A program made the translations under genes and the position numbers. The notes beneath the pieces were generated by a model, which saw nothing but the letters and a program-made list of their open reading frames with translations, ran no database searches and was not told where the DNA came from. A DNA stretch of 64,000 nt from a virus. Every line of letters begins with the position of its first letter. Position 1 is the stretch's first letter. The stretch is taken from the IMG/VR virus record IMGVR_UViG_3300044825_001821, positions 1 through 64,000 of that record; one strand, written 5' to 3'. Positions 1 to 64,000 of this stretch are shown here, one piece after another.

Positions 1-861
1 AAAAATGTAGATGAAATTGTCACCTTTTTTGAAAAACAGGGAGTTCTTCGTCGTGAAAAGATTATCGCCATTGGTGGTGGTGTTCTCCTTGACATTGTTG
101 GGTTTGCTTGCAGCATATATCGTCGTGGAATTCCATATATCAAAATCCCCACAACACTTCTGGCAATTGTTGATGCCTCAGTTGGGTCAAAAGTAGCAGT
201 TAATCACTTAGGTCGTCGTAATCGTATTGGTGCGTATTATCCACCAGAAGCAACATTCATCGATAAAAAGTTTATTGCAACACAAAGTGAGCGTGAGATT
301 GTCAATGGTATTGCAGAGATATTCAAACTAGCAGTGATCAAATCACCAGAACTTTTCAAGTTGCTTGAAGAGAATGCTGAGATGTTGATTGAAGAAAAGT
401 TTCAACATGGTGCAGTGCCAGTTCGTGTAATCAATCTTGCCATCACAGATATGATAGAAGAACTTGGTCCTAATCTGTGGGAGAAACGATTGGATCGTTG
501 TGTAGATTTCGGTCACACATTCAGCCCAGTGATTGAGATGGCAAACATACCAAATCTGTTGCATGGTGAAGCAGTAGCACTTGATTGCTTGCTCAGTTCG
601 TGTATCTCTTTTAGTAGAACATATATTGGCTCTGATGAATTGAAACGTATATTTGATGTAGCAAAGAGATTAAAACTCAAAACATTTCATCCAGACTTTA
701 CGAATATAAAGATGTTGAAGGAAAGTTTGAGTGATGCAACAAAACATCGTAACGGTAATCAGTTTGCACCATTGCCAATTCACATTGGTAATTACAAGAT
801 CGTAAATGATATCACAGATGAAGATATAAAGTATGGTATTGCTATTTTTGAGGAGATGTGA
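1..861 (+). CDS. Sugar-phosphate cyclase, dehydroquinate-synthase-like (5' truncated)
   Basis: The frame is open from base 1, so the N-terminus lies outside the window; 286 residues are visible. NAD-binding GGGVLLDIVG lies at visible residues 25-34 and PTTLLA near 50. The metal ligands of the dehydroquinate synthase family are all present: E106 in NGIAE, H172 in FGHTFSP and H188 in HGEAVA, with the family's 16-residue spacing between the two histidines. FGHTFSP rather than LGHTFGH suggests an EEVS-like or other specialised sugar-phosphate cyclase rather than housekeeping AroB, but this is inference. Such enzymes cyclise DAHP or sedoheptulose-7-phosphate. The stop overlaps the ATG of the following SDR, which suggests a joint pathway. 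Confidence 0.8.
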   Translation, partial: KNVDEIVTFFEKQGVLRREKIIAIGGGVLLDIVGFACSIYRRGIPYIKIPTTLLAIVDASVGSKVAVNHLGRRNRIGAYYPPEATFIDKKFIATQSEREIVNGIAEIFKLAVIKSPELFKLLEENAEMLIEEKFQHGAVPVRVINLAITDMIEELGPNLWEKRLDRCVDFGHTFSPVIEMANIPNLLHGEAVALDCLLSSCISFSRTYIGSDELKRIFDVAKRLKLKTFHPDFTNIKMLKESLSDATKHRNGNQFAPLPIHIGNYKIVNDITDEDIKYGIAIFEEM

Positions 862-1526
862 TGCGTAAAGTGGCTGTGGTGACAGGTTGTAGTTATGGTC
901 TTGGTCAAGAGATTGCAGACAGACTAATTAACGAAGGGTATTTCGTGTATGGTCTTTCACGTACTAAACCATCAATCAAATTGTTTGCCGCTCCAGACAC
1001 GTTTCAATGGGTAGAATGTGACATATCGAATGCAGAAGAAGTGAGGTTGGCATTTGAAAAGATGGGCGTGTTCATTGATGTGTTAGTCAATAATGCCGGT
1101 GTGTTTGAGTATGGTGAGTTTTCTTCTCAGTCAATGAAAACAATTGATAAAATTATTGATTTGAATGTCAAGGGTACGATGTATGTGACCAAAGCAGCGC
1201 AGAAATATTTGTCACGTGGTTCAAATGTTTTCTTTATCAACTCTGTTGCTGGTTTGTATGAGATAAAAAATGAATCAATCTATGCAGCATCAAAACATGC
1301 ACTTACGGCGTTTGCAGGCATTCTTGGTGAAGAACTTCGTAATGATGGGATCAAAGTAACAAGCATCCATCCTGGTGGTATTGATACGCCAATGCAGAGA
1401 ACAAATCCAAACAAAGATAGATTGTTGGATACAAAAGAAATTACCAACACAATAGTTCATGTATTAAATTCTAAAGCAACATATAAAACAATTAAATTAT
1501 TTTCGGAGTTTGAATGGCATCAATAG
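861..1526 (+). CDS. Short-chain dehydrogenase/reductase (SDR)
   Basis: This 221-residue protein is a complete classical SDR. It has the cofactor motif TGCSYGLG at residues 8-15, NNAG at 77-80, catalytic Ser128 (INSVAG) and the YxxxK pair Tyr141/Lys145. ATG 861 is chosen over GTG 858 because AGGAG at 851-855 is well spaced to it and the ATG overlaps the cyclase TGA. It reduces or oxidises a carbonyl/alcohol with NAD(P)H; the substrate cannot be read from sequence. Coupling to the cyclase suggests it acts on the cyclic product. The end overlaps the next gene by 13 bases. Confidence 0.88.
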   Translation: MRKVAVVTGCSYGLGQEIADRLINEGYFVYGLSRTKPSIKLFAAPDTFQWVECDISNAEEVRLAFEKMGVFIDVLVNNAGVFEYGEFSSQSMKTIDKIIDLNVKGTMYVTKAAQKYLSRGSNVFFINSVAGLYEIKNESIYAASKHALTAFAGILGEELRNDGIKVTSIHPGGIDTPMQRTNPNKDRLLDTKEITNTIVHVLNSKATYKTIKLFSEFEWHQ

Positions 1527-2239
1527 AACATAACTCAATTATTCCCAACAAACCTTTATTCATTGTGAGTTCCGCTTTGAATTCACAAATGGGGGTTATT
1601 AATCAAGATGATAGACTAGATCAAACACTTGATGGATTAAAAACTTTAAGAAAATACGTACCAGAAGCAATTATTTTACTTGTTGATGGCTCACCTGTAC
1701 CTGTTCAGGATTTTAAAATTAAAGAAATATCAGAACATGTTGATTTTATCGTTGATTTGTCTGGAGATGAGCAGATTGTAAAATTTGCTATCAATCATCG
1801 CAAAAGTGAGGCTGAAAATGTATTGATGATAAAGACAATGATGCTATTAAAAAAAGAACCCGCAATGATGAAGCTGATGCATTCAGTGAATCGCATCTTT
1901 AAATTATCAGCAAGAACAGACATTCATTCTTCCTTTAAAGTTGATGATCATCTTCATTTTGGTAAATATGTCTTTAAAAAAAGAATGCCAACATGGATTC
2001 AGGACAATAGAAAGTCATTTGCAACAGATTTATTAATTACCAGATTTTTCTCTATGTGCCCATCACTTATTGATGAGTATATCGCTTTAGCCACAGATAA
2101 TATTAATCTGATGATTCAAACCAGAATTGACACTGAACATGCACATTTTGTAAACATTAAGAAAGACCGACTTGTTGAACTTGACGAAATTCACTGTCAG
2201 GGTGTCATGGCAGGCACAGGAGATGTAGAAGTTTACTAA
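1514..2239 (+). CDS. Conserved phage protein, possible glycosyltransferase-like fold
   Basis: This is a 241-residue protein in an operon with the cyclase and SDR. An early segment LFIVSSALNSQMG is followed by an acidic VDGS motif, and a central segment RIFKLSARTDIH resembles the F-K-[LI]-S-[GA]-R signature seen in some nucleotide-sugar-dependent phage proteins. That resemblance is weak and I do not assign a reaction. There is no signal peptide or membrane segment. GGAG just before the ATG supports the start. Its position suggests a role in the same cyclitol or sugar chemistry. Confidence 0.55.
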   Translation: MASIEHNSIIPNKPLFIVSSALNSQMGVINQDDRLDQTLDGLKTLRKYVPEAIILLVDGSPVPVQDFKIKEISEHVDFIVDLSGDEQIVKFAINHRKSEAENVLMIKTMMLLKKEPAMMKLMHSVNRIFKLSARTDIHSSFKVDDHLHFGKYVFKKRMPTWIQDNRKSFATDLLITRFFSMCPSLIDEYIALATDNINLMIQTRIDTEHAHFVNIKKDRLVELDEIHCQGVMAGTGDVEVY

Positions 2240-2249
2240 ATACTAAATA
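2236..2249 (+). promoter_or_regulatory. Tandem late-type promoter motifs (CTAAATA x2)
   Basis: CTAAATA occurs twice back to back, overlapping the stop of the previous gene and 33-46 bases before the next ATG. It resembles the T4-type late box TATAAATA and the CTAAATA variant of marine T4-like phages. The downstream gene is virion-type, consistent with late expression. This is a motif match only. Confidence 0.5.
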
Positions 2250-2281
2250 TCGTAAACAACTGCCGCAGAGGTAGGGGGATT

Positions 2282-5023
2282 ATGAAATTTAGAGATTTTC
2301 TACGTGAACAAAAGGAAAAACATGCCGTCCTGGCTTTTGGGCGCATGAATCCGATCACGAATGGTCACGAAAAATTAGTCAATAAAGTCAAAGAAATTGC
2401 CGATAAGGTCGGTGGTTCTCATCACATCGTCCTGTCACACTCACAGGACGCAAAGAAAAATCCCCTTACAGCAGACCAAAAAGTCAAACACGCCAAACGT
2501 GCCTTTCCTGGCACAAACTTCACAGCAGCATCCAAAGAGAAACCAACATTCTTTGATCACGCAGAGGCATTACACAAGAAAGGTGTAACGCATCTGCACA
2601 TGGTCGGTGGTTCTGATCGCACAGAAGAATATCACAGATTGCTGCACAAATACAATGGCGCACATGAAGGTGCTCGTTTCAACTTCAAAGAAATTAAAGT
2701 ACACTCGGCTGGTGAACGTGATCCAGATGCAGAAGGTGTGACTGGCATCTCAGCATCAAAGATGCGTGAACATGCAAAGAGTGGTGATCTTGATTCATTC
2801 AAGAAAGGTGCACCATCGTCAATGTCACATGCACATGTCAAACAAATGTTCAATGATGTACGCAAGGGTATGAAACTACATGAAGAAATCATTCGTGAAG
2901 GTGTACATGACAAAGGCATTTTCAAAGCAGTGTTTCTTGGTGGTGGTCCTGGCTCAGGCAAAGACTATGTGTTGAGTAAGACACTTGATGGTCATGGTCT
3001 AACAGAAATTAATTCTGATAAAGCACTTGAGTATCTGATGGACAAAGAGGGTCTTGACAAAAAGATGCCTGACAATGAAGAAGCACAGCGTAATGCAGTT
3101 CGCAAACGTGCAAAGAATGTTACAGAATTGCGTCAGCGTTTGGCTCTTCATGGCCGTAATGGATTGATTATCAATGGCACTGGTGATGATCCAGAAAAGT
3201 ATGCCAAGATTAAAGAAATGCTTGAAAAGATGGGTTATGAAACATCAATGATCATGGTCAATACAGATGATGAAGTATCAAAAGCAAGAAACGTTGAGCG
3301 TGGACAACGTGGTGGCCGCACCGTGCCAGAAAATATTCGTAAAGAAAAATGGGATTCTGTGCAAGCAGCACGCCCAATGTTTGGTAAAATATTTCGTGAT
3401 AGTTATACTGAATTTGATAACTCAGAAGATTTGCGTACAGCACCACCAGAAGTTGTTGAGTCAAAAACAAAAGAGTTGGATGGCATCTTCAAAAATATGC
3501 AGAAGTTTGTAAACAAACCACCGAAGAATGATTCAGCAAAAGGTTGGATTGCTACAGAGTTAGGTAAAAAAGATACTGCACCAATTCGTACCGACATGAA
3601 ACCACATGCTGCTGCCGGCACACATGATGAAATGAACACGATGGGTCTTGAGTATTATGGTTTTGGCCGTTATGGAAAAAATGGTAAAGTCACACATCGT
3701 TCGGTACATGGCAGTCTTGTACCAGTAGAGAAGATTGCAAAAACTGTTGAGACTCATCAAAAGAAAATGGCTAAGATAGATGAAGCCGTTACAGTTTCAG
3801 TTACAGGTGATACAGTAGAAGAAGTTACACGTACACTCCGTTTGCTCAAATCTGATGAAGAGGAAATGACAGAAGAAGATATCAATACAATGTCTGATCC
3901 CGGTGCGTTTAATTTATTAACTCTTGGTCAAAGTATGATCAAAGAAGATTTGCGTAATTGGTTTAATCCAAAACATCCAGAAGGTGGATGGAAACGAATC
4001 AATAGTAAAGGTGAAGCAATAGGTCCTTGTGCAAGAGAACCTGGCGAACCAAAACCCAAATGTATGTCAAATGCAAAACGTGCAAGTCTTTCAAAGAAAG
4101 AACGTGCATCAGCAGTCGCAGCAAAACGCCGTCATGATCCAGTAGCAGATCGTTCAGGCAAGGGTGGAAAACCCGTAAATGTTTCTAGTTATGGCAAAGG
4201 TAAAATAAGTGAAGCTGCTTATCCTGGTAACATTGGTATGATGGAAGTTATGAAGTTTCATCAAAAAGCAACTGACGAGCAGAAGAAACAATTTAAGAAA
4301 CACATGGCTGATAAAAATCACAAAGAAGCGTGGAAATTAGTTCAACATGTATCTGGTACAAAGCTCATTGGTAAACAATTTGAGGAAATAGAAAAGAAAC
4401 AAAAATTATTAACAGATAAAAATGGTAAAGTTCGTTTGTTCTTCATTCGTGGCTCAGCAGCGAAAGAAGCACATCAAAAGGGCGGTACTGTAGCAAAAGT
4501 TGGTAAGAGATATGTTGTCAAACTTAGAGAGGACTTAGATGAAATTTATACACCTAGTGATTCTACGATTGAAATCCATTATGGACAGAATAGTTCCACC
4601 CCTTCCGCAGCAGAATTACAAAAGGGTAGAACCAGTGTTAGAAGAAAAGAAAGACCCAGCGCCGACAAACCCGTTGCCGAAGCAAGAAGAACCATCACCC
4701 TTGCCACAATCAAAGAAAACTGGCAAAAGAAAATCGAAGAGTCAATCGACAAAGGCATAGAACCCGGCACTTCTATGGCTGGCACTGGTGAATCACCTGC
4801 ACGTGATATGGGTGAGAAATTAGATAAGAATGGTAAAGCTACACAAGTAACATGTAATGGTACAGGAGCGGGCATAGATTGTCCAAAGCATGGTGCGAAA
4901 AACTGTAGACTTACTGAACTTACCGGTGATACGACAACAGCAAGCATTGGTGATCAGAAAGAAGATGAATTAAAGAAAAAAGGTATCTCACTAACAACAT
5001 TTAAAAAGAGAAATTACATATGA
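2282..5023 (+). CDS. Multidomain protein: nucleotidylyltransferase + P-loop kinase + virion-type modules
   Basis: This 913-residue mosaic opens with an adenylyl/cytidylyltransferase domain: GRMNPITNGHEKL at residues 20-32 is the (H/N)xGH signature and ISASKMR at 156-162 is the second nucleotide-binding motif, as in NMNAT-type enzymes. A kinase domain follows, with Walker A GGPGSGKDY near 221-229, like zeta-toxin or polynucleotide kinases. The C-terminal half has modules seen in marine T4-like virion proteins (LRNWFNPKHPEGGW, a CAREPGEPKPKCMS segment). Possible prohead-protease sites (I/L-x-E) fall between modules: FLRE, IIRE, KIDE, MIKE, KISE, KLRE, TIKE. The family link suggests NAD or nucleotide salvage plus phosphorylation, possibly delivered with DNA; the delivery part is inference. 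The ATG follows AGGTAGGGGG. Confidence 0.75.
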   Translation: MKFRDFLREQKEKHAVLAFGRMNPITNGHEKLVNKVKEIADKVGGSHHIVLSHSQDAKKNPLTADQKVKHAKRAFPGTNFTAASKEKPTFFDHAEALHKKGVTHLHMVGGSDRTEEYHRLLHKYNGAHEGARFNFKEIKVHSAGERDPDAEGVTGISASKMREHAKSGDLDSFKKGAPSSMSHAHVKQMFNDVRKGMKLHEEIIREGVHDKGIFKAVFLGGGPGSGKDYVLSKTLDGHGLTEINSDKALEYLMDKEGLDKKMPDNEEAQRNAVRKRAKNVTELRQRLALHGRNGLIINGTGDDPEKYAKIKEMLEKMGYETSMIMVNTDDEVSKARNVERGQRGGRTVPENIRKEKWDSVQAARPMFGKIFRDSYTEFDNSEDLRTAPPEVVESKTKELDGIFKNMQKFVNKPPKNDSAKGWIATELGKKDTAPIRTDMKPHAAAGTHDEMNTMGLEYYGFGRYGKNGKVTHRSVHGSLVPVEKIAKTVETHQKKMAKIDEAVTVSVTGDTVEEVTRTLRLLKSDEEEMTEEDINTMSDPGAFNLLTLGQSMIKEDLRNWFNPKHPEGGWKRINSKGEAIGPCAREPGEPKPKCMSNAKRASLSKKERASAVAAKRRHDPVADRSGKGGKPVNVSSYGKGKISEAAYPGNIGMMEVMKFHQKATDEQKKQFKKHMADKNHKEAWKLVQHVSGTKLIGKQFEEIEKKQKLLTDKNGKVRLFFIRGSAAKEAHQKGGTVAKVGKRYVVKLREDLDEIYTPSDSTIEIHYGQNSSTPSAAELQKGRTSVRRKERPSADKPVAEARRTITLATIKENWQKKIEESIDKGIEPGTSMAGTGESPARDMGEKLDKNGKATQVTCNGTGAGIDCPKHGAKNCRLTELTGDTTTASIGDQKEDELKKKGISLTTFKKRNYI

Positions 5024-5667
5024 AATCATTCAAAGATTACATGACAGAGAGATGTTGGCCTGGATATAAACCAGCGCCAGGTAAAAAAGCATATGCAAAA
5101 GGTTCATGTGTAAAAGAAGAAATTGAACAGATTGATGAAATCTCTAAAGAAACTGCTGGTAAATATTTGACAGCGCCACAGGGTAAAGGAGCAAACAAGT
5201 ATAAAGTTAGTTCCGATAAATCAGTCTATCCTGATATAGCAACAATGTCAAAGCATAGCACAAATGTTCGTAGAGCATTGAAAAGAAGTGAAGGTAGTTC
5301 ACTGTACAAAAAACCAGATTATTACAAAGAAGAGGAAGATTACGAAGCAGATGATGGTTCACTCACAGAAGACCAATTAGAACAGATTCAAGAAGTCGCA
5401 GCATGGCAGCGTAAAGAGGGTAAATCTGAATCTGGTGGTTTAAATCGTAAAGGTATCGAATCATATCGTCGTGAGAATCCTGGTTCAAAACTATCGATGG
5501 CTGTAACAACAAAGCCAAGCAAATTGAAGCCGGGTTCTAAAGCAGCAAATCGTCGTAAGTCATTCTGTGCAAGAATGGGTGGTATGAAGCGCAGACTAAC
5601 ATCTACAAAAACTGCACGTGATCCAGATTCACGTATCAACAAAGCATTGAGAAAGTGGAACTGCTAA
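5020..5667 (+). CDS. Small-module virion-associated protein with I-x-E cleavage-like motifs
   Basis: This 215-residue basic protein overlaps the previous stop (ATGA). The N-terminal segment RCWPGYKPAPGKKAYAKGSC and the C-terminal segment FCARMGGMKRRLTS...RINKALRKWNC are stand-alone modules that I recognise from marine T4-like virion proteins, where they occur in shuffled order. EEIEQIDE at residues 33-40 and LEQIQE before VAAWQRKEG match the I/L-x-E pattern and separate the modules. No enzymatic motif is visible. It is probably an internal head or structural component. Confidence 0.65.
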   Translation: MKSFKDYMTERCWPGYKPAPGKKAYAKGSCVKEEIEQIDEISKETAGKYLTAPQGKGANKYKVSSDKSVYPDIATMSKHSTNVRRALKRSEGSSLYKKPDYYKEEEDYEADDGSLTEDQLEQIQEVAAWQRKEGKSESGGLNRKGIESYRRENPGSKLSMAVTTKPSKLKPGSKAANRRKSFCARMGGMKRRLTSTKTARDPDSRINKALRKWNC

Positions 5668-6978
5668 GTGGCACAGTTTAGAACGGACTTACATAAGATA
5701 GATTCAGGACAAGTATTCACTCGTTATGAAGTGAATATGATGTCTGATCGTCTTTCACCATCTGGCACTTTGACAGATGCGTTTGGCCGTTTGCGTATCG
5801 TAAATCCTTTTACTTTGTTTGAAAGCACACATCGTTTTTCTGATAATGGTCTGTGGGTAACATCAAACACAGCAAGTAATAGTTCATACACTTTTGTTGA
5901 AAATCAAAGCATGATTGCGATGACTGTTGGCACAACTGCAAATGCTGAAGTTGCCAGAGAAACGACAAAAGTTATGTCTTATCAACCAGGTAAATCTTTG
6001 TTGATTATGTCAACATTTGCTATGGAAACACCAAAAGCAAATGTTCGTCAAAGAGTAGGATATTTTGGTCAAAGTAATGGCATTTATTTGGAAAATGATG
6101 GCACAACAACTTATTTTGTATTAAGAAGTAACACATCAAGCACAGTTACAGAAACAAGAGTTGCACAATCAGATTGGAATGTAGATAAGTTTGATGGTAC
6201 AGGCTACTCAGCACAAAGTGGTGGCGCAGAACACACTGATGGTGTTGATGTGAGTAAAACAAACATTCTTTGGATGGACATTGAATGGTTAGGTGTTGGT
6301 GATGTTCGTTGTGGTTTTGTAGTTGATGGAAAAATGATTCCAGCACATATATTCCATAACGATAATAAAAATTTACAACCATACATGACTACGGCTTCTT
6401 TGCCATTGAGATATGAAATAAAGAACACAGGAATTACAACAAGTAACTCAACATTAAAACAAATATGTTCAACAGTCATTTCAGAAGGTGGTTATGAATT
6501 ATACGGCTCACAACAAGCCATTCAAACACCAATTGGTTCACCTATTGATTTACCAACGTCTGGAACATATTATCCAGTTATTTCACTAAGATTAAAAGCA
6601 AATCGTTTAGATGCAATCGTAATTCTTACTGCACTATCAATATTGGGTATTACGAATAACTCAGTTTATAATTGGCAAGTACGAGCAGGTGCGAATACCA
6701 CTGGAGGTGGAACTTGGGTGAGTGCGGGAGATAATTCTTCTGTTGAATACAAAATTGATGGCGGCACAATGACTGGCGGCAGAATATTAGCATCAGGCTT
6801 TACTGGCGCAACAATTAGTGCAATACCAGTTGATATTCTTAAAGAAGCACTATTCAAATTTCAATTAGAAAGAGACAGTTTCACTAACACTCCATACGAA
6901 CTAACATTATGTGCTTCTGCTACCATAAACGGTTCAGACATATATGCATCGATGGATTGGGAAGAGATTACAAGATAA
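5668..6978 (+). CDS. Virion structural protein
   Basis: This 436-residue protein is Ser/Thr/Asn/Gly-rich with the look of a beta-structured virion protein. The segment DAFGRLRIVNPFTLFEST near residues 33-50 is a recurrent signature in cyanophage and pelagiphage structural proteins. It starts at GTG immediately after the previous stop; there is no better in-frame start. It lies between two modular proteins, consistent with a late virion operon. Whether it belongs to the head, neck or tail cannot be told. Confidence 0.7.
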   Translation: MAQFRTDLHKIDSGQVFTRYEVNMMSDRLSPSGTLTDAFGRLRIVNPFTLFESTHRFSDNGLWVTSNTASNSSYTFVENQSMIAMTVGTTANAEVARETTKVMSYQPGKSLLIMSTFAMETPKANVRQRVGYFGQSNGIYLENDGTTTYFVLRSNTSSTVTETRVAQSDWNVDKFDGTGYSAQSGGAEHTDGVDVSKTNILWMDIEWLGVGDVRCGFVVDGKMIPAHIFHNDNKNLQPYMTTASLPLRYEIKNTGITTSNSTLKQICSTVISEGGYELYGSQQAIQTPIGSPIDLPTSGTYYPVISLRLKANRLDAIVILTALSILGITNNSVYNWQVRAGANTTGGGTWVSAGDNSSVEYKIDGGTMTGGRILASGFTGATISAIPVDILKEALFKFQLERDSFTNTPYELTLCASATINGSDIYASMDWEEITR

Positions 6979-7001
6979 TAAAACTAAATCAGGAGAACAA
7001 C

Positions 7002-8312
7002 ATGTCAATTTTCAATGACAAAGCACTGAAAGGTGTAGCAGAAGCAGCAGCAAAAATCATGGCAGAAACAAGCCATGGTACACATCCAAAGACACCTAAA
7101 GAAAAATCTTTAGCAGCACTTGCACATCCAAAAGATAAGATTACACACAAAGATGTGTTGGTAGGTCGTGGTGTTCTGAAGAAAGAAGAGAAAGAACAAC
7201 TTGATGAAGTTGGTGATACACCAGCAGGTAGAAAAGCACTTGGTTCATATGTGACCAAAGCAATTGCCGACAAGACAAAAGATCACACAAAAGGTCTGCG
7301 TAAGGCAACATCACGCATGTACAAAGATGATTACTATGGTAAAAAGAATGAAGAAGTTGAACTGAATGAAGAAGCAGAACAACTTCAAGAATATGAATCA
7401 AAAGGTGGCGTATACAAACACAAGGGCACCTACGGTTCTTCATATAAGACAGATGAAGAAGGCGATGAGAAGAAAAGCAAAAAGGGTAAAACCCTTGGTG
7501 CTCGTCAAGATTTTATCCGTTCAACCCGTGAAAATGAAAAACCAGGTGAGTACAAAAAAACTGAAGGCGCATACAAAAAAGAAAGTGATAAGGCTAAAAA
7601 AACTAGAGCCAAAAATTATGAAAGCATGGCAAAATATATTTCTGCAAATGAATCATTGTCATTTACAGAGATGCTTGAATTGTACAATGAACAGGGTTTA
7701 AAAGTTCTTGCACCAATTGAAACGGAAGAAATGAATATTGATGGCACAACAATTGAAGTTATTGATGCCGACAAGGTAAATGGTGTTGTTGAAACTATCG
7801 TTGAAGAACCAACAAACGATGAGTTCACAAAAGAGTTTGAAGATCAAAAAGCAAGTTTTGAGGGTAAAAAGAAACAACCAAAAGTTGCTGCTGGTAAAAC
7901 AACTGGCGTAAAAGTTATGCCAGAAGAAGTTGAACAAATTGATGAGTTGTCAAGAGGCACTTTAGCATCATATACTAATAAAGCAGCGCATAATATGTCT
8001 ACAATGACGGGAATAGCTGCAAAACATTCAACACCAGCGGGCAATCCTAAAAAAGGCTCCGAAGAAAAGGCTAAAAAACTTTCTAAAACTATTGTTAATA
8101 GAATGCATGGTATTAATAGATCAACTTCCCGTTTGGCTAAAGAAGAAGTTGAACAAATTGATGAGCGTGAACTAACAAAAGATGAAGCCAAAAAGAAAGA
8201 AGATTATGTGATGGGTATGAAGAAAGGTCTTTCTGGTTTCAAACAGCGTTATGGTGAACGTGCTAAATCAGTAATGTACGCAACAGCAACTAAGATGGCA
8301 AAGAAAGACTAA
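7002..8312 (+). CDS. Modular virion-associated protein with repeated EEVEQIDE motifs
   Basis: This is a 436-residue Lys/Glu-rich protein with an AGGAG ribosome site. Modules are separated by I/L-x-E motifs: EQLDE near residue 68, EEVELNE and EQLQE near 120-130, EEVEQIDE before LSRGTLASY, and EEVEQIDE before RELTKDE. The C-terminal module GLSGFKQRYGERAKSVMY...ATKMAKKD recurs at the ends of many marine T4-like virion proteins. The repeated cleavage-like motif suggests processing by a prohead protease into several small peptides. No catalytic signature is visible. Confidence 0.65.
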   Translation: MSIFNDKALKGVAEAAAKIMAETSHGTHPKTPKEKSLAALAHPKDKITHKDVLVGRGVLKKEEKEQLDEVGDTPAGRKALGSYVTKAIADKTKDHTKGLRKATSRMYKDDYYGKKNEEVELNEEAEQLQEYESKGGVYKHKGTYGSSYKTDEEGDEKKSKKGKTLGARQDFIRSTRENEKPGEYKKTEGAYKKESDKAKKTRAKNYESMAKYISANESLSFTEMLELYNEQGLKVLAPIETEEMNIDGTTIEVIDADKVNGVVETIVEEPTNDEFTKEFEDQKASFEGKKKQPKVAAGKTTGVKVMPEEVEQIDELSRGTLASYTNKAAHNMSTMTGIAAKHSTPAGNPKKGSEEKAKKLSKTIVNRMHGINRSTSRLAKEEVEQIDERELTKDEAKKKEDYVMGMKKGLSGFKQRYGERAKSVMYATATKMAKKD

Positions 8313-8313
8313 T

Positions 8314-9627
8314 ATGAAAGTCAAACCTCTAAAAATCAAAATAAAGCAGCCGACACCAACGGCTGCTGAGAGGTTATATCAGAGACATCAGGAAATTCGA
8401 AAAAAGTCTGGACTTCCTGATCCTTCTGAATATAAGAAAAAACTTGATGCAATGAAGAATGAAGAGATAGAACAACTCGATGAGATGCCAGAGTCAAGCA
8501 TGAAAACCCGTGATGTACATGCTCATCTTAAAAAATCAGGTTGGTCACTTAAAAGAACTTCTGGTGGTCATGATGTGTATGGTCACCCAAAATCGAAGGA
8601 GAATATTTCTGTGCCAAGACATAAACAACTTAAAGCACCATTAATTCGTGGTATCATGAAAGCATCAAGAGTTTCTGAAGAGACAGAAATTGATGAACAA
8701 TTAGAAAAGAAAGGACGATTTGTGTCTGGACCACCTAAGAAAACATTTAAGGCACCCACGATTGTGTCGCCAATTAGAGAGGCGAAAGACCCACGTGAAT
8801 ATGATTATGAAGGTGATATGGCAATGTCACAACTTCGTTCACTCATATTCAATGCAGAAGATTTGATTGATCTGATGGAAGAAAATTCAAACTTACCTGA
8901 GTGGGTACAATCAAAGATTACACTTGCTGAAGATTATATTTCTACAGCAGCGAACTATCTGCGTGGTGAATTGACGGAAGCAGCAAATCCTGCACAACAA
9001 GCAGCAATTGCTATCAATATGAAGAAAAAAGGTATCAAACCTAAGAATGAAGAAGTTGAACTTTCTGAAGGTCGCCCATCACAGCGTCATCCATTAGAAG
9101 GTCATGAGTACCATAAAAAATCAGATGAGGCATTAGTTCATATTGCCAAAGATGCACATGCAGCAGCAGAAGCAATGAAAGGTCACAATACAGCAGCAGA
9201 GAACAAATATCGTGATCAAGCAAATGATTCTGCGACTGTAAGATACTATCGCAAGAAACATGGTATGCCTGATTGGTACAAAAAGAAGTATGGTCATGTT
9301 AAAGAGGAGATTGAGTATCTTGAAGAAAAGAATGCTCCAACTAATCCCGAATTGTGGTCAAGAGCAAAAGCACTTGCACGTTCCAAGTTTGATGTTTATC
9401 CATCAGCATACGCTAATGGCTGGGCAGCAAAGTGGTACAAATCTAAAGGTGGTGGTTGGAAAACTGTCAGTGAAGAAGCAGAAGAGCCAAGCATGGCAGC
9501 AAGAACTCTGTCACGTAAAGCACAGATCGTAAAAGATGCTGCAAAAAGTAAGAAAGTAGATAAAGAAGAGGCATCGGATAAGTTTCAGAAAGACCCCGAA
9601 TTGTCTAGCGATATACAGAAAACATAA
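8314..9627 (+). CDS. Modular virion-associated protein carrying a HicA-like domain
   Basis: This 437-residue protein is a string of short modules. Residues 63-120 form a HicA-like unit: MKTRDVHAHLKKSGW, then GGHDVYGHP with His86 at the catalytic position of HicA mRNA interferases, then a VPRHKQLKAPLIRGIMK strand-helix. It is bounded by EEIEQLDE (50-57) and EETEIDE (122-128). Later modules include DPREYDYEGDMAMSQL, NPAQQAAIAI, GHEYHKKSDEAL and NPELWSRAKALARSKFDVYP, separated by PIRE, ELTE, ELSE and EYLEE. These I/L-x-E borders match the T4-type prohead protease rule. No HicB antitoxin gene is adjacent. The start codon follows the previous stop directly. Confidence 0.68.
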   Translation: MKVKPLKIKIKQPTPTAAERLYQRHQEIRKKSGLPDPSEYKKKLDAMKNEEIEQLDEMPESSMKTRDVHAHLKKSGWSLKRTSGGHDVYGHPKSKENISVPRHKQLKAPLIRGIMKASRVSEETEIDEQLEKKGRFVSGPPKKTFKAPTIVSPIREAKDPREYDYEGDMAMSQLRSLIFNAEDLIDLMEENSNLPEWVQSKITLAEDYISTAANYLRGELTEAANPAQQAAIAINMKKKGIKPKNEEVELSEGRPSQRHPLEGHEYHKKSDEALVHIAKDAHAAAEAMKGHNTAAENKYRDQANDSATVRYYRKKHGMPDWYKKKYGHVKEEIEYLEEKNAPTNPELWSRAKALARSKFDVYPSAYANGWAAKWYKSKGGGWKTVSEEAEEPSMAARTLSRKAQIVKDAAKSKKVDKEEASDKFQKDPELSSDIQKT

Positions 9628-9630
9628 ATA
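9623..9630 (+). promoter_or_regulatory. Late-type promoter box CATAAATA
   Basis: CATAAATA differs from the T4 late consensus by one base and lies 29 bases before the ATG of the 9659 structural gene, a typical late-promoter distance. Confidence 0.5.
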
Positions 9631-9658
9631 ACTAATCAAAGATTTATAGGAGAAAAAC

Positions 9659-10237
9659 ATGTCACTTTGGGGAAATTTAGACGCATCTAACAATGCTCCA
9701 AACTTTTCAGGTCTGACTGGCTACGATACATCAACTACTGGTGAAAGTCTGGCTAACTCTCAGCCCTCATCAGTATTTGGTAACACATACGCAAGCGCCA
9801 CAAGAACAAACGTAGAGTTTGGTGTATTTGGTATTGATGCTGTAGAAGAAGGGCTTATCACAGACGGTCAACCAACACATGCTGGTTGGGTAGCACGTAC
9901 AAAAGGTATGGGTCCAATCGACTCAGTTACAGCAAATACAAATGCTGTAGGTCCTGCCGCATCAGCATGTACATATACACTGGTAATTTCTGGTGGTGGC
10001 ACAAATAACACCTCCGCACAAGTTACTGTTACTACGGCTGCTACTGGTAGAATCTCAAGCATTTCAGTTACAAATGCTGGATTGTATAGTGGCACACCGA
10101 CAGCAAACACATTTGGTAACACAGCGTTCACGTTCACAATGGGTGGTCGTAATGGCCGCACAACGTTTGAAACTCTGGTTGCAATGGGTTCGATGGTTGG
10201 TGATGCTTCCGACGACGCTATTGCACCTGATTCCTAA
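9659..10237 (+). CDS. Virion structural protein
   Basis: This 192-residue protein, MSLWGNLDASNNAPNFSG..., is rich in Gly/Thr/Ala/Asn. The opening SLWG-x-D-x-x-N-N-A-P is shared by many T4-like marine virion proteins. A hydrophilic ISGGGTNNTSAQVTV segment is followed by beta-rich repeats. AGGAG precedes the ATG, a late-type box lies upstream and a strong terminator lies ten bases downstream, so it can be expressed as a single late cistron. Its role (decoration, neck or baseplate) is unknown. Confidence 0.7.
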   Translation: MSLWGNLDASNNAPNFSGLTGYDTSTTGESLANSQPSSVFGNTYASATRTNVEFGVFGIDAVEEGLITDGQPTHAGWVARTKGMGPIDSVTANTNAVGPAASACTYTLVISGGGTNNTSAQVTVTTAATGRISSISVTNAGLYSGTPTANTFGNTAFTFTMGGRNGRTTFETLVAMGSMVGDASDDAIAPDS

Positions 10238-10246
10238 TGTATCATA

Positions 10247-10275
10247 GCGGCTGGCTTCGGTCAGCCGCATTTTTA
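10247..10275 (+). terminator. Rho-independent terminator
   Basis: A perfect 7-bp stem GCGGCTG/CAGCCGC with a GCTTCGGT loop is followed by ATTTTT. It ends the structural transcript. Confidence 0.9.
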
Positions 10276-10667
10276 TGTCGTTTGAGAATTTAACTAATGA
10301 TAATATAATGTTATATGCTGCAAAGGCGTATGATAAGCCTAACTGCATCATGAGTGAGTTCACTGAAGATATGAAACGATTGAATTATCTTAAACGATTA
10401 TTCAGACGATATTCTAAACATGGTGAAATGCGTGAGCGTCTGATACTTAATCATATTGTTGTCCTATACAACATTTTTGGTCCTGAGGTATCAACAAGAA
10501 TAATGTTCTTTCACACAAACAAAAGTGACTACAGTATTCTTAAAACATATTTGTTATTTTTGAATCTTATGCCAGAAAGAGTTCGTGGTATTAACGGCAC
10601 AGATATTATATCATCAGAAATACCAGTTGATATGAAAGTCGCAGAAGTTTTAAGAAATCTAAAATAA
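10275..10667 (+). CDS. Conserved T4-like marine phage protein
   Basis: This 130-residue helical protein (NIMLYAAKAYDKPNC, RRYSKHGEMRERLILNHIVVLYNIFG) belongs to a family I recognise from cyanophage and pelagiphage genomes without a known function. The start lies within the downstream edge of the terminator and there is no clear ribosome site. Confidence 0.65.
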   Translation: MSFENLTNDNIMLYAAKAYDKPNCIMSEFTEDMKRLNYLKRLFRRYSKHGEMRERLILNHIVVLYNIFGPEVSTRIMFFHTNKSDYSILKTYLLFLNLMPERVRGINGTDIISSEIPVDMKVAEVLRNLK

Positions 10668-10675
10668 ATAAATTC

Positions 10676-10912
10676 ATGTCTAACGAATTCAAAAAAGAAT
10701 GTGGTCAAGGCTACTACTGGTGTACTACAGATAAAGTCTGTAAACCTCTCAAAGAAGATGCAGGAGCTATAGGTGGTGTTCCTACTAATGCTGTGGGTGG
10801 TGGTGCTATTGCTGGTCTTGGGGTAGGTTCGCAGGGTGAGCCAGGCGTAAAAAAACGCAAGACGGCCACATTCATTTCATTCATAAAGAGAAAGTCAAAT
10901 GTGGCTTCTTAG
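10676..10912 (+). CDS. Small cysteine/glycine virion-type protein
   Basis: This 78-residue protein starts with CGQGYYWCTTDKVCKP, a short Cys module common in marine T4-like virion proteins. A GGVPTNAVGGGAIAGLG linker and a basic KKRKTATFISFIKRK tail follow. PTN...G is a recurrent tail of such phage proteins. A TAAATAAATTC box just upstream could be a late promoter. Confidence 0.6.
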   Translation: MSNEFKKECGQGYYWCTTDKVCKPLKEDAGAIGGVPTNAVGGGAIAGLGVGSQGEPGVKKRKTATFISFIKRKSNVAS

Positions 10913-11336
10913 TTTTTTGCCATCAGGTTTTCTTTTATTCATCATCAACACTGTTTTAATCTGCGGTGCCATCGGTGCCGTGTTGGGATTTTTAGGTAGT
11001 AGACTGCCATTTATTGGCAACTATGCGAACGTTATCAAATACGTTTCCATAGCATTACTTTGCATCGGTATATATTGGAAAGGAGGCTATAGCGTCGAGC
11101 AAGAATGGCGCCAAAGAGTGGCTGAATTAGAGGAGAAGATAAAAGATGCAGAAGCGAAATCACAGCAAACAAATGTCGTTATTGAAACGAAGATCAGAGA
11201 GAGAACAAAGAGAGTCGTTGAGACAAGAGAGAGAATTGTCGAAAAGATTAAAGAGGTGGAAAAAACAATCGATGCAAAATGCGAACTTGATCCCAACGTA
11301 GTAAGTATTTTGAACGAAGCAGCCAAGAAGCCATGA
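10899..11336 (+). CDS. Probable inner-membrane spanin (i-spanin, Rz-like)
   Basis: This 145-residue protein has two N-terminal hydrophobic segments (about residues 6-30 and 45-62), then a long charged coiled coil with REIRERTKRVVETRERIVEKI-like heptads and a short tail. It is followed with a 4-base overlap by a small lipoprotein and then an endolysin, the order expected for an Rz/Rz1 pair. Two membrane segments rather than one are unusual for an i-spanin. The identification rests on architecture and context. Confidence 0.6.
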   Translation: MWLLSFLPSGFLLFIINTVLICGAIGAVLGFLGSRLPFIGNYANVIKYVSIALLCIGIYWKGGYSVEQEWRQRVAELEEKIKDAEAKSQQTNVVIETKIRERTKRVVETRERIVEKIKEVEKTIDAKCELDPNVVSILNEAAKKP

Positions 11337-11593
11337 AAAAATTACTTATAGTTTTATTGCTGACGGGCTGTAGCACTACAGTGCCAGTGGCCCGCAAGTT
11401 TCCCGAAATGCCAGAATCATTAGGTAAACCTTGCCTGCCACTGACACAAGTAAAAGAAGGCACGACCAAACTGAGTGAGGTGATTACGGTCGTATCTGAT
11501 AACTACATGGAATATCATAAGTGTAGTGACAAGGTTGATATGTGGATAGAATGGTATAGATTACAAAAGGAGATTTTTGATTCCGTAAAATAA
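11333..11593 (+). CDS. Outer-membrane lipoprotein spanin (o-spanin, Rz1-like)
   Basis: This 86-residue protein has a lipobox LLTGC with the lipidated Cys at residue 13. A FPEMPESLGKPCLPL segment follows and the C-terminus is KVDMWIEWYRLQKEIFDSVK, a pattern I recognise from o-spanins of T4-like phages. It would link the outer membrane to the i-spanin encoded just upstream and fuse the membranes at lysis. Confidence 0.75.
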   Translation: MKKLLIVLLLTGCSTTVPVARKFPEMPESLGKPCLPLTQVKEGTTKLSEVITVVSDNYMEYHKCSDKVDMWIEWYRLQKEIFDSVK

Positions 11594-11608
11594 TACCTGA
11601 GGATACAC

Positions 11609-12226
11609 ATGGAACTGACAAAAGAACAATTAAAACAATTACTACCAAAAAATCCATATATTGATCAGTGGCACAAAGCATTAAGCCAATTACTTCCAGA
11701 TTATGAAATCAATACACCACAGCGTATTGCATCGTTTATTGCACAATGCGCTCATGAGTCTGGTGGTTTTGTTTTTCTCACAGAGAATTTGAACTACAAA
11801 GCAGAAAGTCTGATGAAAATATTTTCAAAGTATTTTCCAGACATCAACACTGCAAAAGCATACGAAAAGAAGCCAGAGAAAATTGCAAATCGTATCTATG
11901 CTGATCGAATGGGTAACGGTAACGAAGCGTCTGGTGATGGCTACAAATATCGTGGCCGTGGACTAATTCAATTGACTGGCAAAACAAACTACACATGGTT
12001 TGCTGCATCACTTGAAATATCTCCTGAAGAAGCCGCAGAATATACACAAACATTCGAAGGCGCTGCACAATCTGCATGTTGGTTTTGGGAAACAAACAAG
12101 CTGAATCAGTGGGCAGATAAAGGTGATATTCTTACAATGACCAAAAGAATCAATGGTGGCACCATTGGGTTGGAAGATCGTAAGAAGCACTATGAACACG
12201 CTCTTCATGTTTTAGGAGTGCATTGA
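11609..12226 (+). CDS. Endolysin, GH19 chitinase-like lysozyme
   Basis: This 205-residue protein is a single GH19 catalytic domain: FIAQCAHESGGF (general-acid Glu near residue 50), LTENLNYKAESL, GNGNEASGDGYKYRGRGLIQLTGKTNY and ...KRINGGTIGLEDRKKHY. It would cleave the peptidoglycan glycan strand. There is no signal peptide, so a holin is required. It follows the spanin genes and precedes several small membrane proteins, any of which could be the holin. Confidence 0.9.
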   Translation: MELTKEQLKQLLPKNPYIDQWHKALSQLLPDYEINTPQRIASFIAQCAHESGGFVFLTENLNYKAESLMKIFSKYFPDINTAKAYEKKPEKIANRIYADRMGNGNEASGDGYKYRGRGLIQLTGKTNYTWFAASLEISPEEAAEYTQTFEGAAQSACWFWETNKLNQWADKGDILTMTKRINGGTIGLEDRKKHYEHALHVLGVH

Positions 12227-12459
12227 TGAAATATTTGTCACTCTTTTTATTACCACTTCTTGTTGCATGTGGAGAACATTATCGTTATCCCTGCCAAGAC
12301 CCAGAAAATTGGGATCAAAAACAATGTAAGAAACCATACTGTAGCGCAAACGGAACTTGTCCCGAAGATTTGACACATTACGAAAAAAATAAAGTCGGTC
12401 AACCGGTACAAACAATACAACAACTACCACAGGTTCCAGTTAAAGGAGAATGCAAATGA
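12226..12459 (+). CDS. Small lipoprotein
   Basis: This 77-residue protein has a signal peptide and lipobox LLVAC (Cys near residue 15). Four more cysteines (CQDPENW, CKKPYC, CPEDL) could form disulfides in the periplasm. ATG 12226 overlaps the endolysin stop and is preferred over TTG 12223. The role is unknown; it sits in the lysis block. Confidence 0.65.
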   Translation: MKYLSLFLLPLLVACGEHYRYPCQDPENWDQKQCKKPYCSANGTCPEDLTHYEKNKVGQPVQTIQQLPQVPVKGECK

Positions 12460-12923
12460 TTAAGGATTTATGGTCTGGACCAAGATACACAACTGAAGAA
12501 TTGAATGCACGACTAAAGTTTTTTATCGGTATCGTATTAGGTCTTACACTTTTTGGTATTGTGTTTGTTGTGCTATACAGTTTAATTTTTGTAACTCAGC
12601 CAATGAATGGTATGAGTCCGGTTGACAACAAGTTTTTTGAACTCATCATACCAATTGCAACATTCTTGACAGGTACACTGTCTGGTATCATGATTGCTGG
12701 TGACGATAAAGATTTGAAAGCAAAAGCACTTGATGCTGCAAACAAACCTTACACACCACCACCAGCACCACCATCGTTACCATCAAGTGGTGGTTTTAGT
12801 GCAACATTTTCATCTACTGTTGCAGAAGCACCAGTTGCAGCGGCCGCAGCATTTGCACCAGCAGTTGCAACGGGTTTTGGTGGTAAAGAAGCACCAAAAC
12901 AACCAGATCATCCTGAACTATGA
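12456..12923 (+). CDS. Membrane protein of the lysis block
   Basis: This 155-residue protein has two hydrophobic segments (about residues 23-47 and 62-82) and a long Ala/Pro-rich cytoplasmic-looking tail. ATG 12456 is chosen because AGGAG at 12444-12448 is too close to ATG 12450. It is a holin candidate by location and topology only. Confidence 0.55.
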   Translation: MIKDLWSGPRYTTEELNARLKFFIGIVLGLTLFGIVFVVLYSLIFVTQPMNGMSPVDNKFFELIIPIATFLTGTLSGIMIAGDDKDLKAKALDAANKPYTPPPAPPSLPSSGGFSATFSSTVAEAPVAAAAAFAPAVATGFGGKEAPKQPDHPEL

Positions 12924-13147
12924 TAAACTTTTTTATCAAGGCACTTTCTGGTGAAGGTGAGCAGAATCCTAGTAGCAAGAGATTGATTACCTTTTTGGCA
13001 TTCATTCTACTTGCTACGGGGTTTATCGCCGAATTGTTTTTTGAAAGAAAGTTGAATCCACAGACATTTGATGCTATAATGTATATTGTGTTAGGTGGAT
13101 TGGGATTTACGGCATCAGAAAAATTCATATCAAAGGAAAAGAAATGA
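12920..13147 (+). CDS. Small two-helix membrane protein, holin candidate
   Basis: This 75-residue protein has two membrane helices (about 22-43 and 50-67) and a Lys-rich C-terminus, SEKFISKEKK. Size and topology fit a class II holin, and it is a few genes after the endolysin. There is no sequence-family match that I recognise. Confidence 0.55.
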   Translation: MINFFIKALSGEGEQNPSSKRLITFLAFILLATGFIAELFFERKLNPQTFDAIMYIVLGGLGFTASEKFISKEKK

Positions 13148-13341
13148 GAAAAGAACTTACCGTATTGAGTCTATTATTGTTTTTACTTTTGGCACCACTG
13201 ACTAAAGCTGCTTTTGCTGCCGAAGAAAAAAAAGTCTGTGTCAAAGAGTTTGACAACAAAACTAAAAAAGAAAAAGAAGTTTGTAAAACAATTAAAGTGC
13301 ATAAGAAATTAGAAGGCACAAAGATTCCAGATAAAAAATGA
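13144..13341 (+). CDS. Small exported basic protein
   Basis: This 65-residue protein has a signal peptide ending near AFAA (residues 23-26) and a Lys-rich mature part with two Cys (VCVKEFD, EVCKTIK). It overlaps both neighbours by 4 bases. Function unknown. Confidence 0.55.
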   Translation: MRKELTVLSLLLFLLLAPLTKAAFAAEEKKVCVKEFDNKTKKEKEVCKTIKVHKKLEGTKIPDKK

Positions 13342-13769
13342 TAGACGGAGAAGTAGCACTAAAAGTAGAGGTTGGCGTCCTCAGAGAGAAAGTCTACACA
13401 CTTGTAGACCTCTGTGAGAAGATGGACCGTGTCATTGAGAAACTTGCAGACAATAATAACTCCGTAGTCAATCAAATTTATAACGACATGGATAAAAGAA
13501 GAGAAGAAACTGCAAGTGATATCAAAGAACTTCATTCACGTATTACTACTACAGATAGAAATCTTTCGGACAAGATTGAATTGACCGAACGTAGAATAAT
13601 GGATGAATTTAAAGCATTGCGTGATCACATTACCGAACACAACAAAAAAGAAGATGAAGAACTGGCAGCATTATCTAGATGGAAGTGGATGGTTGCCGGT
13701 GGTGTAGTTGTAGCAGCATGGATTATCTCAAACGTTAAATTAGAATACCTAGTAAAACTGTTTAATTAA
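13338..13769 (+). CDS. Coiled-coil protein with C-terminal membrane anchor
   Basis: This 143-residue protein has a long coiled coil (about 5-115) and a single C-terminal membrane helix WKWMVAGGVVVAAWIISNV. The layout resembles XhlA-type hemolysin/holin accessory proteins encoded in lysis blocks. It is the last gene before a strong promoter. Confidence 0.55.
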   Translation: MIDGEVALKVEVGVLREKVYTLVDLCEKMDRVIEKLADNNNSVVNQIYNDMDKRREETASDIKELHSRITTTDRNLSDKIELTERRIMDEFKALRDHITEHNKKEDEELAALSRWKWMVAGGVVVAAWIISNVKLEYLVKLFN

Positions 13770-13798
13770 TTGACAACCGTGAGCAACACTGATATAAT
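13770..13798 (+). promoter_or_regulatory. Strong sigma70-type promoter (TTGACA-17-TATAAT)
   Basis: TTGACA at 13770-13775 and TATAAT at 13793-13798 both match consensus with 17-bp spacing. The -10 box ends only 6 bases before the primase ATG, so the predicted transcript begins at or next to the start codon. Confidence 0.85.
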
Positions 13799-13804
13799 GG
13801 ACAC

Positions 13805-14845
13805 ATGGCACTTTCAACTGACTCAAAATATGTGAAGTTGGTATCTTCACGCTTGCGTAATTTCAAGCAGAAGAATACCAATCTTTGGAATTTTTCATGC
13901 CCTTATTGTGGAGATTCCAAAACAAACAAAATCAAAGCCCGAGGCTATATGTATGCCAAAGGCAATGATTTATTCTATCGATGTCATAACTGCGGAGTAG
14001 GAACAAATGTCGCCAATTTCCTCAAACATGTTGACCCATCCATACATGGAGAGTATGTACTCGAAAAGTACAAATCAAATACATCCAATACATATCACAG
14101 AAAAAGTAACACATCACCAAGAGTCATCACCAACCCACCCAAATTTGGTCACATCGAAAAGCGCCGTATATTTGAACATGGGGAATGGCTCAGTAATCTA
14201 CCAAGTGGACATTTTTGTCTAAACTACGTAGAGAATCGATTACTTCCTAAAGAACATTATGATAAGTTGTTGTTCACTTCGAACTATAAAGCATTTTGTG
14301 ATGCACTAATTCCTGATCACGGCAAAGAACTAGCAGAAGATGCACGATTAGTTATACCATTCTATAACTATCAAAATGAATTGGTTGCATTATCGGGTCG
14401 AGCATTAGAGAATAGTAGTTACAAACTTCGGTATGTGACTATGAGAACAAACGATTCTGATAATAAACTTATCTATGGAATGGATCGTGTGAATTTAAAA
14501 GAACGTGTGTATCTTGTTGAGGGTCCACTTGACAGTCTGTTTTTGAATAACTGTGTGGCATCAGGTGACGCCAATCTTGCACTAACAGTGAAAAATATTC
14601 AAGCAGAAAAAATTACACTTGTATTTGACAATGAACCACGAAATAAAGAAGTATGTAAGTTGATTGAAAATGCAATCAAATCAAATCACGATGTCGTCAT
14701 TTGGCCTGATAACATGGATGGAAAAGATATAAATGAGATGATATTGAATGGTTTCTCTTCTAGTGAGATTCTAGAAATCATAGATAGTAATACATTTCAT
14801 GGTTTGGAAGCAATAGCTAAATTTACATTTTGGAAGAAATTATGA
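13805..14845 (+). CDS. DNA primase, T4 gp61-like
   Basis: This 346-residue protein has an N-terminal zinc-ribbon, CPYC at 32-35 and CHNC at 60-63. A Toprim region follows, with LVEGPLDSLF (catalytic Glu), the LVFDNEPR acidic pair and a ..KDINEMI motif. This order defines the T4 gp61/DnaG-like primase that makes RNA primers with the replicative helicase. There is no Shine-Dalgarno because the promoter abuts the start, so it is probably leaderless. The end overlaps thyX by an ATGA junction. Confidence 0.88.
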   Translation: MALSTDSKYVKLVSSRLRNFKQKNTNLWNFSCPYCGDSKTNKIKARGYMYAKGNDLFYRCHNCGVGTNVANFLKHVDPSIHGEYVLEKYKSNTSNTYHRKSNTSPRVITNPPKFGHIEKRRIFEHGEWLSNLPSGHFCLNYVENRLLPKEHYDKLLFTSNYKAFCDALIPDHGKELAEDARLVIPFYNYQNELVALSGRALENSSYKLRYVTMRTNDSDNKLIYGMDRVNLKERVYLVEGPLDSLFLNNCVASGDANLALTVKNIQAEKITLVFDNEPRNKEVCKLIENAIKSNHDVVIWPDNMDGKDINEMILNGFSSSEILEIIDSNTFHGLEAIAKFTFWKKL

Positions 14846-15495
14846 ACGTGAAATTAATAGGTGTTACGGCACCATACTCAGGGCACAACTCTGCTGAAGA
14901 TATGATTGTACACATGGCACGTGTGTCGAATCCAAGCAATCAGGGAATGAACAGTGATCCCGCCAGATTAATTCGTTATCTCATCAAAAATCAACATTGG
15001 TCGCCATTTGAAATGGTCAACATTGTTATGGAAATAAAGACAACAAGAGATATCGCAAGGCAAATCTTGCGACATCGTAGTTTTTCCTTTCAGGAATTCA
15101 GTCAACGATATGCTGATCCAACGAAAGATTTAGGCTATGAACTACGTGAAGCACGGCTACAAGACACAAAGAACAGACAGAACTCTATTGAGACTGACGA
15201 TAAAGAATTGCAGGCTGAATGGAAAATCAAACAAATCAATCTAATTGCAGAATCAAAAGCAGCATATGATTGGGCAATTGAAAATGGTATTGCAAAAGAA
15301 CAAGCACGTGTAGTATTACCGGAAGGCAACACACAATCACGCATGTACATGAATGGAACATTGCGTAGTTGGATTCATTATTGTCAGTTGCGTACAGCAA
15401 ACGGCACACAAAAAGAACATATGGAAGTAGCAGAAGATTGTTGGAAACTTATTAAAGAACAGTTTTCAAACGTAGTAGCAGCAATAGAACAATAA
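14842..15495 (+). CDS. thyX: Flavin-dependent thymidylate synthase ThyX
   Basis: This 217-residue protein carries the ThyX signature RHRSFSFQEFSQRY starting at residue 77, and the C-terminal RMYMNGTLRSWIHY motif for dUMP binding. It makes dTMP from dUMP with FAD and methylenetetrahydrofolate. ATG 14842 follows GGAAG and is preferred over TTG 14830. It is directly upstream of nrdA, forming a dNTP operon. Confidence 0.93.
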   Translation: MNVKLIGVTAPYSGHNSAEDMIVHMARVSNPSNQGMNSDPARLIRYLIKNQHWSPFEMVNIVMEIKTTRDIARQILRHRSFSFQEFSQRYADPTKDLGYELREARLQDTKNRQNSIETDDKELQAEWKIKQINLIAESKAAYDWAIENGIAKEQARVVLPEGNTQSRMYMNGTLRSWIHYCQLRTANGTQKEHMEVAEDCWKLIKEQFSNVVAAIEQ

Positions 15496-15508
15496 TATTG
15501 GAGAAGAA

Positions 15509-17302
15509 ATGGTAGATGTCAGCAGTATTAAAATAGACCTAGAGAGAGATAAACTATTCGATGAACTCGGAATTAAAAGACTTAAAGAATCATATATGCG
15601 TGAGGACGAAACAAGCCCTCAAGAAAGATTTGCATTTGTATCCGCCGCTTTTGCATCCAATGCTGATCATGCTCAGAGGTTGTATGATTATAGTTCTAAG
15701 CATTGGCTTTCTTATTCTACTCCTATCCTTAGTTTTGGTCGTAGCAAGCGTGGGCTTCCTATTAGCTGTTTTCTCCCTTATCTGGATGATAGTGCAGAAG
15801 GCCTGGTCAATACTCTATCAGAAGTCAACTGGCTCTCAATGTTAGGTGGAGGTGTAGGAATTGGATTGGGTATTCGTTCTGCTGATGATAAATCTGTTGG
15901 CATTATGCCTCATCTTCGTACCTATGATGCTTCATCCTTGGCGTATAGACAAGGTCGTACCCGCCGTGGTTCTTACGCTGCCTATTTGGATATTAGTCAT
16001 CCTGATATTATTTCTTTCTTAGAGATGAGAAAACCAACTGGTGATCCCAATATGCGAACATTGAATCTGCATCATGGTATCAACATCACAGATGACTTCA
16101 TGCACATCATTGAACAAGCAATGCTTGATCCACATTTCGATGACACATGGGAACTCAAAGACCCACATTCAGGTGAAATTAAAGACAAAGTATCAGCACG
16201 TGAATTATGGCAGCGCATACTTGAAACACGTATGCTAACTGGTGAGCCATACATTCATTTTATTGACACATCAAATCGTTTGATGCCAGAATTCCAGAAA
16301 GAAAAAGGTCTGAGCATTAAACAATCAAACCTATGCAGTGAAATTATTTTACCTACAGATAAAGAACGTACCGCTGTATGTTGTCTTTCATCTGTAAACT
16401 TGGAGTATTATGATGATTGGAAAAACGATAAACTTTTTCTACGGGACATGGCTGAAATGCTTGATAATGTACTTCAGTATTTTATTGACAATGCTCCTAA
16501 TGCTATTCACCGAGCCAGGTTCTCTGCTGAACAAGAGCGCAGCATTGGTGTGGGGGCTCTTGGCTATCATGCTCTTCTACAGAAAAAGAATGTTGCGTTT
16601 GAGTCAGCGGTTGCAAAATCGTTGAACAATCAAGTATTCAAACACATTCGTGAAAGATTAGACAATGCAAATTACGAACTCGGAAAAGAAAGAGGTGAGG
16701 CTCCTGATGCTGTTGGTACAGGTAAAAGGTTTAGCCATATGCTTGCTATTGCTCCTAACGCTTCATCTTCCATTATTATGGGCAATACTAGCCCCTCCGT
16801 TGAACCTTATCGTGCTAATGCTTATAGACAAGACACTCTTTCGGGAGCTTTTTTAAACAAGAATAAATTTTTAGATAAAATTATTCAGGAGAAATGTAAT
16901 GCAGATGACAAATTGGATTATCAAGAAATCTGGTCAAGTATCATTGCAAACGACGGTTCCGTCCAACACTTGGATTTCCTGGATGAATACACCAAAGATG
17001 TCTACAAAACTGGTATGGAGATTGACCAAAGATGGGTTGTGGACCACGCCGCTGACAGACAAAATTACATTGACCAGGCGCAATCCATTAACCTCTTTTT
17101 TAGACCTGATGTGAATGTTAAATACTTACATGCAGTACACTTTCAGGCATGGAAGCAGGGCTTGAAAACGTTGTATTACTGCCGTTCAGAGAAACTTGCA
17201 AAGGCTGACAAAGTATCCAAGAAGATTGAACGTGAGATTATACAAGAAATCGATTTGAAGCAACTGGCTACCGAGGAGGTCTGTCTAGCGTGTGAGGGAT
17301 AA
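15509..17302 (+). CDS. nrdA: Ribonucleoside-diphosphate reductase alpha subunit, class Ia
   Basis: This 597-residue protein holds the R1 barrel. It has PISCF (redox Cys), NLCSEI (thiyl-radical Cys), CCLSSVNL (second redox Cys), LYYC (radical-transfer Tyr pair) and a C-terminal CLACEG shuttle at 592-597. It starts directly with the barrel and lacks the N-terminal ATP-cone, so allosteric dATP inhibition is probably absent. Ribosome site GGAGAAG. The beta subunit is 2.1 kb downstream, separated by six small genes. Confidence 0.95.
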   Translation: MVDVSSIKIDLERDKLFDELGIKRLKESYMREDETSPQERFAFVSAAFASNADHAQRLYDYSSKHWLSYSTPILSFGRSKRGLPISCFLPYLDDSAEGLVNTLSEVNWLSMLGGGVGIGLGIRSADDKSVGIMPHLRTYDASSLAYRQGRTRRGSYAAYLDISHPDIISFLEMRKPTGDPNMRTLNLHHGINITDDFMHIIEQAMLDPHFDDTWELKDPHSGEIKDKVSARELWQRILETRMLTGEPYIHFIDTSNRLMPEFQKEKGLSIKQSNLCSEIILPTDKERTAVCCLSSVNLEYYDDWKNDKLFLRDMAEMLDNVLQYFIDNAPNAIHRARFSAEQERSIGVGALGYHALLQKKNVAFESAVAKSLNNQVFKHIRERLDNANYELGKERGEAPDAVGTGKRFSHMLAIAPNASSSIIMGNTSPSVEPYRANAYRQDTLSGAFLNKNKFLDKIIQEKCNADDKLDYQEIWSSIIANDGSVQHLDFLDEYTKDVYKTGMEIDQRWVVDHAADRQNYIDQAQSINLFFRPDVNVKYLHAVHFQAWKQGLKTLYYCRSEKLAKADKVSKKIEREIIQEIDLKQLATEEVCLACEG

Positions 17303-17425
17303 ATGCCTTTCGAACTAAATCCGAAAAAACCAAAGCCGCATCCAAAAAGACCGCATTACAAAGAAAAAACACCTGTTCAACCAACACCAAAAAAGAAGGA
17401 GCAGGAAGATAAAAAGGAAAAATGA
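17303..17425 (+). CDS. Small basic peptide
   Basis: This is a 40-codon frame (MPFELNPKKPKPHPKRPHY...) directly after the nrdA stop and overlapping the next start. It is Lys/Pro-rich. Tight packing supports expression; function unknown. Confidence 0.5.
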   Translation: MPFELNPKKPKPHPKRPHYKEKTPVQPTPKKKEQEDKKEK

Positions 17426-18063
17426 GTCGTACCATAGCGTTGTTCGTGCAGCATCCACGTTGTTCAGTGCAGTCAGTAAATGGTGTAATCAAGGCACTAG
17501 GGCCGAACTATAACTACAAGGTGTTCACAAAACATGAAGTTGAGGACGATTATTTTGATGCAGTGGATTGTGTATGCTTTCCTGGCGGTGTTGGTGATTC
17601 TGATACCTACGATATTTTGTTTAAATATCATGAACATAGTATCAGACGATACGTACAAAATGGTGGCAGATTTCTCGGAATTTGTATGGGCGCTTATTGG
17701 GCTGGCAGGCATTATCTCAATCTTATGGATGGCTGCGAACCCGAACAATATATCCGCCGTCCGAACACTTGCACAAGAAGATACTACAGCAAAGCAGTGG
17801 AATGTAACTGGAACGGCACAACAGACAGATTCTTCTTTTACGATGGACCTGCATTTGTCGGAGATGAAACCAACTACGAAGTCCACGCCAGATACACCAA
17901 TGGTGACGCAGCAGCAATCATTCAAGGACGTATAGGATTAATAGGTCCTCATCTTGAAGCAGAAGAGTATTGGTATGACAAACCATATCTTCACAAATAT
18001 TGGCATGGTGGTAAGCATCACATTTTATTGAAGAAATTTTTTGGAAGATTGATGGAGAAGTGA
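17422..18063 (+). CDS. Class I glutamine-amidotransferase-like / BPL-N-like protein
   Basis: This 213-residue protein has a flavodoxin-like start, a FPGGVGDSD turn and the nucleophile elbow FLGICMGAYWAG with its Cys. IGLIGPHLEAE supplies a candidate His-x-Glu pair. This pattern fits the biotin-protein-ligase N-terminal (BPL_N) branch of the class I GATase superfamily. The substrate is unknown. It is encoded within the nrd block. Confidence 0.7.
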   Translation: MSRTIALFVQHPRCSVQSVNGVIKALGPNYNYKVFTKHEVEDDYFDAVDCVCFPGGVGDSDTYDILFKYHEHSIRRYVQNGGRFLGICMGAYWAGRHYLNLMDGCEPEQYIRRPNTCTRRYYSKAVECNWNGTTDRFFFYDGPAFVGDETNYEVHARYTNGDAAAIIQGRIGLIGPHLEAEEYWYDKPYLHKYWHGGKHHILLKKFFGRLMEK

Positions 18064-18064
18064 T

Positions 18065-18196
18065 ATGATATTAGACATGATAGTATGGGGTTTCTTTAGT
18101 GCATGGGGCTGGATTGGTGCCAATGCAATCAAAGACAAAGTTTGGCCTGAACCACCAGCCACGGTAATAGTACAGCCAGCAGAGAAAAAAGAGTAA
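18065..18196 (+). CDS. Small membrane-associated protein
   Basis: This 43-codon frame has one N-terminal hydrophobic segment (MIVWGFFSAWGWIGANAI) and a Pro/Lys/Glu tail. Its stop overlaps the next ATG by one base. Confidence 0.5.
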   Translation: MILDMIVWGFFSAWGWIGANAIKDKVWPEPPATVIVQPAEKKE

Positions 18197-18450
18197 TGTG
18201 GGCATATATTTTTACATTTGTTTGTATGTTTGTTACAGACATCGTTTATACGCAGTTACTCAAATCGGTGCAAAACGATAGACCAATGGCATCAAGTATT
18301 TGGGCATCAGCAATTACATTTTTAGGTGGTGTAGCAATCATTAACTACACCAACGATAACATGATGATCATACCAGCAGTTCTTGGTGCATTTGCTGGAA
18401 CATATGTTGGTATGAAATTTCACTTACATGAGAAAAAATGGCACATCTAG
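18196..18450 (+). CDS. Small integral membrane protein
   Basis: This 84-residue protein has three hydrophobic segments (about 2-20, 34-50 and 57-75). Function unknown; it is coupled to both neighbours. Confidence 0.55.
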   Translation: MWAYIFTFVCMFVTDIVYTQLLKSVQNDRPMASSIWASAITFLGGVAIINYTNDNMMIIPAVLGAFAGTYVGMKFHLHEKKWHI

Positions 18451-19070
18451 TTGCAAACATACCACCCGTACACTGTTACATACGCAAAGAGTTTCTGTAT
18501 GATTTTGAAAAAGGTCATGGTGAGTATGAGCCATGTATCTGGGTTTCAATCAAAAGCATCAGAGGTCAAGCATTCAGAATAGAGGCATATCTACCAAACT
18601 ATGGCGCACTTTACGATAAACTACCATTACATGCTTTTGTTAGCAGAACGGATAATCTCCCGAAGTCTTTTTTACCTTTAGACACATTGCAAATCTGGGA
18701 CTGTTTTAGTTATGATTTCACCGTAATACAAAAAGCATTTGTGCGTAATCTTACATGTAAGTTTTATGCCAAAGATAAACAGTTCTACGAAGGCAATTAC
18801 ATGTTCACTGTAGATCATTCATCACCAGATTTAAATATTATAGATACAAGTTATGCTGAGTGGCCAGAAGATCACAAGAGTTTCAACTTCATTGAATTGT
18901 ACAACGGTCAATATGCAGCACAACCAAACAATCGTTGTTTGTTTTTAGATGCAGCAAGTAATCCAAAACAATTGAAGTTTCCTGATTTTAAAGTTTGCAC
19001 CAAAAAGTATGTTGTAGAACAAAATCCCAAATGGTCTTTGGGTGACACTGAAACAGTAATGTATGAATAG
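18438..19070 (+). CDS. Conserved T4-like phage protein of the nrd region
   Basis: This 210-residue soluble protein (IRKEFLYDFEKGHGEYEPCIWVS..., LPLHAFVSR, LQIWDCFSYDF, VDHSSPDLN) is of a type I recognise from cyanophage and pelagiphage genomes, without a known activity. Start overlap and spacing are good. Confidence 0.65.
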   Translation: MAHLVANIPPVHCYIRKEFLYDFEKGHGEYEPCIWVSIKSIRGQAFRIEAYLPNYGALYDKLPLHAFVSRTDNLPKSFLPLDTLQIWDCFSYDFTVIQKAFVRNLTCKFYAKDKQFYEGNYMFTVDHSSPDLNIIDTSYAEWPEDHKSFNFIELYNGQYAAQPNNRCLFLDAASNPKQLKFPDFKVCTKKYVVEQNPKWSLGDTETVMYE

Positions 19071-19078
19071 GAGAAATT

Positions 19079-19216
19079 ATGTCAGTTAAAGCACCTAATG
19101 TGAGTAAACACAAAAAAGTACACAAACGCACCAAACAAGGTGGTCAAAAGAAAACAGCATCAATGAATAAACACGAAAAACGTTCACATAAAAAATACAG
19201 AGGTCAAGGCAAATGA
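19079..19216 (+). CDS. Small very basic protein
   Basis: This 45-codon frame is dominated by Lys/His/Arg (SKHKKVHKRTKQGGQKK...). GGAG precedes the ATG, and the stop overlaps the thioredoxin start. It could bind nucleic acid. Confidence 0.5.
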   Translation: MSVKAPNVSKHKKVHKRTKQGGQKKTASMNKHEKRSHKKYRGQGK

Positions 19217-19458
19217 AAAAGATAGTACGTTTCACTGCATCATGGTGTGGACCATGTAAAACATTAGCAAAGACGCTCGAAGAAGTAGATTCAAAACTAC
19301 CAATCGAAGTTGTTGATGTTGATATTCATCCTGAGATTGCAGCAGAATTTGGTATTCGTGGCGTTCCAACCTTGGTGATTGTTGAAGATAATATACCATC
19401 AAAAAGATTAGTAGGAAATAAAACAAAACAAGAACTAGAGGCATTCATCAATGATTAA
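19213..19458 (+). CDS. Thioredoxin
   Basis: This 81-residue minimal thioredoxin has the active site WCGPC at 11-15 and the cis-Pro loop RGVPT. It probably supplies electrons to the phage NrdA/NrdB, since its gene overlaps nrdB by 8 bases. Confidence 0.9.
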   Translation: MKKIVRFTASWCGPCKTLAKTLEEVDSKLPIEVVDVDIHPEIAAEFGIRGVPTLVIVEDNIPSKRLVGNKTKQELEAFIND

Positions 19459-20443
19459 AAAACAACAAACAAAACTAACGGATGAAAGAACATCATTCAA
19501 ACCATTTGCATATCCTTGGGCATACGAAAATTGGCTCAAGCATGAACAGAGTCACTGGCTACACACTGAAGTACCAATGCTTGAAGATGTTAAGGATTGG
19601 AAGAATAAACTTACACAGAACGAAAAGAATTTTCTCACACATATATTCAGATTCTTTACTCAGGGTGACATTGATGTTGCAGGTGGCTATGTTAATAATT
19701 ATCTACCTTATTTCCCTCAACCTGAAGTAAGAATGATGTTGTTAGGCTTTGCAGCACGTGAAGCACTACACATTGCAGCATATTCACATTTGATTGAAAC
19801 ACTTGGTATGCCAGATACCACATACACAGAGTTTATGGAATATGAAGAGATGCGTTCAAAGCATGATTATGTACTTGGTATTAGCACACAGAATGGCGAT
19901 AGGGCTTCTACTGCTGCTCATATTGCAGTATTCTCTGCTTTCACCGAAGGAATGCAACTATTCAGTTCCTTTATCATGTTACTTAACTTTGCACGACAAG
20001 GTAAGATGAGAGGCATGGGTCAGATTATCACATGGTCTATCGTTGATGAAACACAACATGCAGAGTCAATGATTAAATTATTCCGTACTTACATCGAAGA
20101 GAATAAGGAAATCTGGAATGACGACCTCAAGTCAAGAATTTATACCATTGCTGAGAAGATGGTTGAACTTGAAGATAAGTTTATTGATCTTGCTTTCAAT
20201 ATGGGTGGTATTGATGGGCTATCTGCTGATGATGTCAAGTTATACATCCGCTACATTGCTGATCGCAGGCTCATATCTCTTGGCCTTAAAGGTGTTTTTA
20301 AGGTCAAGAAGAATCCGCTTTCATGGGTTGAAGAGATGATCAATGCACCAACACATACAAACTTTTTTGAAAATCGTGCAACAGATTATTCAAAGGGCGC
20401 ATTGACAGGCAATTGGGAAACAGTGTGGGGTAAAGCAGCGTAA
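19451..20443 (+). CDS. nrdB: Ribonucleoside-diphosphate reductase beta subunit, class Ia
   Basis: This 330-residue protein has the diiron/tyrosyl-radical core in correct register: Asp73, Glu104, His107 and radical Tyr111 reproduce the E. coli D84/E115/H118/Y122 spacing, and DETQH supplies the second Glu/His pair. It is complete. It works with NrdA upstream. Confidence 0.95.
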   Translation: MIKKQQTKLTDERTSFKPFAYPWAYENWLKHEQSHWLHTEVPMLEDVKDWKNKLTQNEKNFLTHIFRFFTQGDIDVAGGYVNNYLPYFPQPEVRMMLLGFAAREALHIAAYSHLIETLGMPDTTYTEFMEYEEMRSKHDYVLGISTQNGDRASTAAHIAVFSAFTEGMQLFSSFIMLLNFARQGKMRGMGQIITWSIVDETQHAESMIKLFRTYIEENKEIWNDDLKSRIYTIAEKMVELEDKFIDLAFNMGGIDGLSADDVKLYIRYIADRRLISLGLKGVFKVKKNPLSWVEEMINAPTHTNFFENRATDYSKGALTGNWETVWGKAA

Positions 20444-20445
20444 AA

Positions 20446-20482
20446 CTAAATATAAAGTCTGGTTGTCTCTGACGGTCAGACT
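20446..20482 (+). promoter_or_regulatory. Late-type box CTAAATA followed by hairpin
   Basis: CTAAATATA at 20446-20454 is followed by AGTCTG (20456-20461) pairing with CAGACT (20477-20482) and an A-rich tract. It could serve as a late promoter, a leader hairpin for pstS or a weak terminator of nrdB. Confidence 0.4.
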
Positions 20483-20557
20483 ATTAAAAAAAATTCTAAA
20501 TTGTGACAGTTTCGTTACTCTAGAATAATTTTAGTAGTCCAACCTATAGGAGATAAC

Positions 20558-21580
20558 ATGAAGAAGTTTTTACTATCAATATTACTTTTCACAGGTGTCG
20601 CATCAGCAGCAGATTTAACCGGTGCTGGTGCGACATTTCCATATCCAATCTATGCAAAATGGGCTGAAGCATATAAAGCAGCAACAGGCATAGGACTCAA
20701 TTATCAATCAATTGGTTCTGGTGGTGGTATCCGTCAAATCAAAGCAAAGACAGTTGACTTTGGTGCATCTGACATGCCATTGAAGCCAGAAGAACTTGAA
20801 AAAGAAGGTCTAACACAATTTCCAGCAATTATTGGTGGTGTAGTACCAGTTGTAAATCTTGATGGTGTAACACCAGGTCAATTGAAGTTGACGAGTGATG
20901 TTGTTGCGGGTATTCATCTTGGTAAAATCACAAAGTGGAATGATAAGGCAATCACTGATTTGAATCCAGGTGTAAATCTACCAGCAATGAACATTACTGT
21001 AATTCATCGTGCAGATGGTTCTGGTACAACATTTGTTTGGACAAATTACTTGGGTAAAGCAAATGCTGAATTTGCCAAAATAGTTGGTGAAGGCACAGCA
21101 GTGAAATGGCCAGTTGGTATTGGCGGCAAAGGTAATGAAGGTGTCGCAGCAAATGTGCAAAGAGTAAAAGGTGCATTTGGTTATGTTGAATATGCATATG
21201 CAAAGAAAAATAAAATTGCATGGGCACAATTAAAGAATCGTGATGGTAACTTTGTACAACCAGATGATTCAACATTCAAAGCAGCCGCAGCAAATGCAGA
21301 TTGGGCAAACGCACCAGGTATGTACTTGTTACTCACATGGCAAACAGGTAAAGACGCATGGCCTGCAACAGGTGCAAGTTTTATTCTAATGCATAAGCAA
21401 CAAGCAGATGCACTTACTGGTCGTGCAATTCTAAAATTCTTTGATTGGAGTTACAAGAATGGCGCAAAGATGAGTGAAGATTTGGAGTATGTACACATGC
21501 CTCAATCAGTTATCAAGTTAGTTCAAGATAACTGGAAAAAGGACTACAAAGGTCCTGACAACACACCTATTTGGAAATAA
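20558..21580 (+). CDS. pstS: Periplasmic phosphate-binding protein PstS
   Basis: This 340-residue protein has a signal peptide with cleavage after GVASA (residue 17). The mature part shows the PstS phosphate-site motifs: GAGATFPYP, SIGSGGGIRQI, DFGASDMPL and HRADGSGTTF. It is complete, with no truncation, and should bind phosphate for the host PstABC transporter. It is followed after 9 bases by an outer-membrane phosphate-porin gene, so the pair covers both envelope steps of phosphate uptake. Confidence 0.95.
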   Translation: MKKFLLSILLFTGVASAADLTGAGATFPYPIYAKWAEAYKAATGIGLNYQSIGSGGGIRQIKAKTVDFGASDMPLKPEELEKEGLTQFPAIIGGVVPVVNLDGVTPGQLKLTSDVVAGIHLGKITKWNDKAITDLNPGVNLPAMNITVIHRADGSGTTFVWTNYLGKANAEFAKIVGEGTAVKWPVGIGGKGNEGVAANVQRVKGAFGYVEYAYAKKNKIAWAQLKNRDGNFVQPDDSTFKAAAANADWANAPGMYLLLTWQTGKDAWPATGASFILMHKQQADALTGRAILKFFDWSYKNGAKMSEDLEYVHMPQSVIKLVQDNWKKDYKGPDNTPIWK

Positions 21581-21589
21581 GGATAAATT

Positions 21590-22996
21590 ATGAAATTATT
21601 TAAAAAACTTGCTATCGTCATTGCACTTGCAACTGTAATGCCAGCATATGCTGATAGTCACAAAGAAACTTTAAGCATTTTAAAAGACAAAGGTATTCTT
21701 ACTCAACAAGAGTATGATACTAAAATTAAAGAGTATGAAGAAAAAGAAGAAAACAAAAAGTTCGTTGAACAAAGAATTGACAGAGATGTCAGTGAATCAA
21801 ACAAGTGGAGAATTGCAAGACAAGATGACGGCGGAGTCATGGGCAATGGTCTTGGAATCAAATCCAAAGATGGCAACACGACAGCCCAGTTTACAGGTAG
21901 AATACATATGGACTACCGAACTTATACACCAGACTACGCCACGGGTCAAAGCACAGATACGTATCAAGATGGTTTAGAGGTACGCCGTGCAAGATTTGGT
22001 GTTCGTGGTCAATTTGCAAAAGACTTCAAATATCTTCTATTAGCGAACTTTGGTAATGATACAGGTGCAGCATCATCTACTTCAACAATGGATGAAATGT
22101 GGGTTAACTATGCAGCCAATCCTGAAATGCAATTTCAGTTTGGTTTATTCAAAATGCCATTCAGTCTTGAGCAATTGACCAGTTCAAATAATCTTGATTT
22201 TATGGAGCGTAGTCTAATTGGTCAAACTGAAGGTGAGTTTATACCTGCAAAAGAAACAGGAGTGATGCTACATGGTGTACCTAAAACTGGTGTTACATAT
22301 GCCGTGGCTCTCAGTCGTGGCAGAGGAAATAAGAGTGCCACAGCAGACAGCACTGACGTAATCGGTCGTGCAACTGTAAACTTTGCCGAACTTGCGATGA
22401 TTAAAGATACAGTAATGCATCTTGGTGCTGCATACAGTGTAGGCGATATCAAAAGCGGCGTAGCACCAGCAAGTGGTCGTACAGAGAGTCGTCAACAAAG
22501 TGCATACTTTACAGGTCCTGCACTAAGTGGTGACACAAACCGCACACGCCAAGGTCTTGAAGCAGCGTTTGCATATAAGGCACTGAAACTACAAGGTGAA
22601 CAGTTTCAATTCACATATGATCCTGCGAAAGGTGCTGATCAAAAGATTGATGGTTATTACATTCAAGCAATGTACAATCTGACAGGTGAAAGCCACAGTT
22701 ATAAAGATGGTGTATTTGGTTGGATCAAGCCAAACAATCCCATTGATAAAGGTGGCAAAGGTGCATGGCAGGTAGGTGTTCGTGCAAGTGAGTTCAATGC
22801 CGATGACATAGCCGTAGTCACAGGCAAAACAAACAAAGCAACAGCACTCACATATGGCATTACGTGGTTTGCAAATGACAATCTACGTTTCATGCTAAAC
22901 TATGTTGACACAAAGTTTGATGCTCCAGTTGGTGCAGCCGGTAGTCGTGTAAACGGAGACAAGGCTGTGATGCTCAGAGGTCAATTGAGTTTCTAA
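21590..22996 (+). CDS. Phosphate-selective porin, OprO/OprP family
   Basis: This 468-residue protein has a signal peptide cleaved after PAYA (residue 21). Next comes a short helical SHOCT-like or coiled segment (ILKDKGILTQQEYDTKIKEYEEK), then a beta-barrel with FTGRIHMDYRTY, EVRRARFGVRGQFAKDFKYLL, LFKMPFSLEQLTSSNNLDFMERS and alternating strands to a terminal Phe (RGQLSF). This layout is that of OprO/P-type phosphate or polyphosphate porins of proteobacteria. A complete outer-membrane porin is unusual in a phage. It probably raises phosphate influx; it could also alter surface receptors. Confidence 0.85.
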   Translation: MKLFKKLAIVIALATVMPAYADSHKETLSILKDKGILTQQEYDTKIKEYEEKEENKKFVEQRIDRDVSESNKWRIARQDDGGVMGNGLGIKSKDGNTTAQFTGRIHMDYRTYTPDYATGQSTDTYQDGLEVRRARFGVRGQFAKDFKYLLLANFGNDTGAASSTSTMDEMWVNYAANPEMQFQFGLFKMPFSLEQLTSSNNLDFMERSLIGQTEGEFIPAKETGVMLHGVPKTGVTYAVALSRGRGNKSATADSTDVIGRATVNFAELAMIKDTVMHLGAAYSVGDIKSGVAPASGRTESRQQSAYFTGPALSGDTNRTRQGLEAAFAYKALKLQGEQFQFTYDPAKGADQKIDGYYIQAMYNLTGESHSYKDGVFGWIKPNNPIDKGGKGAWQVGVRASEFNADDIAVVTGKTNKATALTYGITWFANDNLRFMLNYVDTKFDAPVGAAGSRVNGDKAVMLRGQLSF

Positions 22997-23008
22997 TATA
23001 AAAGCAGT

Positions 23009-23052
23009 CTAAATAGGCGTTTAGAGGGAGTAATTCCATGAAACGCCTATTT
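23009..23052 (+). promoter_or_regulatory. 12-bp hairpin enclosing ribosome site and start codon; late-type box at its base
   Basis: AAATAGGCGTTT (23011-23022) pairs perfectly with AAACGCCTATTT (23041-23052). The 18-base loop contains GAGGGAG and the ATG of the next gene. CTAAATAG overlaps the left arm and a T-rich run follows the right arm. Confidence 0.7.
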
Positions 23053-23496
23053 TTATTTGTAATGGCGGCACTCATTTCACTACCAGCATTTGCAGAATAT
23101 CGCCTACCTTTCATAGAATCACAAGACGGCTTCACTAAAATTCCTTTTGTTGAAAAAGACTGGATTCTTGGCGCAGGTCGAGATGATTGGGATTTGTATG
23201 TTGAGAAAGGGATGTTTGATAAGCACAAAGACATTCACGAATTTCATGCAGTTACCGCATACAAAACGCCATACCACAGCGATGGTTTAAAAGCCAAAGT
23301 CAGCAAGATATATACTTACGGAGTTCTAAATTGCAATCGAGGATTTCTAGATATCATGTATGAATGGTATGTTGATATAGATGAAAATATAATCTATACA
23401 TCAACACACGAATTTGGCTCATATACAATTGAAATGTTATCGCCAGACACAGCAAGAAATGAAGTTTACAACCAAATTTGTAAGGAAATGATATGA
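23038..23496 (+). CDS. Exported protein, surface-adhesin-E-like
   Basis: This 152-residue protein has a signal peptide cleaved after PAFA (residue 19). The mature part has a GVLNCNRGFLDIMYEWYVD segment with a conserved Cys, resembling small 'surface-adhesin protein E' type proteins of betaproteobacteria; the match is weak. Its start codon lies in the loop of a strong hairpin. Confidence 0.55.
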   Translation: MKRLFLFVMAALISLPAFAEYRLPFIESQDGFTKIPFVEKDWILGAGRDDWDLYVEKGMFDKHKDIHEFHAVTAYKTPYHSDGLKAKVSKIYTYGVLNCNRGFLDIMYEWYVDIDENIIYTSTHEFGSYTIEMLSPDTARNEVYNQICKEMI

Positions 23497-23951
23497 AAAA
23501 ATTTATGACAAAGTTTTATATTGCAGTAGGATTTTTGTTCCTGTGTATATTTTTACCTGCACAAGCACAAAAAACACCACAAGGTGTAACATACGATGCA
23601 CAAATTGTTCGTGTAAATGATGGTGACACTGTAGTGATTGCAGCGCCATTTTTACCAGCGCCATTGAAACCTGAATTGGCAGTTCGCATCTATGGCGTAG
23701 ATACACCAGAGAAAGGCTTTCGTGCTCAATGTCCACAAGAGGATGAAAGGGGAAAGATGGCGACAAAATTTACAACCAATGCAGTTGCCAAATCATCTAA
23801 ACGTCAAGTCATTCTTTATGCGTGGGATAAGTTTGGTGGTCGTGTATTGGGAGATATCATTTTAGATGGCCAAAGTCTACGTGCTCAATTAATTCAAAAT
23901 GGTTTTGCACGTGAGTATTATGGTGAAGCAAAGCAATCATGGTGTAACTAA
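23493..23951 (+). CDS. Secreted thermonuclease (SNase family)
   Basis: This 152-residue protein has a signal peptide to about residue 25 (PAQAQ). Catalytic motifs VNDGDTVVI, RIYGVDTPEKG and GGRVLGDI, followed by FAREYYG, are those of staphylococcal-nuclease-like enzymes. Export suggests degradation of DNA in the periplasm or outside. It overlaps both neighbours. Confidence 0.85.
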   Translation: MKKFMTKFYIAVGFLFLCIFLPAQAQKTPQGVTYDAQIVRVNDGDTVVIAAPFLPAPLKPELAVRIYGVDTPEKGFRAQCPQEDERGKMATKFTTNAVAKSSKRQVILYAWDKFGGRVLGDIILDGQSLRAQLIQNGFAREYYGEAKQSWCN

Positions 23952-24130
23952 TGATTAAGCTACAGCATGAATGTTCAGCATGTGGATCAAACTTTACAAT
24001 TTCTTACAATGAAATGTACACCGAGTCTGACCCACAGCATTGTCCTTTTTGTGGTGAGTTTTTGTTATTAGATGACGAAAACTTTGATGATCAAAATCTT
24101 CATGATGATGAAGATGAAGATCCACTATGA
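23951..24130 (+). CDS. Small zinc-ribbon protein with acidic tail
   Basis: This 59-codon frame has two CxxC pairs (CSAC, CPFC) about 25 residues apart, forming a zinc ribbon, followed by an Asp/Glu-rich tail (DDENFDDQNLHDDEDED). The stop overlaps the next ATG. A regulatory or DNA-mimic role is possible but not shown. Confidence 0.6.
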   Translation: MIKLQHECSACGSNFTISYNEMYTESDPQHCPFCGEFLLLDDENFDDQNLHDDEDEDPL

Positions 24131-24567
24131 CATGGTACTATGACAGTGTGCCGTTTGAATACGACGGCACACATTTTGGATTTGTCTATTTAATAGAAAA
24201 TCTAATTAACGGAAAAAAATACATTGGACGCAAATACTTTAGTAAAGCTGGCACAAAGCAGGTCAATGGTAAGAAGAGAAAAATTAGAAAAGAATCCGAT
24301 TGGACAACGTATTACGGTTCCAACGAAACACTCAAAAGAGAAATCTTAGAGTTGGGTGAGCATAACTATAGGCGCACAATTTTACACTTATGTAAAAGCA
24401 AATCAGAATGTGCTTATTGGGAAACTTATGAAATTCTTACACGCCACGCATTAATCAAAGAATCCTATTACAATGATTGGGTAACGGCAAAGATACGTCG
24501 AGATCACTTAAAAAATGTTGCAGAGCAACATAAAATGCTATATAATAGTAAGACAGTGCCTAACTAG
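24127..24567 (+). CDS. GIY-YIG-like endonuclease
   Basis: This 146-residue protein has FVYLIENLINGKKYIGRKYF near residues 19-38, the GIY-YIG core, followed by YYGS and a conserved Glu in AYWETYEI. It resembles free-standing GIY-YIG phage nucleases. No intron is visible around it. Confidence 0.75.
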   Translation: MTWYYDSVPFEYDGTHFGFVYLIENLINGKKYIGRKYFSKAGTKQVNGKKRKIRKESDWTTYYGSNETLKREILELGEHNYRRTILHLCKSKSECAYWETYEILTRHALIKESYYNDWVTAKIRRDHLKNVAEQHKMLYNSKTVPN

Positions 24568-24594
24568 GGCTGTCTAACTTTATAGGAGATAATT

Positions 24595-24852
24595 ATGTTT
24601 TTTACTCAAACACCTCAGTTTCCAACATTCTATTCATGGAATGATATTCAGCGCAAGGCTGAAGATGCAACGATCAAAACGATTGATTTCAACAAAGTAT
24701 TGATTGATCACACTCTTGCCTATTTTGACAGTGTTACAGATAATACTTTTACTACATATACAAAGAAAGTAGTAAATTTGAATAATAACATTGCGGAAGA
24801 TGCAAAAAAAATCATCAGGTCAGAAGTCAAAAAATCTAAGACTGGAGATTGA
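24595..24852 (+). CDS. Small helical protein (phasin-like composition)
   Basis: This 85-residue, largely alpha-helical protein has an AGGAG site. The pattern of amphipathic helices (DIQRKAEDATIKTIDFNKVLIDHTL...) recalls phasin-type proteins, but this is only a compositional likeness. Function unknown. Confidence 0.5.
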   Translation: MFFTQTPQFPTFYSWNDIQRKAEDATIKTIDFNKVLIDHTLAYFDSVTDNTFTTYTKKVVNLNNNIAEDAKKIIRSEVKKSKTGD

Positions 24853-25060
24853 ATCTAAATCAAAGTTTTGGCAACCAGTGGTCAGGAATGGGTGGTGGAT
24901 TAAATTCTCTGTCTATCGTGACCACTTTATTTTACTCATGATTGTTTCACGTTATACTGGTCAAACAATTATTCGTTATTACACTAATGAAGAAGAAGCA
25001 GTAGCATTCATCAATTTTATCACAACCTGTAACGCACAAGATACATTTGAATCTGCATAA
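24800..25060 (+). CDS. Conserved small phage protein
   Basis: This 86-residue protein has a central WWIKFSVYRDHFILLMIVSRYTGQTIIRYYTNEEEA segment typical of T4-like marine phage small proteins. It overlaps the previous gene by 53 bases if ATG 24800 is used. A later start is possible but I see no better site. Confidence 0.55.
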   Translation: MQKKSSGQKSKNLRLEIESKSKFWQPVVRNGWWIKFSVYRDHFILLMIVSRYTGQTIIRYYTNEEEAVAFINFITTCNAQDTFESA

Positions 25061-25068
25061 AATTTCAA

Positions 25069-25386
25069 GTGCCATACAAATCAAAAATTTGTCCTACTTG
25101 TAACATACAACACAAAAAACGTGGACCGTATTGTTCACGTTCATGTGGTAACATTAGGCAACACACACCAGAAGTAAAAGCCACATTATCAAAAAAACTA
25201 ACAGAGTATCATCAAACGCCAGAAGGCGCAGCAACTAGAGCCAAATCTGCACGAATCACCTCTGCCATAAGAAAAGGTGAAGAGTGGGAAAAAGTTGAAG
25301 TTGACGATTACATGGTAAACATTCCCGATGTTACCGACTATGTTTCGGAATATGATGCAACATGGGAACGTGCCGAAAAATGGTAG
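25069..25386 (+). CDS. Small zinc-finger protein
   Basis: This 105-residue protein starts at GTG. CPTC and CSRSC near the N-terminus form a likely zinc site, followed by basic helices (EVKATLSKKLTEYHQTPEG) reminiscent of NUMOD/HNH-associated DNA-binding tails. No nuclease core is visible. Confidence 0.5.
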   Translation: MPYKSKICPTCNIQHKKRGPYCSRSCGNIRQHTPEVKATLSKKLTEYHQTPEGAATRAKSARITSAIRKGEEWEKVEVDDYMVNIPDVTDYVSEYDATWERAEKW

Positions 25387-25415
25387 TTGACAAATAAAAC
25401 GAATTGCTCTAAAAT
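25387..25415 (+). promoter_or_regulatory. Sigma70-type promoter (TTGACA-17-TAAAAT)
   Basis: The -35 is perfect and the -10 has one mismatch. It ends 7 bases before ATG 25423, predicting a leaderless or near-leaderless mRNA. Confidence 0.75.
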
Positions 25416-25422
25416 AGTATAC

Positions 25423-25590
25423 ATGGCTGAGATATATACATTTGTACCCAAACAAAAACCGAAGGAGTCTTTGGAGTTAGACCGTTTGAGGGCAAAATTG
25501 TTGGAGTTACACGAATGCAAAGACGTAATTAATAAAGAGATAAGATTTATCAAAGATGCAATTAAATTACTTGAAAAAGGCGAAAAATGA
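25423..25590 (+). CDS. Small helical protein
   Basis: This 55-residue coiled-coil-like protein (LDRLRAKLLELHECKDVINKE...) starts at the ATG right after the promoter. The longer TTG frame would begin inside the -35 box and is rejected. Confidence 0.6.
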   Translation: MAEIYTFVPKQKPKESLELDRLRAKLLELHECKDVINKEIRFIKDAIKLLEKGEK

Positions 25591-25826
25591 CCGAAGATGA
25601 TAGTGACTTTGAGCACATCGATGAGGTCGGTGTGATCGATAAAATCGACATTTTGCTGACACTCATTGAAAATGGTCCTGGAAAAAATCGATACAGGGCA
25701 TTGTCTGCTGTTTTAAGTGAAGCAAAATTTGCATTACTTCATTCATGGAACGAAGCACAATATTATATGGAACTCTGTGAAGGTTATGAAAGATCAATCA
25801 AACAAATAGGCGATAGGTTGAAATAA
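25587..25826 (+). CDS. Small hypothetical protein
   Basis: This is a 79-residue acidic helical protein (DKIDILLTLIENGPGKNRYRALSAVLSEAKF). It overlaps the upstream stop by ATGA. I recognise no family. Confidence 0.55.
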   Translation: MTEDDSDFEHIDEVGVIDKIDILLTLIENGPGKNRYRALSAVLSEAKFALLHSWNEAQYYMELCEGYERSIKQIGDRLK

Positions 25827-25851
25827 TCAATTGATCGCCTGGGAGAAGGCG

Positions 25852-25944
25852 ATGAATCAATTGTTTAAAGAACTTATAGTTTTCATTCTACTGTTATTTG
25901 CGGCAGTATCATCACTCTCAATATTCACTTTCTTATTTAAATGA
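25852..25944 (+). CDS. Single-helix membrane peptide
   Basis: This 30-codon frame is nearly all one membrane helix (LIVFILLLFAAVSSLSIFTFLF). GGGAGAAGG precedes it and the stop overlaps the next ATG. Confidence 0.5.
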   Translation: MNQLFKELIVFILLLFAAVSSLSIFTFLFK

Positions 25945-26837
25945 ATAACGATAAACCATACGTTGACCGACCATATTTACAATTTACACTTTTAGAGTGG
26001 TTTGTAGCATTCTGCCTACTGTTTTTCATGGTAGTTCAATCGTCGGAAGCAAAACCACGTACACAGAAAAAACATGCAGTTGAAACATACGGCACATTAT
26101 CTGTGATGGTGACAAATATATCCGAAGATGTAATTGTACGTAAACAGAATATTGATCAAATTCGTGCATTGGCAAGTGTGACAAAACTCATGACAGCAAT
26201 GATTGCATTAGATCATGATATGAATATGAATCGTAAGCTACAATTGAGCAACAAGGCAGGCAGTCGTATGCCCAAACGTGAATATACACGTGGAGAATTG
26301 TTTCATATGCTATTGATCAAGAGTGACAATGCAGCAGCAGAGACACTAGCGGCAGATTACCCAGGTGGTCGTGAAAAATTTATACGTGATATGAATGTTC
26401 GTGCCATGATGTTGAATATGTACAGTACAAATTTTGATGACCCATCAGGTTTGAGTTCTGGCAATGTGAGTACAGCAAGTGACGTAACTTCAATGGTAGT
26501 TGCTGCATCACATTATCCAGACATACGAGAAATTTCAGTTAAAAAAACTGCGCCTATTTTGACACAGGTCAAACGTAAAAACAGAATAGTTGTTCTACAT
26601 AATACGAACACTATTTTATTATCACAAATTAATGGTGTTCAAGTAAGTAAGACCGGGTTTACTAACCCAGCAGGATTTTGTGTAGCCATGTTGGTAGAAA
26701 AGCATAGGGGTGATATTTTACAGCATGAGGTAATCGTTGTTATGGGCGCACGAAATCCTGCACAGAGAGTTGACACTGTGAAACGAGTAGTGTATAATGG
26801 TACTGAAGGAGATAATTATGAGCCGAGCAGAATTTAA
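25941..26837 (+). CDS. D-alanyl-D-alanine peptidase, S11 family (PBP5/7-like)
   Basis: This 298-residue protein has an N-terminal hydrophobic signal-anchor (about 14-37). The three S11 motifs are intact: SVTK (Ser79/Lys82), SDN (128-130) and KTG (237-239). It would trim or cleave peptidoglycan peptide cross-links in the periplasm. It lacks the C-terminal PBP5 membrane anchor and is closest in size to PBP7-type endopeptidases. The location, far from the endolysin, suggests an early-infection cell-wall role rather than lysis. Confidence 0.88.
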   Translation: MNNDKPYVDRPYLQFTLLEWFVAFCLLFFMVVQSSEAKPRTQKKHAVETYGTLSVMVTNISEDVIVRKQNIDQIRALASVTKLMTAMIALDHDMNMNRKLQLSNKAGSRMPKREYTRGELFHMLLIKSDNAAAETLAADYPGGREKFIRDMNVRAMMLNMYSTNFDDPSGLSSGNVSTASDVTSMVVAASHYPDIREISVKKTAPILTQVKRKNRIVVLHNTNTILLSQINGVQVSKTGFTNPAGFCVAMLVEKHRGDILQHEVIVVMGARNPAQRVDTVKRVVYNGTEGDNYEPSRI

Positions 26838-27033
26838 TATGGTGATGAATCGCATCAAAAATTTAGAAGAGTATGAAGTTCAGGTATTCATACCTGAAGA
26901 TTTTGTTTTTGATGGACCGGTGCCTTATGACATGAGTATATCAGGTGATACTGCGTGGGTAAAAGTGATTGCTGCATCACTAGAAGAAGCAAAGAATAAA
27001 GCGTATGACTATTTCGAGAGCAAATACAAATAA
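26818..27033 (+). CDS. Small hypothetical protein
   Basis: This is a 71-residue soluble protein (MSRAEFNMVMNRIKNLEE...). AAGGAG well spaced to ATG 26818 selects the start inside the end of the peptidase gene. Function unknown. Confidence 0.6.
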   Translation: MSRAEFNMVMNRIKNLEEYEVQVFIPEDFVFDGPVPYDMSISGDTAWVKVIAASLEEAKNKAYDYFESKYK

Positions 27034-27175
27034 ACCCTGGCTTGCGCCAGAATATGATGTGCCTGTGCTAGAGAACGAAGAGATGTGGTCGCAGCGTGTG
27101 ATCGATGAGCAAACATATTACCTATGGTTAGATATTGATAAGGATGAAAATGAATCAAAAAAACAACACAATTAA
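27005..27175 (+). CDS. Small hypothetical protein
   Basis: This 56-codon frame (MTISRANTNKPWLAPEYDVPVLENEE...) overlaps both neighbours. It is plausible from tight packing only. Confidence 0.45.
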   Translation: MTISRANTNKPWLAPEYDVPVLENEEMWSQRVIDEQTYYLWLDIDKDENESKKQHN

Positions 27176-27860
27176 GATACTGCCTGAGCCTAATATGCAT
27201 GGTCTGTTTCCGACGCCAGTATTGTTCACAAAGTTTTATCGTGACTGGACAAAAGAAGAAAAAGAATTTTTTGAAGAGACTGCAAAGAGCACGACACAAA
27301 ACACAGGTAATCTGACGAGTGCTGATCGATATGTATTAGATCATCCTATAATGAAAGAAGTTCGTGATTATTATCAATTTTATGTGAACTATTTCATGGA
27401 AAAAGTGTATGCGCCAAAAAATGATGTGCAAGCATACATTACACAATCATGGATGAATTATACTAAAACAGGACAGTTTCATCATAAACATGCACACCCA
27501 AACAGTTGGATATCAGGCTGCATTTATGTGAGCACTGATCGTGAAAAAGATCGTATTACATTTTATAATGACAAATATCATCGCATATCATTACCCACAG
27601 AGACTTACAATCCATTCAACTCTGAGTCGTGGTGGTTCTCTGTAGGCACTGGTGATATTGTTATCTTCCCATCATATTTGACACATATGGTAGAGCAAAC
27701 GACGAGTAGTGACACCAGAGTGAGTATTGCTATCAATACATTCTTAAAAGGATATATTGGTGATGAACATAGTCTGACTGGCTTGCATTTGCAAGGACAA
27801 GATACTGAAGCGCCACAGCGCACAGAAGCAAAACCTGAAAATGCACCAACTGGATACTAA
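27150..27860 (+). CDS. 2-oxoglutarate/Fe(II) oxygenase-like protein
   Basis: This 236-residue protein has a double-stranded beta-helix pattern: QSWMNYTKTGQFHHKHAHPNSWISGCIYV (metal His with HxH), ITFYND, WWFSVGTGDIVIFPSYLTHMVEQ (distal metal His) and RVSIAINTF (2OG-binding Arg/Ser). This is the arrangement of putative 2OG-Fe(II) oxygenases common in cyanophages. ATG 27150 follows AAGGA. The substrate is unknown. Confidence 0.8.
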   Translation: MNQKNNTIKILPEPNMHGLFPTPVLFTKFYRDWTKEEKEFFEETAKSTTQNTGNLTSADRYVLDHPIMKEVRDYYQFYVNYFMEKVYAPKNDVQAYITQSWMNYTKTGQFHHKHAHPNSWISGCIYVSTDREKDRITFYNDKYHRISLPTETYNPFNSESWWFSVGTGDIVIFPSYLTHMVEQTTSSDTRVSIAINTFLKGYIGDEHSLTGLHLQGQDTEAPQRTEAKPENAPTGY

Positions 27861-27945
27861 GCGGGTATGGTGAAATAGGTAGACACAGCAGACTTAAAAT
27901 CTGCCGACTTCGGTCATGCTGGTTCGATTCCGGCTATCCGCACCA
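27861..27945 (+). tRNA. tRNA-Leu(TAA)
   Basis: An 85-base type II cloverleaf. GCGGGTA pairs with TATCCGC, the loop CTTAAAA gives anticodon TAA, the variable arm is long and CCA is encoded. Confidence 0.93.
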
Positions 27946-27949
27946 AACA

Positions 27950-28024
27950 CTGGCGTTAGTTCAATGGATAGAACAGTAGCCTTCTAAGCTATAAATGTAG
28001 GTTCGATTCCTACACGCCGGACCA
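27950..28024 (+). tRNA. tRNA-Arg(TCT)
   Basis: Acceptor CTGGCGT pairs with ACGCCGG (one T-G pair), the D-stem is GTTC/GAAC, anticodon TCT, T-loop GGTTCGATTCC, CCA encoded. Confidence 0.92.
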
Positions 28025-28044
28025 ACTACATTATGGAGATAATG

Positions 28045-28473
28045 ATGGCAATAAACAAACTACCGACGACACCGAAACATCTAATGATTGATCCGGCACA
28101 TCCATTGCCACCAAATTCTCTTACATACCCCGGCTCTGGTGTATTTTCTGCACCTGGTGGATCAATAACCACACATGTAACGACGCCTAACATCAATACA
28201 AAAGATTATGCTATTCAAGGTCAAATGCTGACAGTTGAAAAAGTATTGAACAGTTATGAATTGGAACGAACTGGATTATCAGCCAATATCAAAAACTTTG
28301 AAGATGAAATAAAAAAAGAATTGATACAGAAATTGCTGCATGAAATAGTAAGGCAAAGATGTATAGAATTCACCTCACAAAAAGACATGCTGACCAATAG
28401 TGTTGTCTATCGTGCAAGAATCTATGTAACACCAGATGAACAAACCAGAATCATTAGACAGATACAAAAATGA
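28045..28473 (+). CDS. Conserved phage protein
   Basis: This 142-residue protein has a Pro/Gly-rich N-terminus and a helical C-terminal half (EDEIKKELIQKLLHEIVRQRCIEF). ATG 28045 has the best spacing to GGAG. Function unknown. Confidence 0.6.
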   Translation: MAINKLPTTPKHLMIDPAHPLPPNSLTYPGSGVFSAPGGSITTHVTTPNINTKDYAIQGQMLTVEKVLNSYELERTGLSANIKNFEDEIKKELIQKLLHEIVRQRCIEFTSQKDMLTNSVVYRARIYVTPDEQTRIIRQIQK

Positions 28474-28532
28474 CAACAAAAGTTATCAAAAAGAAATCAC
28501 TTTGGCGTAAAAGACAGGCACCAAACCGATAA
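28470..28532 (+). CDS. Possible 20-residue basic peptide
   Basis: MTTKVIKKKSLWRKRQAPNR overlaps the previous stop by ATGA. Only the overlap and basic composition support it. Confidence 0.3.
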   Translation: MTTKVIKKKSLWRKRQAPNR

Positions 28533-28537
28533 AATAC

Positions 28538-28566
28538 TTGACAAGTAAACCTCATTCTTGTATACT
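28538..28566 (+). promoter_or_regulatory. Early promoter, TTGACAAGTAAACC family
   Basis: TTGACA-17-TATACT, with the extended AGTAAACC after the -35 and TGG after the -10 that recur in this genome. Confidence 0.85.
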
Positions 28567-28595
28567 GGAACTGTGATGAGAAAGTGAGTTAAGAA

Positions 28596-28865
28596 ATGAG
28601 TAAGATTGTCAAAATTGATATAACAGAAGCATGTGGCTGGATCGGTATGGTGTTGATTCATGCTGCTACATTACCAACAAGTCTGGGTGTGATTCTTGGA
28701 TACACTGATAGGCTTCCACCACTAAGCATGGTGTTGATGGTGTGGAGTGGATTGTTTCTGTTTCTGGTTCGTGCGTTAGGTAGAAACGACAAATTATACA
28801 TAATTAGCAACGCTGTCGGTTTCTTCTTTAACAGTGTATTGTTGGCATTGATTGTTTTTAAATAA
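28596..28865 (+). CDS. Small membrane protein
   Basis: This 89-residue protein has about three hydrophobic segments. A promoter lies 30 bases upstream and it is the first of a run of early small genes. Function unknown. Confidence 0.6.
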   Translation: MSKIVKIDITEACGWIGMVLIHAATLPTSLGVILGYTDRLPPLSMVLMVWSGLFLFLVRALGRNDKLYIISNAVGFFFNSVLLALIVFK

Positions 28866-28876
28866 TGGAGAATGTG

Positions 28877-29071
28877 ATGAGTTATTATGGTATGTTCACA
28901 GAAAATGGTAATCGTGTAATTGATGCAATTGTGTCTGTCGCAAAAGATTACAATTATTCTTGGGAGTGTGTAAGTGAGATACTTACCAAAATCTCAGAGA
29001 TAGAGGGTTTCGGTGAAGCGACTGATACTGCGGTTCGTGAATATGTTTATGAAGCAATGGAGGGTGTGTGA
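28877..29071 (+). CDS. Small hypothetical protein
   Basis: This is a 64-residue acidic protein. GGAG at 28867 selects ATG 28877 over ATG 28865. It overlaps the next gene. Confidence 0.55.
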   Translation: MSYYGMFTENGNRVIDAIVSVAKDYNYSWECVSEILTKISEIEGFGEATDTAVREYVYEAMEGV

Positions 29072-29301
29072 TGAGTAATTTAACATGGGAAATGCAAGCC
29101 TACGGTGCGCCTAAGGCTGAGATTCTTGAATCGATTGAAGATTCACTTACGTTTAAAATGTCTGGCATTGGTATGGTGATTGCATCATATTTGTCCGATG
29201 CACAAGAACTGATTGAGTTTAACGACAAAAATCGTGCCCGTCAATATATTAATATTGCAAAGATGTTGATTTTCGAACAAATGGAGGCTGAAGTAGAATG
29301 A
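29071..29301 (+). CDS. Small hypothetical protein
   Basis: This is a 76-residue helical protein. The TGATG junction with the previous gene supports ATG 29071. No family recognised. Confidence 0.55.
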   Translation: MSNLTWEMQAYGAPKAEILESIEDSLTFKMSGIGMVIASYLSDAQELIEFNDKNRARQYINIAKMLIFEQMEAEVE

Positions 29302-29384
29302 TGCAATACATTTTCTCATTCATTGGAGTGGTCGTCATTGCGGCGGCCATTTATTGTTTGGAACGCATAAAAAATGATGTATGA
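29301..29384 (+). CDS. Single-helix membrane peptide
   Basis: This 27-codon frame (IFSFIGVVVIAAAIYCLERIK) overlaps the previous stop and the next start. Confidence 0.45.
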   Translation: MQYIFSFIGVVVIAAAIYCLERIKNDV

Positions 29385-29607
29385 TGAACCATTTTACATT
29401 GTAGCGGGCACAAGAAAAGAATTTGAAGATTTTGTAATGCGTAAAAATATGATGGGTATCTACTACAATTGGAAATATGTGTGGAACGCTGATACGCTAC
29501 GTGGGCTTCAGCGCCTCCGTGGCTTTTATATCGGCAGTTACGAAGAACATGAAGATTGGAGTGCCATACAAGATGTTATCAAAATAATAAAATCCAAAGG
29601 TGGATGA
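29374..29607 (+). CDS. Small hypothetical protein
   Basis: This 77-residue protein is Tyr/Trp-rich (DEPFYIVAGTRKEFEDFV...WNADTLRGLQRLRGFYIGS) and resembles small cyanophage early proteins. Function unknown. Confidence 0.55.
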   Translation: MMYDEPFYIVAGTRKEFEDFVMRKNMMGIYYNWKYVWNADTLRGLQRLRGFYIGSYEEHEDWSAIQDVIKIIKSKGG

Positions 29608-29608
29608 C

Positions 29609-29637
29609 TTGACAAGTTATTTGTTTTCTGTTATGAT
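29609..29637 (+). promoter_or_regulatory. Early promoter, TTGACAAGT family
   Basis: TTGACA-17-TATGAT followed by GG. It overlaps the end of the previous gene. Confidence 0.8.
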
Positions 29638-29666
29638 GGTTATTGTTTTCTTGATAGGAGTGTAAA

Positions 29667-29855
29667 ATGAGTGCCCCAGGTCTTACTGAAGAAGAAATTA
29701 ACATTTTAGCAAAAGAAATTGCTGATGCTACCTTGACCGATTATGTCGATGATGAGTGTGAGGCAATGTTTGATGCATTGTATGCTGAACACGAGGCAAT
29801 GATGTATGCTGCCAATTCATATGACCTTGATGCAATTGCATATGGTGAGATGTAA
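29667..29855 (+). CDS. Small acidic protein
   Basis: This is a 62-residue, strongly acidic, helical protein with GGAG before the ATG. Function unknown. Confidence 0.5.
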   Translation: MSAPGLTEEEINILAKEIADATLTDYVDDECEAMFDALYAEHEAMMYAANSYDLDAIAYGEM

Positions 29856-30091
29856 TGAAGTTATGTAAGGACTGCAAATACTTTACCGAAGCCTCTAATA
29901 AAGAGGCTTTTTGTTTACACTCAGAATCGGTAATGTATGATGATCCAATATATGGTGAACATTCACGAAGAACTTGTCGTGATATGCGATTGGGCGGACC
30001 TGACCGCACTGCACCGTGTGGTAGATACGGCAAGCTATTTGTTGCCGTTGCTGGATTCGTACCTCAAATTATAAGTGAGGAAATGAAATGA
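29855..30091 (+). CDS. Small cysteine-rich protein
   Basis: This 78-residue protein has CKDCKYF, FCLHSES, TCRDMR and APCGRYGKLF, a likely zinc-binding set. The TAATG junction supports the start. Confidence 0.55.
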   Translation: MKLCKDCKYFTEASNKEAFCLHSESVMYDDPIYGEHSRRTCRDMRLGGPDRTAPCGRYGKLFVAVAGFVPQIISEEMK

Positions 30092-30255
30092 GACAATTTT
30101 TTACAAGCAAAGAAGAATATTTGGCAGTATTGAATGCCGAACGTGAGATACTACTACGATTTTATTATAAACCAGATGAGTCGGCTACAGGATATTACAA
30201 TACAGCCGCATCGGTTTTAGCAGAGCGCATCAAAGAATTAGAAGAACAAAAATGA
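30088..30255 (+). CDS. Small helical protein
   Basis: This 55-codon frame (MRQFFTSKEEYLAVLNAEREILLRF...) overlaps both neighbours by 4 bases. Confidence 0.5.
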   Translation: MRQFFTSKEEYLAVLNAEREILLRFYYKPDESATGYYNTAASVLAERIKELEEQK

Positions 30256-30491
30256 GATATTGGACCATCTGTTATCCTGCGCCTCATCCTACACAAGATT
30301 TTGATATCTGTGTGTGGGAAACACTATCCGATCAAGAAATAATAGATTATTATTGGGACTGGTGGTCGGGTAAAATGTTGGCTGAAGGTCCCAATGATTC
30401 ATGCACATTTGAGAATTGTATCATTGATTGGTGCATTGTACATTGGGCGGAGCGTAATCATTGGCGTGAGATGAAGGAATATTATGAGTGA
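30252..30491 (+). CDS. Small Trp-rich protein
   Basis: This is a 79-residue protein with nine Trp and an acidic profile, overlapping both neighbours. Unknown function. Confidence 0.5.
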   Translation: MRYWTICYPAPHPTQDFDICVWETLSDQEIIDYYWDWWSGKMLAEGPNDSCTFENCIIDWCIVHWAERNHWREMKEYYE

Positions 30492-30876
30492 TATTGAGAA
30501 TGATATTGCCGAACGTAAACGTGCAATATTTGATTTGATTGAACACAATGAAATGTTAGATGATGACGGCTATCCGACCGATGCTGCATTAGATGTCATT
30601 CGACTATGGCATTGGGATAATGCAAAAGGCTGGTTCAAGTTTATCGAAGGTCTTTGGCATTTTCATAGTTGGGGTTGGAGAGAAGATGACGAGGCACATG
30701 AATATCTAAAAGATGAAATTGTGCGGAGATATTACGTTTCGACCTGTGGTTGGTCTGGTAATGAATCAATCATTCGTGCTATGCAAGAAAATAAAAGTAT
30801 GATGTGGACACTGACCTGGGTACAATCACGCCGTGGTGGTCATTATATTTTTGAACTGAGGGAGATTCATCAATGA
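30484..30876 (+). CDS. Hypothetical protein
   Basis: This is a 130-residue acidic, Trp-rich protein; GWFKFIEGLWHFHSWGWREDDEA is its most distinctive stretch. No family recognised. Confidence 0.5.
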   Translation: MSDIENDIAERKRAIFDLIEHNEMLDDDGYPTDAALDVIRLWHWDNAKGWFKFIEGLWHFHSWGWREDDEAHEYLKDEIVRRYYVSTCGWSGNESIIRAMQENKSMMWTLTWVQSRRGGHYIFELREIHQ

Positions 30877-31037
30877 ATGAAGATGATTTAGTGTACCGCC
30901 TACGCAAACGTGCTGAGATACGCCGTCAGATACCAGGACGCAAATCTGTGGAAGAGGGCAAGCCCGACCGTATTGCCGACTTGTTGGAAGAGGCGGCAAT
31001 TGAAATTGAACGGCTGCGTGAGCCAAAGAATAAATAA
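30873..31037 (+). CDS. Small charged protein
   Basis: This 54-codon frame (MNEDDLVYRLRKRAEIRRQI...) is highly charged and helical. GGGAG precedes the ATG. Confidence 0.5.
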   Translation: MNEDDLVYRLRKRAEIRRQIPGRKSVEEGKPDRIADLLEEAAIEIERLREPKNK

Positions 31038-31073
31038 TGATATGATTCGGCGATAAACCAATCCATATCAATC

Positions 31074-31277
31074 ATGTCAGACCCAAAAGAAGAACTCAAA
31101 AAACACAGACCCAAAAAGAAAAAACTTGCAGTACCAGCCGAATTTCTACAAGAAGCAAAATCATATGATGACAAATTAGTTTTGGTGAAAACACTGACCG
31201 AAATGGAAAAAGGTCGTGTGCTGTTGATCATTCGTGGTATGCTGGCTGATGCTGTAAAAGCCAGAGACAAAAAATGA
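31074..31277 (+). CDS. Small basic protein
   Basis: This is a 67-residue protein with an N-terminal KKHRPKKKK patch and a helical rest. It overlaps the next start. Function unknown. Confidence 0.5.
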   Translation: MSDPKEELKKHRPKKKKLAVPAEFLQEAKSYDDKLVLVKTLTEMEKGRVLLIIRGMLADAVKARDKK

Positions 31278-31537
31278 AACAACTGCTGGAGATATTACCG
31301 AAACTGTTGGGCATGATGCCCGAACTGGTCAAGTATATCAAATATATTCCCATTCTAATGATATTGGCAGGTGTAGGATATGGTGCATACTATGTGACAC
31401 AAAACTACAAAGACCCATACAAGTGTTATAATAATCAGTTATTCAAACAAAAATCTATCGATTCAAATGTTTATATTTTCGTTGGTGAGGTGTGCATAGA
31501 TGGCAATGAGAAACCTATTCCTGAAACTGAAAACTAG
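31274..31537 (+). CDS. Small membrane-anchored protein
   Basis: This 87-residue protein has one membrane helix (about 24-42) and a periplasmic-type domain with two Cys. Function unknown. Confidence 0.5.
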   Translation: MKQLLEILPKLLGMMPELVKYIKYIPILMILAGVGYGAYYVTQNYKDPYKCYNNQLFKQKSIDSNVYIFVGEVCIDGNEKPIPETEN

Positions 31538-31721
31538 AACGGATTCCGTCATAGTTTTCATAGCATATATTTCCCTGTTCGTCGCATCGGCTACTGCCTA
31601 CACAATTATACGTGATAAGCGCCTGGCTGCCGAGGAATATTGTGAAAATCATCGTGGCATTCTATTCACCGACCGTGCTGGTGAGTATATTTGCATCAAA
31701 GAAAAATCCATAGTAAAATGA
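31500..31721 (+). CDS. Small membrane-anchored protein
   Basis: This 73-residue protein has one membrane helix (VIVFIAYISLFVASATAYTII), then EEYCENHRGILF...YICIKEK with a Cys pair. It overlaps the previous gene by 38 bases and shares its architecture. Confidence 0.5.
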   Translation: MAMRNLFLKLKTRTDSVIVFIAYISLFVASATAYTIIRDKRLAAEEYCENHRGILFTDRAGEYICIKEKSIVK

Positions 31722-31795
31722 CAATTGTTGCGATTGCACAATGTGCTATCATTTTGCTATGTATTGTCATTTTAGTAAGCTTCCCAGATATTTAA
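31718..31795 (+). CDS. Single-helix membrane peptide
   Basis: This is a 25-codon, almost entirely hydrophobic frame overlapping the previous stop by ATGA. Confidence 0.4.
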   Translation: MTIVAIAQCAIILLCIVILVSFPDI

Positions 31796-31802
31796 AAAAA
31801 CC

Positions 31803-31831
31803 TTGACAAGTAAACCGAAATGCCTCATAAT
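31803..31831 (+). promoter_or_regulatory. Early promoter, TTGACAAGTAAACC family
   Basis: TTGACA-17-CATAAT followed by GG. The next ATG is at 31861. Confidence 0.82.
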
Positions 31832-31860
31832 GGTTGCATAGTGATTGAGAAGGAGATTAT

Positions 31861-32025
31861 ATGAAAATTCAATGTCAAAATGTAGCAGGAGGCTGGCAAA
31901 CCAGCGTAGTCGAAACTGGTTATCTGTTCGGTCCGGTGTTCAATAAAATCACCGACTTGTGGGATTGGCAGCGTGAAAATCTGTTTGGTGTTGTTGATGG
32001 TTATGTTATGCGGGAGGTAGCATGA
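31861..32025 (+). CDS. Small hypothetical protein
   Basis: This 54-codon frame (MKIQCQNVAGGWQTSVVETGY...) has an AGGAG site and is promoter-proximal. Confidence 0.5.
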   Translation: MKIQCQNVAGGWQTSVVETGYLFGPVFNKITDLWDWQRENLFGVVDGYVMREVA

Positions 32026-32249
32026 GAGTAGCACATAATTATGGTAAAGTTCGTATTGTGCATGATGGTAGCCCATTTGATGTAGCATACGATATTCGAG
32101 TCGAATGGCTCAAAAATGATGAGTGGGTGACGTATCGTGGTTTCAATAGTCTGAGCGACGATTATGCAAATACCAATGCATCCGAGGCAGCCGGTCGTGC
32201 AATAGCAATTCTTGCTGCTGAGGCTGCCGCTAACTTGCCAGGAGTGTAA
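32022..32249 (+). CDS. Small hypothetical protein
   Basis: This is a 75-residue beta/alpha mixed protein (MRVAHNYGKVRIVHDGSPF...). ATGA overlap upstream. Function unknown. Confidence 0.5.
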   Translation: MRVAHNYGKVRIVHDGSPFDVAYDIRVEWLKNDEWVTYRGFNSLSDDYANTNASEAAGRAIAILAAEAAANLPGV

Positions 32250-32250
32250 A

Positions 32251-32409
32251 ATGGACAAAGTATTCATTGTAGTCGAACCTGTACCCTATGAGGGCGACAC
32301 CGTTCTCCGTGTATTCACCAAATACGATGATGCAATAGCATATGGGCATGAATTGTATGCCGAAGGTGCTATTGAGGAATTCGATGTATATGAGCGTGAA
32401 TTGTACTAA
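32251..32409 (+). CDS. Small hypothetical protein
   Basis: This is a 52-residue protein (MDKVFIVVEPVPYEGDTVLRVFTKYDDA...). GGAG selects ATG 32251. Confidence 0.5.
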   Translation: MDKVFIVVEPVPYEGDTVLRVFTKYDDAIAYGHELYAEGAIEEFDVYERELY

Positions 32410-32471
32410 AAAACAGTAAAAAATCCATAAAAACGCAAAAAATAAGCACAAAATCAATATGGAGATGAATC

Positions 32472-32642
32472 ATGAGTGATGGAGTTACCATTGTATTTTT
32501 CGTACTTTTTACATTTATTGGTGCCCTTTTTGGACACAATATTGGTGCAAGTACAGCAAACAAGGCCATAGCCGAATGTGAAAAAACCCTGCCACGTAAC
32601 GTACAATGTACAATCATTGCTGTACCGGTAGACAAGAACTAA
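32472..32642 (+). CDS. Small membrane protein
   Basis: This 56-codon frame has one N-terminal membrane helix (VTIVFFVLFTFIGALFG), then a Cys-bearing tail. GGAG upstream. Confidence 0.5.
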   Translation: MSDGVTIVFFVLFTFIGALFGHNIGASTANKAIAECEKTLPRNVQCTIIAVPVDKN

Positions 32643-32643
32643 T

Positions 32644-32967
32644 ATGAACTACCACGCCCACGTATACTGGAAAAACAATGCTGAACGGGAGATAGCCATA
32701 TCCATGCGTCCATCGTTCCTATCAATGGGTGCGAGCCTGGGTGCAATCCATGACCGTCCCATAGGTCCGCATCCACTGCCCATGTATCAGATAATGTATG
32801 ACACTCCAATCCAGACTGAAGTTGAAACACTGCTGAGAATTCAGCCGATGTCAATTCTACTTCATGAGGACATAGGCATTGATCATGTAAAAGACCACAC
32901 TGACGGTGCCAGATGGATCAATACACCACTAGAATTAGACTTACAATTTCTGGAGAATTTTGAATGA
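32644..32967 (+). CDS. Hypothetical protein
   Basis: This is a 107-residue soluble protein (MNYHAHVYWKNNAEREIAISMRPSFL...). I recognise no family. Confidence 0.5.
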   Translation: MNYHAHVYWKNNAEREIAISMRPSFLSMGASLGAIHDRPIGPHPLPMYQIMYDTPIQTEVETLLRIQPMSILLHEDIGIDHVKDHTDGARWINTPLELDLQFLENFE

Positions 32968-33194
32968 GCCTTCTACCCTGTCCACAGTGTAATTCCGAGG
33001 CTGAGATATTCTCCACGGGTACACTAGAATGCTACGGCTGGGCATGGCAGACTTATGGAGTAAGATGTAAAGATACCAATGGCAAACACTGTGGTATGGA
33101 AATAAGCATGAATGCCGACTTTTTCTATGTAGAACTACATGATGGACATTGGGAAGAGATATGGAATAATCTACCAGTAAGGGCAAAGATATGA
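32964..33194 (+). CDS. Lar-like zinc-ribbon protein
   Basis: This 76-residue protein has LLPCPQC-x-SEAEIF at the N-terminus and a second Cys pair (VRCKD, HCGME), the layout of Lar/restriction-alleviation-type zinc ribbons. That is a structural family match; anti-restriction activity is not implied. Confidence 0.6.
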   Translation: MSLLPCPQCNSEAEIFSTGTLECYGWAWQTYGVRCKDTNGKHCGMEISMNADFFYVELHDGHWEEIWNNLPVRAKI

Positions 33195-33403
33195 ATGAGC
33201 GAATTCGAGAACTGTATTATCAATGTCAAGATGAAAGTCTAAGTACAGAGGAGTGCTATCATAACTTTGCCGAGTTGATTGTCCGAGAATGTGTAAAAGT
33301 GATGTATGATAATGCTATAGAACGAAAAGTTCCACCCGATATCAACCAAACACCTACACATTATGCTATTGCTGTATTAGAACATTTCGGAGTTGACCAA
33401 TGA
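33191..33403 (+). CDS. Conserved early protein, paralogue A
   Basis: This is a 70-residue helical protein opening MNERIRELYYQC and containing HNFAELIVRECVKV. It shares the opening and the F-A-E-x-I-x-x-E-C core with the next gene, so the pair arose by duplication. The family is common in cyanophages. Function unknown. Confidence 0.6.
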   Translation: MNERIRELYYQCQDESLSTEECYHNFAELIVRECVKVMYDNAIERKVPPDINQTPTHYAIAVLEHFGVDQ

Positions 33404-33672
33404 ACGAGCGAATAAAAGAACTAGCCACGCAAATCGGCATTGATGTAAACTACCTCACTAACACCAAACAAATCGTGCTAATCGAAAAGTTTGCCGAATC
33501 AATAATTCTAGAGTGTGTAGCCTGCTGTGGCTCACAAGCCGACAAGAAAAACATACGCTATCGATTCGGTCTACCCATAGAATCGGATGTACAATACGAA
33601 GCACCACCAGTGTATAATTCAATCACTAGTCAATACACAAGAAAATACAATCTACCTGGCAGCGACAATTGA
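33400..33672 (+). CDS. Conserved early protein, paralogue B
   Basis: This is a 90-residue paralogue of the previous gene: MNERIKELATQIG and EKFAESIILECVACCG. Its last codons lie in the start of a GAGCGACA repeat tract. Confidence 0.6.
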   Translation: MNERIKELATQIGIDVNYLTNTKQIVLIEKFAESIILECVACCGSQADKKNIRYRFGLPIESDVQYEAPPVYNSITSQYTRKYNLPGSDN

Positions 33673-33722
33673 GCGACAGATTGAGCGACAGAGAGCGACA
33701 GAGAGAGCGACAGAGAGCGACA
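33661..33722 (+). repeat. GAGCGACA tandem repeat, six copies
   Basis: GCGACA starts at 33662, 33673, 33685, 33695, 33707 and 33717. The spacing is 10-12 bases, close to one DNA turn. The tract bridges two genes. Confidence 0.85.
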
Positions 33723-33728
33723 AATAAT

Positions 33729-33977
33729 ATGAAACCAATAGCCGAAATTCTCACAATCTTACAGGAAGAGTGTGCCGAAGTAATTCAGATTGCCTCAAAA
33801 ATACACCGCTTTGGTCATCATCCCGACAATATGAAAAGACTAGCAGAAGAACTGGGCGACCTACAGTGTATGATAGAATTATGCATAGAACACCAACTGG
33901 TCGATGAAACAAAACTGCAAATATACAGTAAAGACAAAAGAGAAAAACTGAGAACGTGGAGCACAATACCACTGTAA
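33729..33977 (+). CDS. MazG-like nucleotide pyrophosphohydrolase
   Basis: This 82-residue protein has EECAEVIQIASKIHRFG followed by LAEELGDL, the ExxE...ExxD metal-binding signature of the MazG/all-alpha NTP-PPase superfamily. ATG 33729 is preferred to TTG 33669, which would translate the repeat tract. It could hydrolyse non-canonical or alarmone nucleotides. Confidence 0.75.
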   Translation: MKPIAEILTILQEECAEVIQIASKIHRFGHHPDNMKRLAEELGDLQCMIELCIEHQLVDETKLQIYSKDKREKLRTWSTIPL

Positions 33978-33978
33978 T

Positions 33979-34150
33979 GTGTGGGGAAGTGTGGGGGAAA
34001 GTGGGGAACGGTGTAGTTTCACATTGTGAAAAATGCGAAAATCCACTGTAACGGCGCTGGTGCAAAATACCACAACGCCGGGCTGCACTGCCCCGCCCCC
34101 AGGCTGCTGCACCGCTGCCCAGGCTGTTGCGCTGACCCAACGCTGCAAAT
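33979..34150 (+). other. GC-rich intergenic region with G-runs and repeats
   Basis: Three G-runs of at least four lie in 33979-34007, a CGGCG/CGCCG hairpin in about 34052-34081 and a direct repeat CCCAGGCTG(C/T)TGC at 34098-34110 and 34118-34130. It has no credible gene and contrasts with AT-rich surroundings. It is either a leader/terminator region or an origin-like element. Confidence 0.5.
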
Positions 34151-34155
34151 AATGC

Positions 34156-34184
34156 TTGACAAGTTAACCGATATCACCTATACT
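34156..34184 (+). promoter_or_regulatory. Early promoter, TTGACAAGTTAACC family
   Basis: TTGACA-17-TATACT followed by GG. Confidence 0.85.
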
Positions 34185-34216
34185 GGCACTGTACTGAGAT
34201 GATATTGGAGATTGAG

Positions 34217-34303
34217 ATGATTGCGATTTTGATACTGTTTGCTGCTTTGATAACGTGGGGCGCCCTGGCTGCTGCTCCTGGTGCTGTTATTACTTTGGGC
34301 TAA
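34217..34303 (+). CDS. Single-helix membrane peptide
   Basis: This is a 28-codon hydrophobic frame (MIAILILFAALITWGALAAA...). GGAG precedes it and it is promoter-proximal. Confidence 0.45.
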   Translation: MIAILILFAALITWGALAAAPGAVITLG

Positions 34304-34307
34304 GCAA

Positions 34308-34400
34308 ATGGAACTAATTGATTGGATTTTCGTTATAGCAACACCAATTGCCTGTGTGTATATTCTGTGGGACGCTATTGTTGACAGGAGTAGAAAATGA
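34308..34400 (+). CDS. Single-helix membrane peptide
   Basis: This is a 30-codon frame, MELIDWIFVIATPIACVYIL..., overlapping the next ATG. Confidence 0.45.
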   Translation: MELIDWIFVIATPIACVYILWDAIVDRSRK

Positions 34401-34558
34401 TACCAAAATCAACTTATTACAGTATTGTCTGTAAAGCAACTGGCCTGGTGACGGAAAAAGGTAGCAAAAAAGCAATGTTGAAAGTCATGAAAGCAAAACC
34501 AGGTGTTTACTTTTTAGCACTGACCGGCCGCCCAATTGGTAGCATTTTTGCCGAATAA
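34397..34558 (+). CDS. Small basic protein
   Basis: This is a 53-codon frame (MIPKSTYYSIVCKATGLVTEKG...). GGAG upstream and ATGA overlap. Function unknown. Confidence 0.5.
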   Translation: MIPKSTYYSIVCKATGLVTEKGSKKAMLKVMKAKPGVYFLALTGRPIGSIFAE

Positions 34559-34563
34559 AACAC

Positions 34564-34592
34564 TTGACAAGTTTTTGGCTTGTCCCTATAAT
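34564..34592 (+). promoter_or_regulatory. Early promoter, TTGACAAGT family
   Basis: TTGACA-17-TATAAT followed by GG; consensus boxes. Confidence 0.87.
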
Positions 34593-34622
34593 GGTTCTGT
34601 GCTGAATGATGTGGAGGAAAAG

Positions 34623-34787
34623 ATGTATACCTGTGATGGCAGAAAATTCAAGCGTCTGAAAACCGCTGTGGCCTATGCTGCAAAAGCTTTTGCAAAGACC
34701 GGCGTAGTGTTGGGCATTGAGCCTGTGGTGGTGTTGAACAAGAACCCTGGTTATGTTGCTTATCTTGCGAAAGGTATGAAATTATGA
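34623..34787 (+). CDS. Small basic protein
   Basis: This is a 54-residue protein (MYTCDGRKFKRLKTAVAYAAKAF...) with GGAGG before ATG 34623. Function unknown. Confidence 0.55.
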   Translation: MYTCDGRKFKRLKTAVAYAAKAFAKTGVVLGIEPVVVLNKNPGYVAYLAKGMKL

Positions 34788-34918
34788 TAGTCCGCCGTGA
34801 AACTCTGAATGAAATTGCTACTCTGAAGTACCTTGGCTACCCTGTGTGGCGTATATCGCAATTGCTGCGTATTGCTTCCGCTGACATTGACGCCGCAATT
34901 AAAACCTGGAAACTGTAA
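34784..34918 (+). CDS. Small HTH-like protein
   Basis: This 44-codon frame (EIATLKYLGYPVWRISQLLRIASADIDAAI) resembles a helix-turn-helix. ATGA overlap upstream. Confidence 0.5.
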   Translation: MIVRRETLNEIATLKYLGYPVWRISQLLRIASADIDAAIKTWKL

Positions 34919-34926
34919 GGAAAAAT

Positions 34927-35124
34927 ATGTCTGATGCGAAATTTACTAAACATGAGTCCGCCTTTGAAGTAACGAAGGCTGTACTGTGGGGCACAGTGCC
35001 GATCACAGTGATCCCTGCACGTAAGCGTAAAGTAAAGTCTGTTGCACGTGTGAAGTCCAGCAAGGGCTTTGTCAAGGGTACTAGTGGTATCGCAACTGGC
35101 TATCCCCGAAAGACCTTTGTATGA
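34927..35124 (+). CDS. Small basic protein
   Basis: This is a 65-residue Lys-rich protein (VIPARKRKVKSVARVKSSKG) with AAGG before the ATG. It could bind nucleic acid. Confidence 0.5.
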   Translation: MSDAKFTKHESAFEVTKAVLWGTVPITVIPARKRKVKSVARVKSSKGFVKGTSGIATGYPRKTFV

Positions 35125-35318
35125 CCAAAGCACGATTCGACCAGGCAGAGGTGCAGTCTGCCATTGCTGCCTTTGTGTCCAATACTGCGCCCCGCACTGC
35201 ACCTGCACTAGGAAAAAATAGTGAGGTGACAGTGTACGGTGTAAATACAAATAAGTACAAGCCCATTCTACCTAAACTGGAGGACGACGATGGCAAAGTT
35301 CAAGGACTTATTGATTAG
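35121..35318 (+). CDS. Small hypothetical protein
   Basis: This is a 65-residue protein overlapping the previous stop by ATGA. No family recognised. Confidence 0.5.
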   Translation: MTKARFDQAEVQSAIAAFVSNTAPRTAPALGKNSEVTVYGVNTNKYKPILPKLEDDDGKVQGLID

Positions 35319-35436
35319 CATCCTAGAACTAGATGAACGGGGAGTTAGTGTTGCTGATATTGCAACGAGACTGCAAGTGGGGCGCTCTGTTGTCGAATAT
35401 GCACTAGCCATGTACGGCACTGTGGCAAACAACTAA
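35290..35436 (+). CDS. Small HTH protein
   Basis: This 48-codon frame (LDERGVSVADIATRLQVGRSVVEYAL) has the profile of a helix-turn-helix. It overlaps the previous gene by 29 bases. Confidence 0.5.
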   Translation: MAKFKDLLISILELDERGVSVADIATRLQVGRSVVEYALAMYGTVANN

Positions 35437-35590
35437 GGCAGTGTTATTTAAAAGCTATTAGGGGGGTTACAAGGGTTTCTATAGCAAAAAGAGTCTCATC
35501 AAAGGAACATGCTATTCCGAAGCAACCTTATCGCAAACGAAATCCGCTGCCCTATACTGAGTCATGCTAAAATTTTTTTTGGAGTGTGAA

Positions 35591-35806
35591 ATGAGCAAAA
35601 AAGCCAAGCCTAAGTATGCACTGCAATTCACTGAGAAGCAATTGAGTCATCTGCACAATTCGCTGCGTGTCTATGAGCAACTTTCTCTCATGATAAATGA
35701 TGGTGATGATGAAGATCCGGAGACAAGTATTCGACGGCTGAACAAGTGGGATGACCTGGGTAAGATGATTAAGTCTGTTGAAAAAGTCCTCGATTCAATT
35801 GATTAA
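35591..35806 (+). CDS. Small helical protein
   Basis: This is a 71-residue protein (ALQFTEKQLSHLHNSLRVYEQLS...). GGAGTGTGAA before ATG 35591 is a recurrent ribosome-site context here. Function unknown. Confidence 0.55.
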   Translation: MSKKAKPKYALQFTEKQLSHLHNSLRVYEQLSLMINDGDDEDPETSIRRLNKWDDLGKMIKSVEKVLDSID

Positions 35807-35816
35807 GGAGTGAGTC

Positions 35817-35981
35817 ATGTATCGTACACGTGAAGCAACCGAGCGTATTCTGGAACTCGTTGAAGAGGGTCTGCTGGACAAGGACACCGTGATTATGGCT
35901 TGTCTGAAGTATATGTCCGAAGATGATGTGGCAGATATGGCACGTATCAATGAATTTTTTTTATATGAGGATGAAGAGTGA
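35817..35981 (+). CDS. Small acidic helical protein
   Basis: This is a 54-codon frame (MYRTREATERILELVEEGLLDKD...) of a type common in marine T4-like phages. AAGGAG upstream. Confidence 0.55.
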   Translation: MYRTREATERILELVEEGLLDKDTVIMACLKYMSEDDVADMARINEFFLYEDEE

Positions 35982-36130
35982 TCACCACCTTTCTGATGGT
36001 GATCGGTGCATACATTGTTATCAATCTGACAATTGTGCTTTGGTTGCGTAGTCAAGGTGCCAATGCTGGCTGGTCGGAAGCACTGTTGCGACAATGCAAC
36101 AAAGAGCATGTAAAGAATGAATCCGCTTGA
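35978..36130 (+). CDS. Small membrane protein
   Basis: This is a 50-codon frame from GTG with one membrane helix (FLMVIGAYIVINLTIVLWL). ATG 35996 is an alternative start. It overlaps the next gene. Confidence 0.45.
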   Translation: MITTFLMVIGAYIVINLTIVLWLRSQGANAGWSEALLRQCNKEHVKNESA

Positions 36131-36332
36131 CTTCATTGAAAAACTGTACTATATTGGTCATGTTGTCAATGGGTTTATAGGAGATATCTTTGTGACAATT
36201 CTTGCAATAGTTTTCATTACAGCAATACTTTTGCTTTTCTTTAGAATTGTCTGGAGTATTATCAAGTTTATATGCAAGCCTTTGATTCTTGTCATTCTTG
36301 CAATTGCTGCGGTCTTTACTTTTGGTGCTTGA
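36117..36332 (+). CDS. Small membrane protein
   Basis: This is a 71-residue protein with two or three hydrophobic segments. Its end overlaps the following promoter. Confidence 0.5.
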   Translation: MNPLDFIEKLYYIGHVVNGFIGDIFVTILAIVFITAILLLFFRIVWSIIKFICKPLILVILAIAAVFTFGA

Positions 36333-36357
36333 CAAGTAAACCTATATCGTGCATAAT
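36329..36357 (+). promoter_or_regulatory. Early promoter, TTGACAAGTAAACC family
   Basis: TTGACA-17-CATAAT followed by GG. Confidence 0.83.
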
Positions 36358-36389
36358 GGTCACATGTTGAACGAACGTGGAGTTGCAAA

Positions 36390-37076
36390 ATGATTACATA
36401 TGAGCGTACCACTGGCTATGACAAAGAAGGTAATGCAAATAAAGTAACGTACACCGAGGGTGTCGGTACAACTTTGTATATTACTAACGAATCCGAGCAA
36501 GTGATGTCCGATATCTGGGAATGGGTCACCAAAGCATATTACTGGGATCGTGCCTCGAAAACGCTGAAGGCCGCATGGGTCGACGGCGGTGTGGTCGTAG
36601 TCGATGCAAATTTTGCTGCACTCGAATCCGAGATGTATGATGCATTCTTTGCAAAAGAGTATGCTGCCGGTCTATCTGCTGCCGAGAATGATTCGCTGAT
36701 GCCTGATGTACGTGGGCGTGAAGTGAAGGTCATCGGCGGGCGTGATAAGTCACTGAAAGGTAAGATCGGTAAGGTCGTTGTGGTGATGGAAAAAATGTAC
36801 GGTATGGGCTATCGTGGAGTGTTGCGAAATAAATTGGGTATCGCACTCGATGATGAAAAAGTGTCGGTCGAACGTAACGGTCGTGTTTATGAAAATTACA
36901 AAAACATGATCTGGGTCTGGGCACATAACTGTGAAGTCGTGGCACCCGCTATATCTGAGACTGAGTTAGCAAATGTGAAACGTGTGGCCGAGAGTCGTGC
37001 AAAGTATCGTCTTGAAAATGTTCGTGCCTCTTGTGAACGAACAATCAAAACCTTAAACTATAAGGAGGCAGCGTGA
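36390..37076 (+). CDS. KOW-like domain protein
   Basis: This 228-residue protein has a central VRGREVKVIGGRDKSLKGKIGKVVVV segment (about 110-135) resembling a KOW motif, followed by a beta-rich part, so RNA or ribosome/NusG-type contacts are possible. It is the largest gene of the early region. The end overlaps a GTG start. Confidence 0.55.
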   Translation: MITYERTTGYDKEGNANKVTYTEGVGTTLYITNESEQVMSDIWEWVTKAYYWDRASKTLKAAWVDGGVVVVDANFAALESEMYDAFFAKEYAAGLSAAENDSLMPDVRGREVKVIGGRDKSLKGKIGKVVVVMEKMYGMGYRGVLRNKLGIALDDEKVSVERNGRVYENYKNMIWVWAHNCEVVAPAISETELANVKRVAESRAKYRLENVRASCERTIKTLNYKEAA

Positions 37077-37267
37077 GCATGGAATTTTTAAAACGTGCAG
37101 AGGATTATACCTCAAAACGTGGTGATTACGACATATTTGTTGCAATGTTCAAAAAATTTCGGCAGCGGTGCAGTGTTTCCGATTCTATATTCTGTGCATT
37201 GTCGTGGCTTTATGATGAAGATACTGCAAATTTGCTGCAATACAAATACTGTGAGGTGATATTATGA
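37073..37267 (+). CDS. Small hypothetical protein
   Basis: This is a 64-residue helical protein. AAGGAGG at 37062-37068 fits GTG 37073; ATG 37079 is an alternative. Function unknown. Confidence 0.5.
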   Translation: MSMEFLKRAEDYTSKRGDYDIFVAMFKKFRQRCSVSDSIFCALSWLYDEDTANLLQYKYCEVIL

Positions 37268-37653
37268 TGACCGAATTAACTCGAAAAGAACAAATACAAT
37301 TACTTTCCGATCAATGGGTAGCAAGTCAAAAAGCAAAAATGGCTGACTTGGCAGTCGCACTGATTGGTTACAAAGATGCCATTCTGGCGGACTATGCCAA
37401 GTTTCGCAAAGATATGGATCACACTTGGGATGAAGATAAGTTCGGTGTCGAATTTGATGTTGGTTCAAAGTATGTAAAAGTGATTACCATTTCTGGTGGT
37501 GGCAGTCGCTCGGTGCATTCGTTTGTCGAAAAATCCAATGGCGATATTTGGAAGGCGGCATCGTGGAAAGCACCCGCAAAAAACTTTACACGTGGCAATG
37601 TGTATCAAACGCCCTCATATCAAAAGAATTTGCGCTGGACAGGCATTTGCTAA
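37264..37653 (+). CDS. Hypothetical phage protein
   Basis: This is a 129-residue protein. KFGVEFDVGSKYVKVITISGGG and the NGDIWKAASWKAPAKNFTRGNVY tail are typical of small marine-phage proteins of unknown function. ATGA overlap upstream. Confidence 0.6.
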   Translation: MMTELTRKEQIQLLSDQWVASQKAKMADLAVALIGYKDAILADYAKFRKDMDHTWDEDKFGVEFDVGSKYVKVITISGGGSRSVHSFVEKSNGDIWKAASWKAPAKNFTRGNVYQTPSYQKNLRWTGIC

Positions 37654-37689
37654 TTTTCCGGCAACTGTTTGCATGATTTCTTTCTTTCC

Positions 37690-37718
37690 TTGTATCGGGA
37701 CTTTATTTGCTGTATAAT
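37690..37718 (+). promoter_or_regulatory. Promoter (TTGTAT-17-TATAAT)
   Basis: Consensus -10 with a weaker -35, 29 bases before ATG 37748. Confidence 0.6.
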
Positions 37719-37747
37719 TGTATTATGTTTCTTTTTGAGGAGTGTAA

Positions 37748-38143
37748 ATGAGTCCCGAACTCGACCAAAAACTTTGTGAAGAGTTTCCGCTGATCATGGC
37801 AGAACGCCGACTTGGTGCCATGCAGACTGCCATGTGTTGGGGTTTTGAGCATGGTGATGGCTGGTATCATTTGCTGTATTCTGCCATGCGCCTTGTGCAA
37901 TCACATATTGATATGATGGAACGGCGTGGTCTTGAAATACCGCAAGTGGTATTTGAACAGGTCAAAGAAAAGTTTGGCTTGCTGACAATCTATCATCGTG
38001 GCGGTGATGCATACACCGATGGTGTATTACGCATGGCAGAAGAGATGAGCCGCCATGTTTGTGAAGAGTGTGGTGATGTAGGCTATTCAAATGATAAAGG
38101 CTGGATTCGTACACTCTGTGAAAAGCATCATGCTACGCTATGA
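37748..38143 (+). CDS. Conserved phage protein with C-terminal Cys cluster
   Basis: This is a 131-residue protein. FEQVKEKFGLLTIYHRGGD and HVCEECGDVG...RTLCEKHH suggest a zinc-binding C-terminus. GGAGTGTAA precedes the ATG. Function unknown. Confidence 0.6.
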   Translation: MSPELDQKLCEEFPLIMAERRLGAMQTAMCWGFEHGDGWYHLLYSAMRLVQSHIDMMERRGLEIPQVVFEQVKEKFGLLTIYHRGGDAYTDGVLRMAEEMSRHVCEECGDVGYSNDKGWIRTLCEKHHATL

Positions 38144-38283
38144 TATTCCTTAATTTTATTTTGATCGTAATCTTTTGGCACATGGCCGATCAAGCGTATG
38201 ATGATGATCGCTCTGGTTGGGCATTTACATATTTGTTTATTTCTGCAATGAACGGTGCTGCCGTTCTTTCTGCATTTTTTTAG
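38140..38283 (+). CDS. Small membrane protein
   Basis: This is a 47-codon frame with two hydrophobic segments, overlapping the previous stop by ATGA. Confidence 0.45.
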   Translation: MIFLNFILIVIFWHMADQAYDDDRSGWAFTYLFISAMNGAAVLSAFF

Positions 38284-38292
38284 GAGTGTGAA

Positions 38293-38454
38293 ATGGATTT
38301 AAAAGAAACTTTGGTATTGGTGTGTGGTATTCTTTTATTTTTTGGTATGTTGCTTTTTACAAGCGTATATGAAGCAACAATGAAAGAAGAATGCCGGCTT
38401 GCTGCTATTGAACAAAACTACGCTGCCGTAGAAATTCTTGCCGTATGTAAATAA
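38293..38454 (+). CDS. Small membrane-anchored protein
   Basis: This is a 53-codon frame with one membrane helix (VLVCGILLFFGMLLFTSV) and a short tail with two Cys. GGAGTGTGAA upstream. Confidence 0.5.
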   Translation: MDLKETLVLVCGILLFFGMLLFTSVYEATMKEECRLAAIEQNYAAVEILAVCK

Positions 38455-38463
38455 GGAAAAATA

Positions 38464-39153
38464 ATGTCAGAACTTAGAGATATATTTTATAACAAGATCA
38501 CACTGAATGCCGATAAGTGGGATCCATACTTTGATGTATATGAGGCACACTTTGCAAAATATGTGGGCAAGTCTCCGCATGTTGTCGAAGTTGGCGTCTG
38601 GAAAGGCGGCAGCATACAAATGTGGGAACACTACTTTGGTGAAGGCTCACGCATTCATGGTATTGATATCAATCCAAATATCAAAACCTTTTTACCTCAT
38701 ATGCGTGAAAATACAAAGTTGACCGTTGGTGATCAAGAGTCACGTGAGTTCTGGCAAAAGTTTTTATCAGAAGTGACGGATATCGATATCTTCATTGAAG
38801 ATGGCGGTCATTCAATGCGACAACAAATTGTTACCTTTGAAGAAGTATTTCCTAAGTTAAAGGTCGGTGGTGTATATCTTTGTGAAGATACACATACCTC
38901 GTATGAAGAAGTGGGTGGTGATCAAGGCTATGGTAATCCTCTGTCATTCATGGAGTATGCAAAGAGCATGGCTGACTTTGTAAACAATGGTCACATTCGT
39001 TCTGGTCTAGGTCGTTCACAAATGATGAAGTTTGATGAATTGTGTAAAGACTTGACCTCGATACATTTCTATGACAGCCAGGTTGTGTTTATTAAAAACG
39101 GTAAACCTGATTTTAAACGTGTGTTCTCAAAAGGAGAAAAAGATCATGCCTAA
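38464..39153 (+). CDS. SAM-dependent methyltransferase, class I
   Basis: This 229-residue protein has VVEVGVWKGGSIQMW (SAM loop) near residues 40-54, IHGIDINP (acidic ribose contact) and IFIEDGGHSMRQQ followed by LKVGGVYLCEDTH. This matches the branch of sugar or small-molecule methyltransferases related to MycE and cephalosporin hydroxylase-like proteins. A glycan or metabolite target is likely rather than DNA; the exact substrate is unknown. AAGGA upstream. Confidence 0.8.
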   Translation: MSELRDIFYNKITLNADKWDPYFDVYEAHFAKYVGKSPHVVEVGVWKGGSIQMWEHYFGEGSRIHGIDINPNIKTFLPHMRENTKLTVGDQESREFWQKFLSEVTDIDIFIEDGGHSMRQQIVTFEEVFPKLKVGGVYLCEDTHTSYEEVGGDQGYGNPLSFMEYAKSMADFVNNGHIRSGLGRSQMMKFDELCKDLTSIHFYDSQVVFIKNGKPDFKRVFSKGEKDHA

Positions 39154-39670
39154 TTGGTGCGACAATCAACTAACACTTGGTAATTCCGATAAGTCAAAAC
39201 TTGATGCTGTTGAAGCGGTTCTGGCCGATAAAGAAAACCAAGAACTATTCAAACACCTGCGACCATTTGATGGTGACTGGGATTATGGTTGGTGTGTAGA
39301 AAATTGGGGTACCAAGTGGGAATCACGTATCGTTGATTGGGAACGATTAGATGATAATGAATTGATTGTATATTTTGAAACTGCGTGGGGACCACCCATT
39401 GCATTATATGAATATCTGTATGAATTAGATGAAGGCTGGAATGTAGAAGCGTATTACCATGAGCCTGGTATGTGTTTCGCTGGCATGTTCTATGAAGGTG
39501 ATGATTCATATTATGAATACTCTGAATTGTCTGCCGATGAGATTGAAGAGTATTTGCCAGAAGTATTAAATGAGATGTATGGTATTGCCGATTACAAACG
39601 TGATTGGGATGAAGAAAACGAAGAAGAGGAAGAAGAACTTGAATGGCCTGAGCCAAAAGGAAAAGAATGA
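39146..39670 (+). CDS. YubB/DUF1281-type ferredoxin-like protein
   Basis: This 174-residue protein opens MPNWCDNQLTLGN, the hallmark of the api92/YubB family, and contains ETAWGPPIALYEYL. A strongly acidic C-terminal tail follows. AAGGAG selects ATG 39146. Function unknown. Confidence 0.75.
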   Translation: MPNWCDNQLTLGNSDKSKLDAVEAVLADKENQELFKHLRPFDGDWDYGWCVENWGTKWESRIVDWERLDDNELIVYFETAWGPPIALYEYLYELDEGWNVEAYYHEPGMCFAGMFYEGDDSYYEYSELSADEIEEYLPEVLNEMYGIADYKRDWDEENEEEEEELEWPEPKGKE

Positions 39671-40050
39671 GTAATTATGGTGTTCACTCAAATAGTTTTC
39701 AAGGTGACTACAAACGTGTTTTGACAGTTTGTTCTGCAAACATGTTGCGGTCGCCTACGATGGCGCACGTACTTTCTGCTGAACCATATAACTTCAATAC
39801 ACGGTCTGCTGGCACCGCTGGCTACGCACTGATTCCTGTAACCGAAGATTTGTTATTGTGGGCTGATGAGGTTGTATGTGCTGATACTGAACATGCAATG
39901 TGGGTACGCAACAAGATGATGGAGTGGATGCTTGACAAGCCTATCATCGATTTGAAGATACCTGATATCTACGAATATCGTAATCCAAAATTGATTGAAC
40001 TAATTAAGGAGCGTTATGAACAACGAACTGCTGGATCAACTGGCACTTAA
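39667..40050 (+). CDS. LMW protein-tyrosine-phosphatase-like protein
   Basis: This 127-residue protein has the P-loop VCSANMLRS with Cys22 and Arg28 (Cx5R) and a later DLKIPDIYEYRNPKL segment matching the D-x-P-D motif of the short predicted phosphatase family. It could remove phosphate from host proteins, nucleotides or sugars. It overlaps the previous stop by ATGA. Confidence 0.72.
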   Translation: MSNYGVHSNSFQGDYKRVLTVCSANMLRSPTMAHVLSAEPYNFNTRSAGTAGYALIPVTEDLLLWADEVVCADTEHAMWVRNKMMEWMLDKPIIDLKIPDIYEYRNPKLIELIKERYEQRTAGSTGT

Positions 40051-40252
40051 AACCGGAGGCAGCCACTTCCCGGCTGTCTTTGGACATTATCAAAGAGACT
40101 ACATTCTTCATGTGTTGTCAGAAATACATGATGTGTTTCAAAAACAACAATTTGATGGATATGCAATCGATTTCTGGGACGATATCATAAAACATTTCAA
40201 ACTTGATGATTACGAAATTGACAAGATATTAAAAGACCCAAATAATACTTGA
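40016..40252 (+). CDS. Small hypothetical protein
   Basis: This is a 78-residue protein. AAGGAG lies inside the upstream gene, giving a 35-base overlap. HFPAVFGHYQRDYILHVLSEIHDV is its core. Function unknown. Confidence 0.55.
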   Translation: MNNELLDQLALKTGGSHFPAVFGHYQRDYILHVLSEIHDVFQKQQFDGYAIDFWDDIIKHFKLDDYEIDKILKDPNNT

Positions 40253-40277
40253 CAAGTAAACCGATACTCTGTAGAAT
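40249..40277 (+). promoter_or_regulatory. Early promoter, TTGACAAGTAAACC family
   Basis: TTGACA-17-TAGAAT followed by GG. Confidence 0.83.
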
Positions 40278-40309
40278 GGCAGTGTTGATTGATTTTATGG
40301 AGGTTTGTT

Positions 40310-40510
40310 ATGGCTATAGTTGATGGACAAATTGTGAAAGTTGGTGATGCTGTTGGTTTCAAGTGTGATATTGAGCAGTGGGGCTATATCACTAAAATCA
40401 ATGGTGATATGTTGACACTAAAGGCACCGTATAATTCGGGTTTTGAAGGTGATTATATTGGTGGTAATGAGTATCATGTGGTCGATGCTTATTCCTGCTG
40501 GATTGACTAA
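40310..40510 (+). CDS. Small beta-rich protein
   Basis: This is a 66-residue SH3-like beta pattern (MAIVDGQIVKVGDAVGFKCDIEQWGYITKI). GGAGG selects ATG 40310. Function unknown. Confidence 0.55.
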   Translation: MAIVDGQIVKVGDAVGFKCDIEQWGYITKINGDMLTLKAPYNSGFEGDYIGGNEYHVVDAYSCWID

Positions 40511-40522
40511 AGGAGATTTGTT

Positions 40523-40912
40523 ATGGCTTATGTATCTCAAGAACTGAAGTCTAAATTGGCGCCTACTATCAAAGCAATTTGCAAAAAGTATGGTGTAAAA
40601 GCCAGCCTTGCTGTACGCAATCATTCCACACTGGTGCTAAATGTAAAGTCTGGTAAAGTAGACTTTATCGGCGATTATGGTAGCACTCCTGAAACACGTG
40701 CTGATGCTGAAAAGTTCGGTATTCAAGTGAATCCTTATCACTACAAAAGCCACTTCAATGGTGATGCATATTTCTTTTTGTCGGAAGTGATTCCTGCAAT
40801 GAATGCTGGTAATTGGGATGAATCTGATGCACAAGTTGATTATTTCAATGTCGGCTGGTATATCGATGTAAATATTGGTAAGTGGAATAAACCCTACACT
40901 CTGGAGGCTTAA
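40523..40912 (+). CDS. Conserved phage protein
   Basis: This is a 129-residue protein (MAYVSQELKSKLAPTIKAICKKYGVKASLAVRNHSTLVLNVKSG...), a conserved T4-like marine phage type. AAAGGAG upstream. Function unknown. Confidence 0.62.
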   Translation: MAYVSQELKSKLAPTIKAICKKYGVKASLAVRNHSTLVLNVKSGKVDFIGDYGSTPETRADAEKFGIQVNPYHYKSHFNGDAYFFLSEVIPAMNAGNWDESDAQVDYFNVGWYIDVNIGKWNKPYTLEA

Positions 40913-40913
40913 T

Positions 40914-41084
40914 ATGGATCAGATAGATAAAATTATGGCGTATGAATCTGGTGAACTAGATTTTGATGAAACTGTGGAATTTTTTCAAAAGTTGATTGAT
41001 TCGGGTCTTGTGTGGCAACTGCAAGGTTCGTATGGTCGTATGGCAAACTCATTAATTGAGAATGGTTATTGTAATGTACACTGA
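40914..41084 (+). CDS. Conserved small phage protein
   Basis: This is a 56-residue protein, MDQIDKIMAYESGELDFDE... FFQKLIDSGLVWQLQGSYGR, a widespread short cyanophage/pelagiphage family. GGAGG selects ATG 40914. Confidence 0.65.
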   Translation: MDQIDKIMAYESGELDFDETVEFFQKLIDSGLVWQLQGSYGRMANSLIENGYCNVH

Positions 41085-41460
41085 AGATAAAATTGTTGCA
41101 AATCGAATTCGTACCCCCGATGGTACGATTCTTGAATCTATGCACCGCCACGATTATGTAACCTATGTCGATAAGAATGGCAAAGAATACATGGTCGATG
41201 GCGGCCTTGATTACCTGCGCCGCAATGTACATGATGATGCACCGTATGAAGAACTCTCGGTGTATGCTGATGATCTTCATGTTGAAATTCGTGAGGTATT
41301 CAAGTGGGGTACACGTGGTAAAGATGGTAAGCAACCACTGAAATTTGTACCACTAAAAGACTTGACAACTGAACACATTGAGGCTATACTGGATACTCAA
41401 ACACATATTTCCGATCACATTCGAAAAATATTTTTGAATGAATTGGCAATTCGTGGATAA
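41074..41460 (+). CDS. Conserved phage protein
   Basis: This is a 128-residue protein. MYTEDKIVANRIRTPDGTILESMHRHDYVTY... and DLTTEHIEAILDTQTHI are recognisable across T4-like aquatic phages. Function unknown. Confidence 0.62.
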   Translation: MYTEDKIVANRIRTPDGTILESMHRHDYVTYVDKNGKEYMVDGGLDYLRRNVHDDAPYEELSVYADDLHVEIREVFKWGTRGKDGKQPLKFVPLKDLTTEHIEAILDTQTHISDHIRKIFLNELAIRG

Positions 41461-41477
41461 GTTGGATATATACTGAT

Positions 41478-41573
41478 ATGAACAATCTAATACACATTAC
41501 AAAGCAAGCGCCCGAATATCGCACATTTAGCGATAATGGCTCATGGGCACCTGTGTCGGAGGTTTGTGTATAG
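41478..41573 (+). CDS. Possible small peptide
   Basis: This is a 31-codon frame (MNNLIHITKQAPEYRTFSDN...). TATACT just upstream could be a -10 box. Weak support. Confidence 0.35.
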   Translation: MNNLIHITKQAPEYRTFSDNGSWAPVSEVCV

Positions 41574-41598
41574 ATTGTAATCGTTAGCAGATATACAA

Positions 41599-41640
41599 CA
41601 AACCCCGAAGCCCAAAAAGTTTCGGGGTTTTGTTTTTTTG
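41599..41640 (+). terminator. Rho-independent terminator
   Basis: AAACCCCGAA pairs with TTCGGGGTTT and is followed by TGTTTTTTT. It insulates the early operon from the tRNA array. Confidence 0.9.
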
Positions 41641-41665
41641 ATAACGAAAAAAGTTTAAAAAAACC

Positions 41666-41694
41666 TTGACAAGTAAATGGCTGTTCTATACAAT
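41666..41694 (+). promoter_or_regulatory. Promoter of the tRNA array, TTGACAAGTAAA family
   Basis: TTGACA-17-TACAAT followed by GG. A 130-base leader with GATGC/GCATC and GCAAGG/CCTTGT pairings leads into the first tRNA. Confidence 0.83.
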
Positions 41695-41827
41695 GGTCGA
41701 TGTTGAGTGAGTGAGAAAGAAAAAACGGAAGTGAGCGATCCGACTCTGAGAAGAGTTTAGCAAGGGTTGATGCGGTAGGGCAGCTTCGGCATCTGTAATA
41801 GCGATTCCTTGTTAGTTCTTGAATTAT

Positions 41828-41903
41828 GCACCCATCGTCTAGAGGCCTAGGACCCTGCCCTTTCACGGCAGTAACACCGGTTCAAATCCGGTTGGGTGTA
41901 CCA
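41828..41903 (+). tRNA. tRNA-Glu(TTC)
   Basis: GCACCCA/TGGGTGT acceptor, loop CTTTCAC, T-arm CCGGTTCAAATCCGG, CCA encoded. Confidence 0.93.
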
Positions 41904-41954
41904 AGTTCTTAATAGGAGACCTGTCATGGATAGTGACAAGAGTGGTAAGATGAA

Positions 41955-42030
41955 GGGAGTATAGTCAAACGGTTAAGACAGCGGACTTTTAATCCGTCAG
42001 GTCAGGGTTCGAATCCCTGTGCTCCCACCA
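41955..42030 (+). tRNA. tRNA-Lys(TTT)
   Basis: GGGAGTA/TGCTCCC acceptor, loop CTTTTAA, CCA encoded. Confidence 0.93.
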
Positions 42031-42064
42031 TATAAAAGTATTTTGATTCAGAGTATTTTTATAT

Positions 42065-42142
42065 GGCACTTTAGCATAGTTGGCCTAATGCGCTGCCCTG
42101 TCACGGCAGAGATCACGGGTTCGAATCCCGTAAGTGTCGCCA
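42065..42142 (+). tRNA. tRNA-Asp(GTC)
   Basis: GGCACTT/AAGTGTC acceptor, anticodon loop CTGTCAC, CCA encoded. Confidence 0.93.
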
Positions 42143-42149
42143 GAATTAT

Positions 42150-42224
42150 TGCCAAGTAGCACAGTGGTAGTGCAGTTGACTGTTAATCAATTGGTCGTTG
42201 GTTCGATCCCAACCTTGGCAGCCA
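42150..42224 (+). tRNA. tRNA-Asn(GTT)
   Basis: TGCCAAG/CTTGGCA acceptor, loop CTGTTAA, discriminator G, CCA encoded. Confidence 0.93.
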
Positions 42225-42593
42225 GTATCCCGCTTACCGTTAAGTGTCAAGTAACGGCGATCCTAATGTCGAAAATGATTAGGCGTATTGTGAGCGTCAA
42301 TCACACGGCAGAACAGAAAATCATATGATAATGCCGCAGAGTCCCGCTTACATGGGAGCCTTATGAAAATACTGTTCCGGTAGCAAGCCAGGCCACCGAT
42401 ATAATAAATTGGACGGACAGAGTAACTGCTCAGTCTAGGGCTTATGGGAGTAAGTAGCTAGACACCTTAATTGTGTTATCTGTAAGCCATGGGCTTGATC
42501 ATGCCTGAGTAACTATGTACACAGACGGTAAATCCGGCCGGCTATTCCGTTGAGCATAGCAAATAGTGCAGATAACACAATTAAGGTAACTGT
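42225..42593 (+). ncRNA. Structured non-coding stretch inside the tRNA array
   Basis: This is 369 bases without a credible gene but full of helices: CCGTTA/TAACGG, CCTAAT/ATTAGG, CGGCA/TGCCG, CGGT/ACCG and a perfect 19-bp long-range stem between 42464-42482 and 42569-42587. Perfect complementarity of that length with divergent flanks indicates a selected RNA structure. It is flanked by tRNA-Asn and tRNA-Gln and would be co-transcribed. The class is not recognised. Confidence 0.6.
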
Positions 42594-42667
42594 TGGGGAT
42601 TAGTGAAATGGTATCACACCGGATTTTGATTCCGAGGTCGTAAGTTCGATTCTTACATCCCCTGCCA
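42594..42667 (+). tRNA. tRNA-Gln(TTG)
   Basis: Acceptor TGGGGAT/ATCCCCT with an open first pair as usual for Gln, loop TTTTGAT, CCA encoded. Confidence 0.92.
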
Positions 42668-42674
42668 AATTATT

Positions 42675-42758
42675 GGGTGACGAGCAGCACTGGTGACTGC
42701 ACCTGACTGTAAATCAGACGCTTCGGCATACTTGGTTCGACTCCGAGGTCACCCACCA
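42675..42758 (+). tRNA. tRNA-Tyr(GTA)
   Basis: GGGTGAC/GTCACCC acceptor, loop CTGTAAA, long variable arm GACGCTTCGGC, CCA encoded. Confidence 0.93.
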
Positions 42759-42932
42759 GTAAACTTGAGTTGTGGCAAGTATAGTCCACAAACAGGAGTG
42801 TAACCTGATTCATACAAAGATAAGTATGAAACGTGAATGAGCCATCTTTTGACCGTGTTCTTTAGGCAGGAAACACATAAGAAAACGGCAGGCGTTAAAC
42901 GTGATTACAATCGCCTAGGTAATCAAAGTATT
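42759..42932 (+). ncRNA. Second structured spacer in the tRNA array
   Basis: No gene. Helices: GTGG/CCAC, TTCATAC (42809-42815)/GTATGAA (42824-42830), GTGTT/AACAC, and AGGCG (42890-42894)/CGCCT (42912-42916) whose loop GATTAC can pair with GTAATC downstream, an H-type pseudoknot. Class unknown. Confidence 0.45.
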
Positions 42933-43007
42933 CGGTCTTTAGTAAAATGGATATTACGGCGGGCTACGGACCCGCAGGTGGGAGTTCGATTCTCTCAGGA
43001 CCGGCCA
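42933..43007 (+). tRNA. tRNA-Arg(ACG)
   Basis: CGGTCTT/AGGACCG acceptor, loop CTACGGA, CCA encoded. A34 would need deamination by TadA. Confidence 0.9.
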
Positions 43008-43098
43008 TATTGAAACACATTGAATCCCAAGGGTACGAGGGGTGGCTGTAGGCCTATATTCCGGTCGATGGGTTCGATTCCCGCAGTGTGTTTCAATA
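43008..43098 (+). ncRNA. tRNA-like element with 15-bp terminal stem
   Basis: TATTGAAACACATTG pairs with CAGTGTGTTTCAATA at the other end (one G-U pair). Inside are a tRNA-like T-arm (GGGTTCGATTCCC) and a possible D-arm, but no normal anticodon arm and no CCA. It is either a decayed tRNA or a tRNA mimic. Confidence 0.5.
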
Positions 43099-43099
43099 T

Positions 43100-43175
43100 G
43101 GGGGATTGGTGCTAATTGGGAACACATGTGCTTTGCAAGCATGAGTAAGCAGTTCGAATCTGCTATCCTCCACCA
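43100..43175 (+). tRNA. tRNA-Ala(TGC)
   Basis: GGGGGAT/ATCCTCC acceptor, loop TTTGCAA, CCA encoded. Confidence 0.92.
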
Positions 43176-43185
43176 AAGTTTTATT

Positions 43186-43261
43186 GCCGGTTTAGCTCAT
43201 CTGGTAGAGCAGGCGCCTTGTAAGCGTCAGGTGGTGGGTTCGAGTCCTGCAACCGGCACCA
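43186..43261 (+). tRNA. tRNA-Thr(TGT)
   Basis: GCCGGTT/AACCGGC acceptor, loop CTTGTAA, CCA encoded. Confidence 0.94.
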
Positions 43262-43269
43262 AGTTTTAT

Positions 43270-43347
43270 CTGAGTGTAATGTCAGCCCGGTAGACGGCCT
43301 GGTTTGGAACTAGGAGGCCGTAGGTTCAAATCCTACCACTCAGACCA
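43270..43347 (+). tRNA. tRNA-Pro(TGG)
   Basis: CTGAGTG/CACTCAG acceptor, loop TTTGGAA, CCA encoded. Confidence 0.92.
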
Positions 43348-43349
43348 AT

Positions 43350-43425
43350 TGCGGGTTAGGGAAGAGGTCATCCCGTCAGGTTCATATTCTGAAGATCGTT
43401 GGTTCGAATCCAGCACCCGCTACCA
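43350..43425 (+). tRNA. tRNA-Met-type (CAT)
   Basis: Acceptor TGCGGGT/ACCCGCT with an unpaired first position, loop TTCATAT, CCA encoded. The three G-C pairs of an initiator anticodon stem are absent, so it is elongator Met or Ile(k2CAU). Confidence 0.88.
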
Positions 43426-43439
43426 ATTATAGGTGACTT

Positions 43440-43910
43440 ATGTTTAAAAAAGAAATTGACTTAAATGAAGTGGCTGCGTTTCTTGATAAATGTGGTCCCG
43501 ATACGAAAGTTTATATTGGTGCGGACAGTGAACGTTTTCAAATCAATGGCGACTGGTTTGCTGATTACATTCTAGCAGTTGTAATTCACATTGATGGTCG
43601 TCACGGCTGTAAGATATTCGGTGCCGTACAACGTGAACGTGATTTTGAACAAAAGAAAAATCGTCCACGTTTTCGTTTGATGAATGAGGTATATAAAGTT
43701 TCAGAATTGTATTTGAAATTGTATGAAGTTATACCACATGACATACAAATTCATCTGGATATCAATCCAAGTGAAATGCATGGCAGTTCATGTGTAGTAA
43801 ACGAAGCGATTGGTTATATCAAAGGTACATGTAATGTTGTACCACTGATCAAACCAAAAGCATTTGCAGCATCATATGCGGCTGATCGTTTCAAAAGTTT
43901 AGCAGCATAA
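43440..43910 (+). CDS. RNase H-like nuclease, YkuK/DUF458-type
   Basis: This 156-residue protein has KVYIGADSERFQ (first catalytic Asp), AVVIHIDGRHGCKIFGAVQRERDFE and IHLDINPSE (second Asp), followed by IGYIKG. These match the YkuK-type RNase H-like fold. It is the only clear protein gene inside the tRNA array, suggesting a role in RNA processing or turnover; that is inference. Confidence 0.72.
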   Translation: MFKKEIDLNEVAAFLDKCGPDTKVYIGADSERFQINGDWFADYILAVVIHIDGRHGCKIFGAVQRERDFEQKKNRPRFRLMNEVYKVSELYLKLYEVIPHDIQIHLDINPSEMHGSSCVVNEAIGYIKGTCNVVPLIKPKAFAASYAADRFKSLAA

Positions 43911-43919
43911 AAAAGTAAT

Positions 43920-43994
43920 GCGGGTATAGCACAGTGGTAGTGCGACACGTTGCCAACGTGTAGGTCATCAGTTCGAATCTGATTATCCGCTCCA
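43920..43994 (+). tRNA. tRNA-Gly(GCC)
   Basis: GCGGGTA/TATCCGC acceptor, loop TTGCCAA, CCA encoded. Confidence 0.94.
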
Positions 43995-43999
43995 GGTAT

Positions 44000-44073
44000 T
44001 TCGGTGTGGCGTAATGGCAGCGCAGGAGTCTCCAAAACTCTTAGTGGGGGTTCGATTCCCTCCACCGAAGCCA
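44000..44073 (+). tRNA. tRNA-Trp(CCA)
   Basis: TTCGGTG/CACCGAA acceptor, loop CTCCAAA, discriminator G, CCA encoded. Confidence 0.93.
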
Positions 44074-44076
44074 AAT

Positions 44077-44171
44077 GGTAGACAGCACTGGTGTGCGGCG
44101 GAGACTTATAAACTCTGGAGAGTGGCTAGATGGGCTGCAACGGCTAGGTTCGAATCCTAGGTCTACTACCA
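44077..44171 (+). tRNA. Atypical tRNA, provisional anticodon TAT
   Basis: GGTAGAC/GTCTACT acceptor, perfect CTAGG/CCTAG T-stem and encoded CCA. The putative anticodon stem GGAGA/ACTCT contains an A-A mismatch and gives loop CTTATAA (TAT, Ile). The variable region is about 27 bases, too long for Ile. Identity is uncertain. Confidence 0.55.
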
Positions 44172-44183
44172 GTGTTTTTTGGT

Positions 44184-44257
44184 GTGGCCATAGTGTAACG
44201 GTAGCACTAGACATTGTGACTGTCTCAGTTCGGATTCAAATTCCGATGGTCACCCCA
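44184..44257 (+). tRNA. tRNA-His(GTG)
   Basis: GTGGCCA/TGGTCAC acceptor, loop TTGTGAC, C73 as in His tRNAs, CCA encoded. Confidence 0.9.
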
Positions 44258-44266
44258 AAAAATATT

Positions 44267-44342
44267 GGTGCTTTAGCTGATGTGGTCATAGCAGTGGCCT
44301 GAAGAGCCTCGGAAGTTAGTTCGATTCTAACAGGCACCACCA
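44267..44342 (+). tRNA. tRNA-Phe(GAA)
   Basis: GGTGCTT/AGGCACC acceptor, loop CTGAAGA, CCA encoded; one mismatch in the anticodon stem. Confidence 0.88.
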
Positions 44343-44343
44343 T

Positions 44344-44417
44344 TGTCCTGTAGTTAAATGGTATAACTGTCGATTGATAATCGACCATTACAAGTTCAAT
44401 TCTTGTCGGGACAACCA
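44344..44417 (+). tRNA. tRNA-Ile(GAT)
   Basis: TGTCCTG/CGGGACA acceptor, loop TTGATAA, CCA encoded. Confidence 0.92.
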
Positions 44418-44422
44418 GAATT

Positions 44423-44497
44423 GGTAGTGTAGCATAATGGTAGTGCGCCACCTTCATACGGTGTTAGGTGTAAGTTCGAATCTTACCACTACTACCA
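44423..44497 (+). tRNA. tRNA-Met-type (CAT), second copy
   Basis: GGTAGTG/CACTACT acceptor, loop TTCATAC, CCA encoded. Differs strongly from the CAT tRNA at 43350, so one may be Ile(k2CAU). Confidence 0.88.
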
Positions 44498-44498
44498 A

Positions 44499-44574
44499 GC
44501 GCCGGTGACGGAACGGTATACGTGTTGGTCTTAGAAACCAAATTCTGAGAGTTCGAATCTCTCCTGGCGCACCA
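44499..44574 (+). tRNA. tRNA-Leu(TAG)
   Basis: GCGCCGG/CTGGCGC acceptor, loop CTTAGAA, CCA encoded. The variable arm is short for Leu. Confidence 0.87.
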
Positions 44575-44580
44575 GTATTT

Positions 44581-44654
44581 GCCTTGTTAGTTTAATGGTA
44601 GAACTCTGTCTTTACACGGCAGTTACGGTGGTTCGATTCCATCACAAGGCACCA
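44581..44654 (+). tRNA. tRNA-Val(TAC)
   Basis: GCCTTGT/ACAAGGC acceptor, loop TTTACAC, CCA encoded. Confidence 0.93.
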
Positions 44655-44661
44655 GTATCAT

Positions 44662-44739
44662 GCAACGGTGGCAGAGTGGTCCAATGCAAGAGTCTGCAAA
44701 ACTCTAAAGCCGTCGGTTCAAATCCGACCCGTTGCTCCA
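44662..44739 (+). tRNA. tRNA-Cys(GCA)
   Basis: GCAACGG/CCGTTGC acceptor, loop CTGCAAA, CCA encoded. Confidence 0.92.
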
Positions 44740-44744
44740 AATAT

Positions 44745-44834
44745 GGAAGTGTGGCAGAGTCCGGTTTATTGCACCTGTCTTGAAAACAGACGTATCGAAA
44801 GGTACCGTGAGTTCGAATCTCACCGCTTCCGCCA
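44745..44834 (+). tRNA. tRNA-Ser(TGA)
   Basis: GGAAGTG/CGCTTCC acceptor, loop CTTGAAA, long variable arm, CCA encoded. Confidence 0.93.
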
Positions 44835-44847
44835 AATAGGAGAAAAA

Positions 44848-45009
44848 ATGTTGATACTTACAACAATGCTGACGATGATATTTTATTGGGTATTGTTTGG
44901 TTTATCTGTAACGGCATTTTTATTCGTGATGTATGGTATCGCAATAGTATCTGGAGTGTTGGCCGAGTTGGTCGAAGGCACTTTCCTGCTAAGAAAGCAT
45001 ACCCCATAA
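44848..45009 (+). CDS. Small membrane protein overlapping a tRNA gene
   Basis: This is a 53-codon frame with a strong AGGAG site. Residues 1-40 are hydrophobic (two membrane segments). Its last 19 codons are read from the 5' part of tRNA-Ser(GCT), giving the tail LVEGTFLLRKHTP. The good start and composition argue that it is real. Confidence 0.6.
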   Translation: MLILTTMLTMIFYWVLFGLSVTAFLFVMYGIAIVSGVLAELVEGTFLLRKHTP

Positions 45010-45044
45010 GGGTATCATTGGTTCGAATCCAATACACTCCGCCA
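44953..45044 (+). tRNA. tRNA-Ser(GCT)
   Basis: GGAGTGT/ACACTCC acceptor, loop CTGCTAA, long variable arm ACCCCATAAGGGT, CCA encoded. It overlaps the end of the small membrane-protein gene. Confidence 0.93.
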
Positions 45045-45045
45045 C

Positions 45046-45074
45046 TTGACAACGTTTTTTCATTGATATATAAT
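45046..45074 (+). promoter_or_regulatory. Consensus sigma70-type promoter (TTGACA-17-TATAAT)
   Basis: Both hexamers match consensus. The -35 begins two bases after the tRNA-Ser CCA. Confidence 0.87.
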
Positions 45075-45098
45075 GTTTACTGTCGCATGGAGAAAGAA

Positions 45099-45260
45099 AT
45101 GAAAGGTAAAACTTTGAAAAAACTGTCCAAACCACGGAATTTTGTGGCAAAAGACTTATTCACACCGAAATATCGAATAAGAGTTGAGCACTCATCTGTA
45201 AATTTTTACAATCGTGCTTCCGAAAAACAAAATTTCCGAAAACAAAATGTCTATTTTTAG
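45099..45260 (+). CDS. Small basic protein
   Basis: This is a 53-residue protein (MKGKTLKKLSKPRNFVAKDLFTPKYR...) with GGAG before ATG 45099. It is a short family seen in T4-like aquatic phages. Function unknown. Confidence 0.6.
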   Translation: MKGKTLKKLSKPRNFVAKDLFTPKYRIRVEHSSVNFYNRASEKQNFRKQNVYF

Positions 45261-45684
45261 AAAAAAAGTTGAAGAACCCGTCGATCCACCCGTTTCAGGT
45301 AATGAAATGGATGATTTTGACGGTTTTTATTTTGTTCCTGATGATGATGACTTTGAAAATAACTATAAAATGATATTTTTCAACATGAAAGATGAATATT
45401 CCAACTCAAAACCAGTTGAGAGTTCACACATGGGGCTAAAATATCACTTGTGTTTTTTCAAAACCGATGAAAATGGCGCTCCTGTGTTTGATGATGCGTT
45501 TGAAGCCATACTTGTTGACCCTTTAACGTATGTGAAGAGCATGACAGGCTCAGGAATTGGTGGTTGTGTCTTGAAAAAGACAGAAAAATCGGATGGATGG
45601 TGGACTGATTACTTGAATTTCATCACCGGTGGCGAATTTAAGCAAAAAGTAAGAGAGGCATTCGGTTCTATCGCAAACAATTGA
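45247..45684 (+). CDS. Hypothetical protein
   Basis: This is a 145-residue acidic protein with a DDDDFENNYKMIFFNMKDEY region. It starts inside the previous gene and there is no clear ribosome site. Function unknown. Confidence 0.5.
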   Translation: MSIFRKKVEEPVDPPVSGNEMDDFDGFYFVPDDDDFENNYKMIFFNMKDEYSNSKPVESSHMGLKYHLCFFKTDENGAPVFDDAFEAILVDPLTYVKSMTGSGIGGCVLKKTEKSDGWWTDYLNFITGGEFKQKVREAFGSIANN

Positions 45685-45686
45685 TC

Positions 45687-46004
45687 ATGAAAGTGAGGAT
45701 TGATAAATTTATGGAAAAAATATTCGACCCAAGTTACAAAGATTACAAAACAAGCCGTAAATGGCTGATTGGTTTGCTCGAAAGTGAGATTGTAGAAATT
45801 ACTTTCTTAAAAAAAGACGGAACTGAACGTATAATGAATTGTACGTTACAAGAAGATTACTTACCAGAAACAGTTGGCTCTGATAAAGATAAAAATAGTG
45901 ATGCACTTGCGGTTTTTGATGTAGACAAAGAAGATTGGCGCTCATTTCGTTGGGATTCAGTAAAACGAATTTCATTTTCTATTGGTGGAGAACATAATGC
46001 CTAA
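45687..46004 (+). CDS. WYL_2-like beta-barrel protein
   Basis: This 105-residue protein has IVEITFLKKDGTERIMNCTL followed by ALAVFDVDKEDWRSFRWDSVKRI, the phage WYL_2/SH3-like fold pattern. Such proteins are thought to bind ligands or nucleic acid. The ATG is preferred to TTG 45681. Confidence 0.65.
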   Translation: MKVRIDKFMEKIFDPSYKDYKTSRKWLIGLLESEIVEITFLKKDGTERIMNCTLQEDYLPETVGSDKDKNSDALAVFDVDKEDWRSFRWDSVKRISFSIGGEHNA

Positions 46005-46287
46005 GTATATCGTAGAACAAATTTCTGTACACCGCAGTGTATTTGTGGTCGAAGCGGATAACCAAGAAGATGCTAAAAAAGTTGCGGCAGTTGCCGATGA
46101 CAATTGGCAACAATGGCTTGGTCAACTTGATGTTGATGTGAATGAGTATTCTGAAGAAAGAATTGCTTATTTCAAACACAAAGATTATTTCTGGGATGGT
46201 GTTTCATACAAAGACAGTGATGGATACCTTGCATATCATCACCCATCAGGTGAAGATATAGAACGTAAGGAAATTGTCATTCGTTAA
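45997..46287 (+). CDS. Small hypothetical protein
   Basis: This is a 96-residue protein (MPKYIVEQISVHRSVFVVEADNQEDA...). GGAG selects ATG 45997. Function unknown. Confidence 0.55.
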   Translation: MPKYIVEQISVHRSVFVVEADNQEDAKKVAAVADDNWQQWLGQLDVDVNEYSEERIAYFKHKDYFWDGVSYKDSDGYLAYHHPSGEDIERKEIVIR

Positions 46288-46293
46288 TCAAAT

Positions 46294-46371
46294 GCGGACG
46301 TAGTGTTCAACGGTTAGCACGTGAGCCTTCCAAGCTTGAAGTGAGGAGTTCGAATCTCCCCGTCCGCTCCA
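46294..46371 (+). tRNA. tRNA-Gly(TCC)
   Basis: GCGGACG/CGTCCGC acceptor, loop CTTCCAA, CCA encoded. Last tRNA of the array. Confidence 0.92.
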
Positions 46372-46381
46372 AAGGATTATT

Positions 46382-46573
46382 ATGAAATCTTGGACTTTAG
46401 AAGTTAAACAACACGAAGATGGTGATTACATACTAGAATTCAATGATGAAATTCTGGCCGAAACTGGTTGGAAAGAGGGTGACACATTAAAGTGGCTTGA
46501 TAACGGCGATGGTACATGGTCGCTGAAAAAATTAGATGAGAATCATGAAAATACTGATCAATCTAAGACGTAG
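46382..46573 (+). CDS. AbrB-like small protein
   Basis: This is a 63-residue swapped-hairpin-like pattern (ILAETGWKEGDTLKWLDNGDGTWSL) recalling MazE/AbrB antitoxin-type DNA-binding proteins. No toxin gene is next to it. Confidence 0.55.
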   Translation: MKSWTLEVKQHEDGDYILEFNDEILAETGWKEGDTLKWLDNGDGTWSLKKLDENHENTDQSKT

Positions 46574-46614
46574 TTTTTTTTAAATATAACTGTTGTTATT
46601 CTATAGGAGATGTT

Positions 46615-47058
46615 ATGAACTTGAAAGGATCAAGAACCGCCGAAAGCCTTAAAGAAGCTTTTGCAGGTGAATCAATGGCAAACCGCCGCTATCTGTATTT
46701 CGCAAATCAATGTGATATTGCAGGTGAAAACGATCTTGCTGCATTGTTCCGTTCCACAGCAGAAGGTGAAACAGGACACGCACATGGTCACATGGAGTAT
46801 TTGATCAACTTAGGCGCAGGAGACCCAGGAACAGATCAACCAGCAAGAACAGTTAAAGAAATGTTGGAATCTGCAATTCATGGTGAAACTCATGAGTACA
46901 CTGACATGTATCCTGGTATGGCTAGAATAGCACGTGATGAGGGTTTTGAAGAAATTGCTGATTGGTTTGAAACTCTAGCCAAAGCAGAACGTTCTCATGC
47001 TAACCGCTACAAAAAAGCCCTTGATACCTTTTACCCCGAAATTTTAGATAAAATTTAA
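46615..47058 (+). CDS. Rubrerythrin-like diiron protein
   Basis: This 147-residue protein is the diiron four-helix domain: [17 protein letters not shown], ...[32 protein letters not shown] and [14 protein letters not shown] supply the Glu/His ligands. The C-terminal rubredoxin domain is absent. It would reduce peroxide. TAGGAG upstream; the pqqA-like gene follows after 13 bases. Confidence 0.85.
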
Positions 47059-47071
47059 TAAGGAGAGTAGT

Positions 47072-47146
47072 ATGAAGTGGAGTACACCTACAGCACAAGA
47101 TATGCGTTTTGGTTTTGAAATCACAATGTATATTGCAAATCGTTAA
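47072..47146 (+). CDS. pqqA: PqqA-like precursor peptide of pyrroloquinoline quinone
   Basis: This 24-codon frame has AGGAG at 47061-47065. The peptide opens MKWSTP and ends FGFEITMYIANR: the Glu16-x-x-x-Tyr20 pair of PqqA, whose two side chains become PQQ, is present at the usual positions, with the usual length (22-24), the Trp-x-x-P start and the R-x-G-x-E-x-T-x-Y core. PqqA is cross-linked by PqqE with PqqD. No other pqq gene is visible, so it would feed the host pathway. A strong terminator follows at once. Confidence 0.82.
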   Translation: MKWSTPTAQDMRFGFEITMYIANR

Positions 47147-47150
47147 AACG

Positions 47151-47177
47151 AAAGCGGCTACCAAGCCGCTTTTCTTT
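47151..47177. terminator. Bidirectional terminator
   Basis: AAAGCGGCT pairs with AGCCGCTTT around an ACCA loop, with T-rich on one side and A-rich on the other. It separates pqqA from the convergent minus-strand gene. Confidence 0.9.
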
Positions 47178-47346
47178 TATCACGCACTGCCTTTACTCTA
47201 AACGTAGAATCATTGCTCATATTTTTTAAAGCGGCGTTTACTTGAACTGCTAACTTACAATCTTTGGTGACAAGAATTAAATTATTGCCTTTGTTGGTGT
47301 AAATGTAGTAAACTTCTTCACCGTCAACAAATTCAACGTGCATCAT
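47158..47346 (-). CDS. Small hypothetical protein
   Basis: This 62-residue protein, starting MMHVEFVDGEEVYYIYTNKG, is on the minus strand. The AGGA site favours this start over the longer frame to 47367. It overlaps the end of the neighbouring minus-strand gene. Function unknown. Confidence 0.55.
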   Translation of the reverse strand: MMHVEFVDGEEVYYIYTNKGNNLILVTKDCKLAVQVNAALKNMSNDSTFRVKAVRDKRKAAW

Positions 47347-48124
47347 TTTTATATCCTGGCACCTCACAATCTATCCATATTAAATTGTTATAGTGTTCGT
47401 AAGGCCACTGACCTTTTGGTAAAAGACAACGACCTAATTCAGGATAAACATCAATTCTTACTTGAACAATTGCCCAAACTAACCAAATGAAATAAATTAA
47501 GAAAATAGAAGAAAGTCCATACTTCCATGCGTTGCAACGAATGTGAGCAATTCTTCTTTGTCTTTTGATTGCAGCAATTCTATCCGCTTCTCTTTTTTTG
47601 ACCCATGCTACCGCTTGTTGCTTTTTCATTTTCTCCATCATTTTCTCTACACGTGTGTAAAGATCACCTAATTCTGGAGGACAATTATAAACCATGAGTT
47701 CACGTAACTCAGCCTGCATGGCAGTTAGTCTGCTTTGCATTAGAACACGTTGCAATGCTCTTTTACCTAGACTTGTTTCGCCTGTGTATACTTCATTGTC
47801 ATGTTTTTCTTCATCTTCAAAGATGGCAGAACATTTCGCATAGTTTTCAAAGTAAACACCTAACTCTTCACCTATTTGTGTGTAGATATCGTTAGGCTGT
47901 TTCTTGCTTAACTCAATTATGCGATTTTTTTCTTCAATGTACTGATTGCGTTCGGCAACCGTAGGCGGCTTGTCTTTATGACGAGAATTGAATTGCGACT
48001 CTAAATCTGATAGAACACCTTTTACATCACCAGCAACACCGGCAATTTCTTTGTATAACTCACAACCTTTTTTTACCGCTTGCACTGCACCATTTGCCAA
48101 AGCAAAAAGTGTAAACGGATCCAT
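47333..48124 (-). CDS. Membrane-anchored helical protein
   Basis: This 263-residue protein has an N-terminal helical region with GVAGDVKGVLSDLESQF, a long charged helical domain and one membrane helix (about 203-225), followed by a short Cys-containing tail. It is a type seen in T4-like marine phages. Together with its neighbour it is the only clear minus-strand coding in the window. Confidence 0.6.
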   Translation of the reverse strand: MDPFTLFALANGAVQAVKKGCELYKEIAGVAGDVKGVLSDLESQFNSRHKDKPPTVAERNQYIEEKNRIIELSKKQPNDIYTQIGEELGVYFENYAKCSAIFEDEEKHDNEVYTGETSLGKRALQRVLMQSRLTAMQAELRELMVYNCPPELGDLYTRVEKMMEKMKKQQAVAWVKKREADRIAAIKRQRRIAHIRCNAWKYGLSSIFLIYFIWLVWAIVQVRIDVYPELGRCLLPKGQWPYEHYNNLIWIDCEVPGYKNDAR

Positions 48125-48181
48125 TTATCTTTTTCGTAACCTTTCCTATGAGAAACATAAAATGATTCAAAAAAGACAATC

Positions 48182-48211
48182 TTGACAACCACTCCTTATT
48201 TATGCTATACT
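48182..48211 (+). promoter_or_regulatory. Early promoter (TTGACA-18-TATACT)
   Basis: Consensus-like with 18-bp spacing and TGG after the -10. It lies in the divergent gap before 48246. Confidence 0.8.
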
Positions 48212-48245
48212 GGAAGTTGGTGAATAAATACATCATGGAGATGTT

Positions 48246-49319
48246 ATGAGTAGATCAATTGACATTAAGGCAATCTTATCAAATAACAAAGAACCCAAGT
48301 TTTCGGGTGAATTGTCACAATCGCAACTAACGCAAGCCCTGAACTGGTACGCTCAGAACCGTGATAACAAAGATGCAATAAAGTACGCATCTGACTTTCT
48401 AAAAAAGAAATACAAAATAACGGCTTCTGACGGCTTAAAATCGACCCCTAGTACATTCGGCTTCCTGTGCCGCATCGTGAGCCTAGGAGGCGTTCTGAAC
48501 GATTCTAACGCTAAATTTTTCGATGAAACAATCAGCAAACTCAAGCAATCAACTTCAGTTGTCAAACCAACAACCCCGACCGCAAGTGTCGTATCAATTC
48601 AAGATCACATTAAACGAAAAGCGGGTGACTGTATCGGAGAACTGGAAGGTCAAATTGATGAATTGATAACATCCGAGTTCAAAGCAAATGTTTCACCTTA
48701 TGCAACAATGACGGGTATGGAAGCCAAAGGCGCACATACAAAATTTATAATTGATCATTTTAAAACACGCCGTGCAGAATATGATAATGTTTTGTCAACA
48801 TCTGATGTTGATATCAAAGAAGCATATTCCAACTTTACAAAAACACAACTTAAAAAGTTGATAGCATACTGTGACCAGGTAATTGTTGACGGTATGAAAC
48901 TGGCTGGTGAAGCAATCAAAACACGTAAGCCACGCAAACGCAAAGCAAAGTCGGCTGATCAAGTGGTAGCCAAAATGAATTACGCAAAAGACTTTGCCGA
49001 ATTAAAACTTGTATCGATTGATCCTAAGACAATCATTGGTGCATCATCATTGTGGGTATACAATACCAAAACACGAAAACTTGGCGTATATCAGGCTGCT
49101 GATGCTGCTGGCTTGAATATCAAAGGCTCTACAATACAAAACTTTGCCGAAAGTAAATCGGTGCAAAAAACTCTGCGTAAGCCTGCTGAAACTTTACCAG
49201 AAATAATGAAAGCAGGTAAAGTTGCATTGAGACATATATTGGTTCAAGTTCGTGCCGCTGAAAAAGCATTGACAGGTCGAATCAATACTGATACAATATT
49301 ATTGAGAACTGTAAAATGA
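48246..49319 (+). CDS. Conserved T4-like phage protein
   Basis: This 357-residue protein has a helical N-terminal part (LTQALNWYAQNRDNKDAIKYA), a Pro/Thr linker, a KPRKRKAKSADQ basic patch and a LWVYNTKTRKLGVYQAAD C-terminal part. I recognise it as a conserved protein of marine T4-like phages, with unknown function. GGAG upstream. Confidence 0.65.
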   Translation: MSRSIDIKAILSNNKEPKFSGELSQSQLTQALNWYAQNRDNKDAIKYASDFLKKKYKITASDGLKSTPSTFGFLCRIVSLGGVLNDSNAKFFDETISKLKQSTSVVKPTTPTASVVSIQDHIKRKAGDCIGELEGQIDELITSEFKANVSPYATMTGMEAKGAHTKFIIDHFKTRRAEYDNVLSTSDVDIKEAYSNFTKTQLKKLIAYCDQVIVDGMKLAGEAIKTRKPRKRKAKSADQVVAKMNYAKDFAELKLVSIDPKTIIGASSLWVYNTKTRKLGVYQAADAAGLNIKGSTIQNFAESKSVQKTLRKPAETLPEIMKAGKVALRHILVQVRAAEKALTGRINTDTILLRTVK

Positions 49320-49417
49320 CAATTCGTGGTTACTACTATCGTAAGTTTAAATTTCACTTACGGGTTGCCTTTTTGTTTTTATTCAAAGGGGCAATTCTAG
49401 GACAACATGTAAAATGA
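49316..49417 (+). CDS. Possible small hydrophobic peptide
   Basis: This 33-codon frame overlaps both neighbours. A CGTAAGT/ACTTACG hairpin followed by a T-rich run lies within it and could instead be an attenuator before RNase H. Confidence 0.35.
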   Translation: MTIRGYYYRKFKFHLRVAFLFLFKGAILGQHVK

Positions 49418-50262
49418 TAATCTTTGATTACAACCAAGTTGCCATCTCTTCATTGATGGAACAAATCGGCTCATCTAAGAAACCGGTTGAAGAGGCATTG
49501 GTGCGACACATGATATTGAATGTGATACGCACCTATGTCAAAAAATTTAAATCTACTCACGGTCCCGAAGTTGTCATTGCATGTGACAATCGTAACTATT
49601 GGCGCCGTGAGTTTTTTCCTCAATACAAAGGATCACGTAAGAAAACACGTGATGCATCTGGTCACGACTGGAATTCTATCTTTGAATGTCTACACAAGAT
49701 CAAAGAAGAATTGAAGGATCATTCGCCATATAAAGTTGTTGATGTTGACACCGCTGAGGCTGATGACATCATTGCCACATTGGCCATTCGACAATCTTTA
49801 CATGAAAAGGTGATGATTCTTTCATCAGATAAAGACTTTGCACAGTTGCAGCGTTTCGACAATATCGAACAATATTCACCCATACTGAAAAAGTTCATCA
49901 AAGAACCTTTGCCGACGGTGCAACTAAAGCAGATGATTATTCGTGGTGACAAGGGTGATGGTATACCAAACATTCTAACGCAAGATAATGTATTCATTGA
50001 AGGCGGTCGTCAAAAGCCTATCACTGAAGCTAAGATTATAAATTGGCTGAATCAAAAGCCAGAAGATTTTTGTAATGACGATATGCTGCGTAACTACAAG
50101 CGCAACGAACTTTTGATTGACTTGACAAAAGTTCCAGAAACATTACAGAAAACTATTATAGATACATATGATGCTGCTACTGGTCACACTAAACAGCATT
50201 TTATGAATTACATGATTGCAAACAAACTAAAAAATTTGATTGAGGTAATTGATGAGTTCTGA
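49414..50262 (+). CDS. RNase H / 5'-3' exonuclease (T4 Rnh-like FEN)
   Basis: This 282-residue protein starts MIIFDYNQV (first Asp). ACDNRNYWRREFFPQYKGSR, VDTAEADDIIATLA and ILSSDKDFAQL supply the acidic clusters of the FEN family; IRGDKGDGIPNI is the helix-hairpin-helix. It removes RNA primers behind the fork, as T4 RNase H does. Confidence 0.9.
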   Translation: MIIFDYNQVAISSLMEQIGSSKKPVEEALVRHMILNVIRTYVKKFKSTHGPEVVIACDNRNYWRREFFPQYKGSRKKTRDASGHDWNSIFECLHKIKEELKDHSPYKVVDVDTAEADDIIATLAIRQSLHEKVMILSSDKDFAQLQRFDNIEQYSPILKKFIKEPLPTVQLKQMIIRGDKGDGIPNILTQDNVFIEGGRQKPITEAKIINWLNQKPEDFCNDDMLRNYKRNELLIDLTKVPETLQKTIIDTYDAATGHTKQHFMNYMIANKLKNLIEVIDEF

Positions 50263-50683
50263 GAAACTATACTCCGAAATATTTGAGGAGTTTGAAAAAG
50301 CAACAACCAAACAAGAACGAATAAACATTCTACGCCGTGAAGGCGATGAACGTTTTCGTTTCTTTCTTCAATTAGTATTCAATCCTGCCATAGAATTTGA
50401 CATCTCATTGCCCGATAAGTATCGGCCAGCAAAAGAACCTGCTGGTTTGAACTATGCCTATCTTGACACACAGATGCCAAAGATGTATCGATTCATAAAG
50501 AACCATCCTATGCGCCCCGAAGGTTTCACCGCAGAAAAAACTACACAACAACTTTTAGTAATGATTGAATCATTGCACCGTGATGAAGCAGCAATCATAC
50601 TCAAAGTTTTACAAAAAGATTTTAAAGTAAAACACCTAACACCCAATTTAGTAAAAGAAGCATTTCCTGATTTGATCATATAA
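50252..50683 (+). CDS. Conserved T4-like phage protein
   Basis: This is a 143-residue helical protein (TKQERINILRREGDERFRFFLQLVFNP..., LHRDEAAIILKVLQKDF) encoded directly after RNase H in many T4-like aquatic phages. Function unknown. GAGG upstream. Confidence 0.65.
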   Translation: MSSEKLYSEIFEEFEKATTKQERINILRREGDERFRFFLQLVFNPAIEFDISLPDKYRPAKEPAGLNYAYLDTQMPKMYRFIKNHPMRPEGFTAEKTTQQLLVMIESLHRDEAAIILKVLQKDFKVKHLTPNLVKEAFPDLII

Positions 50684-50696
50684 TGAAAGGTAAAAA

Positions 50697-51455
50697 ATGA
50701 AAGTAGCGGTCGTAACACCAACAATTGGAGCGTCAACACTTGCACAATGTGTTGATAGTGTACAGAAACAAACTTATGACAATCTAACACATTATATTTT
50801 TGTTGATGGTGACGAATATACAGACAAAGTTTTAGAGGTCATGAATAATGCTTCTGATAAGGGAATAAAAGGAGTATTTCTTGAAGAAAATGTTGGCAAA
50901 GGTTGGTATGGTCATCGTGTATATGCTGCATGTCCTTATCTTGTTAATGCTGATGCTGTATGTTACCTCGATGAAGATAATTGGTTTGAGCCTAATCACA
51001 TTGAGAAACTGGTGGAGAGAATTCAAAAAGGCGCCGACTGGGCGTTCTCTTTGAGAAAAATTTTTAATAAAGATGGTGAATATGTTTGTGATGATAACTG
51101 TGAATCATTAGGCCAGTGGCCAATTTATTTTAACCCCGATGCATTTCATATTGATACATCGGCATTCATGGTGAAGATGCAACCAGCACGTTCGTTGTCA
51201 TCAATGTGGTATGGTCAATGGGGTGCAGATAGACAGTTCTTCAATGCACTGAAACAATACTTTCCTAATTTTTCTTGTTCGAAACAATATTCACTGTGCT
51301 ATCGACTAGATGGTAATCCAAATTCTGTGACCGCAGAATTCTTTGAAAAGGGCAACGCCGAAAATGCTAAAAAATATTCAAATGGCTTTCCTTGGCAAAA
51401 GCAATACTCGGAAGAATATGTTGTCGGTCCCGGCATTACCATAGTGAGTGGCTAA
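50697..51455 (+). CDS. Glycosyltransferase family 2
   Basis: This 252-residue protein is a GT-A fold: VAVVTPTIGASTLAQCVDSVQKQTY, YIFVDGDE and VCYLDEDNWFEP (DxD-type metal site). YFNPDAFHIDTSAFMVK and GADRQFFNAL follow. It transfers a sugar from a nucleotide-sugar. It is followed by a membrane protein and GalE, so it may use GalE's product. Confidence 0.82.
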   Translation: MKVAVVTPTIGASTLAQCVDSVQKQTYDNLTHYIFVDGDEYTDKVLEVMNNASDKGIKGVFLEENVGKGWYGHRVYAACPYLVNADAVCYLDEDNWFEPNHIEKLVERIQKGADWAFSLRKIFNKDGEYVCDDNCESLGQWPIYFNPDAFHIDTSAFMVKMQPARSLSSMWYGQWGADRQFFNALKQYFPNFSCSKQYSLCYRLDGNPNSVTAEFFEKGNAENAKKYSNGFPWQKQYSEEYVVGPGITIVSG

Positions 51456-51634
51456 TGACTGAAACACACAAGAGAACAATTGTAAGAGCAATCAGTTGGC
51501 GTATCGTAGCAACTTTAGTTACGGCAGCATTTACTGGTTTGTCTGGCGCAATCGTAATTAATATTTTTATGACGGTGGCTCACTATATTCATGAAAGAGC
51601 ATGGTTAAAATTTAATTGGGGTAAAACCGAATGA
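51455..51634 (+). CDS. DUF2061-type membrane protein
   Basis: This 59-residue protein has HKRTIVRAISWRIVATLVTAAFTGLSG and YIHERAWLKFNWG, the DUF2061 pattern with two membrane helices. It sits between glycosyltransferase and epimerase genes, overlapping both. Confidence 0.8.
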   Translation: MTETHKRTIVRAISWRIVATLVTAAFTGLSGAIVINIFMTVAHYIHERAWLKFNWGKTE

Positions 51635-52623
51635 GATCAGCATTGGTAACTGGTGGTGCAGGTTATCTTGGTTCACATTTAGCAAAAGCACTCAAACAAG
51701 CAGGGTATTATACCTTCTGTTTTGATTTGATGCTTCCGGAAAATAAAAAGTATTGGGACAATCACACAACCGGTGATGTCAGAAATTTGAACGACCTGTA
51801 TGAAACATTTGAATATTTTCAAAGGGTCAATCAAAAAAAATTTGATGTAGTGTTTCACCTTGCTGGCTTGATTGAAGTCGGTGAATCTGTTCACAAGCCA
51901 GAAAAGTATTGGCAAGTGAACGTAGGTGGCACTTGCAACCTACTTAACATAATGAGAGAATTTGATGTTAGGAATATTGTTTATTCTTCTACTGCCGGCG
52001 TTTATCGTTCTCAGTTTACTAGCCTCTCAGAGAAAGCGGAAATAGAAGATAATAATCCATATGCCAGTAGTAAGTATGCTGCCGAATGTGCGATTCGTAA
52101 TTCTACGATGAATTATCTAATTTTTAGATTCTTCAATCTAGCCGGTGCTGATCCTGATGGTGAGATGGGTGAATGTCATGAGCCAGAAACACATTTGATT
52201 CCGTTGATGTTCAAAAGTCTAAATAATGAAGAGTTCATCATATATGGAAACGATTATCAAACGGTAGATGGTACATGTGTTCGTGATTATGTGCATGTGT
52301 CTGACGTTGCACAAGCACATGTGTTGGCTGACGAATATCTACAAAGAAAAGGAAACAATCAGCCTAGATTATTAAATCTAGGCACCGGTAAAGGTTATAC
52401 TGTATTACAAGTGATAGAGGCTGCTAAACAGGAACTAAACGTTCCAATTCAATACAAAATCGGTAAACGGAGAGAAGGCGACCCACGACGATTGGTTGCC
52501 AACTCCGATGCCGCCAAAGAACATCTTAATTTCAAACCTAAGCATGATTTAAAATCTATTTTGAGAACGGCATATAATTGGTATGAGCGACAAAGAGAAC
52601 GAAGTACAGGAAGTTCAGTTTGA
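51631..52623 (+). CDS. galE: UDP-glucose 4-epimerase-like enzyme
   Basis: This 330-residue extended SDR has TGGAGYLGSH at residues 7-16, FHLAGL, YSSTAGVY, PYASSKYAAE (catalytic Tyr/Lys), RFFNLAGADPDGEMGE, CVRDYVHVSD and NLGTGKGYTV, all signatures of GalE. It interconverts UDP-glucose and UDP-galactose. It overlaps the clpP-like gene by 41 bases. Confidence 0.9.
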   Translation: MRSALVTGGAGYLGSHLAKALKQAGYYTFCFDLMLPENKKYWDNHTTGDVRNLNDLYETFEYFQRVNQKKFDVVFHLAGLIEVGESVHKPEKYWQVNVGGTCNLLNIMREFDVRNIVYSSTAGVYRSQFTSLSEKAEIEDNNPYASSKYAAECAIRNSTMNYLIFRFFNLAGADPDGEMGECHEPETHLIPLMFKSLNNEEFIIYGNDYQTVDGTCVRDYVHVSDVAQAHVLADEYLQRKGNNQPRLLNLGTGKGYTVLQVIEAAKQELNVPIQYKIGKRREGDPRRLVANSDAAKEHLNFKPKHDLKSILRTAYNWYERQRERSTGSSV

Positions 52624-53125
52624 ACATTATGCACACTTTTTGTCGGGCACTATCGATCCCACAAACATTGAGGCTGCATCACGCTGGCTGCTTTATGCAA
52701 AGTTCAACAAGATTGAAAAACCACTGACACTTCACATTAACTCAGAGGGTGGCAATCTAGGTGATGCCATAGGTCTTGCAGACTTAATGCGTGGTCTTAA
52801 TGTAACTGTTCGCACACTTGCGTACGGCAATCTAATGAGTGCAGCATTTGTAGTGTTTGCTGCTGGTGAAAAAGGTTATCGTGCAGTAGGTAAAAATACA
52901 ACCGTGATGATTCACCAATTCAATGATGAGATGGGTGGCAAGTACCATGACATGCGGGCGTATGCCAAAGAGTGTGACAGATATCATCACAAGATGGCAA
53001 AGATTCTTTCCGACTGTTCAAAACTGTCGGTCAAAGATGTGAAATCCAAGTTTCTGCGGCCAACTGATGTTTGGTTGACGGCAGAAGAGTTGGTAGAGTA
53101 TGGTATTGCAGATATTATCTTTTAG
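52583..53125 (+). CDS. ClpP-like serine protease
   Basis: This 180-residue protein has Ser86 (GNLMSAAF), His111 (VMIHQF) and Asp162 (RPTDVWLTAEE). The Ser-His spacing of 25 equals that of E. coli ClpP. SEGGNLGDAIGLADLM is the oxyanion/handle region. It could assemble with host ClpX/ClpA or act alone; there is no phage ATPase beside it. Confidence 0.87.
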   Translation: MSDKENEVQEVQFEHYAHFLSGTIDPTNIEAASRWLLYAKFNKIEKPLTLHINSEGGNLGDAIGLADLMRGLNVTVRTLAYGNLMSAAFVVFAAGEKGYRAVGKNTTVMIHQFNDEMGGKYHDMRAYAKECDRYHHKMAKILSDCSKLSVKDVKSKFLRPTDVWLTAEELVEYGIADIIF

Positions 53126-53136
53126 GAGCAATAAAT

Positions 53137-53289
53137 ATGTTGTCTGGCGGTAAGAAATACCAAAAACCGAAGAAAACTAAATTTCATAAAAATCGTGAGC
53201 AGTATGAGAATCAACAATTGAAGAATCAAAAGCATCATGACAAGTCTCTGTACCGCTTGCTCAAGCAGGAAAAAGATTATGTCATATAA
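53137..53289 (+). CDS. Small basic protein
   Basis: This is a 50-residue Lys/Gln-rich protein (MLSGGKKYQKPKKTKFHKNREQ...). AGGAG selects ATG 53137. Function unknown. Confidence 0.5.
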   Translation: MLSGGKKYQKPKKTKFHKNREQYENQQLKNQKHHDKSLYRLLKQEKDYVI

Positions 53290-53452
53290 AGAACAAATCA
53301 GAAAACGTATACGTGAACTTGAAGCAAAAATTGCTGAAACTAACGTTGATAAGGTTCAACTAGAAAGTCTGCGTTCTGAACTAGCCAGATTGAATATGCA
53401 AGACTTTGAAGAAGATTTGCGTACCGAAGGACAGCAACTTCTTAAAGGCTAA
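53279..53452 (+). CDS. Small coiled-coil protein
   Basis: This is a 57-residue heptad-like protein (IRKRIRELEAKIAETNVDKVQLESLRSELARL), overlapping the previous gene. Function unknown. Confidence 0.5.
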   Translation: MSYKEQIRKRIRELEAKIAETNVDKVQLESLRSELARLNMQDFEEDLRTEGQQLLKG

Positions 53453-53457
53453 TATTA

Positions 53458-53493
53458 AGTCTCCTGTTCGTATAAATAAGCGAATAGGAGACT
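53458..53493 (+). promoter_or_regulatory. Late promoter TATAAATA in the loop of a 13-bp inverted repeat
   Basis: AGTCTCCTGTTCG (53458-53470) pairs with CGAATAGGAGACT (53481-53493, one G-T pair). The 10-base loop is TATAAATAAG, a perfect T4-type late box. The right arm carries the AGGAG ribosome site. Confidence 0.75.
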
Positions 53494-53496
53494 GTT

Positions 53497-54186
53497 ATGC
53501 CATTAAATAGAATTTACACCGATGCTATTTACGATCTCAATGTAAGAGGAAGTAAAATAGCCACAAATGCCATTCGTGGCAATAATATCGTAGCCGGCCA
53601 AATCACCGGCAATTTAATTGGTACTGGCGCCATCAGCGCAAATCATTATGCTGGTGGTGGAGTAACCTCAGATGTCCTAGCGGCAAATCTCTCTCTTTCG
53701 ATAGCACGTGTTACCGAAAGAATCGAAATAAATAGCACCGTAGTTGGTTCTAACAGTCAAAGTGGAACTAATGTCTATATCGACGTTGCTAATTCCTCTG
53801 TATACTATTTCACTTCAAACACCACAGGAAACGTAACTCTTGCTTTCCGAGGTTCTGGTGCTTCTCCTAATCCAACACGATTTGATGCTGCTGTCAATGT
53901 AGGCAACACCGTATCGGCGGTTGTTATGCTCAGAAGTAATACTGTTGCTGGTCGTGCTGGAGTCAATGTTAGTATCGATGGTGGTTACATATCAACCACA
54001 AGATCAGACTTAACTACGGGTAACGTAGTTTTCTATGCTGGTAACACTGTTCCCGTTTTTGATCCTTTAGTCGGAACAGTACCAACTACTGCACTTGAGA
54101 CTAACATATTAGGCATCAATATAATTAAACGTGCAGCCAATTCTTATTTCGTTTTCGTTTCTAATACTGTTTTTGGTTTGGGATAA
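53497..54186 (+). CDS. Virion/tail-fibre-type structural protein
   Basis: This is a 229-residue Asn/Thr/Val-rich protein (IYDLNVRGSKIATNAIRGNNIVAGQITGNLIGTGAI...) with beta-helix-like repeats, behind a late promoter and before the adhesin. It probably connects to or forms part of a tail fibre. Confidence 0.65.
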   Translation: MPLNRIYTDAIYDLNVRGSKIATNAIRGNNIVAGQITGNLIGTGAISANHYAGGGVTSDVLAANLSLSIARVTERIEINSTVVGSNSQSGTNVYIDVANSSVYYFTSNTTGNVTLAFRGSGASPNPTRFDAAVNVGNTVSAVVMLRSNTVAGRAGVNVSIDGGYISTTRSDLTTGNVVFYAGNTVPVFDPLVGTVPTTALETNILGINIIKRAANSYFVFVSNTVFGLG

Positions 54187-54189
54187 TAA

Positions 54190-56736
54190 ATGCCTCCTAT
54201 TTTATCTTCTTTTGGTTCTAGTTCTCTTTTTTCTTGGGGTTTTGGTAGAAGAGGTGGAACGCTTTTCAATGTAATTCGTCAATTTAATTCTTCTGGACTA
54301 TTAACTCTACCCACAGACGTTACGTCAATTGACTATCTTGTGGTTGCTGGTGGCGGTGGTGGCGGCGGTGGTCGGGGTGGACAACACAACGGTGGTGGTG
54401 GTGGTGCCGGTGGCCTTTTAACTGGATCAGGACTTACAGTAACGGGTGGCACAACTTGGTCAATTATTGTTGGTGCGGGTGGTCCCGGAACGATGCCTGG
54501 TTTGGGTGGTCAATCTGGTTCCAATTCTGGTCTATGGCAAGGCACGACTTCTTTCTGGTGTTATGGTGGCGGTGCAGGCGGTGGCGCAGAGGGGGCTGGC
54601 GGTGGTAGTGGCGGTGCTGATGGTGGCTCTGGCGGTGGTGGTAGTGGACCAAACCCATCAGGAGCGGGCCGAGGTGTTTATCCAGGAAGTGGTTATGTAA
54701 ACGCACCAAGACAGCAAGGATTTGACGGAGTGCAACCAACTGGTGGTGGCGGTGGTGCCGGAAGTGCTGCTGGTCCAAATACTGGTATCTTAGACAATCG
54801 AACTGGTGGTAGGGGTGTGTTCTCATCAATCACTGGTTCAAATACTGGTTATGCAGGCGGTGGTGGAGCATCTGAATGGTATGGTGGTGGTGGCACTACA
54901 GGATTTACTCTTTATGGTGCGGCTAATGGTTCAGCATATCCAGCACCTGGTATAGCACCACCTAATGCAAGAGCCGGTAGTGGCTCTGGTGGTGGGGGTG
55001 GAAGTGCTGGAAATCCAAATCATGGTTCTGCTGGTGGTTCGGGTGTTGTTGTTGTAAAGTATAGCACTGCTGCTACACCATTTGGAACATTGTCACAATC
55101 ATTCACTACATCAGGTTCATGGGTTGTTCCAACAGGCATCAGTTATATGAATTATATGTTGGTTGCTGGTGGTGGCGGAGGAGGTGGCGCAGGTCCTGGC
55201 TCACACAATGCTGGCGGTGGTGGCGCTGGCGGTGTTGTATTGGCGTATGGTGTTCCAGTGACTCCAGGACAAACATATACTGTAACAGTTGGTGGTGGCG
55301 GAAATGGTCCAACTCCAGGAACTCAAGGGTCACAAGGTTCTAATACATCAATTTCAGGACCCGCTATTGGAGTTGCACCATCATTTTCTGCAAATGCTGT
55401 TGGCGGTGGATTTGGTGCTGGTTACATGAATGGAAATGGTCCATCTGGTGCGGGCGGTAATGGTGGTTCTGGAGGTGGTGCACCAAATGGTTGGAACGCT
55501 GTTTGGGCTGGAGGGGTGAGTGTTTATCCTAGCAGTCCTTATATAAATTTTCCAACAAGACAAGGACATGATGGTGGTGGCAGTGATGGTTCTATGGGTG
55601 GTGGTGGCGGCGCTGGTGGACCTGGTAGAACAGGTAATAACTTATGGGATCGTAATTTTTCTGGTGGCCAAGGAATTTGGTCAACAATAACAGGATCGAA
55701 TACAGGATACGCCGGTGGCGGAGGCTATGGTGCTGGTGCCGGGGCGTTTCAATGGGGCGGTGCTAATGGTGCATCTTGGCCAGTCGGTTCATTTGTTGCT
55801 GGTACTCCTAATACTGGCGGTGGGGGTGGTGGTGGATATAATGCTGGTCCAACGGGAGGATCACAAGGTGGTTCTGGAATTGGTGTAATTAGTTGGCAAG
55901 TCTCTTTTGGAAATCCAAACACAGGTTCACAATCATTTACATCAACGGGTTCTGGAACTTGGGTTGTACCAACAGGAATTCAAGTAATTGATTATCTTGT
56001 TATTGGCGGTGGTGGCGGTGGTGGTGGTGCCAGAAATGGACAACACAATGGTGGTGGCGGTGGTGCTGGCGGTTATGTTTTTGGCAGCTCATTCCCCGTA
56101 AATTCAGGCGCATCTTATACGGTCGTTGTTGGAGCCGGCGGACCGGGTTCAACACCAGGTGGTGGCGGTTCTGCGGGTTCAAACTCAGGATTTTATGATG
56201 CATCTACGTCTGTGTGGGCTTATGGTGGTGGACAAGGCGGCGGCGCTCAAGACAGTGGTGGGGGCGGCGGCGGCGGTGCAGGTGGTTCTGGAGGTGGCGG
56301 TTCTGGACCAAATCCTTCTGGAGGCGGTGCGGGAGTTTATCCAGGCAGTTCGTATGTTAGTGCGCCAAGACAAGGCTATAATGGTGCTGGTGGAGGAGGT
56401 GGAACTGGTGCTGGCGGTGGTGCAGGGGGTGCCGGCGCTCAACCAACCGGAGGCATAGGAATTTTTTCTACGATTACAGGTTCCAATGTGGGCTACGCCG
56501 GTGGCGGAGGAGCCGTATCTTCAAACGGCACTGGATTGGGAACAAGTTCGTGGGGTGGAGGACATGGTGGCCAAGGTCCAGCATCACCAGCTACCGCAGG
56601 GGCAACAAATCGTGGCGGTGGTGGCGGTGGTGGTGCTGCACCAACTGGTCCAACTCAAAGTGCTGCTGGTGGTTCCGGTGTGGTTATTTTCGGTTGGAGA
56701 GCACCAACTCCAGGAGTTAATCCACAACCAAGCTAA
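54190..56736 (+). CDS. Glycine-rich tail-fibre adhesin with three repeated modules
   Basis: This 848-residue protein is about one-third Gly. Three modules of about 280 residues (roughly 1-290, 297-575, 578-845) share W-x-VP-x-G or an equivalent start, Y(L/M)(V/L)(V/I)-x-GGGGGGG, HN-x-GGGGGAGG, a TV-x-VGAGG strand, GSN(T/V)GYAGGGG and an SG(V/I) closing strand. Polyglycine loops on a beta core resemble T-even Gp38-type adhesins. It is a likely host-recognition tip. Confidence 0.75.
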   Translation: MPPILSSFGSSSLFSWGFGRRGGTLFNVIRQFNSSGLLTLPTDVTSIDYLVVAGGGGGGGGRGGQHNGGGGGAGGLLTGSGLTVTGGTTWSIIVGAGGPGTMPGLGGQSGSNSGLWQGTTSFWCYGGGAGGGAEGAGGGSGGADGGSGGGGSGPNPSGAGRGVYPGSGYVNAPRQQGFDGVQPTGGGGGAGSAAGPNTGILDNRTGGRGVFSSITGSNTGYAGGGGASEWYGGGGTTGFTLYGAANGSAYPAPGIAPPNARAGSGSGGGGGSAGNPNHGSAGGSGVVVVKYSTAATPFGTLSQSFTTSGSWVVPTGISYMNYMLVAGGGGGGGAGPGSHNAGGGGAGGVVLAYGVPVTPGQTYTVTVGGGGNGPTPGTQGSQGSNTSISGPAIGVAPSFSANAVGGGFGAGYMNGNGPSGAGGNGGSGGGAPNGWNAVWAGGVSVYPSSPYINFPTRQGHDGGGSDGSMGGGGGAGGPGRTGNNLWDRNFSGGQGIWSTITGSNTGYAGGGGYGAGAGAFQWGGANGASWPVGSFVAGTPNTGGGGGGGYNAGPTGGSQGGSGIGVISWQVSFGNPNTGSQSFTSTGSGTWVVPTGIQVIDYLVIGGGGGGGGARNGQHNGGGGGAGGYVFGSSFPVNSGASYTVVVGAGGPGSTPGGGGSAGSNSGFYDASTSVWAYGGGQGGGAQDSGGGGGGGAGGSGGGGSGPNPSGGGAGVYPGSSYVSAPRQGYNGAGGGGGTGAGGGAGGAGAQPTGGIGIFSTITGSNVGYAGGGGAVSSNGTGLGTSSWGGGHGGQGPASPATAGATNRGGGGGGGAAPTGPTQSAAGGSGVVIFGWRAPTPGVNPQPS

Positions 56737-56757
56737 TGTTGTAAAAAAACAACACAC

Positions 56758-56786
56758 TTGACAAGGGTAGGTTAACGTAGTACAAT
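56758..56786 (+). promoter_or_regulatory. Early promoter (TTGACA-17-TACAAT)
   Basis: TTGACAAG with GG after the -10, which ends 9 bases before ATG 56796. Confidence 0.82.
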
Positions 56787-56795
56787 GGTTGTACT

Positions 56796-57152
56796 ATGAA
56801 AACCTTGCCCTCTATTGGTTCGACAGTTACCGTAAATTGTCAATATATTACCAAATCTTCTACGTTTACAGGCGTAGTTGTCAATCCGTATCGTTGGCTC
56901 GGTGCCGACGAATTTTGTTTACAAACTAGCAATCCAGACTTTCCAATATCTGTTATCAATCTTGTAAATGTTGTCGATTTGAAAATACTTAAAGGTTCGA
57001 CAACAAATATTCGAAAGTTTAAAGTTGCCGGCTCAAAAGGTGAATATTTTGTAACATTGTCAGGAGAGCATTATTCTTGTACCTGTATAGGTTTCAAATA
57101 TCACAGCAAATGCAAACACATAACAAAAGTGAAACAAAAGCTTGCCAAATAA
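56796..57152 (+). CDS. SWIM-type zinc-finger protein
   Basis: This 118-residue protein has a C-terminal YSCTCIGFKYHSKCKHITKV, the CxC...CxH SWIM motif used for DNA or protein binding. An N-terminal beta part VTVNCQYITKSSTFTGVVV precedes it. There is no Shine-Dalgarno; the promoter abuts the start. Confidence 0.75.
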   Translation: MKTLPSIGSTVTVNCQYITKSSTFTGVVVNPYRWLGADEFCLQTSNPDFPISVINLVNVVDLKILKGSTTNIRKFKVAGSKGEYFVTLSGEHYSCTCIGFKYHSKCKHITKVKQKLAK

Positions 57153-57156
57153 ATTC

Positions 57157-57185
57157 TTGACAAGTAGCCCACCTACTGATACAAT
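57157..57185 (+). promoter_or_regulatory. Early promoter (TTGACA-17-TACAAT)
   Basis: TTGACAAGTAGCCC, GG after the -10, 9 bases before ATG 57195. Confidence 0.82.
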
Positions 57186-57194
57186 GGTTATATT

Positions 57195-57587
57195 ATGATG
57201 ATTCGTATATACTCCAGTTCGAAGAAAAAGAAGTTGACGAAAAAACAATTGCAAGAACAGCAAGATTTTATTTCGTCAATCAACAAGATACCGTTGCCAT
57301 CTGGCGGTCGGTTTCCTGCTGCTGCACCTAAGAAAGTAAAAGCAAAGCCCGTATTTTCGTATACACCTCCACGTGAGACTGTACGTGCGCCGTCTTTGCC
57401 TGATACTCACAAGGGTGCGTTGACTAAAACTGGTATTATGAAAGATTACCACAAACTCTCATCTTCTGACCGTGAGATTGTGGCAGATGTTGCTTCTTGC
57501 ACGGCGCCATTACACAAAGGTAATTATGTTTATGTTACCGAAGGTATGAACCCTGCAAGCCTTGGTCGGAAAAACGAGGTATTGTAA
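57195..57587 (+). CDS. Conserved T4-like phage protein
   Basis: This is a 130-residue basic protein (RIYSSSKKKKLTKKQLQEQQDF..., DTHKGALTKTGIMKDYHKLSSSDREIV...) common in marine T4-like phages. Function unknown. There is no ribosome site ahead of the doubled ATG. Confidence 0.65.
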   Translation: MMIRIYSSSKKKKLTKKQLQEQQDFISSINKIPLPSGGRFPAAAPKKVKAKPVFSYTPPRETVRAPSLPDTHKGALTKTGIMKDYHKLSSSDREIVADVASCTAPLHKGNYVYVTEGMNPASLGRKNEVL

Positions 57588-57590
57588 TGC

Positions 57591-57619
57591 TTGACAAGTT
57601 GGTCATTCAATGCTATACT
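57591..57619 (+). promoter_or_regulatory. Early promoter (TTGACA-17-TATACT)
   Basis: TTGACAAGTTGG with TGG after the -10, 35 bases before ATG 57654. Confidence 0.84.
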
Positions 57620-57653
57620 GGTATTTCTTATTTTGTTAATGGAGATTGTTATT

Positions 57654-58091
57654 ATGGCACGTACTAAATCTGGTGAACTTGCACCATATGTGAAACTTCT
57701 TGCGCTGTTGCAAGATGGCAATGTTGTTACGAAAGACGATATCGATGCCAAACTTGGCAAAGATATTCATGTGTATCGACTTTCGACTTATGTTTGGGAG
57801 ATTAAGTCTAAGACTCCTGGCGTAGTGAAAGTTATCAAAGACGGTAAGGCCGTATCTGGTTATCAGATTACGAACCCTGCTGAAGTAAAAACGTTTCTTG
57901 CTTCACAAACAGGTATCAGTAACTTTGTACCTGGCACAGGCAATGTTACACCTTCTAACAGCAAATTTGCAAACAAACCAGTGAAATCTCTTTCTTCACT
58001 GAAAGCAAAGCCTGCTAAAACTAAAGTAACAAAACCTACTAAGGTCGAAGCACCCGTGGTTGAGGATGAAGTAACTGAAATCACTGAATAA
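57654..58091 (+). CDS. Winged-helix-like protein with Lys/Val tail
   Basis: This is a 145-residue protein. Residues 1-90 look like a winged helix (YVKLLALLQDGNVVTKDDIDAKLGKD... KDGKAVSGYQITNP), then a basic-to-acidic tail. GGAG selects ATG 57654. Possible DNA-binding regulator. Confidence 0.6.
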   Translation: MARTKSGELAPYVKLLALLQDGNVVTKDDIDAKLGKDIHVYRLSTYVWEIKSKTPGVVKVIKDGKAVSGYQITNPAEVKTFLASQTGISNFVPGTGNVTPSNSKFANKPVKSLSSLKAKPAKTKVTKPTKVEAPVVEDEVTEITE

Positions 58092-58192
58092 TCGGTTTCG
58101 GGGTGATAGCCGTCAGCAAGGCAATAGGCTCATCATTAAACGACAATGAATGTCGGGAGACATCCATGCGCCCCACTTTTATAAGGTGAACT

Positions 58193-58429
58193 ATGTCTAA
58201 ACTTAAAGAATGGTTTGTTGCCAAATATCTTGAGATTGAGGCACAAGCCATTAAATCTATTGATACTGCAAATTTCTATGGTAATCTATTTACTGAACGA
58301 CAGAAGCTTTACATAATCGCTACGTTCATGGCTCTTATGGCTATGGCGGGCGCACATGGCGCTGTACAGTTTATAGGTCTAATTTATATTATGAACAAAT
58401 TGACTCCCGAGGATAAAGATGAAAGCTAA
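58193..58429 (+). CDS. Small membrane protein
   Basis: This is a 78-residue protein with one or two membrane segments (about 41-66). A 100-base leader without a gene precedes it. Function unknown. Confidence 0.55.
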   Translation: MSKLKEWFVAKYLEIEAQAIKSIDTANFYGNLFTERQKLYIIATFMALMAMAGAHGAVQFIGLIYIMNKLTPEDKDES

Positions 58430-58685
58430 GTTTCTTTTTCTTGTGCCTTTGCTTGCACTGACTGCTTGTGCTTCTACTACACGTGATCCTGTTCACAATC
58501 CGCAAGGTCTTACAAATGAAGATTTGATTAAAACTCAAATTGCAAAAATGGAAGCCATGCAGCGTGATATGGAACGCCGTGAACAGGAATTGAAGATGCA
58601 ACATATTAAAGAATTGCATCAAACACAAATGCAAAGCAAAGCACCACACACGATCAACACAAACTGTAAGTTTTTCTGTTTCTGA
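58419..58685 (+). CDS. Lipoprotein with coiled coil
   Basis: This 88-residue protein has a signal peptide and lipobox LTAC (Cys near 17), then a charged coiled coil (AKMEAMQRDMERREQELKMQ). It could act in the envelope, for instance in exclusion of other phages; that is speculation. Confidence 0.65.
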   Translation: MKAKFLFLVPLLALTACASTTRDPVHNPQGLTNEDLIKTQIAKMEAMQRDMERREQELKMQHIKELHQTQMQSKAPHTINTNCKFFCF

Positions 58686-59227
58686 TGAATATCTTTTATC
58701 TAGATCACAATCCGAAAACGTGCGCCGAATACCACTGTGACAAACACGTGGTAAAAATGATTATTGAGTATGCACAACTCATGTCAACGGCGCATCGTAT
58801 TCTTGATGGTAAAGATTATTACGATTTGACTGCAAATGGTCGTAAAATCAAACGCTGGCTGTTGCCAGATGAACGTGAAGATGCATTGATGAAAGCATCA
58901 CATGTTAGTCACCCATCAAATGTTTGGGCACGACAGAATGATAGTAACTACATATGGCTGTATCAAATGTGGCTTGCATTGTGTAAAGAATATACACACC
59001 GTTACGGCAAAATACATTCTGTAGAAACACGATTGGTGTATGCATTACTTAGACTGCCGAACAATATAAGTGAAGGTGCCTTTACTGAACCTACACCAGC
59101 AATGCCAGATGAATGTAAAATAGTGAATGATTCGTTAGCATCATATCATAAATATTACAATGAAAAGAAAACACGGTTTGCACGATGGACAAAACGTCCT
59201 ATGCCAAACTGGTATTTACCTGCATAA
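58685..59227 (+). CDS. Conserved phage protein
   Basis: This is a 180-residue protein. MNIFYLDHNPKTCAEYHCDKHVVKMIIEYAQLMSTAHRIL and HPSNVWARQNDSNYIWLYQMW are strongly conserved across T4-like aquatic phages. Several His/Cys/Asp could bind metal. Activity unknown. Confidence 0.7.
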   Translation: MNIFYLDHNPKTCAEYHCDKHVVKMIIEYAQLMSTAHRILDGKDYYDLTANGRKIKRWLLPDEREDALMKASHVSHPSNVWARQNDSNYIWLYQMWLALCKEYTHRYGKIHSVETRLVYALLRLPNNISEGAFTEPTPAMPDECKIVNDSLASYHKYYNEKKTRFARWTKRPMPNWYLPA

Positions 59228-59532
59228 TGCCAACATACGATTTTATAAACACTGAAACGGGTGAGATATTCTCCAGACTGATGAAGATATCAGAGTATGG
59301 AGAATATCTCAAAGAAAATCCACACATCGAACTCATTCATTTGGGTGCTGCCGCCACCGTAGGCGGCGTATCTATCAAAGACAAAGTACCAGACGGTTTC
59401 AAAGAAGTTCTGGCAAAAGTTTCCGAGAATCACAAACAATCTTCTGTGGCTAATCGTCACGGCAAAAAGGGCATTAAAGAATCACAAACACAAAGAATTG
59501 TTGACAAGCATTTAGGAAAATTTGGGCAGTAA
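59227..59532 (+). CDS. Conserved phage protein
   Basis: This is a 101-residue protein, MPTYDFINTETGEIFSRLMKISEYGEYL... and PDGFKEVLAKVSENH, a short FmdB-like T4-like family without the zinc Cys pairs. TAATG junction upstream. Confidence 0.65.
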   Translation: MPTYDFINTETGEIFSRLMKISEYGEYLKENPHIELIHLGAAATVGGVSIKDKVPDGFKEVLAKVSENHKQSSVANRHGKKGIKESQTQRIVDKHLGKFGQ

Positions 59533-59565
59533 ATATATTATGCGAACCTTTACTCAGGAGCGTAT

Positions 59566-59745
59566 ATGACTAAAAAATCTTTGCAGAAAAGAGTAGCACT
59601 ACTGAATGAATACATCACAAGAGAAATAGAAAAAGAAATGTCAAATGAAATCACACAGATGGAAAGAGACAACACTGCAAAGATAGAAAAGAAGTATCCA
59701 AGACAAAATTATCCATATCATAGTCGAAGTCACTACATTACATAA
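59566..59745 (+). CDS. Small charged protein
   Basis: This 59-codon frame (LNEYITREIEKEMSNEITQMERDN...) has CAGGAG upstream. Its stop overlaps the exonuclease ATG. Confidence 0.5.
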   Translation: MTKKSLQKRVALLNEYITREIEKEMSNEITQMERDNTAKIEKKYPRQNYPYHSRSHYIT

Positions 59746-60410
59746 TGCGAATATTTGAACATGTAAAGTTACCGCAACTACAATTTGATCTGAATGCTGA
59801 AACTACCGATAGTGGTAGACTTTATACTACGCCAGAAGGCAACAAGTATAAGTCTATCACTACGGTGCTTTCTAATTACAACAAGCAATACATTATGGAA
59901 TGGCGTAAGGCTGTTGGTGAAGAGCAAGCAAATAAAATATCAAGCAAGGCAGCAAATCGTGGTACAAAAGTACACAAAATATGTGAAGATTATCTGAACA
60001 ATGAAATACCAGAACTGAAGATGCAGATGATGATGCCTGATCTGAAGGAATTATTCTTCAAGATCAAGCCTTACATTGATGAGAATGTCGGCAAGATTTA
60101 CTCACAAGAGCAAGCACTTTACTCCGACAAATATCGTATTGCTGGCCGGGTAGACTTAATTGCCGAGTGGAATGGTAAGTTGTCGGTTATTGACTTCAAA
60201 ACTTCCACGAAGCAAAAAGACGAAGAGGATATTCAGAATTACTTTATGCAGTGTACAGCATATGCACTGATGTTTGCTGAACGAACTGGTATGTGGATTG
60301 ATGATATTGTGGTGCTGATTGCTACTGAAGAAGGTCCGGCGCAGGTCTTTGAGCGCCAGATTCATGATTATCGTGTGCCTCTATTAGAGTATATTGATAA
60401 ATATGCCTGA
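59745..60410 (+). CDS. PD-(D/E)XK exonuclease
   Basis: This 221-residue protein has ITTVLSNYNKQYIMEWR, ANRGTKVHKICEDYL (His/Glu), IAGRVDLIAEWNGKLSVIDFKTS (catalytic Asp and D-x-K) and QCTAYALMF. It is the RecB/MGME1-like phage exonuclease layout. It probably works in DNA processing or recombination. Confidence 0.83.
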   Translation: MRIFEHVKLPQLQFDLNAETTDSGRLYTTPEGNKYKSITTVLSNYNKQYIMEWRKAVGEEQANKISSKAANRGTKVHKICEDYLNNEIPELKMQMMMPDLKELFFKIKPYIDENVGKIYSQEQALYSDKYRIAGRVDLIAEWNGKLSVIDFKTSTKQKDEEDIQNYFMQCTAYALMFAERTGMWIDDIVVLIATEEGPAQVFERQIHDYRVPLLEYIDKYA

Positions 60411-60425
60411 CACATTGGAGGTACT

Positions 60426-60956
60426 ATGCTATCATTCAAACAACACGTACAATTAGATGAGGGCAATCCACTTGCAAGGCTGGCTAAACATGCTGAAGAA
60501 GGTAGGCACTATGCTGTTATTTCCTCACAACGACCACATGATGAAGTATCGGCAGAAGATAATAAGAAGCATCATGAAGAACTTAAAAAGAAACTGACTG
60601 CACAGGGATATACTCATAAAGAAGTAGAAGGACATTGGGAAGGTGGAAAAGAAAAATCAATACTCGTACATGCGAAAGGCAAAGGCGAAGAGCACGGCAA
60701 ACAGTTGCTCCATGATATTAAAAAACATGGAGAACATTATAATCAAGACTCAATCTTACATCATGATGGAAAAACAGCGACATTGCATGGAACAAACAAA
60801 ACTGGATTCCCAGGACACGGCAAGACTGAAAACGTAGGTAAGATGGCTTATAACAAAGCACATGCACCATTTCAAACAGAGATGAAACCGAAGTCAGACA
60901 AGCCGTTAAAGCCTGGTAGAACAAGCAAGAGTTCTGCAAGATTTACAACGGAGTGA
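60426..60956 (+). CDS. DUF3293-like protein with N-terminal L-x-E motif
   Basis: This 176-residue protein begins MLSFKQHVQLDEGNPLARL; QLDE then G fits the prohead-protease rule seen in the 2.3-9.6 kb proteins. EGRHYAVISSQRP...KKLTAQGYTHKEVEGHWEGGKEKSI is a DUF3293-like fold. A Lys-rich tail follows. It may be another packaged, processed protein although it is encoded far from the structural block. Confidence 0.65.
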   Translation: MLSFKQHVQLDEGNPLARLAKHAEEGRHYAVISSQRPHDEVSAEDNKKHHEELKKKLTAQGYTHKEVEGHWEGGKEKSILVHAKGKGEEHGKQLLHDIKKHGEHYNQDSILHHDGKTATLHGTNKTGFPGHGKTENVGKMAYNKAHAPFQTEMKPKSDKPLKPGRTSKSSARFTTE

Positions 60957-60958
60957 TG

Positions 60959-61129
60959 ATGCAAATTAGTGAAACAGAATATGATCAAAAACTTGAACAG
61001 TATTTGAAAGAGCAAGGACCAAATCCCGGTACCACATTTTTTGGTGCTTGGGGTTGGTATGCATCAAAGAAGAATCAGTTTGAGAAACAAATGCAGCAGG
61101 AAGGAATTGTTGTAATCCCTTCAAAGTGA
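60959..61129 (+). CDS. Small hypothetical protein overlapping the tmRNA acceptor piece
   Basis: This 56-codon frame (MQISETEYDQKLEQYLKEQGPNPGTT...) has GGAG upstream. Its last codons lie within the predicted 5' part of the tmRNA acceptor piece. Confidence 0.5.
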   Translation: MQISETEYDQKLEQYLKEQGPNPGTTFFGAWGWYASKKNQFEKQMQQEGIVVIPSK

Positions 61130-61424
61130 AGGCATTCTGGACGGCGGTTCGATTCCGCCCATCTCCACCAAAAGCATCTTGATGGCTATAAGGTTGTAGA
61201 TTTGATCACCTACAATACGCTGTGTGATGGGTGCTTTTGATGGGGATGATCTGGTTTCGACAGGGTGAGATAGTGGAGAAGGCAACACGAAAGGCGACGG
61301 ACGTAATCCGAGCAAAATAAGTAATCGCAAATGACGACTACTACGCTCTAGCAGCCTAAAAATTGTTAGATGGGGTTTAAGTGGGTTGTACCTTATTACC
61401 AAAACAGCCCACATCAAATTCAGA
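61105..61424 (+). ncRNA. ssrA: Circularly permuted tmRNA
   Basis: The acceptor piece comes first (about 61105-61170): T-arm GGCGG/CCGCC with TTCGATT loop at 61143-61159, CATCTCC at 61160-61166, then ACCA. After a 71-base intervening hairpin comes the coding piece from 61242: GGGGATG pairs with CATCTCC (7 bp) and TCTGGTTTCGACAGG is the tmRNA D-analogue. CAGGGT (61261-61266) pairs with ATTCTG (61134-61139) and GAAGG (61278-61282) with CCTTC (61118-61122), rebuilding helix P2 across the pieces. The tag frame from resume codon GCA 61327 to TAA 61359 encodes ANDDYYALAA. A GTGGGTTGT/ACAGCCCAC helix follows. It rescues stalled ribosomes. Confidence 0.9.
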
Positions 61425-61432
61425 GATATATC

Positions 61433-62143
61433 ATGCGTGTACATATTGGTCCTTATACAAACTGGTTTGGTCCTTATCAATTAGCAGAACTGCTTTGCTT
61501 TTGGGTAAAAAAAGTTCCTGATGAGCATGGCTTCAAACGACATCCAGATTGGGTTCATGATTTTGGTACTTGGCTGTCTGAAGATAAAAATGGCAAATCA
61601 TCTTGGCTAACTAAGTTTTGTTGGTGGGTTGATGGTCACAAGAAACGCAAAATCAAAGTACACATTGACAAGTACGATACATGGTCAATGGATCACACAT
61701 TGGCTCACATTATTTTGCCGATGTTGAAACAACTGCGTGATACCAAACATGGTTCACCACTAGTCGAACTTGAAGATTTGCCAGAAGAACTATGCATGAC
61801 GGGATATGATGACGGTTCATCACAATTCAGATTGAAGTTTGAAGATGATGAACAATATGAAAAAGAATCTTGGGATATTACACATCGTCGTTGGGAATGG
61901 GTATTGAATGAAATGATTTTTGCGTTCGAACATCTGCTTGATGATTCGTGGGAAGAAGCATATCGTTCTGGTCACATTGATATGCAGTTTGTGCCATGTG
62001 AAGATAACCCGAAACTATCACACATGGTAGATGGACCCAATCACACATACCAATGTGATTATGATGGTATGAATAAAGTATATGATCGCATGGATAACGG
62101 TTTTCGTTTGTTTGGAAAATATTACAGAGGACTTTGGGACTAA
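61433..62143 (+). CDS. Conserved phage protein
   Basis: This is a 236-residue Trp/Asp/His-rich protein (MRVHIGPYTNWFGPYQLAELLCFW..., KYDTWSMDHTLAHIILPMLKQL) conserved in aquatic T4-like phages. ATG 61433 is used because the longer frame from 61370 would lie inside the tmRNA. Function unknown. Confidence 0.68.
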   Translation: MRVHIGPYTNWFGPYQLAELLCFWVKKVPDEHGFKRHPDWVHDFGTWLSEDKNGKSSWLTKFCWWVDGHKKRKIKVHIDKYDTWSMDHTLAHIILPMLKQLRDTKHGSPLVELEDLPEELCMTGYDDGSSQFRLKFEDDEQYEKESWDITHRRWEWVLNEMIFAFEHLLDDSWEEAYRSGHIDMQFVPCEDNPKLSHMVDGPNHTYQCDYDGMNKVYDRMDNGFRLFGKYYRGLWD

Positions 62144-62144
62144 C

Positions 62145-62309
62145 ATGAAGTCGGAAGATAAACAATCATTTGAAGATTGGTTTGATAAATTACCTAAAGA
62201 TATCTTTCTTGCACACAAAGAAAAGATGGAGTATGCTTGGCAAGAAGCGATAAGATATGAACAAAGTAAACCGGTGCGAACTTATCGTTGGGATGGAGTT
62301 CTCAGATAA
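62145..62309 (+). CDS. Small acidic protein
   Basis: This is a 54-residue protein (MKSEDKQSFEDWFDKLPKDIF...). It begins just after the previous stop. Function unknown. Confidence 0.55.
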   Translation: MKSEDKQSFEDWFDKLPKDIFLAHKEKMEYAWQEAIRYEQSKPVRTYRWDGVLR

Positions 62310-62351
62310 CTAAATAAGTATACTGGCATCACACACACAATCGCCAGTATA
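62310..62351 (+). promoter_or_regulatory. Late-type box CTAAATAAG followed by 9-bp hairpin
   Basis: CTAAATAAG at 62310-62318 is followed by TATACTGGC (62319-62327) pairing with GCCAGTATA (62343-62351). The next ATG is at 62372 with AGGAG. Confidence 0.5.
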
Positions 62352-62371
62352 ACACACACAGGAGTAAACAC

Positions 62372-62644
62372 ATGAGTAACTTAACACCGTTCGAGATTCG
62401 TCTTGAACTTCTTAAAATGGCCAAAGAACTTTTATTGGAAGATTTTGTTGCCAATAAAGAACGGCTAATCAATGAATGGCAAGTAAAGGTAGAGTCCGCT
62501 AAACTAAACGGACAAGCAATACCTGATCATCCAGCCTTTCCAACTTATCCCTCAGAAACAGAAATCATCAACAAGGCACAAGCTTTGAATGGATTCGTTT
62601 CAAATATTTCAGCAGAAAAGACACAGAGCAAAAAGTCTGCCTGA
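62372..62644 (+). CDS. Conserved small phage protein
   Basis: This is a 90-residue helical protein (FEIRLELLKMAKELLLEDFVANKERLINEW..., PSETEIINKAQALNGFVS) of a family frequent in T4-like aquatic phages. AGGAG upstream; late-type box. Function unknown. Confidence 0.62.
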   Translation: MSNLTPFEIRLELLKMAKELLLEDFVANKERLINEWQVKVESAKLNGQAIPDHPAFPTYPSETEIINKAQALNGFVSNISAEKTQSKKSA

Positions 62645-62651
62645 CGGGAAC

Positions 62652-62671
62652 GAGGATGCTTGAGCATCCTC
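62652..62671 (+). other. Perfect hairpin between genes
   Basis: GAGGATGCT pairs with AGCATCCTC around a TG loop. No T-run follows, so it is more likely an mRNA-stabilising or processing hairpin than a terminator. Confidence 0.6.
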
Positions 62672-62690
62672 CTAACTTATAGGAGAAATA

Positions 62691-63242
62691 ATGCGTTACA
62701 TTACACTATTCATTTGTAGTATCTTTGCAGTATTTGTATTATACGTAGGTCATGCGGCAGCAAATATTCGTATACCAATTACACCACAAGTCGAATTACA
62801 AGACTTAACGCCATATGCACGTGCAGAGGTCGAGTGCCTTGCACAAAACATGTATTTTGAAGCAGGTTTGGAACCAAAATTAGGTCAACTTGCTGTAGCA
62901 TTTGTTACACACAACAGGGTGCAGTCGGGTGTTTTTCCAGATACCTATTGTGGCGTAGTCAAACAAAAAGTCGGTACTGTTTGTCAATTCTCATGGGTAT
63001 GTGAGAATCGTCCTAAAGATATGATGCGAAAAGGCCTCTTGACAATAGAGAGCAATTCGTTGTATAATAATATTACTGAGTTAGCGTTGGCGTTTTATCT
63101 TTATACTGAAAAGTTTAAAGACCCCACAAAAGGTGCTTTGTTCTTTCATGCTGACTACGTAAAACCGGGTTGGAATAATATGAGGTACACTGCACAAATC
63201 GGCAGACATTTATTCTACAATAAGGCAAAAAAGAGTTCATGA
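62691..63242 (+). CDS. Cell-wall hydrolase, SleB/Hydrolase_2-like
   Basis: This 183-residue protein has an N-terminal signal peptide (about 1-24). The domain AEVECLAQNMYFEAGLEPKLGQLAVAFVTHNRV (catalytic Glu), FPDTYCGVVKQ and VCQFSWVCE is the SleB/Hydrolase_2 lytic-transglycosylase-like fold. It is exported, unlike the GH19 endolysin, so it could act from outside or in the periplasm. AGGAG upstream. Confidence 0.85.
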   Translation: MRYITLFICSIFAVFVLYVGHAAANIRIPITPQVELQDLTPYARAEVECLAQNMYFEAGLEPKLGQLAVAFVTHNRVQSGVFPDTYCGVVKQKVGTVCQFSWVCENRPKDMMRKGLLTIESNSLYNNITELALAFYLYTEKFKDPTKGALFFHADYVKPGWNNMRYTAQIGRHLFYNKAKKSS

Positions 63243-63274
63243 GTATTTTATCAAACAAAAAGGAGAAGGTGATT

Positions 63275-63493
63275 ATGGAAAAGGGATTGAGTAGTACAAC
63301 CACAATATCAATCACTGTGGTTTTACTTTCAATCGTTGTTGCGATATGTTGGTATGGTCTGAATGATCGAAGGCTTATGGCAGCAAATATTGAAAACGCT
63401 ATCGCAAAGGGAATCGATCCTCTAACGGTAAGATGTTCATATGCCAAGAGTGATGATATAGTTTGTATTGCACACGCTGCAAATCGTAAATAA
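63275..63493 (+). CDS. Small membrane-anchored protein
   Basis: This 72-residue protein has one membrane helix (TTISITVVLLSIVVAICWYGL) and a C-terminal part with two Cys. AAGGAG selects ATG 63275 over 63239. Function unknown. Confidence 0.6.
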   Translation: MEKGLSSTTTISITVVLLSIVVAICWYGLNDRRLMAANIENAIAKGIDPLTVRCSYAKSDDIVCIAHAANRK

Positions 63494-63506
63494 AGGAGAT
63501 TATATA

Positions 63507-64000
63507 ATGAGTCATTATGACGATTACAATGAGAAACACAGTTTTACATTTCGATTTGATTCGAATGATGGAGAAGTTCATTTGGAAATGAGCGTCAATG
63601 AACTATACATTCAAGATGTTCTTGATCGATTTAGAGAATTTTTATTGGGGTGTGGTTATCAAGTTAATGGAGAAATTGATATTGTCGAATACAATTCTGA
63701 ACAAGATCATGATAGTGGTTATACTTTAACTGAGCCACCAAAACATGAGCCTAAGTTTGACTTCAGTAATGTACCAAACAACAATTGGCCATTTGGTTCA
63801 CTAAAACCTGAACCGATTCCTGCATTGACTACTGCTGACTTATCAGGAATCACTGTAACTGATTTGTCTACGTTGACAACTCATTCTTATGGTGATTGGT
63901 CTGGTGTCAACAAATATGCAACTATGGCACCTTTGACATCTGAGCAAATCTATTCTTGGTCAACTGAAATGCCAGGCACAATTGGTGGTGCTAAAGTTTC
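63507..64000 (+). CDS. Hypothetical protein, 3' truncated by window end
   Basis: At least 164 residues (MSHYDDYNEKHSFTFRFDSNDGEVHLEMSVNELYIQDVLDRF...). AAAGGAG upstream. A beta-rich N-terminal part precedes a Pro/Thr/Ser-rich linker. The frame is open at base 64000. Function unknown. Confidence 0.6.
   Translation, partial: MSHYDDYNEKHSFTFRFDSNDGEVHLEMSVNELYIQDVLDRFREFLLGCGYQVNGEIDIVEYNSEQDHDSGYTLTEPPKHEPKFDFSNVPNNNWPFGSLKPEPIPALTTADLSGITVTDLSTLTTHSYGDWSGVNKYATMAPLTSEQIYSWSTEMPGTIGGAKV

Follow-up and report, generated by a model that had tools for sequence, protein, structure and literature searches.

Here we report that a T4-like phage carries a genuine gene for PqqA, the precursor peptide of the cofactor PQQ, and that solitary pqqA genes occur commonly, for the most part without annotation, among phages whose bacterial hosts use PQQ. 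PQQ is a bacterial cofactor built from the PqqA peptide, and each PQQ molecule consumes one PqqA. The window (the 64,000-nt stretch of DNA that was analysed) belongs to a 172,439-base phage record in which pqqA occurs once, at 47072-47146. We consider it probable, at roughly 0.8, that this gene is functional and supplies the host with extra consumable PqqA substrate for PQQ, expressed late and together with a rubrerythrin.

The pqqA gene and its surroundings

The locus is organised as follows, with positions given in the window:
46579..46586, plus strand: TTTAAATA, octamer resembling a T4 late promoter, ahead of the rubrerythrin gene (weak motif, suggestive only)
46615..47058, plus strand: rubrerythrin-family ferritin-like protein, 147 aa (PF02915, 90.6 bits, cut-off 22.8)
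47060-47067, plus strand: Shine-Dalgarno AAGGAGAG of pqqA, read from the sequence
47072..47146, plus strand: pqqA, 24 aa, MKWSTPTAQDMRFGFEITMYIANR (family models PF08042 and TIGR02107; purifying selection in relatives)
47150..47179, plus strand: intrinsic terminator GAAAGCGGCT-ACCA-AGCCGCTTTT with a T-rich tail, directly 3' of pqqA (perfect hairpin)
47333..48124, minus strand: 263-aa protein, function not assigned, convergent with pqqA

The identity of the gene, which starts with ATG at 47072 and stops at 47144-47146, is well supported. The peptide matches PF08042 with 35.2 bits (cut-off 21.1, E 1.2e-8, model positions 1-19/19) and the equivalog TIGR02107 with 36.9 bits (cut-off 20, E 2.2e-9, positions 1-21/21), well above both curated cut-offs, and the ribosome site, 24-codon length and Glu-x-x-x-Tyr on which an earlier note had based its identification as PqqA are all present. 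Glu16 and Tyr20, with three residues between them, are intact and coincide in numbering with the residues that PqqE cross-links in Methylorubrum (PMC10906245). The peptide shares with its family the length, a Trp-x-x-Pro start and the two reactive residues, the latter within a Gly-Phe-Glu-[IV]-Thr-Met-Tyr core; it differs in its setting, as cellular genomes of the closest PqqA type have pqqA preceding pqqB, whereas the phage copy is solitary and lies behind rubrerythrin. An AGGA/GGAG-type site is found in 123 of 128 related pqqA genes examined. PHROGs holds no family for pqqA or the neighbouring rubrerythrin gene, and Rfam matches for a riboswitch or sRNA at the locus were all below threshold, tRNA excepted. 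These results confirm 47072-47146 as a real PqqA gene of the phage.

The genome around it is that of a phage: its gp23-like capsid protein shares 64% identity with the cyanophage P-TIM40 counterpart, and a T4-type RNase H (exonuclease), RNR, virion proteins, 25 tRNAs and a tmRNA are encoded alongside. Within it pqqA is a host-type metabolic gene, that is, an auxiliary gene in a genuine phage genome. The tRNA genes (41828-46371 and 27861-28024, plus strand) cover nearly all amino acids, and 23 of the 25 form a single stretch that ends right before the rubrerythrin-pqqA unit. Elsewhere in the window, a gene for a PstS-like phosphate-binding protein (20558-21580, plus strand; as much as 75% identity to PstS of Burkholderiales) is followed downstream by one (21590-22996) whose 468-aa product begins with a signal-peptide-like segment.

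The rubrerythrin gene and pqqA form a bicistron with 13 nt between them. Against the full-length rubrerythrin equivalog NF045767, a 194-position model, the 147-aa protein scored 114.8 bits (cut-off 200) over positions 3-143 only. Elements similar to TTTAAATA precede rbr in relatives, and because the octamer itself also stands 29 nt before the gp23-like capsid gene of the same genome, it suggests late transcription of rbr-pqqA. Terminator-like sites lie behind 120 of 296 phage pqqA genes among the matches listed, as against 6% of random positions, and relatives of the 263-aa protein occur downstream of pqqA, and convergent with it, in at least 14 other phage loci.

Selection on the peptide was assessed in a first set, 127 phage copies of identical spacing among the matches listed (117 distinct DNA sequences, 54 distinct peptides), in which every copy with an analysed start keeps 10 residues between the Trp and the core. 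Entropy by codon position was 0.35/0.24/0.94, with variation mostly at third positions, and at the ten codons that the search pattern did not constrain, pN was 0.16 against a pS of 0.45; by these measures of sequence variation phage pqqA is under purifying selection, beyond chance. A functionless host fragment, recently captured, could account for so short a gene and for its closeness to cellular PqqA, but such selection, together with the preserved ribosome sites, the many phage backgrounds and the gene's own terminator, makes that reading scarcely credible. The first search patterns required Glu and Tyr; two later scans left codons 16 and 20 free, and both residues were nevertheless present in every match listed (133 and 122 loci tallied). 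That both residues stay invariant where free to vary is consistent with a substrate for cross-linking and speaks against the peptide being a decoy or inhibitor, one that would occupy host PqqD/PqqE and lower PQQ. The occurrence of pqqA without modifying enzymes would suit such a decoy, but decoy lineages should sometimes lose the reactive residues, and we regard this explanation as very improbable.

Solitary pqqA genes across phages

A tblastn search with PqqA over 50,697 phage records found the gene in nine records whose phages were grown on Methylophilales/Methylophilaceae (P19250A, Venkman, MEP301, MEP401, MEP402 and four Melnitz records), a count that leaves out the Methylophilales phage taxa MEP431-434 and HIM624-A, and in one podovirus from Manatee Spring. 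The remark in the earlier note that such a gene is easily missed proved apt, as it is unannotated or under an unnamed ORF in all ten of these named phages, and in Melnitz and the Manatee Spring phage the ORF annotated over it is on the wrong strand. Annotated ORFs opposite the real pqqA strand are found at 76100-76195 of Melnitz MZ577097.1 and at 2067-2195 of MW202481.1. Matches in two records labelled Acinetobacter phage were not counted because the one examined is bacterial: CAKLQF020000010.1 ('Acinetobacter phage MD-2021a') has fur, ppk and pqqB-E around the match with no phage genes in view, and is probably a chromosomal contig inside the phage collection.

Scanning IMG/VR with degenerate DNA patterns, for which all locus counts are minima, brought the total with the phage records to at least 343 pqqA loci, at least 297 of them with distinct surroundings and nearly all of these on IMG/VR viral contigs. 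Two peptide types, ending in V(M/C)NK and IANR, dominate among the matches listed. The carriers belong to several unrelated phage types, including the siphovirus-like P19250A, Venkman and MEP301, the Zobellviridae MEP401/402, the T4-like Melnitz, a 356-kb record and the 172-kb T4-like phage of the window. Melnitz EXVC044M resembles the window phage in being T4-like and in encoding a PqqA of 71% identity, the gene being unnamed in its record, but infects OM43 Methylophilales, has an opposite-strand ORF annotated over pqqA and gave no rubrerythrin match. P19250A, Venkman, MEP301, MEP401 and MEP402 likewise have a solitary, unannotated pqqA, but these are small siphovirus-like or Zobellviridae phages with a Methylophilaceae-type peptide of 23 aa ending in V(M/L)NK.

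Phage pqqA travels alone. The complete window-phage record of 172,439 bases contains no PQQ_2 (methanol/PQQ-type) dehydrogenase domain and no PqqE or any radical SAM protein, so PQQ could be completed only by the host. The gene is accordingly outside a pqqABCDE operon, a location that is usual but not required, as solitary extra host pqqA copies have been reported (PMC9851590). PqqE was above cut-off in 0 of 50 pqqA-bearing records and a PQQ_2 dehydrogenase was present in 1 of 49, many of the records being fragments, so that absence is not proof for any one of them. The single dehydrogenase-bearing record, the 72-kb IMGVR_UViG_3300025120_009955, has its PQQ_2-type domain at record positions 34406-35671, in a 628-aa frame.

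The pairing with rubrerythrin recurs in the PqqA subtype of the window phage. Among the matches listed, 25 of 297 pqqA loci, 22 of them of the IANR type, have a same-strand rubrerythrin gene no more than 1.2 kb away, directly before pqqA in some phages and directly after it in others; in loci not fetched through rubrerythrin there were 12 matches in 182 kb near pqqA versus 3 in 510 kb further away. The T4-like Pelagibacter phage Mosig has a rubrerythrin 62% identical to that of the window phage but no pqqA match. This recurrence in both gene orders, and the density close to pqqA, would suit an oxidative-stress module in which rubrerythrin removes peroxide, from sources that would include PqqC or increased respiration, while the additional PQQ serves as a putative redox buffer or protectant instead of mainly feeding dehydrogenases. 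However, rubrerythrin is absent near pqqA in most phages, including all 102 NK-type (Methylophilaceae-type) loci tested, and many of the linked loci are related by descent; we consider such a module unlikely.

Host of the phage

The methylotroph host favoured in the earlier note is not supported. In the comparison that it had proposed, phage PqqA was identical to Methylophilaceae PqqA at only 13-15 of 24 positions, versus 21/24 for Comamonadaceae/Burkholderiales PqqA, and the peptide alone is weak host evidence because that of Melnitz is also unusual. Relatives of PstS and rubrerythrin up to 75% identical are present in other Burkholderiales genomes, with no close match to either among the genomes recognised, by their PqqA sequence, as Methylophilaceae. 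A further line comes from the tmRNA:
61066..61422, plus strand: two-piece (permuted) tmRNA of betaproteobacterial type, tag ANDDYYALAA (RF01850, 166.5 bits; ARAGORN)
This type was found in no Methylophilaceae genome tested. It occurs in 12 of 300 sampled Burkholderiales, with a best long-stretch similarity of only about 72-79%. A search around one Burkholderiales with a two-piece tmRNA covered a single genome of one genus, from which pqqA was absent. The four lines (PqqA, PstS, rubrerythrin and tmRNA) disfavour Methylophilaceae and point to another betaproteobacterium, of the Burkholderiales in a broad sense; one that is non-methylotrophic or facultatively methylotrophic is the better guess. 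Since the phage is without a PQQ dehydrogenase, the link to methanol dehydrogenase drawn in the earlier note is only an assumption here.

A probable consumable precursor for a host cofactor

Phage pqqA as such is not new, because a virus-encoded PqqA with a methanol dehydrogenase has been published for Lake Baikal virus VP_266, assigned to Methylophilaceae (PMC7678222); viral pqqA also appears in a 2026 reservoir study (PMC13188868). VP_266 and the nine methylophage records bear out the earlier note's mention of pqqA in methylotroph phages. Like the window phage, VP_266 is T4-like, but it differs in its dehydrogenase and its likely host. The gene goes unmentioned in the publications describing Venkman, MEP301, Melnitz and MEP401/402, and in the open-licence literature we found no report of the gene in isolated methylophages or of its frequency, and none of its presence outside Methylophilaceae-type phages, its lone state or its pairing with rubrerythrin. 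What is new here is the unannotated or unnamed pqqA of ten named phages, the at least 297 distinct loci, the invariance of Glu16 and Tyr20, the lone state and the rubrerythrin pairing.

If the phage peptide is a substrate, late transcription jointly with the rubrerythrin gene would give an extra dose of PqqA in the infected cell, where host PqqD (assumed present) would bind it, host PqqE (assumed present) would cross-link Glu16 to Tyr20, and a host protease, PqqB and PqqC would complete PQQ. The added PQQ would sustain quinoprotein alcohol and sugar dehydrogenases, and with them electron flow during phage replication. In acetic acid bacteria, overexpressing some or all of the pqq genes alters PQQ levels, with pqqAB giving 29% more PQQ and full pqqABCDE eightfold in Acetobacter (PMC7936290), and Methylophilaceae have 3-12 pqqA copies to, typically, one pqqBCDE set (PMC4109929). 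Given this dosage effect, the multiple host copies and the one-for-one use of PqqA, the phage peptide plausibly lifts PQQ, although, going by the Acetobacter figures, pqqA alone may not be limiting. The earlier proposal of a boosted cofactor supply is well supported as regards the provision of substrate, while from the sequences we infer the time of expression, processing by host PqqD/PqqE, the rise in PQQ and the benefit to the phage. For the broader proposition we see an even chance: that several unrelated lineages of phages of PQQ-using Proteobacteria have convergently taken up PqqA, the RiPP precursor, and nothing else of the pathway, that they express it late (some with rubrerythrin) and that they rely on radical-SAM maturation by the host, PQQ supply being a common, overlooked control point of infection.

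Phage auxiliary genes usually encode enzymes. Phage pqqA, in contrast, encodes the consumable raw material of a peptide-derived cofactor, which these phages probably feed into the host's own pathway. The isolates Venkman, Melnitz, MEP301 and P19250A would permit direct testing of whether phages raise host PQQ. The frequency of pqqA and its missing annotation mark it as an overlooked basic feature of phages that infect methylotrophs and other freshwater betaproteobacteria.

Follow-up and report, generated by a model that had tools for sequence, protein, structure and literature searches.

The window analyzed here, comprising the first 64,000 nucleotides of the 172,439-base virus record IMGVR_UViG_3300044825_001821, harbors an intact, circularly permuted (two-piece) beta-type tmRNA gene on its plus strand (positions 61,104 to 61,422; Table 1). 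The record derives from a T4-like phage and encodes a T4-like gp23 and a terminase, the best relatives of its gp23 being those of cyanophages (approximately 64%), with pelagiphage HTVC008M near (62%). The window additionally contains 25 tRNA genes (positions 41828 to 46371 and 27861 to 28024), the majority in a single cluster, and a phosphate transporter subunit gene (positions 20558 to 21580; PHROG 5385, E 5e-62). The tmRNA gene is preceded by a PDDEXK-type exonuclease gene and a small open reading frame (ORF) and is followed by a gene whose PHROG family has no assigned function. A scan for sigma-70 promoters near the tmRNA gene returned no more matches than expected by chance.

Table 1. Features of the permuted tmRNA gene and its neighbors (window positions; ITS, intervening segment between the two pieces)
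Feature	Position	Strand	Evidence
PDDEXK-type exonuclease gene, conserved upstream neighbor of the tmRNA	59745..60410	+	PHROG 298, E 8.7e-72
Small upstream ORF, 56 aa; last codons (IVVIPSK-stop) inside the acceptor piece	60959..61129	+	Homologs in relatives
Acceptor piece: P2 strands, T arm (61143-61159); putative mature 5' end	61104..61170	+	Rfam match, covariation
Acceptor 3' strand CATCTCC (61160-61166), discriminator A61167, encoded CCA (61168-61170)	61160..61170	+	
ITS, 71 nt: outer stem AAAGCATC/GGTGCTTT, inner hairpins	61171..61241	+	Fold, covariation
Acceptor 5' strand GGGGATG, pairs with 61160-61166	61242..61248	+	Covariance model, covariation
Start of coding piece: D-loop-like region (TGGTTTCGAC), P2 strands, first pseudoknot region	61249..61326	+	
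Tag frame: resume codon GCA, ANDDYYALAA, stop TAA	61327..61359	+	ARAGORN, gene positions 250-282
3'-terminal hairpin, loop ACCTTATTACCAAA, beta-type feature	61381..61412	+	Rfam, covariation, fold z -3.9
Downstream gene, PHROG 11543, no function assigned to family	61433..62143	+	Start from homolog alignment

The identity of the gene was confirmed by covariance models of permuted tmRNAs, the check proposed in the initial annotation of this sequence. Rfam RF01850 matched positions 61066 to 61422 over its full length (model positions 1 to 331 of 331) with 166.5 bits (E 1.2e-51; threshold 84), and RF04321 matched positions 61108 to 61359, likewise in full (1 to 213 of 213), with 160.2 bits (E 4.5e-32; threshold 47). 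The alpha-type model reached 54 bits compared to the 166.5 bits of the beta-type model and the beta-type 3' hairpin is present, which together place the gene in the beta type. ARAGORN called a permuted tmRNA at positions 61078 to 61450 with the tag ANDDYYALAA, and a loose pattern describing the gene break occurred once in the window and in none of 100 shuffled sequences. The acceptor stem and the ITS form one extended hairpin of -34.1 kcal/mol (z -4.8), a stability attained by none of 200 shuffles, and the ITS terminates with TGAT where RNase P cleavage is expected. G61244 and U61164 constitute the G3-U70 alanine identity pair. The initial annotation was correct as regards coordinates and anatomy, including a 71-base intervening hairpin and an intact tag; this tag is closed by a TAA stop.

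The initial annotation had also proposed that the acceptor stem and helix P2 are re-formed across the break, which was assessed by covariation in a set comprising the window and 21 relatives (22 sequences), these relatives recombining and hence not being independent. In this set, 96.7% of cells were paired, a value which fell to 42 to 54% when partners were slid by one to three columns, while 133 double-changed cells were counted against 39.5 in shuffles, with none of 500 shuffles as high. Across the gene break, all seven acceptor stem pairs were present and 100% paired, three of them being double-changed; the 3' strand occurs as CATCTCC, CAGCTCC, CACCTCC, CTAGTCC, CTGGTCC, or CAGGTCC, in each case with a matching partner, and the G3-U70 pair was constant in 22 of 22 sequences. 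Double changes were likewise found at seven of nine pairs of the outer ITS stem. Covariation also upheld the lower part of P2, which joins both pieces (100% paired, with one double change), while the middle of this helix is ambiguous, a local hairpin fitting the alignment equally well as the long-range helix. When the entire strand was folded, the minimum-energy structure did not show P2. Among the pseudoknots, just the first stem of one was counted, of which three of five pairs were present in the window, two being lost in window-like sequences. Tags vary among the relatives, their frames remaining open and ending mostly in LAA or MAA. A paired acceptor stem, a fixed G3-U70 pair, and open tags represent the expected trace of selection on a working, alanine-charged tmRNA. 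Separately, the tmRNA of L022 (relatives and other search loci are designated L followed by a number) has an unusual T loop, GGCAGCA, accompanied by corresponding changes in P2, and the clade members L024 and L030, with CCACTG in the acceptor piece, do not encode the CCA.

Conservation of the locus was surveyed by searching viral contigs with the upstream exonuclease (positions 59745 to 60410), which yielded 33 loci. A permuted tmRNA lies behind the exonuclease in 30 of the 30 loci in which this protein is at least 59% identical and downstream DNA is present; 29 of these genes were called by ARAGORN and that of L020 by covariance model. L020, on which ARAGORN was silent, had been considered as a locus lacking the tmRNA and was ruled out as such upon this detection. 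The loci without a tmRNA are L043 and L045, whose exonucleases are just 44% identical; in L046, the locus is cut off. The two-piece tmRNA of phage Melnitz is likewise located downstream of a PDDEXK nuclease gene, yet is of alpha type, from which it follows that the location is common to both whereas the type of RNA is not. Since mobile elements are commonly located at tmRNA genes (PMC11915505), a nonfunctional remnant acquired by chance from a host could be envisaged; the compensatory changes in several helices, the constant G3-U70 pair, and the presence of the gene at 30 of 30 loci render this origin exceedingly unlikely. On the 5' side, two unrelated small upstream proteins share the tail IVV(I/T)PSK, which is encoded by the acceptor piece (the small ORF of the window and those of L014, L015, L019, L048, L049, L058, and L067), and protein genes therefore overlap the 5' side of the tmRNA.

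Comparison of 39 distinct tmRNAs of this clade revealed that their ITS fall into discrete types. The tmRNAs of the window and L014 are near-identical in the acceptor piece and in the coding piece through the tag, while their acceptor stems and ITS differ; L068 and L070 share 99% identity in the coding piece and possess unrelated ITS, and, conversely, L063 and L070 share their ITS fully with coding pieces only 77% identical. In 25 pairs, the ITS was at least 93% identical and the coding piece less than 85% identical, and the two identities were uncorrelated overall (rank correlation, 0.06). Because the acceptor halves always match, exchange of the ITS either carries both halves or is followed by compensation. 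The ITS is, therefore, a modular slot which is swapped between otherwise near-identical tmRNAs, a finding that is new in this analysis. The core ATGAAAGAAACCTCTGAGGGCT is common to the ITS types of L014, L017, L048, L131, and L134, in which the flanking stems differ and appear complementary. No Rfam family was detected inside the ITS cassettes of 11 loci at E values up to 10.

The ITS of the window contains no ORF; in other viral contigs, by comparison, it often holds a small ORF under purifying selection. Viral permuted tmRNAs with a long ITS were gathered by pattern and retained if they possessed a full acceptor stem and T arm, giving at least 149 distinct ITS in at least 97 clusters, of which at least 81 have an ITS of 90 nt or more. 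Two classes of nested frame were distinguished. Stop-class frames, defined by an ATG in the first 17 nt and a stop in the last 16 nt of the ITS, were present in at least 24 of the at least 81 long-ITS clusters, against 2.67 expected and a maximum of 9 in 500 shuffles that kept both ends, and an antisense control gave 1 cluster among the matches listed. Non-stop-class frames, which remain open into the mature coding piece, were present in at least 18 clusters, against 4.24 expected and a shuffle maximum of 9. The typical stop-class ITS opens with TAAGGA, a ribosome-binding-like motif within the outer stem, followed by an ATG approximately 11 nt past the CCA; among the matches listed, exactly one nucleotide separates the stop from the acceptor strand in 18 of 29 distinct ITS, most of these stops being formed by the TGA within the recurrent terminal TGAT, near the RNase P site. 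For the non-stop class, 27 of 31 sequences among the matches listed exit in the same frame, often with the tail G..MVSTG. Members of the stop class include L415, L416, L419, L426, L383, L392, L364, L389, L263, L273, and L370, and those of the non-stop class the L244 family, L136/L141/L395, L261/L328, L375/L412, L397/L399, and Melnitz (L012, from position 8097 onward), a cultured phage whose ITS frame begins with MFKWLSKTRL. Nested ITS ORFs also occur within the exonuclease group of the window (L026 and L040).

The nested products are many and unrelated, comprising membrane peptides, CxxC zinc-like peptides, and others, and the contigs bearing them carry phage-type genes next to the tmRNA in most cases where neighbors were checked. 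Their shortness and AT richness, the lack of a known homolog for most, and their derivation from metagenomic contigs, Melnitz excepted, would befit chance open frames or assembly noise. This explanation is considered unlikely given the excess of both classes over shuffles, the single antisense cluster, the near-fixed distance of the start, and the recurrent placement of the stop 1 nt before the acceptor strand. Furthermore, homologous pairs, of which those within a family are not independent, display pN below pS in the stop class (0.111 versus 0.274) and in the non-stop class (0.079 versus 0.235), and two nested ORFs, the only ones with such matches among those listed, correspond to PHROG families (PHROG 13558 and PHROG 4098). 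The predicted role of the ITS as a cargo slot is thus well supported by statistics. In a tree of the mature halves (approximately 150 sites of recombining sequence), which is descriptive only, ORF-bearing tmRNAs are scattered among ORF-free ones, with 26 changes over 30 tips. The annotated "hypothetical protein" that overlaps the Moby tmRNA was considered as a further nested gene and rejected, as its coordinates do not fit the ITS, and inspection by eye of the long ITS in the bacterial genome L464 revealed no clear nested ORF. Searches of open-access papers returned no relevant report on ORFs in the ITS of permuted tmRNAs.

Novelty, which the initial annotation had implied for the window gene, was rated too high, as was permutation as a hint to the host, although its reading of a real and intact two-piece phage tmRNA stood. 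A total of 53 two-piece tmRNAs, mostly aquatic, have been counted in phage genomes (PMC9004378), and the form is covered by RF04321, which is described in a study listing 79 phage tmRNA sequences (PMC11915505); with two-piece phage tmRNAs already published, the ITS slot represents the new part. As regards the host, permuted tmRNAs were detected in phages of Stenotrophomonas, Xanthomonas, Pseudomonas, Acinetobacter, and Synechococcus. The first four of these host genera themselves possess a one-piece tmRNA. Occurring in phages of such diverse hosts, permutation says little about host identity and does not reveal the host of the window phage. Melnitz similarly carries an alpha-type tmRNA although its host belongs to another lineage (PMC9004378). 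The suggested comparison with host tmRNAs yielded no close bacterial donor among 399 Burkholderiales genomes, in which the best DNA match was 78% over approximately 120 nt, and an exact 36-base pattern had no match in the genome contigs searched.

The betaproteobacterial permuted tmRNA (RF01850 and RF04321) resembles that of the window in gene order, acceptor and P2 pairing, the G3-U70 pair, tag type, the beta-type 3' hairpin, and the full-length model match, the window gene differing in being phage-borne and without SmpB. The window ITS measures 71 nt, in contrast to a median of 28 nt (range, 5 to 58) in 18 parsed bacterial genes, all of beta type, long alpha-type bacterial ITS lying outside this parse; moreover, CCA is encoded in the window, whereas several bacterial copies read ACCC or ACCT. 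The SsrA of the Methylophilales phage Melnitz shares with the window gene its two-piece form, a T4-like phage genome, and its position 3' of a PDDEXK nuclease gene, but is of alpha type (RF01849, 106.7 bits), is followed by a glutamine riboswitch, and contains an unannotated frame without a stop inside its ITS. The Stenotrophomonas phages (Menderavirus), XacN1, UF_RH6, BUCT628, BUCTxx99, and S-SSM7 possess the same two-piece form with other loci, tags, and ITS, that of S-SSM7 being of cyano type. In the Xanthomonas phage XacN1, a GOLLD RNA (L003, positions 4342 to 4755) is located approximately 1 kb downstream of the permuted tmRNA. The ITS ORFs are also comparable to homing endonuclease genes within group I introns of tmRNA genes (PMC11915505), in that a protein gene occupies a removable part of the tmRNA, but here the removable part is the permuted gene's ITS, which is expected to be excised by tRNA-type processing, and the small ORFs yielded no endonuclease match.

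SmpB, which the initial annotation had noted as missing from the window, was not found in the entire 172,439-base record, nor in the complete isolates Melnitz, Mosig, and Marzo; the tmRNA should thus depend on host SmpB. The absence of a phage-encoded SmpB would equally suit a decoy whose tRNA-like domain titrates host SmpB or AlaRS and so inhibits host rescue, for which phage DS6A provides a precedent: it retains little beyond the tRNA-like domain, a similar molecule inhibits tmRNA, and a decoy was proposed (PMC4131195). Nearly all distinct clade relatives retain the tag frame, resume codon, and degradation-type tail, which would be dispensable in a decoy, making such a role very unlikely for the window gene. 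Based on the observed sequence, fold, covariation, locus conservation, ITS swapping, and ORF statistics, we consider it highly probable that the window encodes a working two-piece beta-type phage tmRNA which uses host SmpB and whose ITS loop serves as an exchange slot.

Processing, charging, SmpB use, expression, and benefit to the phage are predicted from sequence as follows. A single precursor would be made, the halves of which pair via the acceptor stem, P2, and the additional ITS stem. RNase P would then cleave 5' of GGGGATG and host tRNA 3'-processing would release the CCA end, leaving two RNAs joined by base pairs. The G3-U70 pair is presumed to direct charging with alanine, and binding of host SmpB would allow the phage tmRNA to rescue ribosomes stalled on broken or non-stop mRNA during infection, the products being tagged with ANDDYYALAA. 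As only the outer stem of the ITS appears to be required, the loop could serve as a slot for exchanged sequence, holding structured RNA in the window and small protein genes elsewhere. In the stop class, the ribosome-binding site would lie in the outer stem, with a single base between the UGA and the RNase P site; in the non-stop class, RNase P cutting would convert the message into a non-stop mRNA, itself a substrate of tmRNA. It is probable, on the strength of the ORF statistics and selection, that the ITS of phage two-piece tmRNAs is a cargo slot for small protein genes of both classes; the coupling of RNase P maturation to the output of nested small proteins is speculation.

While the window gene adds a further conserved beta-type case to the known phage tmRNAs, and its split form tells little about the host, the pattern of the ITS at the level of the family is of greater importance than the single gene. 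A possible reason for a phage to favor a split RNA gene emerges from this pattern, as the spacer is left free for cargo in a manner comparable to introns with endonuclease genes. A group of small phage proteins that lack annotation is indicated as well, including one in cultured Melnitz, along with feedback that may connect the maturation of tmRNA with translation.
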